Below, piece after piece: positions 1 to 39,898 of a stretch of DNA of 39,898 nucleotides. This DNA is from a virus, in the IMG/VR virus record IMGVR_UViG_3300025674_006908, positions 1 to 39,898 of that record; one strand, written 5' to 3'. Numbering within the stretch: position 1 is the first letter of the stretch; each line of letters opens with the position of its first letter. Below the pieces are notes generated by a model that saw nothing but the letters and a program-made list of their open reading frames with translations, was not told where the DNA came from and did not search any database. The translations under genes were made by a program, and so were the position numbers.

Positions 1-2
1 GA

Positions 3-278
3 CAAATATTTAAACAAAATACAGAAAAGATACCAACGCATGACCCGCAAACTGGCGAATTGAATCCATATTATGAAGAATTAACGGGTAAACTAAACCC
101 TATGAAAGAAACAAAAAACATCAAGTCAATGCCAAATCAGTATTGGCATAGAATCATTTCATTTGTAAAATCAGGTGTAAGACTTACTGGATACGCTTTT
201 ATTCCATTTGACTTGTTAGTTGCAACATTAATTCTTATAATAAGTGAAATAATTGGTATAGTAGAGGAATTAGTATAG
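3..278 (+). CDS. Small phage membrane protein, 5' end outside window
   Basis: The reading frame is already open at the left edge, so the true start lies upstream; an in-frame TTG at 60 is probably not the start. The visible part has a polar segment (HDPQTGELNPYYEELTGK), a motif I associate with small proteins of T4-like phages, then a hydrophobic C-terminus (GYAFIPFDLLVATLILIISE) that looks like one membrane helix. Its stop codon directly abuts the polymerase ATG, which implies co-transcription and coupled translation. No function can be assigned. Confidence 0.7.
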   Translation, partial: QIFKQNTEKIPTHDPQTGELNPYYEELTGKLNPMKETKNIKSMPNQYWHRIISFVKSGVRLTGYAFIPFDLLVATLILIISEIIGIVEELV

Positions 279-2789
279 ATGTATCACAATATTCATTACG
301 ACGGACGAAAAGATCAAATTCATTTATGGGATGATGAGTTAGGTTATCAAGTATTCAAATTCAACCCATATGGATATCTTCCTAGCAAAAATGGTGATTA
401 TGAAGCGTTAGATGGAACGAGATTAGATAAAGTTCCTGGAGTCTACAAGGATAACCCAACTTCATATGAATCAGACCTGAATGCAGAAATGAGAACGCTC
501 ATTGATTTGTATTATGAGTCTGATACGCCATCTACAGGACATAGAGATTTCTTTTTTGATATTGAGGTTGATATATCAGAAAAACTTCCTACGGTAGAAG
601 AAGCAGATTGTGCAATTACATCTATTGCATATCTAGACAAAGTTACCGGCGATAGAGAAGTATTGGTATTAGACATTGAGGGACGTTTAAAAGATATCAA
701 TACAGAATATTCAGTTCAAGTATTTCGCGATGAACGTGATATGTTAACGCATTTCATTAATCGCTTTGCAGAGATACAACCTACAGTAATTACAGGATGG
801 AATACAGATGGGTTTGATATTCCATATCTTGTTAATCGAATCAAAAGAACAATGGGGTCTGGTGCAGTTAAAAAGTTATCGCCAGCTGGAATTGTTGAAT
901 GGCTAAAACATCGTAGCAAATACCGAATTGCTGGTGTGTCAAGTCTCGATTACTTGCCATTATATAAAAACTTTACATATACAGAACTTCCTAATTACCG
1001 ATTAGACACAGTTGCTCGAACAGAGGTAGGAAGAGGTAAGATTGAATATGATGGTAACCTCAATGATTTGTTTGAAACAGACATTGCAAAGTTCATTGAA
1101 TATAACATGGTCGATGTGGATCTTGTATATGAATTAGATGAAAAGCTGCAACTATTAAATTTAGCACGAACAATATGTCATAAAGGACACGTTCCATATG
1201 AAGATGTGTATTATGCATCACGGTATCTAGATGGCGCAGCAGTTGTTGATTTAAAACGCAATGGATATGTTGCCCCTAATAAACAATTTAAATTTATTGA
1301 AGAAGAAACAACAGCTGATGCATTAGCAGGAGCATATGTTATGCCTCCTGTGCCGGGACTATACAAGTGGATATATGACTTAGATTTAACATCTCTGTAT
1401 CCTTCTATCATTATGACATTGAATATTTCACCCGAGACAAAAGTTGGTGTTATTCAAAACTTCAATGAAGAAGATATGTTGAAGCCAGATTCTTTTGCTA
1501 AGACTGTAAAACTAGGACGAGATGATGTTGAAATAGATAATGTGAAAGGATGGATTGATGAGAATGCCTATTCAGTTGCTAGCAATGGAACTGTGTATGA
1601 AACACAGAAGAAAGGATTTCTGCCAGAAATTCTTGCAAAATGGTTTGACGAACGTGTTACATATAAAAAGAAACGAGACACCTTTGAAGTGGGTTCGGAA
1701 GATTATAAATTTTATGACGCACTCCAATTAACACAAAAAGTTTTGCTTAATTCATTTTATGGGGTGTTAGGATTAAAGACTTTTCGTTTCCATGATTTAG
1801 ATAATGCAGGAGCTATTACAGCAACAGGACAAAGCATTATCAAGTTTTCAGCAAAAGTAATCAATAAATACTATGAAAAAGAAGTTGGACAAGACCACTT
1901 CCTCAACGAAAATGGCAAGAAAGCTGAGTTTTCATTCTACACTGACACAGACTCAACGTTTGTCAGTTCTCTACCTCTCTTGCATAAACGATATCCAGGA
2001 TTTGACGAAACGGATGAGCAATTCATGATTGAAAAGACCAATGAAGTTGCAGCAGAAGTTCAAAAACACGTAAATGCAATGTATGACATATATGCAAAGC
2101 GTTTTCATAATGTTAATGAACATCGATTACAAATTAAACAAGAATATGTTGCAAAGTCTGGTCTATGGATTGCAAAGAAAAGATATGCTCAGTGGGTGAT
2201 ATTCAAAGAAGGTAAGCCTACCAATAAAATGGATATCAAAGGATTAGATGTAATCAGGTCATCATTTCCAGAAGATTTTAAAAAGATCATGAAGGAAATA
2301 CTTTGGTTCATTCTCAAAGAAAAGAATAAGCAAGAAACTACAGATCTTGTAATGAACTTTAAGAATCGAATCAAAGAATCAGAAGTTCTCAATGTAATGA
2401 AAAACTCAGGTGTTAAGAACATTACAAAATATACAAAAGGTAGAGAAGCATTTGGCGGATATATGTCAGGAACACCTGCACACGTAAAGTCAGCTATCAA
2501 TTACAATGATCTCATTGAACGATCAGGCACTAAGACGTTTGCACAGTTAATTAATGGAGAAAAGGTTAAGTGGGGCTATCTTAGAGACAATCCATATGGA
2601 TTTGATACAATGGCATTGAGAGGATATGAAGACCCACCAGAAATAGTTGAGTTTGTTGAAACATATATTGATCGGAACAAGATATTTGACAGAGAACTTC
2701 GAGGTAAATTAGATGACTTTTATGCCGCATTAGGATGGGATAAACTTCCAGAAAATAATAATATGAATAAGTTCTTTTCATTTGGTTAA
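279..2789 (+). CDS. 43: Family B replicative DNA polymerase (T4 gp43-like)
   Basis: Replicative DNA polymerase with 3'-5' proofreading, expected to act with the clamp and clamp loader encoded downstream. The 836-residue product shows the exonuclease motifs in order: Exo I FDIE (D94, E96), Exo II GWNTDGFD (N175-F179-D180) and Exo III YNMVD (Y275, D279). The polymerase motifs follow: A DLTSLYPS (about 369-376), B K487...NSFYG (491-495) and C YTDTD (554-558, catalytic D556 and D558). All expected catalytic acids are present. T4 gp43 is about 900 residues, so this is slightly compact. The ATG directly follows the preceding stop and no strong Shine-Dalgarno is seen, so coupling is likely. Family and role are certain; equivalence to T4 gene 43 is by family and neighbours. 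Confidence 0.97.
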   Translation: MYHNIHYDGRKDQIHLWDDELGYQVFKFNPYGYLPSKNGDYEALDGTRLDKVPGVYKDNPTSYESDLNAEMRTLIDLYYESDTPSTGHRDFFFDIEVDISEKLPTVEEADCAITSIAYLDKVTGDREVLVLDIEGRLKDINTEYSVQVFRDERDMLTHFINRFAEIQPTVITGWNTDGFDIPYLVNRIKRTMGSGAVKKLSPAGIVEWLKHRSKYRIAGVSSLDYLPLYKNFTYTELPNYRLDTVARTEVGRGKIEYDGNLNDLFETDIAKFIEYNMVDVDLVYELDEKLQLLNLARTICHKGHVPYEDVYYASRYLDGAAVVDLKRNGYVAPNKQFKFIEEETTADALAGAYVMPPVPGLYKWIYDLDLTSLYPSIIMTLNISPETKVGVIQNFNEEDMLKPDSFAKTVKLGRDDVEIDNVKGWIDENAYSVASNGTVYETQKKGFLPEILAKWFDERVTYKKKRDTFEVGSEDYKFYDALQLTQKVLLNSFYGVLGLKTFRFHDLDNAGAITATGQSIIKFSAKVINKYYEKEVGQDHFLNENGKKAEFSFYTDTDSTFVSSLPLLHKRYPGFDETDEQFMIEKTNEVAAEVQKHVNAMYDIYAKRFHNVNEHRLQIKQEYVAKSGLWIAKKRYAQWVIFKEGKPTNKMDIKGLDVIRSSFPEDFKKIMKEILWFILKEKNKQETTDLVMNFKNRIKESEVLNVMKNSGVKNITKYTKGREAFGGYMSGTPAHVKSAINYNDLIERSGTKTFAQLINGEKVKWGYLRDNPYGFDTMALRGYEDPPEIVEFVETYIDRNKIFDRELRGKLDDFYAALGWDKLPENNNMNKFFSFG

Positions 2790-2810
2790 TTCGAAAATTT
2801 TCTTTATAAT
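2781..2810 (+). promoter_or_regulatory. Phage promoter, -35 TTTGGT / -10 TATAAT, nearly leaderless
   Basis: TTTGGT (2781-2786), 18 nt, then TATAAT (2805-2810). The ATG of the next gene is at 2816, only 5 nt after the -10, so transcription would start at or next to the start codon. The same 30-nt architecture occurs five more times in this window, always directly before a gene. The -35 overlaps the end of the polymerase gene. Confidence 0.7.
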
Positions 2811-2815
2811 AAGTT

Positions 2816-3271
2816 ATGTATAATAAGAAACAATGGAAAGGCCGAGAAGTAGAAGGCCGCTACTCTGACTTAATGACAATGTTTGTTAGAGATTTAGAAC
2901 GTGATGGCAATAAAAATAGTTATGGGCTTCTTGTAGACAAGTTAGGAGATTATCCTCACTATTATTTTACTATTGAGTATATGAAGAAGTGCCATGAAAA
3001 TACTCCATATATCGATACAGTTAGATGGATATTAGATTCTAGCAATATGGCAGTAACTATCGAAGCCGATAAAGACACCATAGAACGTATCCCTCCAGAC
3101 CTTATCAACAGATGCCACATTATCTATCGAATTCATGATAAAGCGTTACAAGTGTTGAAAGACACCGATACGCTATCAATTGATGCAGATTGGTATCGGG
3201 TGCATCAAGTAACTAAGTTGAACATGATGGAAATTACACCGTCATCATATAAATTTGACGAAGAATTATGA
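2816..3271 (+). CDS. Conserved phage protein of unknown function
   Basis: A 151-residue soluble protein with no domain I recognise. It is rich in charged and aromatic residues and has no signal peptide or membrane helix. It is the first gene after the promoter ending at 2810 and has no Shine-Dalgarno, in keeping with leaderless translation. It overlaps the QueD-like gene by an ATGA junction, so it heads the unit containing the putative base-modification genes and may be expressed with them. No role can be inferred from its sequence. Confidence 0.85.
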   Translation: MYNKKQWKGREVEGRYSDLMTMFVRDLERDGNKNSYGLLVDKLGDYPHYYFTIEYMKKCHENTPYIDTVRWILDSSNMAVTIEADKDTIERIPPDLINRCHIIYRIHDKALQVLKDTDTLSIDADWYRVHQVTKLNMMEITPSSYKFDEEL

Positions 3272-3609
3272 AATATTCAGTATTTGTAACATTTGCAATA
3301 GAAGGATTTCATTGTTGGCCTGAAGCTAAAGATGTATTTCCAGAAGTAGCATTTTTGTCTGACAGACATAGACATATGTTTCATTTTAAATGTTATGCTC
3401 ACGTAACACATACAGACAGAGATGAAGAATTTATTCTAATGCAACGCAGAATAAAAAAGCAACTTAGAAATGCGTTCGGAGGCAACATATTAGAATTCGG
3501 CCGAATGAGCTGCGAAGATATTGGTGAGTGGTTGTTAGAACATAATAATAACTTGTATCGGGTAGAAGTATCTGAGGACAACGAAAATGGAGCGATTGTA
3601 GAAAGATGA
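3268..3609 (+). CDS. QueD-like (T-fold, 6-pyruvoyl/6-carboxy-tetrahydropterin synthase related) protein
   Basis: A 113-residue protein resembling the QueD/PTPS T-fold family, which makes pterin precursors of 7-deazaguanine. Visible features are a possible metal-binding His in GFHCW (H15), an HxH pair (H34, H36, in DRHRHMF), an MSCEDIGEWL helix matching the family's S-E-N-L-A segment, and the C-terminal strand VEVSEDNENGA (about 99-109), which corresponds to the substrate-binding Glu region. The catalytic Cys that QueD carries four residues before its HxH is absent here (L30), so it may be a divergent enzyme or non-catalytic. It overlaps both neighbours by ATGA and lies two genes upstream of a TGT/DpdA-like gene, which supports a 7-deazaguanine context. 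The family call is moderate. Confidence 0.6.
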   Translation: MKYSVFVTFAIEGFHCWPEAKDVFPEVAFLSDRHRHMFHFKCYAHVTHTDRDEEFILMQRRIKKQLRNAFGGNILEFGRMSCEDIGEWLLEHNNNLYRVEVSEDNENGAIVER

Positions 3610-4619
3610 TTTACGTAGTAGATTTAGAAAGTATTCCAACACGATACACATCAGAGTGGAAGTGGTTTGTTCCTCAATGGCTTCAAGAAAATGGACTTGA
3701 AGTAACTGTTATTGAAGGTGATCAAGAAATTCCAGAAATGACTACACCAGGTGCATTCTTGAACTTTGGTGGTACTAATATGTATAAAGCTACTCAAGTC
3801 CATCAAATATCTCGATTATTCGTTGAAGACAAAATACAAGACGGAGATCAGTTTGTATTTACAGATGCTTGGCATCCTGGTGTTATCAACATCAAGTATA
3901 TGTCTAAACTATTAGGTAAAGACATTACACTGCATGGTTTATGGCACGCAGGTTCATATGACCCAAATGATTTCTTAGGTAGATTGATTGGAAATGAAAA
4001 GTGGATACGTAATGCAGAAGCTTCTTTCTTCGAAGCATTTGATTATAATTGGGTAGCTACTTATTCTCACGAAAAACAAATACGTAACGTATTTCCAGAT
4101 GTAAAATTACATCATACAGGTTGGCCGATGTCATATACACGAGATTTGTTGGACCGAGCTAAGCAAAAGGAAAGAAAGCCTATAATAGTATTTCCGCATC
4201 GTATTGCTCCAGAAAAGCGTTTAGATTTATTTGAAGAATTATCTAAAAGACCTGAGTTATCTCATTACGAATTTAGAGTTCCTATGCAAGAAAATCTTAC
4301 AAAGGATCAATATCATAACCTGCTAGGAACAGCTCGTTTTGCTGTATCATTTGCAGAACAAGAAACATTGGGCATATCAATGTATGAAGCTGCTTGTGCA
4401 GGAGCTGTTCCAATTGTTCCAAAAAGACTTTCATATGTTGAAATGTATTATGACGGTTTCAAGACAGATGGCACGGTAGATGCAGTAGTCAATAAAATAT
4501 TAGAATTAGAATCTCATGATTTGCAGCGTGAAGCAAATGATCAAGCTAACTTGTTACATGAGCATTTCTTTTCAGCAACAAAATTACTTAATAAATTAAA
4601 GGAAATAAATGCAAGATAA
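3606..4619 (+). CDS. GT-B glycosyltransferase (GT4-like) within the 7-deazaguanine cassette
   Basis: A 337-residue protein with a two-domain GT-B layout. The C-terminal donor-binding half carries VFPHRIAPEKRLDLF (about 195-209) and EQETLGISMYEAACAGAVP (251-269), the E-x7-E-type signature of retaining group 1 (GT4-like) transferases. It lies between the QueD-like and TGT/DpdA-like genes, overlapping the first by ATGA and the second by 11 nt, and is 7 kb away from the main glycosyltransferase island. This suggests its acceptor is the modified nucleoside rather than a surface glycan. That acceptor assignment is inference; the glycosyltransferase family call is well supported. Confidence 0.85.
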   Translation: MIYVVDLESIPTRYTSEWKWFVPQWLQENGLEVTVIEGDQEIPEMTTPGAFLNFGGTNMYKATQVHQISRLFVEDKIQDGDQFVFTDAWHPGVINIKYMSKLLGKDITLHGLWHAGSYDPNDFLGRLIGNEKWIRNAEASFFEAFDYNWVATYSHEKQIRNVFPDVKLHHTGWPMSYTRDLLDRAKQKERKPIIVFPHRIAPEKRLDLFEELSKRPELSHYEFRVPMQENLTKDQYHNLLGTARFAVSFAEQETLGISMYEAACAGAVPIVPKRLSYVEMYYDGFKTDGTVDAVVNKILELESHDLQREANDQANLLHEHFFSATKLLNKLKEINAR

Positions 4620-5874
4620 AAGGTTTATTTATTATCCATCGCTTTCAGCAGGAAGCATGGTTTCTGCATTCAAAAAGGATTATAAATTTTCAGATGGTAC
4701 TCCCGTTAAATTTTATGACTCGAGATACCCAGCAGAATGGAGACATCCATACTTTTTGATTACTGCAGGTCATCATTACAAGAAAATGGATTTCCGCGAT
4801 CAGCTCGGATTAGAAAAAGATGTATTAGTATTTGGCGACTCTGGTGGGTATCAGATTGCAACGGGGGCATTGCCATATTCAAATGAATTGAGAGAAAAGA
4901 TCTTTCATTGGTTAGAAGCTAATTCAGATGTTGCAGCTAATTTGGATATTCCACCTAAGACTGTATACAAGAACAAGTTTCATGAATGTGCGGATATTTC
5001 ATTTGATAATTTTAAATGGTTTGAAAAGAATCAATCAGGAAAGACTGCATTCATCAATATGCTTCAAGGATCTAATTCTGAAGAATATACATGGTGGTAT
5101 CATAAATTTAAAGACTTTGATTTTAATGGATGGGCAATTGGTGGTCCACAAAAGTTAGTAGACTTCATGTTTGCGTTAGCTTTAATGCTTCAAGAAAAAG
5201 AGTTTGAAAAAGAACATAACAAGTACTTGCACTTGTTGGGTATTAGCAAGATATCAGATTTCTTTATTTTAGCAACATTGCAAAAACTAATGAACAAGTT
5301 AACTAATAATAGAATATATGTTAGCACAGATTCATCATCACCAGGACAATATCCAGTATATGGGACATATCTTCATTCTTGGAATTATAAAGTTCAATCA
5401 TTCAGTGAATTGTATTTTCCTAAGAATAATGAATATCGTAGACAAACACATATTACACAAGGTAAGACTGCATCTACTCAAGTTGATAAACATCAACATG
5501 TAGCTTGCGGATTAGATTGCCCGGCCTGTAAAGACTTTACATATGAATATTTAGAAGGCAAAACTGCAGAAGGCTTAGATCGTTATTCACAAGAAGCTAT
5601 GCCTCGAATGGTAGTTCATAATACACATTTGTATGTACGATTAGCAGAAGATATCAATAAGGTTGTTGATAGCCATGTAGAAATGCTAGAAACACTTATT
5701 CCAAGAGATTTGTATTCAGTTATTCTATCAATGCATGAAATGTTTGCAGATCCAGACGCAGCAATGCATATATATGAAAAATACAAAAAAGTATATAAAA
5801 AGTTTGGTGGTGATAGTATATCAACTATCAATGCTACATCATTCAATCAATTCTTTGGACAAAAGACAAATTAA
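4609..5874 (+). CDS. TGT-like transglycosylase, probable DpdA-type DNA 7-deazaguanine insertase
   Basis: A 421-residue tRNA-guanine-transglycosylase-fold protein. It shows GDSGGYQIA (76-84, cf. DSGGFQ of TGT), LDIPP (112-116), MLQGS (151-155), WAIGG (175-179), HLLGISK (208-214) and VSTDSSSP (238-245, with D241 the likely nucleophile). A zinc site follows: C300-x3-C304-x2-C307 plus a His in VVHNTHLY (335-342). TGT exchanges guanine for a 7-deazaguanine in tRNA; phage DpdA paralogues do this in DNA. Being in a phage replication block beside QueD-like and glycosyltransferase genes favours a DpdA-type role. QueC, QueE and FolE are not in this window, so precursors would come from the host or from genes elsewhere. 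A tRNA target cannot be excluded. Confidence 0.8.
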   Translation: MQDKRFIYYPSLSAGSMVSAFKKDYKFSDGTPVKFYDSRYPAEWRHPYFLITAGHHYKKMDFRDQLGLEKDVLVFGDSGGYQIATGALPYSNELREKIFHWLEANSDVAANLDIPPKTVYKNKFHECADISFDNFKWFEKNQSGKTAFINMLQGSNSEEYTWWYHKFKDFDFNGWAIGGPQKLVDFMFALALMLQEKEFEKEHNKYLHLLGISKISDFFILATLQKLMNKLTNNRIYVSTDSSSPGQYPVYGTYLHSWNYKVQSFSELYFPKNNEYRRQTHITQGKTASTQVDKHQHVACGLDCPACKDFTYEYLEGKTAEGLDRYSQEAMPRMVVHNTHLYVRLAEDINKVVDSHVEMLETLIPRDLYSVILSMHEMFADPDAAMHIYEKYKKVYKKFGGDSISTINATSFNQFFGQKTN

Positions 5875-5894
5875 TTATAAAAATAGGTTACAAA

Positions 5895-6602
5895 ATGGAG
5901 AAAAGTAAACTCGTAAATTTTATTAATCGTTATCATTTAGCAGGAAACTGTGAAGCGGTTATTGTAAAGGAAAATGAAAACGGCGTAAGCTGTGATTTAA
6001 TTGACTCTGATCAGACAGTAGTTGGTAATGTTCAATGGAAAACCGATCCCTTTCTTAAAGGAGAGTTAGGTATCAATCACACAGGTACATTAACAAAGAT
6101 GTTGTCAGCGGTAAATGAAAACATTGACATCAACGTAAGGGAAAGTGCTGGAAAGAACTTTTCAATGGAGATCAAAGAAGGATCTACCAAGATGACATTC
6201 ATGTTGGCAGACACTACGGTTATTCCAGCAGTGCCAGCAATCAACCAACAACCTGAGTATGAGGTTAGCATTGACTTAGATGATGTATTCATCAATCGTT
6301 TCATTAAAGCAAAGAATGCGTTACCAGATGCAAAGAACTTTGCCGTTCAAGTAAAAGAAGGTAAAATTCGTTTCATTATCAATTATACAACCATCAATGC
6401 AGATAATATTTCATTTGAGATTGATGGTGGAGTGAATCCAATGGAACCAATCATGTTCTCAGCAGACAAATTGAAAGAAATTTTGACTGCAAATAGAGGT
6501 GATATGGGTACGCTTCATGTTTCATCACAAGGATTGGCTAAAGTTGAATTTCACGGTCAGGATTTTGATTCTACTTATTTCCTTGTACAATTACAAAACT
6601 AA
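5895..6602 (+). CDS. 45: Sliding clamp (T4 gp45-like processivity factor)
   Basis: A 235-residue protein close to T4 gp45 in length (228), placed directly before the clamp-loader gene as in T4-like phages. It starts with a KLVNFINRYHLAG segment and has alternating beta-rich repeats typical of the trimeric clamp (for example SIDLDDVFINRF, MFSADKLKEIL) and a C-terminal TYFLVQL strand. It is expected to tether the polymerase and, in T4, also to activate late transcription. The start is preceded by TTATAAAAATAGGTTACAAA; an AGGTTAC element just before the ATG recurs before the gene at 11542. TTTGGA at 5854 with TATAAA at 5876 could be a promoter, but its spacing (16 nt) differs from the six well-matched ones. 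Confidence 0.88.
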   Translation: MEKSKLVNFINRYHLAGNCEAVIVKENENGVSCDLIDSDQTVVGNVQWKTDPFLKGELGINHTGTLTKMLSAVNENIDINVRESAGKNFSMEIKEGSTKMTFMLADTTVIPAVPAINQQPEYEVSIDLDDVFINRFIKAKNALPDAKNFAVQVKEGKIRFIINYTTINADNISFEIDGGVNPMEPIMFSADKLKEILTANRGDMGTLHVSSQGLAKVEFHGQDFDSTYFLVQLQN

Positions 6603-6608
6603 TTGGAT

Positions 6609-7535
6609 ATGATAGGACAAGTAGAAAATACACTTTGGGTAGAGTCATTCAGACCTTCAACATTAGATGGATACATTGGTAATGAACATATCATAGAGAA
6701 AGTGCGCATCTTCATCGAAAATGGAGATGTGCCACATCTTCTCTTTTATGGACCAGCTGGTACGGGTAAAACGACACTTGCAAAGATTATTGCAAACGGT
6801 GTTGATGCAGATATTATGTACATCAATGCATCGGATGAAAACTCTGTTGATACGGTTAGAGATAAAATCAAAAGATATGCATCAACAGTAGGATTCAAGC
6901 GTTGGAAGATTGTGATTCTTGATGAGGCTGATTTCTTAACACCGAATGGTCAAGCAGCATTGCGTAATCTAATGGAAACATATAGCAAGACAACAAGATT
7001 TATTCTTACATGTAACTATGTTGAAAAGATTATCGACCCAATTCAATCAAGATGTCAAGTATTTGGAATCACACCTCCAAATAAGCGTGATGTAGCACAG
7101 AGATTGGTAACGGTTCTTGACGATAAGGGTGTAAAATATGATGTTAAAGATGTAGCAATAATTATCAATGCATCATACCCAGATGTTAGAAGAGCAATCA
7201 ATGCAGCTCAAGCTCAAGTAGTCAACGGCGAATTGCGTATTGACAAGCAAAGCACAGTTCAAGCTAATTACATGACTGAAATACTTGAAGTGTTAAAGAA
7301 TTTGAAAGATAAGAAGAAAGCATTTACTCAAATACGTCAAATTATAGCTGACAGCAAAGTAAAAGACTTTCAGCCTCTATTCACATTCTTATATGACACA
7401 ATAGATGATTATGGTACAGGTCATGTTGCTGGTGTTATTTTAATATTAGCAGAAGCTCAGTATCAGGATGCACATGCAGTTGATAAAGAAATCAACACAA
7501 TGGCAATGTTTGTTAAATTAATGAATGAATTATAA
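6609..7535 (+). CDS. 44: Clamp loader large subunit, AAA+ ATPase (T4 gp44-like)
   Basis: AAA+ clamp-loader ATPase that opens and loads the sliding clamp. Counting from the ATG at 6609, Walker A is GPAGTGKTT (48-56), Walker B is ILDEAD (about 103-108), and the SRC motif (147-149) supplies the trans arginine finger. The 308-residue length matches gp44 (319). An in-frame TTG at 6603 directly after the clamp stop is an alternative start, but the ATG two codons later is more credible. Neither has a clear Shine-Dalgarno, so coupling to the clamp gene is likely. The partner small subunit is at 8242, separated by two other genes. Confidence 0.95.
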   Translation: MIGQVENTLWVESFRPSTLDGYIGNEHIIEKVRIFIENGDVPHLLFYGPAGTGKTTLAKIIANGVDADIMYINASDENSVDTVRDKIKRYASTVGFKRWKIVILDEADFLTPNGQAALRNLMETYSKTTRFILTCNYVEKIIDPIQSRCQVFGITPPNKRDVAQRLVTVLDDKGVKYDVKDVAIIINASYPDVRRAINAAQAQVVNGELRIDKQSTVQANYMTEILEVLKNLKDKKKAFTQIRQIIADSKVKDFQPLFTFLYDTIDDYGTGHVAGVILILAEAQYQDAHAVDKEINTMAMFVKLMNEL

Positions 7536-7540
7536 TAAAT

Positions 7541-7555
7541 AAACCCAACACTTAC
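7541..7555 (+). repeat. Left arm of a perfect 15-bp inverted repeat
   Basis: AAACCCAACACTTAC at 7541-7555 is the exact reverse complement of 7836-7850. The arms lie just outside the 83-residue gene at 7577-7828. Pairing does not extend at either end. It may be a long-range RNA stem, or the ends of a small mobile or recombined segment. Confidence 0.9.
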
Positions 7556-7576
7556 GCTTAAATAAGGAGAAATATT

Positions 7577-7828
7577 ATGGAAATAATCGCATTTTTGTTA
7601 GGTGTAGGTTCAGTTATTGCAATTGCAATGGTTGTGTCTATGTTTAGGATGAATAAACGAATCGCTAATAGCGAACAAAAGTTAAACGACCAAGAAAAAC
7701 AATTCGATGATGTTTATCGAGAATTTGAAAATACGAATAATACATTACATCAACGTGTTGATGAGTTATATAGTGTATTAGACTCAAGATTTGATAAATT
7801 CGAAAATAAATTAAATAACAAAAAATAA
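7577..7828 (+). CDS. Small membrane-anchored coiled-coil protein
   Basis: An 83-residue protein with an N-terminal membrane helix (about 2-24, IIAFLLGVGSVIAIAMVVSM) followed by a basic patch and a long heptad-like, charged C-terminal helix (about 30-80), so a cytoplasmic coiled coil is likely. The start is well defined by AAGGAG (7563-7568), one of the few strong Shine-Dalgarno sites in this part of the window. It interrupts the clamp-loader genes and is framed by a perfect 15-bp inverted repeat, which suggests separate regulation or independent acquisition. I do not recognise a family. Confidence 0.85.
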   Translation: MEIIAFLLGVGSVIAIAMVVSMFRMNKRIANSEQKLNDQEKQFDDVYREFENTNNTLHQRVDELYSVLDSRFDKFENKLNNKK

Positions 7829-7835
7829 TTAATCA

Positions 7836-7850
7836 GTAAGTGTTGGGTTT
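7836..7850 (+). repeat. Right arm of a perfect 15-bp inverted repeat
   Basis: GTAAGTGTTGGGTTT at 7836-7850 is the reverse complement of 7541-7555. It lies 8 nt after the stop of the 83-residue gene. It does not form a local hairpin by itself, so it is not a normal intrinsic terminator. Confidence 0.9.
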
Positions 7851-7864
7851 TATAAAATAAAAAT

Positions 7865-8239
7865 ATGAACATAAAAGAAATACAACAAGAAATCCATAAA
7901 GTCAATGTAGAAAAAGGCTTTTGGGAAGATAGAAAAAATGTAGGCGAAGTTTTGATGCTAATCGTATCAGAGTTAGGCGAAGCATTAGAAGCACATCGAG
8001 GTTCTAGAAAAGCCTTAGTTGAACTGTTTGATGCAAAAGCAATTGACAGAACTGAAGCAGCAGATTATCAAGCAGATTTTGAACAATGTATTAAAGACAC
8101 ATTTGAAGATGAAATTGCTGATACAGTAATTCGTATTTTTGATATGTGTGAAGGTTTTGGTATTGATTTAGAACGACATATTGAATTGAAATTAGAGTAT
8201 AATAGAACAAGACCGTATAAGCACGGTAAAAAATATTAA
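7865..8239 (+). CDS. MazG-like nucleotide pyrophosphohydrolase
   Basis: A 124-residue all-alpha NTP-pyrophosphatase of the MazG type, which hydrolyses (d)NTPs or modified nucleotides to monophosphates. The metal-binding pattern is visible: E36-x2-E39 in SELGEAL, and E83-x2-D86 in DEIADTVIRIFD, with the typical linker between. The C-terminal LKLEYNRTRPYKHGKKY tail is common in phage and bacterial MazG-like proteins. Phage MazG homologues have been linked to nucleotide-pool cleaning and to altering ppGpp. Here it sits near base-modification genes, so discarding unwanted nucleotides is a plausible role (inference). Confidence 0.88.
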   Translation: MNIKEIQQEIHKVNVEKGFWEDRKNVGEVLMLIVSELGEALEAHRGSRKALVELFDAKAIDRTEAADYQADFEQCIKDTFEDEIADTVIRIFDMCEGFGIDLERHIELKLEYNRTRPYKHGKKY

Positions 8240-8241
8240 AC

Positions 8242-8688
8242 ATGGCAGAAAAGAAAGCAGCAACTATCTTTGACTTTATCAATGGAATTACGCATCAAAA
8301 GAAAGAATGGTCAGAATGGTCAGATCATGATCAAAAACAGTTCTCACCATTTATCGTTAATCGATTCTTATCAATGCGTATGGAACTAACTGAAGTTATC
8401 AATGAGTTACAGCGTTACACAATAGGTTTACTTTCTCCCAAAGATACTTATCGCTTGTATCATGGTCTCCTCCCATCAAACAAGACCTTCGCTAAATACA
8501 TAAAAGGCAAGAAGGAAGATAAGTATGAAAAAGAGTTAGTTTCACAAGTAGCCGAACATTATCAGGTTAGCCTTGCTGAGGCTACGGATTATGTTGATCT
8601 TATGTCAAAGGATAGTTGCTCTTTCCTGCTACAACGTTACGGTTATCAACCAAACGAAATTAAAAAACTAGTAAAAGGAGTGAAATGA
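8242..8688 (+). CDS. 62: Clamp loader small subunit (T4 gp62-like)
   Basis: A 148-residue protein resembling gp62, the non-ATPase subunit that completes the 4:1 clamp loader with gp44. Evidence is the FDFINGITHQKK opening and FIVNRFLSMRMEL segment seen in phage clamp-loader small subunits, the helical C-terminal part with EHYQVSLAEATDYVDLM (cf. KRYQVNTNDAINYKSIL of T4 gp62), and its position two genes after gp44. It is shorter than T4 gp62 (187). Start: ATG two nt after the MazG stop. It overlaps the next gene. Confidence 0.75.
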   Translation: MAEKKAATIFDFINGITHQKKEWSEWSDHDQKQFSPFIVNRFLSMRMELTEVINELQRYTIGLLSPKDTYRLYHGLLPSNKTFAKYIKGKKEDKYEKELVSQVAEHYQVSLAEATDYVDLMSKDSCSFLLQRYGYQPNEIKKLVKGVK

Positions 8689-9035
8689 GCAAATCCAATC
8701 AAAGTGCAATTCAATATTGTGAAGAAACATATCCAGAAATGATGGAAGAATACAAAAGGATTATGTGGGAACAATATGAAACCTTTTGTAAAAAACAAAG
8801 GAATTATGGGCCAGGTAATATTTCAGTAGGTACTGCATTGCAGACTGATGATGATATCAAACTATCACTGACAGGTTTATGGTTCAGAATGAATGATAAA
8901 ATTCAACGACTAAAACAACTAGTAGTACTCGGTCAGCCAGATGAAGTAGGCGAATCAACTCAAGATACTTATGCTGATCTTTCAGTATATGGCATCATTG
9001 CACAACTAGTTCAAAACGGCAAATGGGCCAAGTAA
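8685..9035 (+). CDS. DUF1599 / nucleotide modification associated domain 1 (Nmad1)-like protein
   Basis: A 116-residue helical protein with KQRNYGPGNIS (about 37-47), GLWFRMNDKIQRLKQLV (64-80) and a C-terminal ADLSVYGIIAQLVQNGKW helix. This layout matches the DUF1599 family, named nucleotide modification associated domain 1 because it travels with phage DNA-modification genes. Biochemical activity is unknown. The start is supported by AAAGGAG eight to ten nt upstream, overlapping the end of gp62. Its presence near MazG and the TGT-like cassette strengthens the idea that this phage carries modified nucleotides. Confidence 0.72.
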   Translation: MSKSNQSAIQYCEETYPEMMEEYKRIMWEQYETFCKKQRNYGPGNISVGTALQTDDDIKLSLTGLWFRMNDKIQRLKQLVVLGQPDEVGESTQDTYADLSVYGIIAQLVQNGKWAK

Positions 9036-9038
9036 TTA

Positions 9039-9068
9039 TTTGGATATTTCAAAGTAATTTCTTATAAT
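9039..9068 (+). promoter_or_regulatory. Phage promoter, -35 TTTGGA / -10 TATAAT
   Basis: TTTGGA (9039-9044), 18 nt, TATAAT (9063-9068). The ATG at 9077 is 8 nt after the -10, so the leader would be about 2 nt. The bases after the -35 (TATTTC) closely match those of the promoter at 36451 (TCTTTC). Confidence 0.75.
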
Positions 9069-9076
9069 AAAATAAA

Positions 9077-9712
9077 ATGGCAAACGACATTTATTCGATA
9101 GTTACAGCAGAGTTTGAGACTGCAGATCAAGCAGAGGCATTCGCAAACAAATTTGGCGAGTGCGAACAAATTGATATGGAACTCTACAAATATTTAGGGT
9201 TTGACGACTTTCCAATGAGAGACCAAGCACTTGATCATGGCGGTGCAAAATGGTTTTATCTTAATGATTTGCCAGAGTCATATGACAACAAAGTACATTT
9301 CAGTGTAACATCTGCATGGTATATTCCAAACAATTTATTTGAAAAGATTGCTTTGCAAGAAAAATGTTCAATAACAGGTTATGCTGAAGATGAATATCGT
9401 AATGCATGGACAATCTTTGAGTTCAATCAAGATTTTGATGATCATGAAGTGTATGACTCATTCTTGCGAGAAGATACCGTATCTGACTTCATTACATGGT
9501 GCAAGCATAATACGATAAACTTAGATGAATTGTATGAAGCTGCAGCTGACGCAATGACGTTTGAAGATGACGCCAATGGTGGAGAACTAATTAGAGAGTT
9601 TCTTATTAAAGACCAAGAATGGTCAGAGTCATTCTTTTTTGGTATGCCTGCAGAATTTACATATACATGGGGAGATATGGAAATGATCAGAGAAGAAATA
9701 GAATCAAGATAA
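9077..9712 (+). CDS. Acidic phage protein of unknown function
   Basis: A 211-residue, strongly acidic soluble protein. The segment AKWFYLNDLPESYDNKVHF...SAWYIPNNLFEKIA recalls the ferredoxin-like fold of Api92/YubB-type proteins, but I would not assign that family on this alone. The gene starts a transcription unit with its own nearly leaderless promoter and is followed one nt later by the RecB-like nuclease gene, so the two are probably co-expressed. Confidence 0.8.
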   Translation: MANDIYSIVTAEFETADQAEAFANKFGECEQIDMELYKYLGFDDFPMRDQALDHGGAKWFYLNDLPESYDNKVHFSVTSAWYIPNNLFEKIALQEKCSITGYAEDEYRNAWTIFEFNQDFDDHEVYDSFLREDTVSDFITWCKHNTINLDELYEAAADAMTFEDDANGGELIREFLIKDQEWSESFFFGMPAEFTYTWGDMEMIREEIESR

Positions 9713-9713
9713 T

Positions 9714-10667
9714 ATGCCAGAAGTTCAATATATATCACCATTATTCAAATTAGCAAGACGTGATCCATTTACGGTACCAACACGCATTTCATATTCACAA
9801 TGGTCAATGTATGAGAAATGTCCTAAACAATGGGAACTTGCATACATCAAAAAGTTAGCACCATTCACTCATAGCATTGAAACAACATTTGGTACTGCAT
9901 TTCACGAAACAATGCAAGAATACCTTACGGTATTGCTTACAAAAGGTGTGAAGCAAGCAGATTGGATGAATTTCCGAAATACACTTACAGAAAAGCTCAA
10001 AGCAGAATATGCGAAAGCTGTTGAACAGACAGGAGAGCATTTTTCCAATAAACATGAATTGGGTGAGTATTTAGAAGATGGCGTTGCTATTCTAGAATGG
10101 TTTCAGAAGCGTCGAAGACAATACTTTAGCACGAAGAATACAGAGCTGGTTGGTGTCGAATTAGATTTATGTGTGCCAGCATCAGAAAAAAATGCAAATG
10201 TATTTTGGTACGGATTCATAGATTTAGTAATTAGAAACACTGCAACTAATACCATATCAATCATTGACATTAAAACCAGTCGAATGGGCTGGAATAAATG
10301 GCAAAAGGCAGACAAATTAAAGGCTGCTCAACTCATAGCATACAAGACATACTTTGCAAAGCAATACGGCGTACCAGTAGACAATATTGACATTGAATTC
10401 TTTATAGTTAAAAGAAAGCTTCTTGAAGAGTCAATGTTTCCTCAAAAGCGTATTCAACAGGTAAGGCCGGCATCTGGAAAACCTTCACGAAACAAAGTAC
10501 AAAAACAAATTGATCAGTTTGTTGAAGAATGTTTCCAACCCGATGGTAAAAAAGTTGAAGATCGAAAATACATGGCTGTTGCTGGCAAAGGGGCAAAGAA
10601 TTGCAAATATTGTCCTTTCAAAGAAGACTATGAAAATTGTCCAAAAGAAGATAGGATTCGTGAGTAA
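9714..10667 (+). CDS. PD-(D/E)XK nuclease of the RecB/Cas4 type with Fe-S cluster cysteines
   Basis: A 317-residue exonuclease-type protein. It shows GTAFHETMQEYL (60-71, H64), GFIDLVI (167-173, D170), IIDIKTS (183-189, D185 and K187) and the Q206-x3-Y210 motif of RecB nucleases. C36 (in KCPKQW) together with C297, C300 and C309 near the C-terminus match the four-cysteine Fe-S clamp of Cas4/AddB nucleases. No helicase domain is fused. Likely roles are processing of phage recombination or replication ends, or degradation of host DNA. No cas genes are near, so a CRISPR function is not implied. Confidence 0.9.
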   Translation: MPEVQYISPLFKLARRDPFTVPTRISYSQWSMYEKCPKQWELAYIKKLAPFTHSIETTFGTAFHETMQEYLTVLLTKGVKQADWMNFRNTLTEKLKAEYAKAVEQTGEHFSNKHELGEYLEDGVAILEWFQKRRRQYFSTKNTELVGVELDLCVPASEKNANVFWYGFIDLVIRNTATNTISIIDIKTSRMGWNKWQKADKLKAAQLIAYKTYFAKQYGVPVDNIDIEFFIVKRKLLEESMFPQKRIQQVRPASGKPSRNKVQKQIDQFVEECFQPDGKKVEDRKYMAVAGKGAKNCKYCPFKEDYENCPKEDRIRE

Positions 10668-10680
10668 TTTTCATTATATT
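10651..10680 (+). promoter_or_regulatory. Phage promoter, -35 ATAGGA / -10 TATATT, leaderless
   Basis: ATAGGA (10651-10656), 18 nt, TATATT (10675-10680), then ATAGT and ATG at 10686. The spacing to the start codon is identical to that at 30980 (ATAGT) and equal to those at 2816 and 36486. The -35 lies within the nuclease gene. Confidence 0.68.
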
Positions 10681-10685
10681 ATAGT

Positions 10686-10901
10686 ATGAAGAATATTGAA
10701 AAATTAGGCTTAGTACTAGCTACAATATTGTTAGCAGTATTACTTTCATTGTTATTAGCATGGCCTATTGTATGGCTATGGAATTTTGCAGTAGCTCCAA
10801 CATTTGAGGGTGTACATGAGATTACATTTTGGCAAGCATATTGTTTGAGCTTATTAGTTTCAATACTATTTCGTAGAGAAATCAAAGTAAATAACAAGTA
10901 A
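10686..10901 (+). CDS. Small two-helix membrane protein
   Basis: A 71-residue protein with two hydrophobic segments (about 8-36 and 49-62), joined by APTFEGVHEITFWQAY. Small membrane proteins with this WQAY...SLLVSILF pattern are frequent in T4-like phages; their function is not known to me. It starts five nt after a promoter -10, so translation is probably leaderless. Its stop overlaps the next start (TAATG). Confidence 0.8.
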   Translation: MKNIEKLGLVLATILLAVLLSLLLAWPIVWLWNFAVAPTFEGVHEITFWQAYCLSLLVSILFRREIKVNNK

Positions 10902-11116
10902 TGTATCAGCACAAACACGCATATGTATATGAATATTTAATGAAACGTCATAAGCCCGACAGAGGATATGAACGTTGTTTATATACATTGCTTACTGATA
11001 TTGAAGGTCCTAATAACAAACAAAACAGAGAGATGTTAGAACGAGGATTTCGAATTGGTTATGGTTTCAAACCTAAACACATTCGTTATCGTTATGACGA
11101 CTATCGAAAAAAATGA
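10901..11116 (+). CDS. Small basic protein of unknown function
   Basis: A 71-residue basic protein rich in Tyr, Arg and His (for example YRYDDYRKK at the C-terminus), with no membrane helix. It is coupled at both ends: TAATG with the upstream membrane protein and a 4-nt overlap with the SLOG gene. No family recognised. Confidence 0.75.
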   Translation: MYQHKHAYVYEYLMKRHKPDRGYERCLYTLLTDIEGPNNKQNREMLERGFRIGYGFKPKHIRYRYDDYRKK

Positions 11117-11508
11117 AAATAGCTGTAATTGGTAGCCGAGATTGGCAGAGTAAAAGAAAACTCCAAGATGTGTTGGGTCGTTTAAAACGATTAGACCAGT
11201 CGGTTACTGTATTAGGACAGGGAGGCGCAGAAGGTGCACCGCATATGGTAAAAAAGTATTCATTAGAATTTGGACTTCCTTATGTAGAATACAATGCATC
11301 ATATACAGGTAAAAATATGTATTCTGCTATGCCAGAAGCATATTATGGCAAAAAGTATCATTTTTCACAGCTTCTTCATCGCATGACACTTATTGCAGAT
11401 GCTTGCGATAAGATGATTGTACTTTCTGCAGGTAAATTAGACCCACAACTTGATACAGCAGTTAAACGAGCAAGAAAGAAAAACAAATCGGTTGTTATTC
11501 TCAAATAA
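11113..11508 (+). CDS. SLOG-superfamily (DUF2493/YspA-like) nucleotide-sensor protein
   Basis: A 131-residue Rossmann-like protein with the SLOG signature: MKIAVIGSRDW at the N-terminus, the glycine-rich GGAEGAPHMV (37-46), and a C-terminal ADACDKMIVLSAG segment. SLOG domains bind nucleotides or nucleotide-derived signals, and DUF2493 members are common in phages. A stand-alone copy could sense or process nucleotides. It ends the small operon begun at 10686 and precedes the glycosylation island. Confidence 0.72.
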   Translation: MKIAVIGSRDWQSKRKLQDVLGRLKRLDQSVTVLGQGGAEGAPHMVKKYSLEFGLPYVEYNASYTGKNMYSAMPEAYYGKKYHFSQLLHRMTLIADACDKMIVLSAGKLDPQLDTAVKRARKKNKSVVILK

Positions 11509-11541
11509 TATATTTATATTAAAATAAAGAAAAGGTTACGA

Positions 11542-12993
11542 ATGGCAAAAAAGAAGATTCTGCTTCTGGCAGATGATCTACGGTTACCGTCTGGTATTGG
11601 AACTATTAGTAAAGAGATAGTTTTAAAGACAGTTCACAAATATGATTGGGTTCAAATTGGTGCTGCAATGAAACACCCAGAACAAGGTAAAACGTTTGAT
11701 ATATCACCAGATGTTCAAAAAGAGACTGGTGTACAAGATGCAAGTGTGAAAATTATTCCATGGGATGGTTATGGTGATAGAAATATTTTGTTTCAAGTAA
11801 TTGAAGCAGAAAAACCAGATGCAATATTTCACTTTACAGATCCAAGATATTGGACGTGGTTGTATGCATTAGAACATGAAATAAAAACAAGATATAAACT
11901 TCCATTAATTTATTATTCAATTTGGGATGACTTACCATATCCAATGTGGAATGCTCCTTTTTATGGAAGTTGTGATTTAATTATGGGTATTTCAAAACAA
12001 TCTGATAATATTCATAGAGAAGTATTAGACCAGAATGGTTTTGTTAATATTGATTTAGACACGCACGGAAGACAACCAAATCAAAAAGATTTATGGAATA
12101 CTGTATATACAGCATATGTTCCACACGGTTTAGATGAAAATTATTTTAAACCATTAGAAGAAACGGATAAAACATATCAAGAAATGTTTAAACGTTTAAA
12201 AACAGATAACAATGTTGATTTCATCGTGATGTGGAATAACAGAAATATCAGAAGGAAGCAACCAGGTGATGTTATTTTAGCATTTAAGCATTTTGTTTCT
12301 AAATTACCAGAGTCACAAAAGAAACGAGTTGCGTTATTTATGCATACGCAGATTGTTGATGGAAACGGAACGGATTTGCGAGCTATATCAAAATCAGTAG
12401 CTCCTGAGTGTATAATATTGTTCTCAGAACAAAAAGTTTCCGCACAAGACTTAAATGCAATGTATAATGTAGCAGACGTTGTAGTAAATATTGCATCAAA
12501 TGAAGGTTGGGGACTTAGTAGCACTGAAGCATTACTTGCTGGAACAGTTATTGTTAATAACGTAACGGGCGGATTGCAAGATCAAATGAGATTTGAAGAT
12601 GAACATGGCGAATGGATTACTTTTAACAAAGAGTTTTCAACAAACCATGCAGCAAACTATAAAAAACATGGTGATTGGGCAATACCAGTATTCCCAAGTA
12701 ATCGTTCATTACAAGGTTCTCCAGCTACTCCGTATATTTTTGATGACAGAGTACAATATCAAGATGTTGGAGATGCATTCCATAAGTGGTGGGAACATTC
12801 TGCAGAATATAGAAAAGAATCTGGGTTGAAAGGTAGAGAATTTTGTTTAACTCATGGATTAACTGCAAAGCAAATGGCAGACACTATGATCAAACATATT
12901 GACTTTTTATTAACACAACCAAAAGAGTCTAGACCAAAATATACATTTAATAAAATAGAAACTCCAAGATACGAAAATATAGGTATAGTATAA
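11542..12993 (+). CDS. GT-B glycosyltransferase (group 1-like)
   Basis: A 483-residue GT-B protein. The N-terminal domain begins KKILLLADDLRLPSGIGTI; the donor domain has VMWNNRNIRRKQPGDVILAF, followed by NIASNEGWGLSSTEALLAGT, the E-x7-E-type group 1 motif. It opens the 15-kb glycan island and overlaps the next gene by TAATG. An AGGTTAC element precedes the ATG, as before the clamp gene. Sugar and acceptor are unknown. Confidence 0.88.
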   Translation: MAKKKILLLADDLRLPSGIGTISKEIVLKTVHKYDWVQIGAAMKHPEQGKTFDISPDVQKETGVQDASVKIIPWDGYGDRNILFQVIEAEKPDAIFHFTDPRYWTWLYALEHEIKTRYKLPLIYYSIWDDLPYPMWNAPFYGSCDLIMGISKQSDNIHREVLDQNGFVNIDLDTHGRQPNQKDLWNTVYTAYVPHGLDENYFKPLEETDKTYQEMFKRLKTDNNVDFIVMWNNRNIRRKQPGDVILAFKHFVSKLPESQKKRVALFMHTQIVDGNGTDLRAISKSVAPECIILFSEQKVSAQDLNAMYNVADVVVNIASNEGWGLSSTEALLAGTVIVNNVTGGLQDQMRFEDEHGEWITFNKEFSTNHAANYKKHGDWAIPVFPSNRSLQGSPATPYIFDDRVQYQDVGDAFHKWWEHSAEYRKESGLKGREFCLTHGLTAKQMADTMIKHIDFLLTQPKESRPKYTFNKIETPRYENIGIV

Positions 12994-14279
12994 TGAGAAA
13001 TGTAGTTATAGCATCGCCAATTCAGACACAGTCTGGTTACGGATATCATGCTCGTGAATTTGTAAAAAATATTTTAGAGCAAACACAATCAGAATGGAAT
13101 GTAAAATTATTATCAATGCCATGGGGTATGACACCATTTTCATATCCAGTGCCAGAAGAATGGAAATCAAAATTTACAAAAATTCCAATTCAATCAAATC
13201 CAGATATTTGGATTCAAATTACAGTACCAAATGAATTTCAGCGAGTGGGTCGTTATAATATTGGTGTTACTGCAGGCACGGAAGGAACGGTTTGCCCGCC
13301 AGAGTGGATTGATAAAATTAATGAATTCAATTTAATTATCGTTCCTTCTGAATTTACGAAACAAACATTTTATGAAACTGCAAAACAGACAAATAAAACA
13401 ATTACTACAACAATACGAGTTGTTCCAGAATATTTTGATGAAGAATACTTTGATCGAAGTAACCCATTAATTGAAATAGATGGTATAGATGATATAAAAG
13501 AAGATTTTGCATTTTTATTTGTTGGACATTGGTTGCAAGGTCAAATTGGACAAGACAGAAAAGATATATCTGGTATGATCCATACATTCTTTAATACTTA
13601 TAAAGATACAAAAAATGCACCTGCACTTATAATTAAAACGGGTGGCGCTACATATTCTATAACAGATAGATTTGATATTGATAATAAAGTAGAACAAATT
13701 AAAGAAATGTTTGCTAGACATGAACTTCCGAATATTTACTTATTACATGGTGAATTATCAGATGATGAAATGAATTCATTATATAACCATAAAAAGGTTA
13801 AAGCAATGATATCATTTACAAAAGCCGAAGGATTTGGTCGTCCATTACTTGAATTTGCAACAACGGGAAAGCCAATATTGGCTCCGCATTATTCAGGTCA
13901 AGCAGATTTTCTTAAAAAAGAATTCATATGTGCATTGCCAGGTCGTTTAACACCAATTCATCAATCAGCACAGAATCCATTTTTAATTAAAGAAGCTTCT
14001 TGGTTTACTGTAGATTATAAGTATGCTGGAAACATGATGAAAGAAGTTCAAAAAAATTACAAGAAATGGTTAGAATTAGGTAAGCGTCAAAGATTTTTTG
14101 CAATATCTAATTTTAGTAGCACTGCAGTAAAAGAACATTATAAATCATTAGTTGAATTTGTTACGGAACAAACTAAATCAATTCCAGTTACGCAAGAATT
14201 AAAACTTCCTAAATTGCAAAAAATTGGTGAGAAAAAAGAAACACCTAAAATTCAACTTCCTAAACTTCAAAAAGTATGA
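12993..14279 (+). CDS. GT-B glycosyltransferase (group 1-like) with LPKLQK repeat tail
   Basis: A 428-residue GT-B transferase. The donor half has AFLFVGHWLQGQIGQDRKDI and SFTKAEGFGRPLLEFATTGKP, the group 1 EGFGRPxLE signature. The N-terminal IASPIQTQSGYGYHAREF segment fits the acceptor domain. The C-terminus carries two copies of an LPKLQK-type motif (ELKLPKLQKI and IQLPKLQKV) about 20 residues apart, which looks like a short docking or anchoring tail and is unusual for this family. It is coupled by TAATG upstream and ATGA downstream. Confidence 0.88.
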   Translation: MRNVVIASPIQTQSGYGYHAREFVKNILEQTQSEWNVKLLSMPWGMTPFSYPVPEEWKSKFTKIPIQSNPDIWIQITVPNEFQRVGRYNIGVTAGTEGTVCPPEWIDKINEFNLIIVPSEFTKQTFYETAKQTNKTITTTIRVVPEYFDEEYFDRSNPLIEIDGIDDIKEDFAFLFVGHWLQGQIGQDRKDISGMIHTFFNTYKDTKNAPALIIKTGGATYSITDRFDIDNKVEQIKEMFARHELPNIYLLHGELSDDEMNSLYNHKKVKAMISFTKAEGFGRPLLEFATTGKPILAPHYSGQADFLKKEFICALPGRLTPIHQSAQNPFLIKEASWFTVDYKYAGNMMKEVQKNYKKWLELGKRQRFFAISNFSSTAVKEHYKSLVEFVTEQTKSIPVTQELKLPKLQKIGEKKETPKIQLPKLQKV

Positions 14280-14383
14280 GTACACGAGAAATAGCAGAAA
14301 CTATAGTAGAATTAATTGAATCTACAACTAATACATATGACGCAGTAGAACAAGTAGAAAAATATTTAGAACAATTATCATGA
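14276..14383 (+). CDS. 35-residue acidic small ORF coupled between glycosyltransferases
   Basis: ATG at 14276 overlaps the upstream stop (ATGA), and its own stop overlaps the ATG of the next gene at 14380 (ATGA). The product is a short acidic helix (MSTREIAETIVELIES... ...EKYLEQLS). The perfect double coupling is what identifies it as a gene. It fills what would otherwise be a 100-nt gap in a gapless operon. Function unknown. Confidence 0.6.
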   Translation: MSTREIAETIVELIESTTNTYDAVEQVEKYLEQLS

Positions 14384-15024
14384 AAATTTCGTATGCAATA
14401 CCAGTCTGTAATGAGATCGATGAAATCAAACGATTACTCACATTCTTAATCGAAAATAAAAGAGATGAAGATGAAATTGTAATCTTTTATGATGCAGTTA
14501 ATGGGACAAAAGAAGTTAGAGAATACCTTGTTTCAGTAGACCCAGGAACATCGTATCACCCATTACAAGATTATCCTGTTAGATGGTATAGTTATGATTT
14601 TGATGGCGACTTTTCTAAAATGAAAAATAAATTAACTGAAATGTGTACGGGAGATTACGTATTTCAGATTGATGCAGATGAGATGATAGATGAATACGTT
14701 ATTCGCCTGTTACCTCAAGTTTTAGAACATAACAATGTAGATGTAATAATGGTTCCCAGAATCAATACAGTAGAAGGATTGACTCCAGAACACGTGTCAA
14801 AATGGCGATGGAGATTGGATGAAAATAATTGGGTAAATTTTCCAGATTATCAATGGCGTATTTATCGTAATACAGAGTCAATACGATGGAAAAATCGAGT
14901 ACATGAAGTATTAGATGGATACAAGACATTGAGTCATTTACCAAGAAACCCAGAGTGGTGTTTGAAGCATCATAAAACAATTGATAGACAAGAACGACAA
15001 AATGCATTGTATGATACGCTATGA
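14380..15024 (+). CDS. GT-A glycosyltransferase family 2-like
   Basis: A 214-residue inverting GT2-type transferase. It starts MKISYAIPVCNEIDEIKRLL, typical of the nucleotide-sugar binding strand, and has the metal-binding DxD as QIDADEM (D98, D100). The C-terminal part contains YQWRIYRNTESIRWKNRVHEVL, a segment common in GT2 proteins. It is single-domain and short. It overlaps both neighbours by four nt. Confidence 0.88.
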   Translation: MKISYAIPVCNEIDEIKRLLTFLIENKRDEDEIVIFYDAVNGTKEVREYLVSVDPGTSYHPLQDYPVRWYSYDFDGDFSKMKNKLTEMCTGDYVFQIDADEMIDEYVIRLLPQVLEHNNVDVIMVPRINTVEGLTPEHVSKWRWRLDENNWVNFPDYQWRIYRNTESIRWKNRVHEVLDGYKTLSHLPRNPEWCLKHHKTIDRQERQNALYDTL

Positions 15025-16043
15025 TAAAAATTAAATTATATGAATTAGACAAACACAGAAATGAATGTACATTTCGACCATATCTTTATGCACAAAATGT
15101 TCTTAAAGAAATTGGTATTGAGTTTACTACAGGAGATTCATATGATTTTGCGTGGATTGCACAAGCAAGTTTTTTAAATAAACGAGTATCTTTAGAACAA
15201 TCTGTTACGGATGGATTAGAATATCTCGAAACAATAACTGGAGATTATATGTTAATCGACGGGCAAGATTCTACATCATTGATTGGATCATATGAAGTGC
15301 TTAAAGAATCTAATGCATTGTTATTATTAAAAAGTTCATTACTCAAAGACCGTTCATTATATAAACAAGGATGGAATTTAGGTAGATATTATTGGGGCGA
15401 AGGTGATTATTCATTATCTGATTTTGACGAATATTCAGATCGTATTGTACTTTCCGGAACAAATTGGTTAATGACACATTGGGCAGGTATCAATGTACAA
15501 TGGTATGATGTTAATCGACCAAGAAAATATGATGTATCAGCAATGTTCCAATATCCATCAGTAGAAAGTTTAGAACATGGTTATAAACAAAATGAATTTT
15601 ATGATATAAATCGTAAACAATGTATTGATGTGATCAATAATCTAAAATGTAATGTTGCAAAATTAGAAAATGGTGTTAGGGTATCACAACAAGAATATTA
15701 CGATCGAATGTTCAATTCAAAAATTATTGTAGCACCATATGGTTACGGAGAAATGGCACCTAGAGATTTAGAAGCTGCAATGTTTGGATGCGTATTAATA
15801 AAACCAGATATGAGTTATATTGATACAATACCTAATGTGTTTGAGTCAAATAAAACATATGTTTCTTGTAAACATGATTTTAGTGATTTGGAAGAAAAAA
15901 TAGAAATGATATTGTTAAATTATGAAGATTATTATGAAATGATTAATGCTGCTCGAGCAAAATTTGTTGAGCAGATGAATCCATCTAATTTAGCAGTTCA
16001 TTTACATAAAGTATTTAGTAAATTGAGTATGGTAAAATCATGA
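15021..16043 (+). CDS. Glycosyltransferase-like protein, paralogue of the gene at 23282
   Basis: A 340-residue protein whose C-terminal half has SKIIVAPYGYGEMAPRDLEA and FGCVLIKPDMSYIDT, resembling the donor-binding end of GT-B proteins (Glyco_trans_1_2-like). It is clearly paralogous to the product at 23282-24295: both share a GDYxLxxGxDSTSxxGxYEVxKxSNA segment, the PYGxGExxxRDLE motif and the Y(V/I)xCKxDxSDL segment. The pair marks duplication within the island. Sugar specificity is unknown. Confidence 0.75.
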   Translation: MIKIKLYELDKHRNECTFRPYLYAQNVLKEIGIEFTTGDSYDFAWIAQASFLNKRVSLEQSVTDGLEYLETITGDYMLIDGQDSTSLIGSYEVLKESNALLLLKSSLLKDRSLYKQGWNLGRYYWGEGDYSLSDFDEYSDRIVLSGTNWLMTHWAGINVQWYDVNRPRKYDVSAMFQYPSVESLEHGYKQNEFYDINRKQCIDVINNLKCNVAKLENGVRVSQQEYYDRMFNSKIIVAPYGYGEMAPRDLEAAMFGCVLIKPDMSYIDTIPNVFESNKTYVSCKHDFSDLEEKIEMILLNYEDYYEMINAARAKFVEQMNPSNLAVHLHKVFSKLSMVKS

Positions 16044-17017
16044 AAAATTTTGCATTAATTGTTGATAAAACAAAAGTTAATTCATACAGAGTAATTGATG
16101 GCAAAGCATATAACTTCTTTGATGTCAGTAAATCATACCAATTTCATGGGTCTATAAAAAATAAATGTTTTATGGGCTTTTGGGGATATCCATTCTTGTT
16201 TGAAAACGGATATTTCTTAAATTGGTCTGAACACGAAGTATTACCAGATTTAGACTTAGATTTAATCATGGTTGCTATTGAATCTAATTATGAAAAGTAT
16301 ACAATATCGCAATTACGTAAAAAATATCCAAATGCGGTTATTATAGGAACTATCAAAGAAACATGGAATTGGTCACAACATTGGCCAAAACGATTAGAAG
16401 TATATAATCAATGTGATTATGTTTTTTCATGTATTGATGAACGATATTTTAATAATTCAATTCCTCAAATATTACAATGCACCGTTCCCGTAAAATATAT
16501 ACCACAACCAATTAACATTGAATATTTGTATGATAATTTCTATAAAGAAACTAGATCGGAACAAATATTTTCATATTGGCCGTATTGGAATCAACCAAGA
16601 TGCGGGCAAACAGAACAATTTACAAATTATATTAGTCAAAAATATAATATACCGTTTATACGACCAAAAGGTCATGATGGCGTAACTAAATGGTTGGACT
16701 ATTTAACGTCATGGTCGCAATGTACATTTCATTTTAATTTAGACCCAATTGAGTATTTTCCAGGGCAACAGGCCATGCAGTGTGCAGCATTAGGAATGAT
16801 ACATTTAGGTGGAGTGAATGATGCACATCAAGTTTTATACCCAGAGACTGCAACAATTCACATTCCTACATTGGAAGAAAAATTTGTTGAATTATTAAAT
16901 AATAATGATAAACGAATAGAACATATAACATATGCCTGGAACAAGGCAAATGAATTGTATAGTTACAATGTAGTAAAAAAACAAATTGAACAAGTTTACG
17001 AGGAAATTAAAAAATGA
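16040..17017 (+). CDS. Probable GT-B glycosyltransferase
   Basis: A 325-residue protein, Trp- and Tyr-rich, with no strong named motif. The C-terminal region FHFNLDPIEYFPGQQAMQCAALGMIHLGG... resembles the donor-site loop of GT-B enzymes, where a Gln/Glu-containing segment precedes a conserved small-residue helix. Coupling at both ends (ATGA) inside a glycosyltransferase operon supports the call. It could be a non-catalytic partner. Confidence 0.6.
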   Translation: MKNFALIVDKTKVNSYRVIDGKAYNFFDVSKSYQFHGSIKNKCFMGFWGYPFLFENGYFLNWSEHEVLPDLDLDLIMVAIESNYEKYTISQLRKKYPNAVIIGTIKETWNWSQHWPKRLEVYNQCDYVFSCIDERYFNNSIPQILQCTVPVKYIPQPINIEYLYDNFYKETRSEQIFSYWPYWNQPRCGQTEQFTNYISQKYNIPFIRPKGHDGVTKWLDYLTSWSQCTFHFNLDPIEYFPGQQAMQCAALGMIHLGGVNDAHQVLYPETATIHIPTLEEKFVELLNNNDKRIEHITYAWNKANELYSYNVVKKQIEQVYEEIKK

Positions 17018-17697
17018 AAATAGGTTTTGTAGTTACAGCTCATTGGTCGGATGAATATAGACCAAATGGTAATGAATTTATCAAACGATTTTGTACGACA
17101 TTAAAGGAACACTGTAAATATGACTATCGATTGTATATTATGGATAATGCATCGACATACAAAATAGATGTTCCTATAGACTCAATATACATCCGTATTG
17201 ATGACCAACGAATCGGTGGGATTACTAGCGCATGGAACCAAGGAATTAATCAAGCATTTACGGATGGCTGTGATGTTGTTGTTAATTGCAATGATGATTT
17301 ATACTTTAATGAATCGATTAATGCATTTTTGAAGTATGTATGTGATGATTATAATATCGACGTCATTTACAGTATATTATCAAATGGAATTCTAGGAGGA
17401 TCGCAGAAATCAAATGCACCCGGCAATGGAATACAACATAAATCATGTACTAATGCACATACATGTATTAATGGATTTATGTTTGCTATGACCCGAGAAC
17501 ACTATGAAAAATACCAATTTACGCAAACGCAGTATTTTAATAAAAACAATCAACACAACGGCGGAGACGGTAAGTGGGGTGGTCAAGAGGGACAATTTAT
17601 AGAAAATTCTAGCAAAGGATTATTTGGTAAAGTTGTTAATGAATGTTGGCTACCACATGACAAACACCGTGGTTGGAAACAATTAGTAGGACAGTAA
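17014..17697 (+). CDS. GT-A glycosyltransferase family 2-like
   Basis: A 227-residue GT2-like transferase. It has an N-terminal Rossmann-like strand MKIGFVVTAHW, LYIMDNASTY (cf. DnxS.D of GT2), GGITSAWNQGINQAF and a metal-site candidate VVNCNDDLYF. The C-terminal NGGDGKWGGQEGQF segment could be the acceptor-side ED-like motif. It is coupled upstream by ATGA, and its TAA overlaps the next ATG (TAATG at 17695-17699). Confidence 0.82.
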   Translation: MKIGFVVTAHWSDEYRPNGNEFIKRFCTTLKEHCKYDYRLYIMDNASTYKIDVPIDSIYIRIDDQRIGGITSAWNQGINQAFTDGCDVVVNCNDDLYFNESINAFLKYVCDDYNIDVIYSILSNGILGGSQKSNAPGNGIQHKSCTNAHTCINGFMFAMTREHYEKYQFTQTQYFNKNNQHNGGDGKWGGQEGQFIENSSKGLFGKVVNECWLPHDKHRGWKQLVGQ

Positions 17698-18446
17698 TGA
17701 GAACAGAAGATACGAATACTACTTACGAACATCTTTGTAAGATGTTAGATAATAATAAACGTATATACTATAGCAGATTCGGCGATGGCGATTTTTATAT
17801 AATGAATGGCCGCAGAGAGAAAATGCATCAACATTCGCCTGAGCTGGAACGAGAATTGACAGAAGCATTTCTCATTGAAGACCCATTGTATTTAAGAGGC
17901 GCTATGGTTAACTATCCTCCGGAACCTGGCATGAGACCAGGGTTATTTGCTCCGCCTTCAGATAATAGTATGATAGAACATTGGCTGATTAATAATCAAA
18001 AGATACCGCCATCGACTACTTTTTATAGTCATATCATGTTCCATTATATCTCAGTATTTAAACAAGATAAAATGAAACATTTTCTAAACACGTATATACG
18101 TCCGCGTACTAAAATGTTTATTGGTGCAGTGCCTAAAGAGGCAATTGAAAAATTAGTTGGGCCGATCGATTTTTACGTTAATGTCCCAGAACGCGATGCA
18201 TATTATACAATCGATGATTGGTACCCATCTATCTTAGAAAATATAGATAAAGTGGATTTATGTCTTCCAGCAGCAGGAATGGCCGGCCGTGTTATTCAAA
18301 AACGATTATGGAAGTTAGATAAAGATATACATTCAATTGATTTAGGGTCTGTTATTGACGCGGCCTGTAATGTTTCATCTAGAACCTGGATTGATCTTGT
18401 CGACCAAGGCGATGCCAGCAGTAAAATTTCAAATTTATTATTATGA
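17697..18446 (+). CDS. GT-D-like glycosyltransferase (DUF1792/SP_1767-type)
   Basis: A 249-residue product counted from the ATG at 17697, which overlaps the upstream stop; an upstream in-frame TTG at 17673 is less likely. It contains IYYSRFGDGDFYIMNG (cf. the RxGDGE motif of DUF1792) and a C-terminal AAGMAGRVIQKRLW...IHSIDLGSVIDA segment matching the family's closing strand. DUF1792 proteins of streptococcal glycosylation clusters are GT-D enzymes. The coding sequence is clearly less AT-rich than its neighbours (lines near 17900 and 18400 reach about 48-50% G+C), suggesting later acquisition together with the next gene. Confidence 0.68.
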   Translation: MRTEDTNTTYEHLCKMLDNNKRIYYSRFGDGDFYIMNGRREKMHQHSPELERELTEAFLIEDPLYLRGAMVNYPPEPGMRPGLFAPPSDNSMIEHWLINNQKIPPSTTFYSHIMFHYISVFKQDKMKHFLNTYIRPRTKMFIGAVPKEAIEKLVGPIDFYVNVPERDAYYTIDDWYPSILENIDKVDLCLPAAGMAGRVIQKRLWKLDKDIHSIDLGSVIDAACNVSSRTWIDLVDQGDASSKISNLLL

Positions 18447-19027
18447 TTATAAACAAAACATTAGTAGATGCTATTAACTTAACGTCGTATGTACACTTGA
18501 TCTCTCGTAAAGATCATAAGCCAATTTTTCTAGCACCAGCCGGTGAAAATCATTATAAACTATTAGCTTATATTGCCACTCAATTAAATAATAAACTGAT
18601 TATTGAGTTAGGTACGCATGAAGGAACGAGTAGTACGGCATTAGCTATTAATAAGTCGAACAAAATAGTTACATTCGACGTAAAAGATATGTATACGGTG
18701 ACAGTCCAGCCTTCAAATGTAGAACGTAAGATTGGTAACATATTTAAACTGGGCATGCAAGATGTATTATTGCAGTCCGCAGTTATTTTCTTAGATACTG
18801 CTCATCGCGGAGATTTTGAATGGGAAGTATATTCGTTTCTTAAAGAGAACGACTATAAAGGCATTCTAGTCTTAGATGACATTCATTGGAATGACGCCAT
18901 GAAAAAGTTTTGGGAAAAAATTGATACGATTAAATATGATGTCACGCATTTAGGCCATGGCATTTGCCCGGATGGGATTGCCGGTACCGGGATTGTAGAT
19001 TTTTCGGGAGAATTAGAAATTATATGA
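18443..19027 (+). CDS. Class I SAM-dependent methyltransferase-like protein
   Basis: A 194-residue Rossmann-fold methyltransferase (Methyltransf_24-like). Motif I is IIELGTHEGTSSTALA (about 53-68), motif II IVTFDVKD, and a late IFLDTAHRGDFEWEVYSFL/ILVLDDIHWND pair resembles small-molecule or sugar O-methyltransferases. It is likely to methylate a sugar of the glycan made by its neighbours (inference). Like the preceding gene it has a higher G+C content in parts. Its stop ends the first half of the island; a 50-nt gap with a promoter follows. Confidence 0.78.
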   Translation: MIINKTLVDAINLTSYVHLISRKDHKPIFLAPAGENHYKLLAYIATQLNNKLIIELGTHEGTSSTALAINKSNKIVTFDVKDMYTVTVQPSNVERKIGNIFKLGMQDVLLQSAVIFLDTAHRGDFEWEVYSFLKENDYKGILVLDDIHWNDAMKKFWEKIDTIKYDVTHLGHGICPDGIAGTGIVDFSGELEII

Positions 19028-19041
19028 ACATAATGAAATAA

Positions 19042-19071
19042 CTTTGAATATGTAACTTTTTTTATTATAAT
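19042..19071 (+). promoter_or_regulatory. Phage promoter, -35 CTTTGA / -10 TATAAT, leaderless
   Basis: CTTTGA (19042-19047), 18 nt, TATAAT (19066-19071). The ATG at 19078 is 6 nt after the -10. An earlier in-frame ATG at 19072 overlaps the -10, so the promoter decides in favour of 19078. It drives the second half of the glycan island. Confidence 0.68.
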
Positions 19072-19077
19072 ATGTAT

Positions 19078-19680
19078 ATGAAGAAAATATTAGCAATAGC
19101 ACCTCACACGGATGATATTGAATTAGGTTGTGGAGCTACATTACATAAACATAAAAGCGAATATCAGATTGATGTATTAGCAATAACAGCAGCACAGCCA
19201 TTAGCAGTCGGCGACCCAGTTCAAGAATTTTATAATGCAATGAAAATTATAAATGCAAACGTTACTTTCTTAGATTGGAAACCTAGAATATTAAATGAAG
19301 TTCGACAAGAATTATTAGATTATTTTTGGAAACTACAACAAGAAAATCATTATGATATAGTATTTTGTCCATCGTCATATGATCATCACCAAGATCATCA
19401 AGTTGTATATGAAGAAACGTTTAGAGCATTTAAACATTCAACTATATTGGGATATGAACTGCCATGGAATAATCGAACATTTAGAACTGATGTTTTTATA
19501 TCAGTAGATCATCAAGATTTAGATGCTAAAGTTCAAATGCTAGATTGTTACAAAACACAACAAGAACGTGCATTTATGTGTAAAGATTATGTATTTGATA
19601 TTGCACGTACAAGAGGATTACAAGTTAAACGAAAATATGTGGAGGCGTACGAAGCAATTCGTGTGATTGATTTATTATGA
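19078..19680 (+). CDS. PIG-L/LmbE-family deacetylase
   Basis: A 200-residue zinc-dependent N-deacetylase of the PIG-L/LmbE family, which removes acetyl groups from N-acetylglucosamine-type sugars. The zinc and catalytic motif PHTDD (9-13) lies in the N-terminal strand, and the second metal motif HHQDH is at about 103-107. Start 19078 is chosen because the promoter -10 occupies 19066-19071 and the product then begins MKKILAIAPH, typical of the family. It probably deacetylates a sugar intermediate of the local glycan. Confidence 0.9.
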   Translation: MKKILAIAPHTDDIELGCGATLHKHKSEYQIDVLAITAAQPLAVGDPVQEFYNAMKIINANVTFLDWKPRILNEVRQELLDYFWKLQQENHYDIVFCPSSYDHHQDHQVVYEETFRAFKHSTILGYELPWNNRTFRTDVFISVDHQDLDAKVQMLDCYKTQQERAFMCKDYVFDIARTRGLQVKRKYVEAYEAIRVIDLL

Positions 19681-21041
19681 AAAATGTAGTATTTTGGATT
19701 GGTGTTAAGTCTCAAGACCCCGCACTAATAGAATTAAAAGATTATGGCGACTGGTCATGGATGGATTATTCAAAGAAAACATGGGAATTTTGGTGTAAAA
19801 GAAACAATGTCGAATTTGTTCATTATGATACAACTTCAGATTCTGATGTATTCAATCATTTAGTAAATTGGCAACGTTGGTTTGATGTATTTGATGTATT
19901 AGAATCGCGCGGCATTGATTATGATCAGATATTGTTAGTAGATGCATCATCAATGGTACATTGGAATGCTCCTAATTTTTTCGAAATTTCAGATAGAAAA
20001 TGGTGTGCATTTAGAGCAAATGAAAATATGCGTTGGTCAATGCAATCAACAGATGGTTATAAATCATTGTTTCCTGATGTTAGTTTTGAATACAATGATT
20101 ATGTAGCATCCGGCTTTGCAATATTCAATAAAGACCACAAACCTTTCTTAGAAGAACTTAAAAAGTTTTATCATAGTAATTATGATGAAATAATGCATAT
20201 ACAACGAACAGTTAAGCGCGGAAGTGATCAGCCAGTAATTAACTATATGTTACGTAAAATGAATATTGACATTAATATACTTCGCCTACCATATGCAGCT
20301 AATCATTTATATAGAAGAGAGATGTTAGTTCATAATTGGCAGTTAAATGAAGATCCAATGCCATTCTTTTTAAAATATTTACATATATGGTTCTTCTCCG
20401 GACTGCCGAATCGAGGCAAAGATAGAACTAATTTAATGTCGCAAACATGGAACATTATTAAACATTATTATGATGATAATTTTGTTTTGAATCATGTTAA
20501 ACATAAACACGAATATGTTAAAACAACAACATATAAATTCAAACAAGATTTAGTTAATATTTTAGGAACTAACTTTAAAAATAAAACTATTTTAGAACTG
20601 GGTTGTTGTAGAGGCGATACAACCAGAGTATTTGCAGATTTATTCAAAAAGGTAATTGCAGTTGATATTAGTGAAGATAATATAGAAGCCGCTAAAGATA
20701 AATGTAAAGATGTTAGTAATGTAGAATTTATTACTGCTGATGTATATAAAACATTTACATATCCAGACAACATCGATGTAGTATTAATTGATGCTAGTCA
20801 TGAACAATCACAAGTATATCAAGATATAAAAAATATTAATGAACGATATAATTCTCCAGTAATTATATTAGATGATTTTGGTAATGGTAATGACATACAA
20901 AATGCCGTAATACAAGCATCAAATGATGGTATCATTCGTGTATCAAAATATATTGGAGAAAATGCAGGATATAAAGTTAAACGATTAAATGGCGAATTAA
21001 TTGAATTTAATGGAGCTGAAGGAGTAATTTGTAATTTATGA
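19677..21041 (+). CDS. Fusion: GT-A glycosyltransferase-like domain plus SAM methyltransferase
   Basis: A 454-residue two-domain protein. The N-terminal part (about 1-265) matches the neighbouring GT-A protein at 21038: W-E-F-W-C, WQRWFDVFDVLE, DYDQILLVDAS and a GSDQPVINY segment. The C-terminal part (about 285-454) is a class I methyltransferase: ILELGCCRGDTTRVFA (305-320), VIAVDIS (D330), FITADVY and VVLIDASHEQ. The GT-A metal motif reads D89-A-S91 rather than DxD, whereas the neighbour keeps D-A-D. The glycosyltransferase half may therefore be altered or inactive, used as a binding module for the methyltransferase. Confidence 0.82.
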   Translation: MKNVVFWIGVKSQDPALIELKDYGDWSWMDYSKKTWEFWCKRNNVEFVHYDTTSDSDVFNHLVNWQRWFDVFDVLESRGIDYDQILLVDASSMVHWNAPNFFEISDRKWCAFRANENMRWSMQSTDGYKSLFPDVSFEYNDYVASGFAIFNKDHKPFLEELKKFYHSNYDEIMHIQRTVKRGSDQPVINYMLRKMNIDINILRLPYAANHLYRREMLVHNWQLNEDPMPFFLKYLHIWFFSGLPNRGKDRTNLMSQTWNIIKHYYDDNFVLNHVKHKHEYVKTTTYKFKQDLVNILGTNFKNKTILELGCCRGDTTRVFADLFKKVIAVDISEDNIEAAKDKCKDVSNVEFITADVYKTFTYPDNIDVVLIDASHEQSQVYQDIKNINERYNSPVIILDDFGNGNDIQNAVIQASNDGIIRVSKYIGENAGYKVKRLNGELIEFNGAEGVICNL

Positions 21042-21811
21042 AAAATATAGTATTCATAGTAGATGTAAAGTTACAAGGATCTGGTAGATGGGCGGGAACA
21101 AGAAGTGATCCATATAAATTTAGTATTGCTGCTTGGAAAGAATGGTGTAAAAATAATAATGCTGAATTATTTGTTTTAAATCAAGAAGTATTACCACACG
21201 ATCATATGCCAATATCATGGCAACGATATTTTATTTTTCAGTTACTAGAAGCAAATGAAATTGAATATGACCAAATTTTATATGTAGATGCTGATACTAT
21301 TCCGCATCCGAATATGCCCAATATATTTGATATAAGTGAACGTAAATTTTGTTTTGTTCATAATGAAGGAAGTTATGATTGGGTACTTCGTAGTATTGAA
21401 AATTATTCAAAATATTTTTTTAATGGTTATATGATACCATGGGATTACTATTTTGATTCTGGCGTATTATTGTTTAATAAAAATCATAAAGAATTTTTCA
21501 ATCAGATTATTTCGTTTTTCGATGATAATAGAGAGCAACTATTAGCAGCAGAAAAAACATGGCACGTTGGAACCGACCAAACACCGGTGAATTTTTTAGT
21601 TCATATGAATAACATTGATTATAAAGTTTTAGATTATCAATGGAACATGGTTGATATGTATCGAAAAGAATTATTGCAAGAAGATCTGCCATTTACTAAA
21701 GCTGGTTGGATATATCAATACAACAGTATTCCAAATAATAAAGAAGATGCATTAACTTATTATTGGATGGAAAAAACATTTAATCATTTATATAAAGGAA
21801 TAACAATATAA
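21038..21811 (+). CDS. GT-A glycosyltransferase (nucleotide-diphospho-sugar transferase)
   Basis: A 257-residue GT-A protein with an intact DxD, YVDADTIPH (D84, D86), preceded by a WQRYFIFQLLEANEIEYDQI helix-strand. A C-terminal GTDQTPVNFL segment is typical of nucleotide-diphospho-sugar transferases (GT8-like and plant-type). It is a paralogue of the N-terminal half of the preceding fusion protein, so a duplication followed by fusion to a methyltransferase is likely. Coupled upstream by ATGA and downstream by TAATG. Confidence 0.85.
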   Translation: MKNIVFIVDVKLQGSGRWAGTRSDPYKFSIAAWKEWCKNNNAELFVLNQEVLPHDHMPISWQRYFIFQLLEANEIEYDQILYVDADTIPHPNMPNIFDISERKFCFVHNEGSYDWVLRSIENYSKYFFNGYMIPWDYYFDSGVLLFNKNHKEFFNQIISFFDDNREQLLAAEKTWHVGTDQTPVNFLVHMNNIDYKVLDYQWNMVDMYRKELLQEDLPFTKAGWIYQYNSIPNNKEDALTYYWMEKTFNHLYKGITI

Positions 21812-22320
21812 TGGGTGTAGGTAACGTTTCTATTTCAGATGAATGTATAAACTTTATACGAACTATAATTCCTGATGGTAGTACAATATTAGAATTAGGT
21901 AGCGGAAATGGTACAGTACGTTTAAGCAAATATTTTAAATTATACTCAGTAGAAAATCAAACAGAGTGGATGAACGCATTTCCTAATAATACTACATATA
22001 TCAATTGTAAAACTAAGTATTATGATAATGAGTTTACTGCACCAGATGTTGTTGGTAAGCAAACAGCATGGTATGATCCAGAAGATCTTTTACCTAATTT
22101 GCCAAAAAACTATGATATGATATTAATCGATGGTCCAGGCGGTCATTGGGGTAGAGGTGGATTTCTAAAATATATTGAACACTTTAATACTAATGTTCCT
22201 ATTATATTTGATGATGCAAATCGAGCTGCTGAAATTGATTTGATGATTAAAGTATCAGAGCAAATTGATCGTACATATAATATTTTAAATATAGATAAAT
22301 CAGTAGGTTATATTTTATGA
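21811..22320 (+). CDS. Small class I methyltransferase-like protein
   Basis: A 169-residue protein with motif I ILELGSGNGTVRLS (about 30-43), a VENQTEW motif II and YDMILIDGPGG (about 100-110), the usual D at the end of strand 4. It lacks an obvious substrate-specific insertion. It is probably a methyltransferase for the island's glycan, but it could be a related Rossmann enzyme. It overlaps the next gene by ATGA. Confidence 0.7.
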   Translation: MGVGNVSISDECINFIRTIIPDGSTILELGSGNGTVRLSKYFKLYSVENQTEWMNAFPNNTTYINCKTKYYDNEFTAPDVVGKQTAWYDPEDLLPNLPKNYDMILIDGPGGHWGRGGFLKYIEHFNTNVPIIFDDANRAAEIDLMIKVSEQIDRTYNILNIDKSVGYIL

Positions 22321-23285
22321 AAACAAAATTTGCAATCGGCTGTTTAGTACAGTGGTATGAAGTTAATATCATTGAAGAGTATTTAGAAACTCTCCGAGAA
22401 AGTATATTACATTATGATGGAGAAGTTAATGTTGATATTTTAGTTTGTAAAAATCAAACATTAGAAAAGTGTATTGATGATGATACTTTAGAAAAATGTA
22501 TTGATTCAATTACCGTTTCAACAATCAAATATTTTAATAATTCAACTAGATTTAAATTCCGTTTTAATGTTACGGATGATTTAGTAACAATCGCAGATTA
22601 TCGAAGAACATTCAATGAAAAATATTGTGATATAGCAGACGTATTAGTTTGGGGCGAGAGTGATATGTTAGTTCCAAAACAAATGTTTACTACATTGGAT
22701 ATGTTACATCAACATCAATCTACACAAACATCTAAATATTTAGCAACATTCGGTATTTGTAAAATGTGGGATGATTCTTGGAAACCATTAGAACATGTTG
22801 ATTTTACAGACAAACCATTTATTGATGGAGATACTAAGAATTGGTGGAGTCTTCGGTATACAATGAATAAAGATGAAATGAATGAATTTAATGATAAAGT
22901 TGAAGAGTTAAATGTTACTACAATAAGTCCACATAAGTATAATGGATGTGGATTAGTCATTTCATCGGAGGTAATCAAAGCTGGCGTTAATATACCTAAA
23001 TCAGTATTCTTTGTTCATGAAGATACAGCATTTATGTTGATGACACAACGTGTATTAGGCAATATCCCGCAATATCATTTTAAAAATATATTATTGGTTC
23101 ATAATAGAAAGCACCCTAATAAACGCAGTTATATACAAGGTGAAGAAGGAATTGATAAAACAGATACTGGTGCATTGCGAAAAGCACATAGTTGGTATCA
23201 AAATGCTAATAAAGCGTGTGAATCAAATTGTTATAATTTATTTAATTCAGCATATAAATCATTAACTTGGAACGATGTATTATGA
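22317..23285 (+). CDS. Probable GT-A-fold glycosyltransferase-like protein
   Basis: A 322-residue protein. The segment ADVLVWGESDMLVPKQMF resembles a GT-A strand ending in a metal site (ESDM, cf. the HSDM and HADM motifs of the two GT2 proteins downstream). A later FFVHEDTAFML resembles the acceptor-side ED motif. An imperfect tandem repeat (LEKCIDD/LEKCIDS) lies near residue 50. I class it as glycosyltransferase-like from these motifs and its place in the operon. Its start overlaps the upstream stop. Confidence 0.6.
   Translation: MKTKFAIGCLVQWYEVNIIEEYLETLRESILHYDGEVNVDILVCKNQTLEKCIDDDTLEKCIDSITVSTIKYFNNSTRFKFRFNVTDDLVTIADYRRTFNEKYCDIADVLVWGESDMLVPKQMFTTLDMLHQHQSTQTSKYLATFGICKMWDDSWKPLEHVDFTDKPFIDGDTKNWWSLRYTMNKDEMNEFNDKVEELNVTTISPHKYNGCGLVISSEVIKAGVNIPKSVFFVHEDTAFMLMTQRVLGNIPQYHFKNILLVHNRKHPNKRSYIQGEEGIDKTDTGALRKAHSWYQNANKACESNCYNLFNSAYKSLTWNDVL
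22461..22506 (+). repeat. Imperfect 27-nt-period tandem repeat inside a coding region
   Basis: TTAGAAAAGTGTATTGATG (22461-22479) recurs as TTAGAAAAATGTATTGATT (22488-22506), giving two in-frame LEKCID units. The period is 9 codons, so copy-number change would keep the frame. Confidence 0.7.
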
Positions 23286-24295
23286 TAAAACTTAAACTTT
23301 CAGATGAAACAAATATGAAATGTTTTAGTGGATTAATTCATGCTAAAAACATATTACCTGATTATAGTATTGAATTAACAACTGATTCAAGTTATGATTT
23401 TGAATTGATTGATTCTAATCAGTTTTTTTCAACCGGTATGCCGTTTAATGATAGTATATCACGCGGAATTGAAAATTTACAAAACAAATCGGGAGACTAT
23501 TTTTTAGTTCATGGGGGTGATTCAACATCTATTGCTGGAGTGTATGAAGTATTTAAACAATCTAATGCAAAATATTTGTTTAAAAAGCAGTTATTAACTA
23601 GAGAAAAATATAACGATCCATCAACAATTGGAAAATGGTTTTTTGGTGCTGGATCTAAATTAGATAAATCATATAACTTGTCAGAGGAAGAATATTCTAA
23701 ACTTATGTTAACTGGATATAATGTTGGACATAATTGGCCTACACTTCATAATTTATATGATGTAAACTATAATCAGAAAGATATTGATGTAGCAGCAGTA
23801 TATCAAACATATATTCCCAAGGAAGTTTATGATCATGAAATTCGTACAGATATATTATATTCGAATCATCGTGAAGCTGCATGGAAACAATTGTCAAAAT
23901 TGCCTAATAGAAAAATTGTAGCACAACAAACAGATCCTAATACTATGCATCAAGTGTTACATAGATCAAAAATTTCCATATCCCCATATGGAATGGGTGA
24001 ACTTTGTTATCGTGATTTGGAATCAATTCAACATGGTTGTATTATGATTAAACCAAATATGGATTTTGTTATAACAGAACCAAATTTATTTATTGCAAAC
24101 GAAACATATATTCCTTGTAAGGTAGATTATTCAGATTTGCCAGATATTGTAGAAAACATACTAGGAAATTATCAAGATTATTTATATATTACAGAAAACG
24201 CGCGTAAAAAACTTGTAGAAAGTTATTCATATAATTCGGTAGCATTATATTGGTATAACTTTTTTGCAAATTTATCGGAAGTAAGTCATGCATAA
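23282..24295 (+). CDS. Glycosyltransferase-like protein, paralogue of the gene at 15021
   Basis: A 337-residue product from the ATG at 23282, which overlaps the upstream stop; an in-frame TTG at 23267 is a less likely start, since the paralogue also begins MIK(I/L)KL. The C-terminal half has ISPYGMGELCYRDLESIQHG and CIMIKPNMDF, like the donor-binding end of GT-B proteins. Shared segments with the 15021 product (GDYFLVHGGDSTSIAGVYEV and the YIPCKVDYSDL region) show common origin. The two differ enough to suggest distinct specificities. Confidence 0.75.
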   Translation: MIKLKLSDETNMKCFSGLIHAKNILPDYSIELTTDSSYDFELIDSNQFFSTGMPFNDSISRGIENLQNKSGDYFLVHGGDSTSIAGVYEVFKQSNAKYLFKKQLLTREKYNDPSTIGKWFFGAGSKLDKSYNLSEEEYSKLMLTGYNVGHNWPTLHNLYDVNYNQKDIDVAAVYQTYIPKEVYDHEIRTDILYSNHREAAWKQLSKLPNRKIVAQQTDPNTMHQVLHRSKISISPYGMGELCYRDLESIQHGCIMIKPNMDFVITEPNLFIANETYIPCKVDYSDLPDIVENILGNYQDYLYITENARKKLVESYSYNSVALYWYNFFANLSEVSHA

Positions 24296-25160
24296 GGTTA
24301 CAACTTGTATATCAACAAACAATAATTTAGAATATCTCAAACTTGCAATTAAATCTGTAAGAGAAAATGCTTATTATAAAGATCAACCCATTATTGTTCA
24401 TGCTGAAAATTGTACGGATGGCACGGATCGATGGCTTATTGATAATAAACTTAATTTAGATTTAGAAGTTTATATCGATCATAATGATAGTCCAAAAGGT
24501 ATTGGCGGCGGAATGAATTTTTGTGTGAGTAAATCAAAAACAGAATTCGTTAATATCATACATTCTGATATGTGGATAGCCCCAAATCAAGATTTAGAAT
24601 TATTACGTTTATTTGACAATATAGATGAGTCAGTACGACTAATAGCATCGTCATTTAGAATACAGCCTAAGATATTTCCAAATGACCCAGATTATAGACC
24701 AGGCACGGTGTTTGTTCCAATTGATGAATTTGGTGAGTTTCATCACAATTTTAATGCGGTCTGGTTTGATAAATGGGCAACTGAATTTTCAAAAGAAAAT
24801 GATGTTATTGTTAGAAAAGGTGGCGGCGCTGGGTTCTTTTGTAGAAAAGAAGATTATGAATGGATAGGCGGCAATGACCCTATATTTGCTCCAGCTTCTT
24901 GGGAAGATAAAGATTTATTTATACGTATGCAATTAGAAGGATATGAATTTAAAATGACATCTAAATCAGTAGTGTATCATTTTTCAGCGAGAGGTTCGCA
25001 TTTTAAAGATGATGATATTACGAAAAAATCTCAAAGACAAATTGATGCAGAACAAACAAATATAAGAAAATTCATACAAAAGTGGGGACGTTTACCAGAA
25101 GATGATGATCAAACTTTTGTAAAACCTATTCATGGGACAAATGTAAAAACAAGATTATGA
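24288..25160 (+). CDS. GT-A glycosyltransferase family 2
   Basis: A 290-residue GT2 protein. It has a TTCISTNNNLEYLKLAIKSV opening, NCTDGTDRWL (cf. the D-x-S-x-D-G-T region), and the metal motif as HSDMW (H92-M95). The second acidic site is GGNDPIFAPASWEDKDLFIR, with the WED typical of GT2 acceptor sites. A conserved tail (IRKFIQKWGRLPEDD) is shared with the next gene's product, so they are paralogues. Confidence 0.88.
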   Translation: MHKVTTCISTNNNLEYLKLAIKSVRENAYYKDQPIIVHAENCTDGTDRWLIDNKLNLDLEVYIDHNDSPKGIGGGMNFCVSKSKTEFVNIIHSDMWIAPNQDLELLRLFDNIDESVRLIASSFRIQPKIFPNDPDYRPGTVFVPIDEFGEFHHNFNAVWFDKWATEFSKENDVIVRKGGGAGFFCRKEDYEWIGGNDPIFAPASWEDKDLFIRMQLEGYEFKMTSKSVVYHFSARGSHFKDDDITKKSQRQIDAEQTNIRKFIQKWGRLPEDDDQTFVKPIHGTNVKTRL

Positions 25161-26383
25161 AAATATCCTTAATACAACCGAGTCGAAACAATCTTAAATA
25201 TCTTAAATGGTCATATGATGCTATTCGAAAAAATCAAGGCAATCATACAGTACAAATTTGCGTAGCCGATGATGCATCTACAGATGGTACATGGGAATGG
25301 TGTCAAGAAAGAATGAAAAGTGATGAACATTTCTCAGCAATTCTTAATGATACTGGAAAGCGTCAGGGTCATACAATATTATATGACCGATTAGTTAATG
25401 AAGTAGCAGAACATGATGTTTGTATGATATATCATGCGGATATGTATTTGTGTCCTGGAGCTTTAGATGCTATTGAAAAACATATGTACCAAACACGTAC
25501 ATTGCTTTCAGATCCGCCGCAAGAAAGATTAGTTCCGAATGAAAAAACTATAGTATCACTTACAAGAATTGAACCACCATTACATCCAGATGGGCCTGAG
25601 AAGATTTTATGGGATGGGGGTGTAGAACCAGAAGAATTCAAAGAAGCAGAATTATTAAGTAATTTATCTGAATTTACACAACAAGATAAAACTACAGAAG
25701 GTATATTTGCTCCGTGGGCATTCTGGAAATCAGACTTTCAAGAAATAGGAGGTCATGACCCATTATATGCTCCCCAATCAAAGGAAGACTCAGATATATT
25801 CAATCGTTTTCATTTAAATGGCGTTAAGTTTGTTCAAACATGGGAAGGATTTGTATATCATATGACCTGCAGGGGTTCGAGAAGAAATACCGCAGATAAA
25901 GCTACAAGTATTTATCAAGATTCTCCAGAGTGGTTAGAACAAAATAAACGAAGCACTAGAAACTTTATTAGGAAATGGGGACATTTCGTAGCACATGATG
26001 CCTTAATGAAGCCGATTGTGCCACCTAAATATGATATCGGATTCAAGATTACCAATTGTAGCATTGAATTGTTAGAAGCACTAGAACCATGGTGTAGTAG
26101 AATGGAAATAGATTTGTCAGAAGATATGATAAATCATTATGTTTCAATAGAACAATCAAATACTAAGTTTGATTTGCATAAAAAAATTAATACAGGTAAA
26201 TCTTCAGAAATTGTAATAGAAATTGACGGTATGCGCTTTCAGCAAAATGAATTTAATTTAATGACACAATTATCAATGATTATTCAAGATAGTGGGGAAG
26301 TAGGTGAATTTGAAATTGGAAATTTGAAACTAATTATTAATAAAATGACTGAGTATCAAAACGATTTAATTGTTTGCAGATGA
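25157..26383 (+). CDS. GT-A glycosyltransferase family 2 with C-terminal extension
   Basis: A 408-residue GT2 protein with an intact set of motifs: ISLIQPSRNN, ADDASTDGTW (37-46), the metal site HADM (93-96) and GGHDPLYAPQSKEDSDIF. It matches the preceding GT2 along about 280 residues, then carries a further 120-residue beta-rich domain (about 290-408) that the paralogue lacks, possibly for acceptor binding. It is the last glycosyltransferase of the island and is coupled by ATGA at both ends. Confidence 0.88.
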   Translation: MKISLIQPSRNNLKYLKWSYDAIRKNQGNHTVQICVADDASTDGTWEWCQERMKSDEHFSAILNDTGKRQGHTILYDRLVNEVAEHDVCMIYHADMYLCPGALDAIEKHMYQTRTLLSDPPQERLVPNEKTIVSLTRIEPPLHPDGPEKILWDGGVEPEEFKEAELLSNLSEFTQQDKTTEGIFAPWAFWKSDFQEIGGHDPLYAPQSKEDSDIFNRFHLNGVKFVQTWEGFVYHMTCRGSRRNTADKATSIYQDSPEWLEQNKRSTRNFIRKWGHFVAHDALMKPIVPPKYDIGFKITNCSIELLEALEPWCSRMEIDLSEDMINHYVSIEQSNTKFDLHKKINTGKSSEIVIEIDGMRFQQNEFNLMTQLSMIIQDSGEVGEFEIGNLKLIINKMTEYQNDLIVCR

Positions 26384-26775
26384 CAAAAAAACCTGATAAT
26401 GTTGTATGGGATGATGATCAACAAAAATATGTTGCATCAATAATGCCATATGCAACAAATGTAAGTGCTCCAGTTATTAAACCAGATGATGTTGAGTCAT
26501 GGAAGCGTCACGGTGTACATAAAGTAAATAAACAATTAGAAACTAAGTTTTTAGAATTAAAACGTGAGTATCAACAATTAGTAGAAGAATATCAGTGGAA
26601 TGATTTAGTTTATCGTTCTAAATTTTCATTTGAGCCAATTATTGGTGAAATATATCATTTATTTATTGGTAGAGATGGACAACCATTTTTATCATTAATC
26701 CATCCATCAGAATGGAGTATGGAATATATAGGATCATTTCAATTAAATAGTGAACGAAAGTGGATTAAAATATGA
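26380..26775 (+). CDS. DUF2452-like conserved protein
   Basis: A 131-residue soluble protein from the ATG at 26380, which overlaps the upstream stop. The pattern KKPDNVVWDDDQQKYVASI, SAPVIKPDDVESWK, EYQWNDLVYRSKFSFEPI, GEIYHLF and PSEWSMEYIGSFQLNSERKW matches what I know of DUF2452, a family found in Bacteroidota and some phages, with no known function. It is coupled to the glycan operon by position only. Confidence 0.68.
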   Translation: MTKKPDNVVWDDDQQKYVASIMPYATNVSAPVIKPDDVESWKRHGVHKVNKQLETKFLELKREYQQLVEEYQWNDLVYRSKFSFEPIIGEIYHLFIGRDGQPFLSLIHPSEWSMEYIGSFQLNSERKWIKI

Positions 26776-26903
26776 AAAAATTAACTGTACGTGAGCTAGA
26801 AGAACTGCGGTATGGAGATGCAGAAATTGACGCAATAACTCGTAAAGAACAAAAACAAAAGAAGAAAAAACGTAACCATATTTATAATAAAGAATCAGAA
26901 TAA
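26772..26903 (+). CDS. 43-residue basic small ORF
   Basis: ATG at 26772 overlaps the stop of the DUF2452-like gene (ATGA). The product starts MKKLTVRELEELRYGDAEI and ends in a Lys-rich basic stretch. The end of the gene marks the end of the coupled operon: the next gene is 48 nt away with its own Shine-Dalgarno. Function unknown. Confidence 0.6.
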   Translation: MKKLTVRELEELRYGDAEIDAITRKEQKQKKKKRNHIYNKESE

Positions 26904-26951
26904 GTTATTCCTTTCATCCAGTTATGTCAATGATTCAATAAAAGGAGTCAT

Positions 26952-27185
26952 ATGGCGTTTAAAGATATTTTCAAAGATAACAACGTGTTTAACGAAAAAA
27001 ACATTGTAGGCTTTGCATCATTTGCAATCATGGCCGTTTTCGCTGCAGCAGATGTAATTACAGGGCTCATGGGTAAAGAACTTGTTATCAGCGATACTAT
27101 TTTCAATTCATTTGTAATCATTACATTGGGTTCGTTTGGAATCGACGGTGTTACAAAAATATTTCAAAAAAAGGATGAGGAATAA
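26952..27185 (+). CDS. Two-helix membrane protein, holin candidate
   Basis: A 77-residue protein with two predicted membrane helices (about 18-40 and 48-70), a hydrophilic N-terminus and an acidic/basic C-terminal tail (FQKKDEE). That is the size and layout of a class II holin, and the endolysin gene follows three nt later. AAAGGAG (26941-26947) gives a strong ribosome binding site. A second, four-helix holin-like gene lies at 27915, so which one triggers lysis, or whether one is an antiholin, is open. Confidence 0.6.
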   Translation: MAFKDIFKDNNVFNEKNIVGFASFAIMAVFAAADVITGLMGKELVISDTIFNSFVIITLGSFGIDGVTKIFQKKDEE

Positions 27186-27188
27186 TAA

Positions 27189-27797
27189 ATGGCGTGTTTT
27201 ACAAGAGAACAAATACAACAAGCAGTAGAAGGTAAAGGTTATCGTTGGTTTGAAGGCGGTGACTACAATTTGAATATTGTAGGAGTTAGAAATTCAGAAA
27301 CTGGCGGGAAAGTTACTAATAAATTTGATGACTGCGTAACTGTATCATATAGTGTGAATGGCGAAAACAAATTTCACTGTTTTGAAGCAACAACCGACCC
27401 TGGGTCACATTGGGAAAGAAACCTATTAAACAAAGACGGTGTTGCAATCTTAGTACCAGGTCAATACAGGGGTTCTCATACAATTGGATTACATCAAGGT
27501 AAGTATGAAGCTCTTAGACAACATAAACCATTAAAAGTTTATAGAGATAACAACAAAGATGGCGTATATGACTTCTTAGAAGAAAATATTCACGAAGGTA
27601 TATACGGAATCAACATTCACAGAGCCACTTCAAGAGAAGGTGGGAAATCTGTACAGATTGATAAGTGGTCAGCAGGTTGCCAAGTAATCGCAGCAAATGC
27701 AGATTTCAAATTGTTTATGGAGTTAGTGAATAAGGCTGCAAAACTTTACGGAAACTCATTTACTTATACATTGATTGAAAGTAAAGATATTTCATAA
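27189..27797 (+). CDS. Endolysin-like L,D-transpeptidase-fold peptidoglycan enzyme
   Basis: A 202-residue soluble protein with no signal peptide. It has the YkuD-like active-site arrangement GINIHRAT...WSAGCQVI, with H144 and the S161-A-G163-C164 triplet about 20 residues apart. The usual His of SHGC is Ala. Enzymes of this fold attack or rearrange peptide bridges in peptidoglycan, so a lytic carboxy- or endopeptidase role is likely. It lies between two holin-like genes. Without a signal peptide it would need a holin to reach the wall. Confidence 0.75.
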   Translation: MACFTREQIQQAVEGKGYRWFEGGDYNLNIVGVRNSETGGKVTNKFDDCVTVSYSVNGENKFHCFEATTDPGSHWERNLLNKDGVAILVPGQYRGSHTIGLHQGKYEALRQHKPLKVYRDNNKDGVYDFLEENIHEGIYGINIHRATSREGGKSVQIDKWSAGCQVIAANADFKLFMELVNKAAKLYGNSFTYTLIESKDIS

Positions 27798-27913
27798 TGA
27801 AAGAATTATCTGATATATTTATAACAAAAGAGTTCAAAGAACTTCGATGGACTCAACGATTGTGGATGCGAATAAAAGTGGCATTCGTAGAATTAATTCA
27901 ATATGGGTTCTAA
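27797..27913 (+). CDS. 38-residue small ORF between endolysin and holin
   Basis: ATG at 27797 overlaps the endolysin stop (TAATG), and the stop at 27913 is followed one nt later by the ATG at 27915 of the four-helix holin. The product is amphipathic (MKELSDIFITKEFKELRW...), with aromatic and basic residues. The coupling supports a real gene; a role in lysis regulation is only suggested by position. Confidence 0.5.
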   Translation: MKELSDIFITKEFKELRWTQRLWMRIKVAFVELIQYGF

Positions 27914-27914
27914 A

Positions 27915-28343
27915 ATGGAATTATTAAAATCAACCTGGACACAGGTTATTATGTCGATTAGTACGGCGTGTGCATTTATGGGTTCATATTTTATGAATTT
28001 AACCGCAGATAACACCGAACAATATCTTGCATTAGTTGCAGTTGTTCTATTAGATGGATTCTTTGGTCTTATTGCTGGAATTAAAAGAGAAGGATTCAAA
28101 ACATACAAAGCGGTTAAAGTTTTAAAAACACTATTTGCTTGGATATTAATATTAACAGTAATTCTTTCAGTAGAATTAGGATTTAAAGGCACATCTTGGT
28201 TATCAGAAACCATTTTGGTGCCTTTTATTGTTTTCCAACTTATCTCAGCTCTTAAAAATGCTTCAATGAGTGGTTTCATCAAAACAGAGTTACTTAATAA
28301 GATTCTTGATAAGATTGACCAACATAAAGGAGATAGAAAATGA
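27915..28343 (+). CDS. Phage holin, four membrane helices
   Basis: A 142-residue protein from the ATG at 27915, one nt after the preceding stop; an ATG at 27903 is an alternative adding four residues. Four hydrophobic segments are visible. LALVAVVLLDGFFGLIAGIKREGF matches the D-x-x-x-G-x-x-A/G-x-x-K signature of the holin_4 (TcdE/HP1-like) family. A charged C-terminus (DKIDQHKGDRK) fits a cytoplasmic tail. Together with the endolysin upstream this is the lysis module. Confidence 0.78.
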   Translation: MELLKSTWTQVIMSISTACAFMGSYFMNLTADNTEQYLALVAVVLLDGFFGLIAGIKREGFKTYKAVKVLKTLFAWILILTVILSVELGFKGTSWLSETILVPFIVFQLISALKNASMSGFIKTELLNKILDKIDQHKGDRK

Positions 28344-28540
28344 AAACGTTACTACAATATATAACATCAACCAGAATGGTTTACTTTCTAATGTCAATGG
28401 TATTGATAGTAGGGTATCTATTTCAATCTTGGGAAGTTGTAATATTTGTTTGTTTGATGTTACAAATCGGCCTTTGGACAGGATTCTGTCCTTCAAAATA
28501 CTTTTTTGAGAAATGTGGGTTTAAGAAAACGGAGCTGTAA
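28340..28540 (+). CDS. Small two-helix membrane protein (DUF2892/YgaP-like)
   Basis: A 66-residue protein with two membrane helices (about 13-31 and 33-48) and a C-terminal GFCPSKYFFEKCGFKK segment. The R..YF...G.LF...W pattern with a C-P motif resembles DUF2892 (YgaP-type) membrane proteins. A GGAG Shine-Dalgarno lies before the ATG. Its stop abuts the histidine kinase ATG, so it could be the membrane partner or an immunity/antiholin-type component for the lysis and signalling genes. Confidence 0.62.
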   Translation: MKTLLQYITSTRMVYFLMSMVLIVGYLFQSWEVVIFVCLMLQIGLWTGFCPSKYFFEKCGFKKTEL

Positions 28541-29827
28541 ATGAACGCTCTGGATGGAATATCTATAAATTCCAAAATCTCCTTAATAGTTGCAGGTCTA
28601 ATTATGATGACCTTCTTTGCAGTACAAACCTGTATTGTATTTGGGATATGTGAACCAACCTTATTTCTTGCCAAATTTGGATGGGGATGTGTTGTATTCT
28701 TTATGCCACCATTCTTTAAAGTGGTACAAGAGTTTATTAAGAAAACTAAAATTAAAGAAGCTAAAATTAATACTCAACTAAACGCAATTGATAAATCTAA
28801 TTTAATAGTAACTCTAGGAATGGACACTACTATATTATCAGCTAATCAAAATTTTCTTAATGTAGTAGGTTATTCAGAAGACGAAATACTAAATAGCAAA
28901 CACCCTGATTTATGTACTACTGATTTTAAATCAAGTAAAGAATATAAAACTTTCTGGGAAAAATTACACAATGGAGAATTTGTTTCTGGGGAATTTGAAC
29001 GTGTAAATAAAAACGGAGAATCAATATGGTTATTTGGTACATATACCCCGTTACGGAATGCTAACGGAGTGTATGATAAAGTACTTAAAATAGCTGTTGA
29101 TATTACATCACAACATAAAGCTGAAGCAGAAGTTAAACAAAAAAGTATTTACTTAGAACACGCTGCAAAAATCATTAGACATGATATGCATAGTGGTATC
29201 AACACTTACATTCCAAGAGGATTAAATTCACTTCAAAGAAGGTTGGATGATGAACAAAAGAAAAAACTAAGAGCACCACTACAATTGTTAGGAGATGGTG
29301 TTAAACATGCTCAAAAAGTATATAGTGGAGTATATGAATTTACTAATTTAGTAAAAGAAAATGCTCAGATGTCGAAAACACCAAATAACATTAAACAAAT
29401 CTTAGATGAATATTTATCACTTACTGCATATAAAAATCAGATTCTTTTAGATGATAATTTACCTGTATCATTAGAAGTAAACGAACCACTTTTTTGTACT
29501 GCAATTGATAACTTAATTAGAAATGGATTAAAGTATAATGATTCACCAACAAAATGGGTTAAAATATATTTTGAAGGTAATTATAATAAAGGGAGCTTCA
29601 TTATTATCGAAGATAATGGTAGAGGTATGACTCAGAGTGAATTTGATGAGTTATCTAAACCATATATTCGTAAAGAAGGTCAAAAAGAGAAAGGAACGGG
29701 TCTTGGTTTAAATATTTGTAAAGCTATACTAAAGGAGCATGGTTTTGAACTTTCAATTGAAGAAATAGAAGATGACCCCGACACAGTTGAAATTGAAAGT
29801 GGAACTAAAATGAAAATAAAGATATGA
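28541..29827 (+). CDS. Membrane PAS-domain sensor histidine kinase
   Basis: A 428-residue complete sensor kinase. Two membrane helices lie near residues 12-36 and 40-62, with a short loop between. A PAS domain follows (about 83-192: NLIVTLGMDTTILSANQNFL, GYSEDEIL, WLFGTYTPLRN and the DITSQHKAEAE linker). The dimerisation helix carries the phospho-acceptor H214 in IIRHDMH, and the catalytic domain has the N box (N324, N328 in IDNLIRNGLKYN), G1 EDNGRGMT (357-364) and G2 KGTGLGLNI (384-392). All catalytic motifs are intact. It overlaps the response-regulator gene by ATGA. A small periplasmic loop suggests the ligand may be sensed by PAS or within the membrane. Confidence 0.92.
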   Translation: MNALDGISINSKISLIVAGLIMMTFFAVQTCIVFGICEPTLFLAKFGWGCVVFFMPPFFKVVQEFIKKTKIKEAKINTQLNAIDKSNLIVTLGMDTTILSANQNFLNVVGYSEDEILNSKHPDLCTTDFKSSKEYKTFWEKLHNGEFVSGEFERVNKNGESIWLFGTYTPLRNANGVYDKVLKIAVDITSQHKAEAEVKQKSIYLEHAAKIIRHDMHSGINTYIPRGLNSLQRRLDDEQKKKLRAPLQLLGDGVKHAQKVYSGVYEFTNLVKENAQMSKTPNNIKQILDEYLSLTAYKNQILLDDNLPVSLEVNEPLFCTAIDNLIRNGLKYNDSPTKWVKIYFEGNYNKGSFIIIEDNGRGMTQSEFDELSKPYIRKEGQKEKGTGLGLNICKAILKEHGFELSIEEIEDDPDTVEIESGTKMKIKI

Positions 29828-30261
29828 TTGATTCGTTAATGTTAGTAGATGATGAAAATTTGTTTCATCTTGTGTTTGAAGATGCGTGTTCTCTATTAGA
29901 TATTACTCTTGCATTAGAAGCATTGGATTCTTCTGATGAAGCAGATAAACTTTTTAAGAAATGGTTTACAGATGGTCCTGTAGATGAAAGACCAGATTGT
30001 GTATTTGTTGATTTAAATATAATTGGGTCTTCCTTTGATGGTATCGAATTAATCAGAAAAATAAATTATGATTATGGTAATGGGGTAGTTATCGGAATCA
30101 TTTCATCTTCTCAGGACGAACAAGAAATTGAAAAAGCTAGAGCAGTTGGAGCTCAATTTTGGATTATTAAATCAGATGATATAGAACCTAGATTAGAAGA
30201 ATTTAAAGCTGATTATGAAGGTTATAAAAATAGAACAGCACCTTTCAAAGTGTACAAGTAA
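29824..30261 (+). CDS. Single-domain response regulator
   Basis: A 145-residue receiver domain with the acidic pair D9-D10 (LMLVDDENL), phospho-acceptor D63 (CVFVDLNI), Ser at the Thr/Ser position (IISSS, about 93-96) and K116 (WIIKSDD). There is no DNA-binding or enzymatic output domain, as in CheY or Spo0F, so the signal must pass by protein contact. It is coupled by ATGA to the kinase, its likely partner. Ten nt after its stop begins a coiled-coil membrane protein that could be the effector. Confidence 0.9.
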   Translation: MIDSLMLVDDENLFHLVFEDACSLLDITLALEALDSSDEADKLFKKWFTDGPVDERPDCVFVDLNIIGSSFDGIELIRKINYDYGNGVVIGIISSSQDEQEIEKARAVGAQFWIIKSDDIEPRLEEFKADYEGYKNRTAPFKVYK

Positions 30262-30270
30262 TGAAGAAAG

Positions 30271-30948
30271 ATGAAAATACAAAAATCTACGAGGGATATT
30301 CTATTAGAAATAGCCAAACATAAGAGAGTTTATGTTGAGGGTAACTTTCTAAAACTCATTGAGCCAGAAGAAGGTGATGAAGAGTTCGAAGAATATTTAA
30401 AGTTATGTAAAGAAAAAGATTCAACTTCTCGTAGAAAAAGATTAGAAGTTACAAAACAAGTTCAAAAACAAAATTCTGAATTAGAGAAGGCTCAAAAAGA
30501 AAACAAACGAGTAAATAGACAATTAGAAAAAGCTCTTAACGAAGCCATAGATTCTGCAGAACAATCAAAAAAATCAAAAGAAGAAGCTGAAAAGGCAAAA
30601 GAAGAATTGGAAGTTGCATTACAACTTGCAGAACAATCTAAAGAAGAAGCCCATAAATTAAAGGCTGAAGCAGAACACGCAAAAGAGGTTGCAGAAACCG
30701 ACCTCTCATTACTACAAAAGAAAACACAAACCGAATTGATGGGTAACATCGTAAGAGTTGCTCTATGGGTTATTATGGGTGTAGGCTTACTTACTACAGC
30801 ATTATATGTATTTGTGATGGTAAGAGGATTAGATGCTAAAATTATTGAATCAACCTGGTCAAATCTATTTGGTATCTTACTTACAAATTCATTCAGTATT
30901 ATTGGTACTATTATGGGTGTTAAACACGCTACTAAAGACAAAGAATAG
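30271..30948 (+). CDS. Coiled-coil membrane protein, possible effector of the two-component system
   Basis: A 225-residue protein. An N-terminal segment (1-55) with no recognised domain is followed by a long, very charged coiled coil (about 55-155, rich in KEEAEKAKEELE-type heptads) and then two membrane helices (about 160-184 and 199-217). The domain order suggests a long cytoplasmic arm anchored at the inner membrane. It directly follows the response regulator and is the last gene of the lysis/two-component unit. No homologue is recognised; an effector role is inference from position. Confidence 0.75.
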   Translation: MKIQKSTRDILLEIAKHKRVYVEGNFLKLIEPEEGDEEFEEYLKLCKEKDSTSRRKRLEVTKQVQKQNSELEKAQKENKRVNRQLEKALNEAIDSAEQSKKSKEEAEKAKEELEVALQLAEQSKEEAHKLKAEAEHAKEVAETDLSLLQKKTQTELMGNIVRVALWVIMGVGLLTTALYVFVMVRGLDAKIIESTWSNLFGILLTNSFSIIGTIMGVKHATKDKE

Positions 30949-30974
30949 GATCTTCCCAATATTTTCATTATAAT
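30945..30974 (+). promoter_or_regulatory. Phage promoter, -35 ATAGGA / -10 TATAAT, leaderless
   Basis: ATAGGA (30945-30950), 18 nt, TATAAT (30969-30974), then ATAGT and ATG at 30980. It overlaps the stop of the coiled-coil gene. The -35, -10, spacing and ATAGT leader match the promoter at 10651 almost exactly. Confidence 0.75.
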
Positions 30975-30979
30975 ATAGT

Positions 30980-31327
30980 ATGGATTATAAAAACATACTG
31001 TACGGCGCATTGTTATTTATCATTGGGCAAGCCATTGTTTGGATGCAAATTAATAGCCCGATTATATGGAATCTTTCTAAGCAACAAAAATGGGCTTTAA
31101 TATTTTTAGGTGTGCCAATTACATGGTTATTTATGGAAGGAACTAAATCTTTAGTAATGGGGTTTAATGGATCTTTTTGGCCTGGTAGATTCATCTCATT
31201 TGTAATGGGTATTATTGTTTTTACTATATTTACATACATTTTCCGGGGAGAAGGAATAACTATTAAGACTGCTATATCGTTATTGTTGGCATTAGGAATC
31301 ATTTGTATTCAGCTCTTTTGGAAATAA
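30980..31327 (+). CDS. Small four-helix membrane protein
   Basis: A 115-residue protein with about four membrane helices (near 7-27, 38-53, 70-87 and 93-113) and few charged residues. Layout and size are like small multidrug-resistance-type or holin-like membrane proteins, but no motif allows assignment. It has its own leaderless promoter and is followed by a 37-nt gap, so it may be a separate one-gene unit. Confidence 0.75.
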   Translation: MDYKNILYGALLFIIGQAIVWMQINSPIIWNLSKQQKWALIFLGVPITWLFMEGTKSLVMGFNGSFWPGRFISFVMGIIVFTIFTYIFRGEGITIKTAISLLLALGIICIQLFWK

Positions 31328-31364
31328 ACATATTTATAATAAATGAATAAGTACTGGACATTGT

Positions 31365-32987
31365 ATGAATATAGATAAAATCATTAGAGAAGAAGTAAAC
31401 AAATTTGTTTTAGAACAACAAAACAAAAAAGATATTAAAAGCTTTTTTGATAAAACAGATGCTGAAATTAAAACATATGGTGACAGAGCATCTGAAACAA
31501 ATAAAAATTACAAAGGGCAAAAATATTATCAATTAAAAACAGATAATGGCCAAACGGTCCGGTTCTATATTGATATGCCAAATAATCCAGCCTTTTTATA
31601 CCGACCAGGACATATAGGCGGCAACGTTATTACTAAAGGTGAATGGCAATCAATTGAATATGTATATAATTCAATCACAAATAACATAACTGTTACATAT
31701 AACGGCCAACCATATACATTAGATATCACACCCGCCGGCCGAGTTACGATGAGATTAACCGATCCGCTCGAATCATATTTAGATTGGTTTCAAACCGCAT
31801 TAGACTGGTTAGGATTTATACCGGGGTGGGGTGAATTGATAGATGTATTCAATGCAGCATTATATTTCGGTCGTGGTAATTATTTTGATGGTGCATTATC
31901 TACTTTAGCTGTTGTACCATTCGTTGGGTCGGTTGTAAACGTAGGGCTAAAAACATTTTTTAAAGCAAATAAAGCAGCTGCAAGTAAACTGATAAGAGCA
32001 TTTAAAACTAAAAATGTTACAGAATTGTCTGAAGTGTGGGGCGAAGCTATATCGAAAGGATATGTAGACGAAAAAACATTAAGAACTCTTTCAGAGAATT
32101 TAGATCCTATTGCTAACGAGATACTATCTAGAAAAAATACATTAAAAAAATATACACCAGAACAATATCATGCAACAGTAGATTATATTGCAGATTATAT
32201 AAAGCAACTTAATGAATCTTTAGGAGAAGTGTTAGAACGTGCTGTTAAATCAGCTGATACTGTTAAGACAGCTTCAAAAGTTACTTTTAAAGCTAGCGCT
32301 AATTTAGCTAAGACCGGAACGAGATTAGTAAAGTTTATTAGCAATTCTAGTATAAAAACTATGTTCAAGTACATAAAAAGTGCAGATGATGTTATAGTTA
32401 ATATTTTTCGTAAAAAACTAGAAAAAAGTCCAGAACTAGTATATGCATCTCTTAAATTTGCATTAGATGCATTACCTGAATTACAACGAAGCTTCCCCGC
32501 AGAATTAGTTAGTAAAATAAATTCACCAGATGGAGTTAAATTAATACGAGATATGTTTACGTCTAATAACGTATTATATAAAAAAATAGTAAATACATTG
32601 ATGGCAGACACGGTTTTAGCAACTAATCAATATTTTAAAAGTTTTGCACGAGATACTATAACAAGATGGAACGGAACGGCAAACCCAGTATGGAGAAGTA
32701 CAATTGAAAGAATACGTCCTTCGTGGATGCGCTGGATTGATGTTGCATCAAACGAATTTCAAGAATTAAAAGATATTGTTAATGATTTTAGCGAAGACGA
32801 AATTGATACAAGAGATGAAGAAACTGCAGTTTTAATTCCAATTGTAGAATATATCTTATATGCTATTACTGATGATCGATCATTATTAAAAAATTATTTT
32901 AATGAATTTTATGATTGGATTGATTTAGCTGTAACAGCGCGTGATATGAAAAAAAATAATCAAGATTTAATTGACTTTTTAAAATGA
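31365..32987 (+). CDS. Large protein with pre-toxin (PT-TG)-like hydrophobic segment
   Basis: A 540-residue protein, probably virion-associated. The N-terminus (MNIDKIIREEVNKFVLEQQ) resembles the short leader shared by several proteins of this region. Residues about 147-191 (DWLGFIPGWGELIDVFNAAL...TLAVVPFVGSVV) resemble the PT-TG/pre-toxin membrane-associated motif of polymorphic toxins. The remainder is helical with a charged C-terminus and no recognisable catalytic motif. A role in membrane passage or DNA ejection is possible. The next gene overlaps by ATGA. The gene follows a TATTTATAAT element and has no Shine-Dalgarno. Confidence 0.7.
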   Translation: MNIDKIIREEVNKFVLEQQNKKDIKSFFDKTDAEIKTYGDRASETNKNYKGQKYYQLKTDNGQTVRFYIDMPNNPAFLYRPGHIGGNVITKGEWQSIEYVYNSITNNITVTYNGQPYTLDITPAGRVTMRLTDPLESYLDWFQTALDWLGFIPGWGELIDVFNAALYFGRGNYFDGALSTLAVVPFVGSVVNVGLKTFFKANKAAASKLIRAFKTKNVTELSEVWGEAISKGYVDEKTLRTLSENLDPIANEILSRKNTLKKYTPEQYHATVDYIADYIKQLNESLGEVLERAVKSADTVKTASKVTFKASANLAKTGTRLVKFISNSSIKTMFKYIKSADDVIVNIFRKKLEKSPELVYASLKFALDALPELQRSFPAELVSKINSPDGVKLIRDMFTSNNVLYKKIVNTLMADTVLATNQYFKSFARDTITRWNGTANPVWRSTIERIRPSWMRWIDVASNEFQELKDIVNDFSEDEIDTRDEETAVLIPIVEYILYAITDDRSLLKNYFNEFYDWIDLAVTARDMKKNNQDLIDFLK

Positions 32988-34318
32988 TACAAGAATATCA
33001 AACACAGAATACACTCAATCCAAAACTATGGGATGGTGACCAATTAAAACCTGGTCTTCGTCTCAAACTACTAAAAATTGCAAAATATTTTTATGAGTTT
33101 TTAGGAATTGATGCTCCCGTAAAAGGAATAATTCTTACGGGTAGTAGTGTAAACTACAATTGGACTGAAAATTCTGATATCGATTTGCATATCTTAATCA
33201 ATTATAAAGATATTAATGATAGCATACCATTAGTTAGAGACTATATGATGGCAAAGAAAAGTATTTGGAATAATACTTATCCTTTAAAGTATAAAGGTAT
33301 GCCGATTGAATTGTATGCTCAAGATGAAAATGAACCTCATGCATCTACTGGAGTATATTGTTTAATGCGTGATAAATGGCTTAAAGTTCCAGACCCAGAA
33401 CAAGTATCAATTGATGATGAAGAAATCAATAAAAAAGCAAACCCATATAAATACGAAATAGATCATTTGTCTTATGAAGATCCTCAACTATTAATGAAGG
33501 TTAATTCAATCAAACGTAGATTGAAACAAATGAGACAAACCGGATTAGAAGCTGCGGGTGAATATTCAGTAGAAAACTTAGCATTTAAAGAATTAAGAAA
33601 TACTGGTTATTTAGAAAAATTAGCAGCGATGGCTAAAGACTATACATACCAAACATTAGATTTGGGAGAAACATATGCAGATAGTGGTATAGGTAAATGG
33701 TTCGGCAAAGGAAAAGAAGGAGGTGTTGGCGGCGGCGGTTGGGATCGTTATGATGCTCAAGGAAACCGTGTTGGCAAATGTGGAGATGCTAAAGAAGGAG
33801 ATCCATATTCTGCTTGTTTGTCTAAAGGAAAAGCAGAAAAGCTAGGAAAAGACGGCCGAGCTAAATTCGTACGTAGAAAACGAGATGCACAACGTAAGGC
33901 AGGCGACTCTAAAAAAGGCAGAGAACGTAAAAAAGGACAAAAGCCAACAAAAGTAAAGACAGAAAACTTTGCTGATGGGAAGAACCCAGGACGCAAAGGA
34001 TTATCCAAAAGATTCGGAATCAGTCAAACAATGTCAATTGCAGATTTGGAACGAATAGCAAAAAATTCTACAGGTGAAAAACGTAGAATGGCTCAATGGA
34101 ATTTGAATATGAAACGTGGAAGAATGAAGAAAGAAGAATTAGAAGAACAACTTAATTTATTCTTAGAAAAAAATGTACCAAATGATCCAAGCAAATGGTC
34201 ATATGCAAAAGCACAAGCAAAAAAGAAATATGATGTGTATCCATCGTTATATGCAAATGCTTGGGCAAGCAATAAATACAAAGAGCTTGGTGGTACATGG
34301 AGGAAATCAAAGAAATGA
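32984..34318 (+). CDS. Nucleotidyltransferase-like protein fused to phage modular domains
   Basis: A 444-residue multi-module protein. Residues about 24-130 are a Pol-beta-type nucleotidyltransferase domain: ILTGSSVNYNWTENSDIDLH (50-69, with G53-S54 and D65-x-D67) and a third acid in IELYAQD (E109). Residues about 238-325 form a basic DUF5872-like module (WDRYDAQGNRVGKCGDAKEG..., KFVRRKRDAQRKAG). About 334-380 (RKGLSKRFGISQTMSIADL...) is a third small module, and 398-440 ends in a DPSKWSYAKAQ/YPSLYANAWASNKY unit seen in many phage proteins. Such a tandem arrangement is unusual. The basic modules suggest nucleic acid contact or packaging. Confidence 0.72.
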   Translation: MIQEYQTQNTLNPKLWDGDQLKPGLRLKLLKIAKYFYEFLGIDAPVKGIILTGSSVNYNWTENSDIDLHILINYKDINDSIPLVRDYMMAKKSIWNNTYPLKYKGMPIELYAQDENEPHASTGVYCLMRDKWLKVPDPEQVSIDDEEINKKANPYKYEIDHLSYEDPQLLMKVNSIKRRLKQMRQTGLEAAGEYSVENLAFKELRNTGYLEKLAAMAKDYTYQTLDLGETYADSGIGKWFGKGKEGGVGGGGWDRYDAQGNRVGKCGDAKEGDPYSACLSKGKAEKLGKDGRAKFVRRKRDAQRKAGDSKKGRERKKGQKPTKVKTENFADGKNPGRKGLSKRFGISQTMSIADLERIAKNSTGEKRRMAQWNLNMKRGRMKKEELEEQLNLFLEKNVPNDPSKWSYAKAQAKKKYDVYPSLYANAWASNKYKELGGTWRKSKK

Positions 34319-34734
34319 AACTAAAACATTTAGCATTAGAAGCCAAAACAAAATGTCCTGCACCAACTCAAGACATTGCACTCAACTTGAAGAACAGACA
34401 GACTGCAATTGATGAATATGGGTATGGTCCTGCTGATCCATCTCAAAAGAATGAAAAGTTCTGGCAGAAGAAACAGGATATGTGGAACACTGATTCTGCA
34501 GACGAATTAAAAAATATGATTTGTGGCACATGTGCTGCATTTGACATAACAAACAAAACATTGGATTGTATTAGTAAAGGCATCGGAGGTGAGGAAGCAA
34601 ATGACCCATATGATGTTATCGATGCAGGAAAATTAGGTTATTGCAGATTTCTTAAATTTAAGTGCGCCTCTAAAAGAACTTGCGATGCTTGGGTATCTGG
34701 AGGACCAATAAAAAAGGAAAAGAATGAAAAGTAA
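34315..34734 (+). CDS. Cysteine-rich small protein with MKLK-type leader
   Basis: A 139-residue protein from the ATG at 34315, which overlaps the upstream stop (ATGA). An in-frame ATG at 34297 lies within the upstream gene and is less likely. The leader MKLKHLALEAKTK is followed by a body with regularly spaced cysteines (CGTCAAFD, DCIS, GYCRFLKFKCAS, RTCDAW). Such spacing suggests a metal or Fe-S site; no named family is certain. It overlaps the next small gene by 11 nt. Confidence 0.72.
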   Translation: MKLKHLALEAKTKCPAPTQDIALNLKNRQTAIDEYGYGPADPSQKNEKFWQKKQDMWNTDSADELKNMICGTCAAFDITNKTLDCISKGIGGEEANDPYDVIDAGKLGYCRFLKFKCASKRTCDAWVSGGPIKKEKNEK

Positions 34735-34888
34735 AGGTTTAGGTGATGACATTGCAAAGATTACGTCTGCAACACGTTTAGACAAGTTAGCAGAACGTAT
34801 CAATGAAATCATTACTGGCGATAAAGACTGCGGATGCAGCAAGAGACAAGATAAATTGAATAAGATATTTCCATATAAGGATAAATGA
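34724..34888 (+). CDS. 54-residue small protein with CGC motif
   Basis: The start at 34724 has AAGGA upstream within the preceding gene; the stop overlaps the next start region (ATGATG at 34885-34890). The product has an amphipathic KITSATRLDKLAERINEII helix, a DCGCSKRQDKLN segment and a final FPYKDK. Proteins with this C-x-C...R...LN..FPY pattern are common small phage products; one metal-binding cysteine pair is likely. Good start signal and coupling argue for a real gene. Confidence 0.68.
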   Translation: MKSKGLGDDIAKITSATRLDKLAERINEIITGDKDCGCSKRQDKLNKIFPYKDK

Positions 34889-35484
34889 TGAGCAAGAAAA
34901 AATTACAAGAAGGATTTGGAATAGGAGAACTTCCTTCATCTAAACTAATGAAGATGAAAGTGGGACTTAAGGATCTTATGCCAGAAGGCGATGGTTACCA
35001 ACCAGTACCAGGCAAAGTATATGACAATCCATATGCAATGGCATTCAAACCAGTTGATCATGATGACACTAAAGGAATGGGTTTGACTCATTCTTATACT
35101 ACTGATTATGATCATGAAGGCAAAATGGCACGTACGCAGCTCGAGCGTTGCATTGACACGTCAAAAATGCTTCGTGGTATGATTGATGAAAAAGCTGAAT
35201 TGCCGGCCTGGGTGCAAGCCAAACTGACTAAAGCAGCAGACTATTTGCAATCAGTACATAATTATATGGATGGTCAAGATGGTTTAGCTGATGATGGCCT
35301 GTTTCGAAAAAAAGAATTGATTGATGCTATCCGTACGGATTTAGATGAAAAGATTAAAAAAGTAGAAGATGGCTGGGCAGTATATCCAAGTGCAGGAGGA
35401 AAACGTTTAGGTACGCATCCTACAAAGAAAGCAGCTTTAAAACAATTGGCAGCTATTGAGATCAGCAAGCAATCAAAGGGATGA
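34885..35484 (+). CDS. Phage structural-type protein with short cleavable-looking leader
   Basis: A 199-residue protein beginning MMSKKKLQEGFGIGEL; the second Met (34888) is an alternative start. Residues about 74-130 (DHEGKMARTQLERCIDTSKM...LPAWVQAKLTKAADYLQSVH) match a helical segment common in virion-associated proteins of T4-like marine phages. The C-terminal GWAVYPSAGGKRLGTHPTKK unit is a recurring phage module. Position among virion-type genes supports a structural or accessory role. It overlaps the next gene by ATGA. Confidence 0.7.
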   Translation: MMSKKKLQEGFGIGELPSSKLMKMKVGLKDLMPEGDGYQPVPGKVYDNPYAMAFKPVDHDDTKGMGLTHSYTTDYDHEGKMARTQLERCIDTSKMLRGMIDEKAELPAWVQAKLTKAADYLQSVHNYMDGQDGLADDGLFRKKELIDAIRTDLDEKIKKVEDGWAVYPSAGGKRLGTHPTKKAALKQLAAIEISKQSKG

Positions 35485-35666
35485 AACTCAAAGAATTGAT
35501 ATATGGGTATCCAGAGTCTGGTGTTGTGAATAAAACAACCAAACAAGATTTTGACCGAGTACAATTCTACAAAGAATATTATGATAATCTAACTCCATCT
35601 GAATTTGATGTATATCAAAAAGATGAATTCATCATAATTAAAGTAAAGCCCAGAAAAGATGATTAA
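35481..35666 (+). CDS. Small protein of unknown function with MKLKEL start
   Basis: A 61-residue charged soluble protein (MKLKELIYGYPESGVV...). The start resembles the leader of several nearby virion-type proteins but lacks the clear (L/I)xE site. It is coupled to both neighbours (ATGA upstream, 8-nt overlap downstream). Function unknown. Confidence 0.7.
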   Translation: MKLKELIYGYPESGVVNKTTKQDFDRVQFYKEYYDNLTPSEFDVYQKDEFIIIKVKPRKDD

Positions 35667-36450
35667 ACTCAAAACTATATTGTTTGAACAATCACAATCT
35701 ATCCCAGAGACTATAGAACAAATTTGGGACGGAATTGTGTTGCCGTACGGGGTTCGCGATACTGTTTCTAATGGAGTAGTTCGTCAAATACAAACAGCAT
35801 TAGTTAAGAAGCTTGAACAAATGGGCAAGCCAACATTTAAACCAAATGGCTCATTCGGCACAACTACAGCAAATGGTATTGCAACAGTAATGGGCATTAA
35901 ATTGTCTAATCCGAAAACTCTTACAATTGGTCCAAATACGTTAACTGCATTGGGATTCGAACGACCCGACAGCGTAACAGATGAAGTTTTAATTATAGCT
36001 GCGGTATTAGCTGGTGAAGCTAAAATTACGGACGAAACGGCTATTCGTTCTGTCGGTAACGCAATAATTAATAGATCAATTGCAAAAAATAAAACAATAC
36101 TGCAAACAGTAACGGGTAAGGAAGCCGGCGGAGCTTATACATTCTCAGTATGGTATGATGCACCGCGTGGAGAATCATTAATTAACCGTGTTAAGCAATT
36201 TATTAAAGAACGTAATTTTAAAGGAAATACATCATTACCATACTGGAACAATGTGATTAAAATTGCTAAACAAGTTGTATCACGAACATTAAAAGATAAT
36301 ACAAATGGATCAACTCATTACTTTACTGGTGCAAGACCATATTGGGCAGATACAAAGAAAAATCCTAAATACAAAGTATTAGCATCTATTGGTGGTCATG
36401 AATTTGGAATAACTGGTACGGGGTGGGATACTGCACCAGTAAAAAGATAA
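35659..36450 (+). CDS. SleB-like cell wall hydrolase with peptidoglycan-binding-like domain
   Basis: A 263-residue protein. A short leader MIKLKTILFEQ is followed by a peptidoglycan-binding-like repeat (about 40-98: VRQIQTALVKKLEQMGK...SFGTTTANGIATVMG). A SleB/CwlJ-type hydrolase domain then contains VLAGEAKITDETAIRSVGN (117-135; E120 is the likely catalytic Glu) and a late GSTHYFTGARPYW loop. It probably cleaves peptidoglycan as a virion-borne or late lytic enzyme. The leader fits packaging into the head or tail, but this is inference. A promoter directly follows its stop. Confidence 0.82.
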   Translation: MIKLKTILFEQSQSIPETIEQIWDGIVLPYGVRDTVSNGVVRQIQTALVKKLEQMGKPTFKPNGSFGTTTANGIATVMGIKLSNPKTLTIGPNTLTALGFERPDSVTDEVLIIAAVLAGEAKITDETAIRSVGNAIINRSIAKNKTILQTVTGKEAGGAYTFSVWYDAPRGESLINRVKQFIKERNFKGNTSLPYWNNVIKIAKQVVSRTLKDNTNGSTHYFTGARPYWADTKKNPKYKVLASIGGHEFGITGTGWDTAPVKR

Positions 36451-36480
36451 TTTGGATCTTTCTACATAATTTAGTATAAT
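36451..36480 (+). promoter_or_regulatory. Phage promoter, -35 TTTGGA / -10 TATAAT, leaderless
   Basis: TTTGGA (36451-36456), 18 nt, TATAAT (36475-36480), AAAGT, ATG at 36486. The -35 region (TTTGGATCTTTC) is nearly the same as at 9039 (TTTGGATATTTC). It starts right after the hydrolase stop. Confidence 0.78.
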
Positions 36481-36485
36481 AAAGT

Positions 36486-36689
36486 ATGATAACGGGGTTT
36501 GGAATGTATGTAAATCATTTAGATAAATTTCTCAAAGTTGTGTTTAGCAATACAGAGGTTTGGCAATGGCCCACATCATGGTCAGAACTTGATAAACTTA
36601 AGTTTATTGATGAAGCATTAGAATATTTAGAAAAACAAGAAATGTACGAAGAATGCAAAAAGTTATATGAGCTCAAAAAGACGATCTAA
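36486..36689 (+). CDS. Small protein of unknown function
   Basis: A 67-residue helical protein, aromatic-rich at the N-terminus and ending in a KKLYELKKTI helix. It is the first gene after a leaderless promoter and overlaps the ClpS-like gene by 23 nt, so the two are presumably co-translated. No family recognised. Confidence 0.72.
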   Translation: MITGFGMYVNHLDKFLKVVFSNTEVWQWPTSWSELDKLKFIDEALEYLEKQEMYEECKKLYELKKTI

Positions 36690-36921
36690 GTATCAATTGG
36701 TTTTAAAAAATGATGACAAGAATTCATTTCAACACGTAATTACTTGCTTAATGGAAATTTGTAATCATAACTATTATCAGGCAGGTCAATGTGCAAACAT
36801 AGTTCATAATAATGGACAATGTTGTGTGTATGTTGGGTGGAAAGATGAAGTAGAAGAAGTATATGAGTTGATGCAGGCAGAAGGGTTGAAATTAGAACTT
36901 GTAAAGCATACGAGTCGTTAA
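36667..36921 (+). CDS. ClpS-like protease adaptor
   Basis: An 84-residue protein with the ClpS fold signature: LVLKNDDKNSFQHVITCLME (11-30) and QCANIVHNNGQCCVYVG (41-57). The residues that hold the N-degron amino group in bacterial ClpS are conserved (N15, D16 and H47). F21 aligns with the E. coli gatekeeper Met40. The HVI..L, QA..C..IVH and GQC patterns are closest to Bacteroidota-type ClpS as I know it. It likely directs N-degron substrates to, or away from, host ClpAP. The N-terminal extension that triggers delivery to ClpA is very short here (about 8 residues), so it could act as an inhibitor. Confidence 0.75.
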   Translation: MSSKRRSKYQLVLKNDDKNSFQHVITCLMEICNHNYYQAGQCANIVHNNGQCCVYVGWKDEVEEVYELMQAEGLKLELVKHTSR

Positions 36922-36978
36922 TGGTATTCTGAGTCATATGTTTTGTAAAAATACAAGAGACGTAGGATTTGAATAAAG

Positions 36979-37158
36979 ATGTTTAAAGTTATAGCAAATA
37001 TTAGAATAGGGTTGCTTCATGCAACATTTCATCGCAATATGAGACGTGCAACAGCTGCACGAAAGACTCAAGATATTGCAAAATTCAAACGTTATATATA
37101 TGCAGCAGAAGATGCATGGAGAAAATTAGTTTTAATCAAAGAAAAATACAAATTATAA
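36979..37158 (+). CDS. 59-residue basic small protein
   Basis: ATG at 36979, stop at 37158, three nt before the next gene. The product is strongly basic and helical (NMRRATAARKTQDIAKFKRY...). Short, Lys/Arg-rich helices of this kind may bind nucleic acid or other proteins. It fills the 240-nt space between the ClpS-like gene and the next ORF. Upstream, 36922-36978 holds no clear element. Confidence 0.58.
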   Translation: MFKVIANIRIGLLHATFHRNMRRATAARKTQDIAKFKRYIYAAEDAWRKLVLIKEKYKL

Positions 37159-37161
37159 GTT

Positions 37162-37545
37162 ATGGGAAAACGAGGATACCAAGGCGAATCGCCAAAAGAC
37201 AGAGCAACCAATATCATGGATAAGTTTATCCAACGATCAGATCGTAAAGCTGCTCAGCAAGAAATAAAACCATTAAGACGAAAAGACCCAAATATTCCAA
37301 TGGAATTGTGGCCATTGAAAGACCAAATTGAATATTGGGATAACCGTACGCCAGAACAAATATTTCGTTATAAATACACATACTCTTCTTGGTATAATGA
37401 AGTATTAGACAAATCTGGTATGTACCCAATCACATTCAGAGACTGTGTAGCTAAGCACAAGAGTAGATTGCAAGAATTATTCAATCAATGTACTTCTACT
37501 AGAGAAGCAGTTTCAACATTGCAAAAGGAGAATATTATTCACTAA
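37162..37545 (+). CDS. Basic protein of unknown function
   Basis: A 127-residue soluble basic protein with no recognised domain (LRRKDPNIPMELWPLKDQIEYW, EQIFRYKYTYSSWYNEVL). Its stop overlaps the HNH endonuclease start (TAATG at 37543-37547). It may work with that nuclease, but only position supports this. Confidence 0.7.
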   Translation: MGKRGYQGESPKDRATNIMDKFIQRSDRKAAQQEIKPLRRKDPNIPMELWPLKDQIEYWDNRTPEQIFRYKYTYSSWYNEVLDKSGMYPITFRDCVAKHKSRLQELFNQCTSTREAVSTLQKENIIH

Positions 37546-38105
37546 TGTGTGCAGATAAGTCACAATACAAGTATGTATATGGCAGAGGCCGTTCTGCATT
37601 TAATCTGTCGGAGTCTGATGTACGTTATGCAATAGACAATACAAAGTCTAATGCTGAAGCAGCTCGTTTCATGAAAGTGTCATTCACTACATGGAAAAAG
37701 TATGCTAAAATGTATACAGATGCAGAGACGGGAAAGACTCTATATGATATGCATACTAATATTGCCGGTGTCGGAATATCTAAACGAGCACCTAGAGCAT
37801 CAGCTGGACCGTATCAAATTGATGAAATTCTACAAGGAAAATATCCAAAATATCCTGCATGGAAACTTCGTAACAGACTGTTAGCATTAGGTATTATGGA
37901 AGAGGAATGTAATAGTTGCGGGTATAGTGAACATAGAATCACAGATGACACAGTGCCTGTATTGTTAGATCACATCAATGGTGATAACACAGATCATCGT
38001 TTAGAAAATTTACAGTTGCTTTGTCTAAATTGTTATTATCAACAAGTAGGAAATCCATTCAAGCAAAAATCTCCTAGGTTTTGGAATTACAATGATTTAG
38101 ATTAA
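37545..38105 (+). CDS. Free-standing HNH endonuclease
   Basis: A 186-residue HNH nuclease. The N-terminal half (about 20-70) is helix-turn-helix-like (VRYAIDNTKSNAEAARFMKVSFTTW), typical of DNA recognition in phage HNH homing enzymes. The HNH core is in the C-terminal part: C122-x2-C125, LLDHINGDNTDHRLENLQLLC (about 140-160, with H143) and C160-x2-C163. No intron or split gene surrounds it, so it is free-standing. Confidence 0.88.
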   Translation: MCADKSQYKYVYGRGRSAFNLSESDVRYAIDNTKSNAEAARFMKVSFTTWKKYAKMYTDAETGKTLYDMHTNIAGVGISKRAPRASAGPYQIDEILQGKYPKYPAWKLRNRLLALGIMEEECNSCGYSEHRITDDTVPVLLDHINGDNTDHRLENLQLLCLNCYYQQVGNPFKQKSPRFWNYNDLD

Positions 38106-38162
38106 GTAAAGATTAATGAAAAAGTTAGTTACTTAATATTTATTTAAAATAAGGAGGTAACT

Positions 38163-38360
38163 ATGAAAGTTTTATTAGCAGTTACCACAATCTTTTTACT
38201 TGTAACAAGTTGCTCAACTACAAGATCTGTTAAGTTTTCTGGAACTAATTTTGACGGGTCAAATGTTACAGTATATCGTGATGCTGAATCAGGCGCAATG
38301 CTAAAACAAGTAATAGACGATGATTCTAAAAAGATTGTAGTAGTATACAAAAATCGTTAA
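38163..38360 (+). CDS. Small exported lipoprotein
   Basis: A 65-residue protein with a lipoprotein signal peptide: a basic start MKVLLAVTTIFLL, then lipobox VTSC with the acylated Cys at C17. The mature 49 residues are short and charged with no known domain. It has a strong Shine-Dalgarno (AAGGAGG), its own upstream AT-rich region and an intrinsic terminator, so it is an independent unit. Phage lipoproteins of this size can block receptors and exclude other phages. That role is inference. Confidence 0.82.
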   Translation: MKVLLAVTTIFLLVTSCSTTRSVKFSGTNFDGSNVTVYRDAESGAMLKQVIDDDSKKIVVVYKNR

Positions 38361-38364
38361 GATG

Positions 38365-38390
38365 AGAGAGGCTTCGGCCTCTTTCTTTTT
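38365..38390 (+). terminator. Intrinsic terminator after the lipoprotein gene
   Basis: A stem of 6 strong pairs, AGAGGC/GCCTCT (38367-38372 and 38377-38382), with a TTCG tetraloop and a possible two-pair extension outward, followed by the T-rich TTTCTTTTT (38382-38390). It is the clearest terminator in the window and isolates the lipoprotein gene from the next one. Confidence 0.9.
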
Positions 38391-38407
38391 GTTCAATATT
38401 TATTAAT

Positions 38408-39178
38408 ATGATATCATTGAAAACATTAATTTTAGAAGGCCGATATGATTCTTTAGTTAGACAACTAAGTAATCAATTGCTTGCGGTAATAAAAGACAGT
38501 TATGCAGCTGTATCAAATGAAGCTGGCGAATTTGCTGGTAAAAAGATATATTTCAAACAAGGAGAATCTGTACCAGAAATACAAGGCGATGATTATTATG
38601 ATGTATATTTCGAAGAAGTTGAAAATGAAACCATTCCTTTAGATTTTTATTTAGCACTTAGAATACAATGGGTAGAAGGATTGGATGATTATAGAAGAGG
38701 CGGCGATGTATATAATGATCAAAAGCAAGATTCATCAGAATCAAAAGTTCCATACATGGAAATTAGATTTGAATTAGATCCGACAGATGTTCCTAAAATT
38801 TATAGTAGCATTGCAATGGATATGCGAGATACACTTCGACATGAAATAGAACATTTAACTCAAGCAGGTTGGAATGTTAAGAGTTCAAAATATATTCCAT
38901 CAGATCAAGCATTGCGTCGCAAAATTGAATCTGGTAAATTACCTCCAGCTCGATATTTTACATTGCCGCAGGAAATACCAGCTATGATACAAGGAATGTA
39001 TCTGCAAGCAAAAAAATCAAGACAACCATTTTCTAAAATTGTTAATGACTATTTAGATCGTTTCATTGCAATAAAAGACGAAAATGGTAATTCATATATC
39101 ACTCCAGAAGACAAGGAACAAATTCTTGCAACGTGGAGAAAACACGTACCTAAATTGGGATTAAAGGTGAAATTATGA
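38408..39178 (+). CDS. HExxH metallopeptidase-like protein
   Basis: A 256-residue protein with a zincin motif RHEIEHLTQ (H145, E146, H149) and an upstream acidic, beta-containing region. The short leader MISLKTLILEGRYD matches the shared signature of this region with an I-L-E site at residue 10. The gene is preceded by AATATTTATTAAT and no Shine-Dalgarno. A virion-borne peptidase is likely (inference). Confidence 0.75.
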   Translation: MISLKTLILEGRYDSLVRQLSNQLLAVIKDSYAAVSNEAGEFAGKKIYFKQGESVPEIQGDDYYDVYFEEVENETIPLDFYLALRIQWVEGLDDYRRGGDVYNDQKQDSSESKVPYMEIRFELDPTDVPKIYSSIAMDMRDTLRHEIEHLTQAGWNVKSSKYIPSDQALRRKIESGKLPPARYFTLPQEIPAMIQGMYLQAKKSRQPFSKIVNDYLDRFIAIKDENGNSYITPEDKEQILATWRKHVPKLGLKVKL

Positions 39179-39729
39179 TTAAATTGAAAAGTTTATTAGA
39201 GTCAAAAGCGTTGATGTCAGAAGCAATGCAATATCATTATGATAATAAAATTAGTATCACCGAAAACATATTTCGTGTGCAAAGCGAAGCAAGTTTCAAT
39301 TTAATTGTTGAAGCACGTGAAATGTTTGATGCTGGCCATGCATGGTTTGAAGGACGTGATAAAGAACTTTTTGAAACTACTGATATAGGTAGATTTGCTA
39401 CATATGAAGGCAAACGTGTTCCGTTAGATCACCCAATGGAAATTCCACTCGATGAAGCAGAATACCAAGGCAAAAAAGTAAGTCTAGGAGAGCCAACCAA
39501 AGGTGGTCGTAAAAAGTATCAAGTATATGTTCGCAATAACAAAGGCAATGTAATTAAGATTTCATATGGTGATTCTGGAATGAAAGCAAATTGGAATGAC
39601 CCTGGAGCTAGAAAGTCATTTGCAGCTCGTCATAGATGTCATATGAAAAAGGACAGAACTAAAGCTGGTTATTGGGCTTGTCGAGCACATAAAGATTTCG
39701 GACATAACGTTTCAGGCAGATTCTGGTAA
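39175..39729 (+). CDS. Virion-type protein with basic RARH-C module
   Basis: A 184-residue protein. The leader MIKLKSLLESKALMSEA is followed by a helical segment and a C-terminal module, about 100-184 (GKKVSLGEPTKGGRKKYQVYV..., KSFAARHRCHMKKDRTKAGYWAC). I associate this module with virion-associated proteins of T4-like marine phages. It is coupled upstream by ATGA. Exact role unknown. Confidence 0.68.
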   Translation: MIKLKSLLESKALMSEAMQYHYDNKISITENIFRVQSEASFNLIVEAREMFDAGHAWFEGRDKELFETTDIGRFATYEGKRVPLDHPMEIPLDEAEYQGKKVSLGEPTKGGRKKYQVYVRNNKGNVIKISYGDSGMKANWNDPGARKSFAARHRCHMKKDRTKAGYWACRAHKDFGHNVSGRFW

Positions 39730-39730
39730 T

Positions 39731-39898
39731 ATGGCAGAAGAACGAGTTCCGTACGAAAATTTAGAGGTTACAGAAGAATACATTATTCGCAAGTTTCCAC
39801 ACGACACAGAAGCAGAAGATCTTCTTTGGCATCGTGATAGAGAAAATCGCTTGATAGAACACGTGTCAGGAACAGGATGGAGCTTTCAATATGATAAT
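39731..39898 (+). CDS. Small phage protein, 3' end outside window
   Basis: ATG at 39731, one nt after the upstream stop; the frame is open to the right edge (56 codons). The segment ELLWHRDRE-like (DLLWHRDRENRLIEHVSGTGW) is common in short conserved proteins of T4-like phages, but I cannot assign a function. Confidence 0.7.
   Translation, partial: MAEERVPYENLEVTEEYIIRKFPHDTEAEDLLWHRDRENRLIEHVSGTGWSFQYDN

Follow-up and report, generated by a model that had tools for sequence, protein, structure and literature searches.

Gene content of the locus

The window, i.e., the whole stretch of DNA that was analysed, is an entire virus record of 39,898 bp whose completeness is unstated in the record, and it has matches to a DNA polymerase, a processivity factor (clamp) and a clamp loader. 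The locus of interest carries, in this order, genes for an endolysin, a holin, a 66-residue protein, a histidine kinase, a receiver and a protein that we call CC. Its features are as follows, in coordinates of the window:

27189..27797, + strand: endolysin (phrog_33083 endolysin, 1.7e-15); a neighbour, not a constant part of the module
27797-27913: 38-aa frame that lies between the endolysin and holin genes and overlaps each
27903..28343, + strand: holin (PF05105, 2.4e-6; phrog_199 holin, 2.6e-6); a neighbour, not a constant part
28340..28540, + strand: 66-aa membrane protein with a conserved CPSK motif, directly upstream of the kinase
28541..29827, + strand: membrane PAS histidine kinase, 428 aa, intact ORF
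28739..29138, + strand: block with the PAS domain, which the kinase of a near-identical phage (L012) lacks
29129..29824, + strand: kinase core, i.e., dimerisation helix plus ATPase (alignment A3)
29180..29182, + strand: codon (CAT) of the predicted phospho-acceptor H214, inside the RHDMHSGIN box
29824..30261, + strand: single-domain CheY-like receiver, 145 aa (PF00072, 1.6e-7)
30010..30012, + strand: codon of the predicted phospho-acceptor D63, D in 144/144 loci
30271..30948, + strand: CC protein, 225 aa, placed in the module as its third gene by independent scans, and proposed receiver output
30271..30546, + strand: CC head and start of the coiled coil (LEGN...KRLEITKQVQ; alignment A5), also found in the L095 fusion
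30745..30939, + strand: CC membrane hairpin, second helix ILLTNSFSIIGTIMGVK (AF2 model and TM2 motif)

The first-pass annotation had described an intact kinase (H214, N, G1 and G2 boxes) and an intact receiver (D9, D10, D63 and K116) that follow endolysin, holin and a small membrane protein. Both the gene order and the pair were confirmed, and the motifs are conserved; the two ORFs share a 4-nt overlap, and the 105-nt interval that separates endolysin and holin is filled by the 38-aa frame. The pair is thus real, but the interval assigned to it (28541-30261) ends too early, since the gene at 30271 belongs to the same unit. The 105-nt spacing recurs in two relatives (L010 and L012), and the best match of the endolysin is phrog_3000 (1.4e-34), a family without function.

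Elsewhere in the window, glycosyltransferase-like genes (11542-14279 and 25157-26383; phrog_2170), with a weak GtrB-like match (phrog_841, 5.7e-5), possibly serve envelope modification, and a pyrophosphatase-like gene lies at 7865-8239 (phrog_9236, 2.1e-38). Neither of two promoter motifs is enriched: TATAAATA, which we take to be a late-promoter motif, occurs 8 times versus 9.4 in shuffles, and TANNTTTG, presumably of Bacteroidota type, 53 times versus 59.9.

The three-gene unit and its carriers

Receiver scans of IMG/VR yielded 89 relatives, 80 of which were kept, and a divergent receiver query added 64 more. Near-identical loci were removed at 95% DNA identity, which reduced the first 131 loci to 77. 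Among these, the kinase lies upstream in 77/77 and the CC gene downstream in 75/77 (counting the bacterial locus L095); the two misses are L051, which ends 2 bp past the receiver, and L096, a bacterial contig. The genes are tightly packed, with gaps of at most 20 nt between kinase and receiver in 66 and between receiver and CC in 68 of the 77 loci, and overlaps of 1-8 nt are frequent. Because these loci had been chosen by their receiver, we rescanned with CC (at least 485 relatives) and with the kinase core (at least 559), keeping 80 loci from each; this gave 58 and 57 non-redundant loci, respectively, with enough flank in 49 of each set. Kinase and receiver are present in 48/49 of the CC loci (from the 80 kept among at least 485 matches), and the trio is complete in 48/49 of the kinase loci (47/49 by script; from among at least 559 matches), with L258 having its CC gene just past the 4-kb limit and L266 being cut at a contig end. 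In total, 260 receiver loci were reduced to 144 non-redundant ones, and both partners are present in 139 of these. Leaving out the bacterial L095 and L096, as in all counts of phage loci, the trio is complete in 138/142, and the four misses are at contig ends. The kinase-receiver pair is therefore part of a larger unit that includes CC.

The CC head is encoded at 494 places in IMG/VR. In the 80 of these that were kept, the receiver is near in 74/74 loci with 500 nt upstream, and receiver and kinase are both found in 67/70 loci with 1.6 kb upstream. An exception is L176, a phage locus whose CC gene has no kinase or receiver in its vicinity; a search of its 74.5-kb record found no receiver. The parts of the module do recombine: between the window and L003, dS is 0.03 for the kinase core, 0.18 for the receiver and 0.62 for CC, so that close relatives do not strictly inherit the three genes together. 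The pairwise distances of the three parts correlate (0.48 to 0.66), as expected for neighbouring genes. That the trio travels together in many uncultivated phages suggests a signalling pathway of the phages' own that ends at the membrane.

CC has three parts, a conserved head, a coiled coil whose length varies, and a two-helix membrane hairpin; its AF2 model has helices at residues 37-185 and 190-223. The second membrane helix (ILLTN.FSI.GTIMG.K) holds 14 of the 28 invariant columns, and this TM2 motif is present in 80/80 loci found by the CC head (80 kept of 494). Two membrane helices are predicted in 134/142 CC proteins; five of the remaining eight are cut at contig ends and one is L095. Database searches yielded little. 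Pfam, run on 39 members, found no family in more than 6/39 (DUF2207_C, best 1.6e-4), and the holin family PF23809 matched 1/39 weakly (E 0.005). With the CC model as query, Foldseek gave no PDB match at E ≤ 1 (the top one had 1.2) and a single viral relative at E ≤ 0.001. CC proteins match PADLOC models weakly (best 8.7e-4), and kinase and receiver had no PADLOC match at E ≤ 0.01.

The two bacterial copies differ from each other. The L095 operon encodes the kinase, the receiver and then a CC head fused to HisKA and HATPase_c domains, with no hairpin; this third protein aligns with the CC profile over its residues 3-109, which correspond to head and coiled coil (E 4.3e-24). L095 was considered as a phage contig and rejected, given its bacterial Pfam neighbours (CreD, Por_Secre_tail and DUF5690). 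L096 has kinase and receiver, and no CC was found nearby or in its genome; a neighbouring ORF (L096:7032-8579) consists of repeated near-identical PAS domains. The two form a pair (support 0.99) within the phage tree, which is midpoint-rooted and has long tips. Since the head keeps its place in the L095 operon while its attachment changes, the head most simply reads the receiver. Judging from gene order and from this single fusion, the head resembles a plug-in input module, and CC would be the output of the receiver; what is attached to the head would most simply serve as output, with a second kinase in this role in the bacterium and a membrane hairpin in the phages. Signalling could also run in the opposite direction, with the second kinase of L095 feeding the receiver.

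Receiver and CC had zero matches across 50,697 GenBank phage records, and the kinase matched 7 records, in alignments that cover no more than 54% of its length at 23 to 39% identity; among the viral proteins of a structure library, one is close to the receiver and one to CC, both from uncultured Caudovirales. The earlier view that two-component pairs are uncommon in phages agrees with the GenBank phages and is at odds with the 494 CC-head places in IMG/VR. The carriers look like large phages: among 45 carrier records (a set outside which the window itself falls), the T4-type capsid protein gp23 (PF07068) is encoded in 15, among them every virus record (7 of 7) that reaches 186 kb, a cut that was set after the fact, and 3 of the 30 gp23-less records are genome assemblies. 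A receiver pattern scan of 84,980 species genomes returned three loci, L094, which clusters with viral contigs, and L095 and L096, which lie in Bacteroidetes assemblies on contigs where the surrounding genes are bacterial. Profile searches in the order and phylum of the bacterial copies recovered only the known ones at cut-offs of 1e-20 and 1e-13 (receiver), 1e-45 (kinase core) and 1e-4 (head). These searches covered overlapping, non-exhaustive sets of 291 + 395 genomes for the receiver, 395 for the kinase core (at most 7 listed candidates scored per genome) and 390 + 395 for the head, and with such strict cut-offs, more distant bacterial relatives would stay hidden. From the two bacterial copies, our guess is that the hosts are Bacteroidota.

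Relay residues and kinase inputs

The window kinase matches PAS (PF08447, 2.9e-13; PF13426, 1.5e-12) and HATPase_c (PF02518, 3.2e-14) families and no HisKA-type Pfam family at E ≤ 0.1, which indicates that its dimerisation helix is divergent. The missing match is a detection limit of the Pfam models and not a loss of the histidine. The RHDMHSGIN box is found in 148/150 kinase ORFs of the 144 non-redundant loci, and the two variant boxes have one neighbouring residue changed and keep the H. The N, D-x-G-x-G and G-x-G-x-G columns that were checked are identical in 31/31 kinases. By sequence, the closest solved relatives are 6azr, 3dge and 2c2a (E about 2.5e-13). The L032 and L082 rows of alignment A3 begin past the histidine, and kinase-core values for L032 (170-176 codons aligned) were excluded.

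The receiver is the most constrained part. D9, D10, D63, S94, S95, W113 and K116 are identical in all of the 144 loci that cover each position, and the invariant W presumably occupies the switch position in CheY numbering. Conservation of at least 97% extends to 66/145 positions, far beyond the active site. The AlphaFold2 model (pLDDT 91.5) matches CheY with a Z of 17.8 (3chy); a sequence search of the PDB with the receiver profile returned two designed proteins as well as 3ilh and VraR, and Pfam found no DNA-binding or enzyme output domain. Median pairwise identity is 74% for the receiver, 65% for the kinase core and 53% for CC. The receiver has the lowest dN/dS of the three in 9/10 pairs, one of them with saturated dS, as have several other pairs; its values are 0.05-0.08 in 8/10 pairs, versus 0.14-0.29 for CC in 10/10. 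Two values, both at low divergence, speak against strong constraint: 0.40 for the receiver of L010 versus L003, the one pair in which the receiver is not lowest, and 0.73 for the kinase core of the window versus L003.

The part of the kinase ahead of the histidine is variable. The window and L012 share 96.4% DNA identity up to 28738 and 93.8% from 29139, and the PAS block between these positions spans 400 bp in the window versus 34 bp in L012. Other inputs comprise membrane helices only, PAS, several PAS, GAF+PAS, and a leader with a periplasmic part, a class that was judged by eye. They range from 49 to more than 500 residues ahead of the histidine, with 0 to 3 predicted membrane helices; 20/147 kinases have none, as counted by a plain hydropathy window rather than a trained predictor. 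Different sensor domains are fitted to a kinase core and a receiver whose motifs stay the same.

In nine loci (L059, L066, L069, L072, L076, L087, L130, L258 and L266), tandem kinases of the same family occur, preceding a single receiver wherever the contig extends that far, and in L066 and L258 the second kinase begins with a leader-like N-terminus and probably includes a periplasmic part. This suggests two inputs on one relay. A 240-aa ORF, which we take to resemble a GIY-YIG homing endonuclease, splits the operon between kinase and receiver in four loci (L060:3144-3866, L066:9273-9995, L069:3324-4046 and L258:8606-9328).

The 66-aa protein goes with particular inputs. A gene of this family lies immediately 5' of the kinase in 61/135 loci with room for it, and accompanies 61/106 kinases with a two-helix input like that of the window versus 0/39 others; it is commoner with short inputs of fewer than 110 residues (37/47) than with long ones (24/98). 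One of the 3 members scanned matched PF11127 (YgaP-like_TM) at E 0.049, with 14.2 versus a cut-off of 25.3 bits. From this distribution, the protein is probably a co-sensor of the kinase.

Proposed mechanism, lysis and comparison with known systems

We consider it probable that the module is a phage-borne, three-protein phosphorelay that switches a membrane protein. A signal would enter the kinase via its exchangeable input, be it membrane helices with the small partner, PAS, GAF+PAS or a periplasmic part, upon which the kinase would autophosphorylate at H214 and the phosphate would move to D63. The receiver, having no output domain, may then bind the cytoplasmic head of CC, and the coiled coil could pass the change on to the state of the membrane hairpin. 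The intact parts, the three-gene unit, the interchangeable inputs, the invariant relay residues and the modular head can be read from the sequences, whereas we infer phosphotransfer, binding of the head by the receiver and the hairpin as effector; permeability, lysis timing and exclusion of other phages are candidate effects of the hairpin. More tentatively, a swappable sensor might directly gate a phage membrane pore or holin regulator via a phospho-controlled coiled coil, without a transcription step and with a head shared with a bacterial kinase, and thereby open or seal the infected cell.

The location of the module had been taken to point to lysis. In the window and its relatives, this link stands, as the module follows endolysin and holin there; as a general rule, it does not. 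For 77 of the 144 loci, 3 kb of flank is available on either side; two of these 77 are bacterial and without a lysis gene, and one of four lysis families (a holin and three lysins) lies within 3 kb in 30/75 phage loci. This is a lower bound from models built on module neighbourhoods, which miss unrelated lysins and also lean towards the module. The lysins are the endolysin family of the window, Amidase_2 and GH19; a holin lies within 3 kb in 15/77 flanked loci (the two bacterial ones counted), and the holin family of the window is encoded in 6/31 searched records and 0/8 of those above 110 kb, whose completeness is not given. Elsewhere, the module adjoins ThyX (PF02511) and genes that we take to be dUTPase-like and YceI-like. 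Moreover, the holins of the window and L032 are 96% identical (dS 0.17) while receiver and CC are distant (dS 1.46 and 1.22), so the module has been exchanged apart from the lysis genes. Its constant partner is the downstream CC gene and not the lysis cassette, and adjacency to lysis genes is not conserved across the family. Given this partial linkage and separate exchange, lysis control is no property of the family and is a reasonable hypothesis for the relatives of the window.

A relay that times lysis, in which phosphorylation would control CC as a holin, an antiholin or a regulator of the holin and the sensor would read host or superinfection state, is a reading to which we give limited credence. 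The position behind endolysin and holin in the window and relatives, the three different lysin families that adjoin the module and the two predicted membrane helices in 134/142 CC proteins fit it, but the 30/75 linkage, the absence of the window's holin family from 8/8 searched records above 110 kb and the single holin-family match among 39 CC members (PF23809, E 0.005) do not. It is rather unlikely, in our judgement, that CC is instead a membrane anchor or an extra sensor docking the receiver, with a host protein at the invariant receiver surface as the true output. Such a role would agree with the 66/145 receiver positions conserved at 97% or more and with the 20/147 kinases without a predicted helix, whose pathway CC may bring to the membrane, and the L095 head is joined to a kinase that could feed the receiver. 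However, the second hairpin helix holds 14/28 of the invariant CC columns, more than a plain anchor should need, and a receiver without an output domain fits either view. Kinases and receivers are common in bacteria, so that host-type accessory genes might have been acquired by chance and now be in the process of being lost. This is highly improbable: the catalytic residues are conserved, most pairs show purifying selection, the trio is complete in 138/142 phage loci, and the sampled genomes match only the known bacterial copies at the thresholds used.

Phages are known to listen via single-protein receptors and peptides. The module represents a form of two-component signalling that is carried by phages and common among uncultivated ones; its relay is fixed, its sensors can be exchanged, and its likely output is an undescribed membrane protein. 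A dedicated pathway of kinase, receiver and membrane protein would be a general sensing device of these phages; the exchange of inputs on a fixed relay would offer a direct route to what they sense, and the head provides an output that can be tested. The open-licence PMC literature yielded no description of a kinase-receiver-CC system, nor of a lysis-side kinase/regulator pair, in keeping with the initial impression that the latter is uncharacterised. Two relatives from uncultured Caudovirales are listed without a system being named, A0A6J5RMP2 as a CheY-like receiver (72% identical to the receiver) and A0A6J5PRT3 as uncharacterised (45% identical to CC), both by structure-based alignment.

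Among published cases, excerpted text lists a single gene of Alteromonas phage V22 as kinase/CheY-like regulator (PMC7289586) and a pelagiphage kinase that precedes curli genes (PMC9599517); as far as these excerpts go, both share two-component parts with the module, and neither comes with a head/hairpin gene. The cREC receivers of jumbo phages share a receiver fold with the module but are described as never occurring with histidine kinases and as linked to NAD/ADPr enzymes (PMC7824862). Two further sources concern vent viruses and host two-component pathways (PMC5513705) and, as a review, quorum sensing (PMC7790227). In its chemistry (histidine, D-D, D, S/T and K), the module resembles bacterial two-component systems with receivers such as CheY and the Cytophaga protein 3ilh, whose folds the receiver model matches with a Z of 17.8 and 17.0, respectively. 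It differs from bacterial systems with single-domain receivers by its constant third membrane gene and invariant W. The Bacteroidota operon L095 has the same kinase-core and receiver families, head and gene order as the phage module, but its head is joined to a second kinase and its neighbours are bacterial.

Follow-up and report, generated by a model that had tools for sequence, protein, structure and literature searches.

Genes at the locus

The window, by which we mean the whole 39,898-nucleotide stretch of viral record IMGVR_UViG_3300025674_006908 that was analyzed, contains on its plus strand an ATG-started open reading frame of 84 codons with exact coordinates 36667-36921. It belongs to a four-gene cassette, X-clpS-Y-Z, whose parts and upstream neighbor are as follows.

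35659-36450, plus strand: immediate upstream neighbor of the cassette, cell-wall-hydrolase-like (Pfam Hydrolase_2 at 22.1 bits, under the cut-off of 27)
36486-36689, plus strand: gene X, 67 residues (or 61 if translated, like its homologs, from the ATG at position 36504), preceding clpS in each of the 88 distinct cassettes
36667-36689, plus strand: 23-nt overlap of X and clpS, in which the end of X and the start of clpS use different reading frames
36667-36921, plus strand: clpS, a ClpS-family protein of 84 residues by Pfam PF02617, AlphaFold2, PDB fold matches, and dN/dS
36979-37158, plus strand: gene Y, 59 residues, with the invariant motif LHAxxHRN...YxAEDAW, downstream of clpS in every cassette uncut by a contig end
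37162-37545, plus strand: gene Z, 127 residues, with motifs SPKDR..MDKF and WPLxDQxxYW, the last gene of the cassette

The Pfam ClpS model (PF02617; cut-off 23) matched the 84-residue product with 59.7 bits and an E-value of 2.5e-16, while its best score against the NCBIfam ClpS equivalogs, 45.2 bits, did not reach the cut-off of 117; by sequence, the protein is a ClpS homolog that falls short of a curated functional equivalent. Its AlphaFold2 model (pLDDT 90.1) has the secondary-structure order E-a-a-E-a-E, and when the PDB was searched with this model, all 38 of the 38 best matches were ClpS, with TM-scores of up to 0.88 by query. The dN/dS ratio of clpS, 0.13-0.26 in well-diverged comparisons, indicates purifying selection and, together with the retention of the locus in 88 distinct cassettes, argues that clpS is a real gene. 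Sequence and model together identify the product as a genuine ClpS-family protein with a predicted ClpS fold. The original prediction of a phage-encoded ClpS-like protein at these positions is therefore upheld, on a viral record and with a clear Pfam score, and the fold search that it had named as a check returned nothing but ClpS among the best matches.

The cassette is conserved as a unit

The X-clpS-Y-Z arrangement was found at 236 loci of the viral collection, representing 88 distinct sequences, with order and strand constant throughout; all incomplete copies run into contig ends. Three seed searches for the cassette began from X or Z rather than ClpS, and among the 88 distinct cassettes neither X nor Z occurred without ClpS, contig ends excepted. 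X and clpS overlap by 20-59 nt in every cassette measured, mostly by 23-32 nt, which suggests that their translation is coupled. Gene Z, which had no significant match in Pfam or PHROG, is itself under purifying selection (dN/dS 0.12-0.18 in distant comparisons). Because the gene directly upstream of the cassette differs between phages, the linkage of the four genes is more than general synteny. Promoters and terminators around the cassette were no more frequent than in shuffled sequences, and an Rfam search of the same region returned no match. Taken by itself, the ClpS sequence argues less strongly for a dedicated function than does this conserved four-gene cassette with its overlapping partner X, neither of which the original prediction had noted.

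The upstream flank (35659-36450 in the window, and its counterparts in L002, L019, L022, and L081) holds different lysis- or cell-wall-type genes, among them hydrolase, lysozyme-like, and LysM-like genes, and is a possible exchange hot spot. The proximity of such genes would accord with a role in virion assembly or structure, in which the ClpS fold would be used for binding and have no connection with Clp proteolysis; we consider this very improbable, as both the fold and the pocket residues described below are kept under purifying selection.

Pocket residues and the gatekeeper position

We aligned the window protein to E. coli ClpS, the reference sequence of which was confirmed against PDB chains. 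Residues N15, D16, and H47 correspond to N34, D35, and H66 of the E. coli protein, so that the amino-group pocket is kept as predicted, and F21 at the gatekeeper position corresponds to M40. Two host sets were used for comparison: a first set of 80 ClpS genes from a pattern scan, in which the pattern itself demanded N, D, and F, and a second set drawn evenly from the same phylum, with ClpS present in 146 of the 148 genomes drawn. From the even draw, 70 host ClpS were read out (the 30 best-scoring and 40 spread over the remainder). Phe occupies the gatekeeper position in 68 of these 70, position 34 is Asn in 57 and Asp in 13, and position 66 is His in 67 and Asp in 3. This sample shows the Phe and the pocket of the window protein to be the normal state of the phylum; the earlier description of Phe as a distinctive gatekeeper does not hold, and a change of specificity through this residue was rejected.

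The replacement of N34 by Asp was seen in 25 of 82 cassette ClpS versus 13 of 70 phylum ClpS, and pocket variation in the cassette family is thus, as judged from the sequences, not clearly greater than in the phylum. An eroded pocket in cassette ClpS had appeared strong against the first, N/D/F-selected host set and was dropped after the even draw. A remodeled docking face (an aromatic residue in place of Lys at E. coli position 76) was likewise dropped, since hosts also vary at this position. In six cassette ClpS (L210, L228, L229, L289, L324, and L335) the pocket His is replaced by Asp or Asn, as it is in 3 of the 70 hosts. At the site equal to window G57 (E. coli position 78), Asp is present in 71 of 82 cassette ClpS versus none of the 70 hosts, 63 of which have Gly; the window subclade has kept Gly. 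The ClpA-docking helix of E. coli ClpS starts just after this site (PMC12493166).

A pocket in this state bears on the main rival to the reading that we prefer. According to this rival, the protein is a functional extra ClpS that delivers ordinary N-degron substrates to host ClpCP and boosts the pathway, its short N-terminal tail being a harmless product of overlap and compaction. The N/D/H pocket and the Phe at the gatekeeper position, both as in host ClpS, fit this account, as does the fact that ClpS with tails as long as those of hosts are encoded by jumbo phages and by other phages. On the other side, the lineage of the cassette split off early and has retained partner genes of its own, and overall we regard an ordinary extra ClpS as rather unlikely.

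The N-terminal extension

Ahead of the pocket Asn, the window ClpS has 14 residues. The clpS frame is open for only 12 codons further upstream and contains no ATG, GTG, or TTG there, and the same start is common to all six close relatives; the lack of an upstream start extends to every member of the window's subclade. The long N-terminal extension of canonical, delivery-competent ClpS is therefore absent in the window, and the very short extension noted originally is confirmed. In every sampled host ClpS, the pocket Asn is preceded by 24 or more residues; genes limited to starts as short as the window's number none of the 70 hosts versus 22 of the 82 cassette ClpS, including the whole subclade of the window. 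In the other cassette clpS genes, an ATG is mostly found at 16-20 codons and further ATGs lie upstream within gene X, so that from sequence the short tail is certain only in those 22, and the others could carry a tail of host length.

In E. coli ClpAPS, ClpA draws the ClpS tail into its channel; this pulling drives hand-over, and delivery stops when the tail is blocked (PMC9663308). Delivery driven in this way counts against an ordinary extra ClpS. It also lends weight to a second alternative, a pure anti-adaptor that only occupies ClpC or sequesters N-degrons, with X, Y, and Z as unrelated chance neighbors: the tail is lost, and docking without a degron-like tail would be expected to block rather than deliver (our extrapolation from PMC9663308). 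Chance neighbors would hardly account for the constancy of X and Z beside ClpS while the gene upstream changes, or for an X-clpS overlap that is always kept, and we judge this alternative improbable. The NCBIfam collection includes a ClpS model of only 77 residues (NF000668), which indicates that there are short members of the family and that these may be functional; the availability of such short curated models favors an extra ClpS, and because of it the short tail alone is no proof of lost delivery.

A possible UVR-like motif in the partner gene X

The X proteins have 61-67 residues and are helical by prediction (model pLDDT 75). Their C-terminal half, which reads YEQCAIIRDVxKTI in most relatives, resembles a UVR motif. 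When we compared X by hhalign with the UVR motifs of eight host-type genomes, the probability was 69-77% and the score 27.5, versus 14.5 for the best shuffled sequence. With 1,500 real protein segments as background, 8 of the 22 motifs from hosts were surpassed in their score with X by one segment at most, a comparison for which UVR had been picked after inspection. These eight motifs belong to the ClpC middle domain and to a small host protein, UVR-bearing at its C terminus, which we take to be of the BFN/DUF151 type; those of other long host proteins (UvrB/UvrC size) were mostly not distinguished.

The Pfam UVR model (PF02151) gave no match in X at E-values of up to 10, whether the genome was searched or 21 and 48 members were run through hmmscan, and an open profile search of the host genomes with X retrieved no UVR proteins. 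On these results, X is not supported as a Pfam UVR protein. X also had no fold match in the PDB and no match to the YccV domain expected of a ClpF-like co-adaptor in its 61-67 residues. The UVR likeness, seen at the level of sequence, is a lead. It is of interest because the host ClpC bears a UVR motif and because the chloroplast UVR protein ClpF pairs with ClpS1 on ClpC (PMC7966870); UVR proteins are trapped on chloroplast ClpC1 as well (PMC8889267).

A more specific proposal built on this lead is a two-part Clp adaptor, in which a tailless ClpS would act with a UVR-like X, the latter replacing the tail as the contact with UVR-bearing ClpC and thereby reprogramming host ClpCP. Such an arrangement, which our analysis makes conceivable and which we hold only tentatively, would be a viral parallel of the chloroplast ClpF-ClpS1 pair.

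Phage lineage, descent of ClpS, and probable host

The window encodes a T4-type DNA polymerase, processivity factor, and clamp loader, and the T4 capsid protein gp23 is present on six of the larger cassette-bearing contigs; by these gene contents, the cassette phages are T4-like. The window phage is T4-like and lytic, and it most likely infects Bacteroidota. Among named phages, X and Z had no match and cassette ClpS had distant hits only, the only strong ones being to three uncultured genomes of ~640 kb. The closest named DNA polymerase by far, with 46% identity over its full length, is that of Microcystis phage Mel-JY01 (PP395634.1), in which neither ClpS nor X was matched.

In a tree built from 73 columns, the deep order of which is weak, cassette ClpS form a single clade apart from host ClpS (support 98/81; 100% of bootstrap trees). 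Phage ClpS from outside the cassette have longer tails and are placed at three or more points of the tree, either within host sequences or next to them; they include those of the three ~640-kb genomes (L010, L011, and L012), each of which encodes two to three ClpP and no Clp N-domain ATPase.

The best-matching cellular ClpS from the pattern scan were all from Bacteroidota, and it is from these matches alone that we infer the host. Neither a Clp N-domain ATPase (Clp_N) nor a Leu/Phe transferase (Aat) was found in 11 phage records, all of them partial or unannotated, which makes use of the host machine by the phage protein most likely. Eight host-type genomes contain a UVR-bearing ClpC and Aat along with, by size, ClpB. 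The original prediction had named ClpAP as the target; the presumed hosts carry ClpC rather than ClpA, which points instead to ClpCP.

Elsewhere in the window, 28541-30261 encodes a PAS-domain histidine-kinase-like protein (with HATPase domain) and, directly after it, a response-regulator-like protein with an overlapping start, a pair that is unusual cargo for a phage. Positions 3606-26383 hold a run of many glycosyltransferase-like, methyltransferase-like, and PIG-L deacetylase genes, possibly a glycan or DNA-modification island. Within it, 4609-5874 encodes a queuine tRNA-ribosyltransferase-like protein, just under the Pfam cut-off, that may belong to a pathway of phage DNA or tRNA base modification.

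Proposed function

We propose that the phage makes a ClpS-type adaptor that acts with X on host ClpC and that competes with or retargets host adaptors rather than duplicating host ClpS, a reading to which we give an even chance. ClpS and the small helical X would be made by overlapping, probably coupled translation and would jointly act on the ClpC unfoldase of the host. The phage ClpS would retain docking on the Clp N-domain through its core, which could also bind ligands with N-degrons; lacking the long tail for the ClpA pore, the protein would not simply duplicate host ClpS. By filling the adaptor site, it would compete there with the adaptors of the host, ClpS among them; alternatively, aided by X, it would bring ClpCP a changed set of targets in the course of infection. 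We infer the binding to ClpC and to X, the blocking or retargeting effect, and the host. Redirection or blocking of N-degron turnover, as originally suggested, is plausible on the sequence features, and modulation of host ClpCP by a competing or retargeting adaptor is more likely than a copy of host ClpS.

This reading is supported by the ClpS family and fold, the intact pocket, the short tail with its fixed start, the strict cassette, the overlap with X, purifying selection, and the single clade; by the lack of Clp_N and Aat in phages of T4-like context whose host-type genomes have ClpC and Aat; and by the precedent of SPO1 Gp53, which is adaptor-like on ClpCP and competes with MecA (PMC6873191). 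Counting against it are the lack of a Pfam UVR or PDB match for X, a short tail that is certain in only part of the family, and the 77-residue NF000668 model. The intact pocket also fits ordinary N-degron delivery, and its variation is not clearly above that of the phylum.

Comparison with known systems

Only a few cases of phage control over host AAA+ proteases have been worked out, that of SPO1 Gp53 and ClpC being one of them. A conserved, uncultivated lineage with a tail-less ClpS and a fixed partner offers a natural way of asking what purpose the ClpS tail serves and if another protein can stand in for it, and it would also offer a small, testable tool for redirecting ClpCP in Bacteroidota.

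The window protein shares with host ClpS of Bacteroidota (Flavobacteriales-type) the family, the fold, the N/D/H pocket, the Phe at the gatekeeper position, and the C...H...QA.QC signature; it differs in the length ahead of the pocket Asn and in the separate clade of cassette ClpS. Phage ClpS have been noted earlier in jumbo phages, among them AMM43882.1 (PMC7824862) and gp708 of Agrobacterium phage Atu_ph07 (PMC6102473), and the authors suggested that they direct targets to host ClpAP (PMC7824862, PMC6102473). Those were noted as single genes, in contrast to the cassette described here, and the ClpS of the three ~640-kb genomes differ in having longer N-termini, in lying outside the cassette clade, and in sharing their genomes with ClpP.

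The chloroplast ClpF-ClpS1 binary adaptor likewise combines a ClpS with a UVR-motif protein on a ClpC that itself bears UVR (PMC7966870), whereas X, a putative partner, has only a UVR-like helical segment, with neither a YccV domain nor a Pfam UVR match. Similar in proposed role is SPO1 Gp53, a phage protein that binds ClpC of Bacillus subtilis, competes with host adaptors, and modulates ClpCP (PMC6873191). Gp53 is a protein of ~25 kDa that shares very little sequence with host adaptors (PMC6873191), whereas the window protein is a true ClpS homolog with a conserved partner. What is new here is that an uncultivated, T4-like lineage has ClpS in a tail-less form, encoded in a strict cassette together with an overlapping partner.
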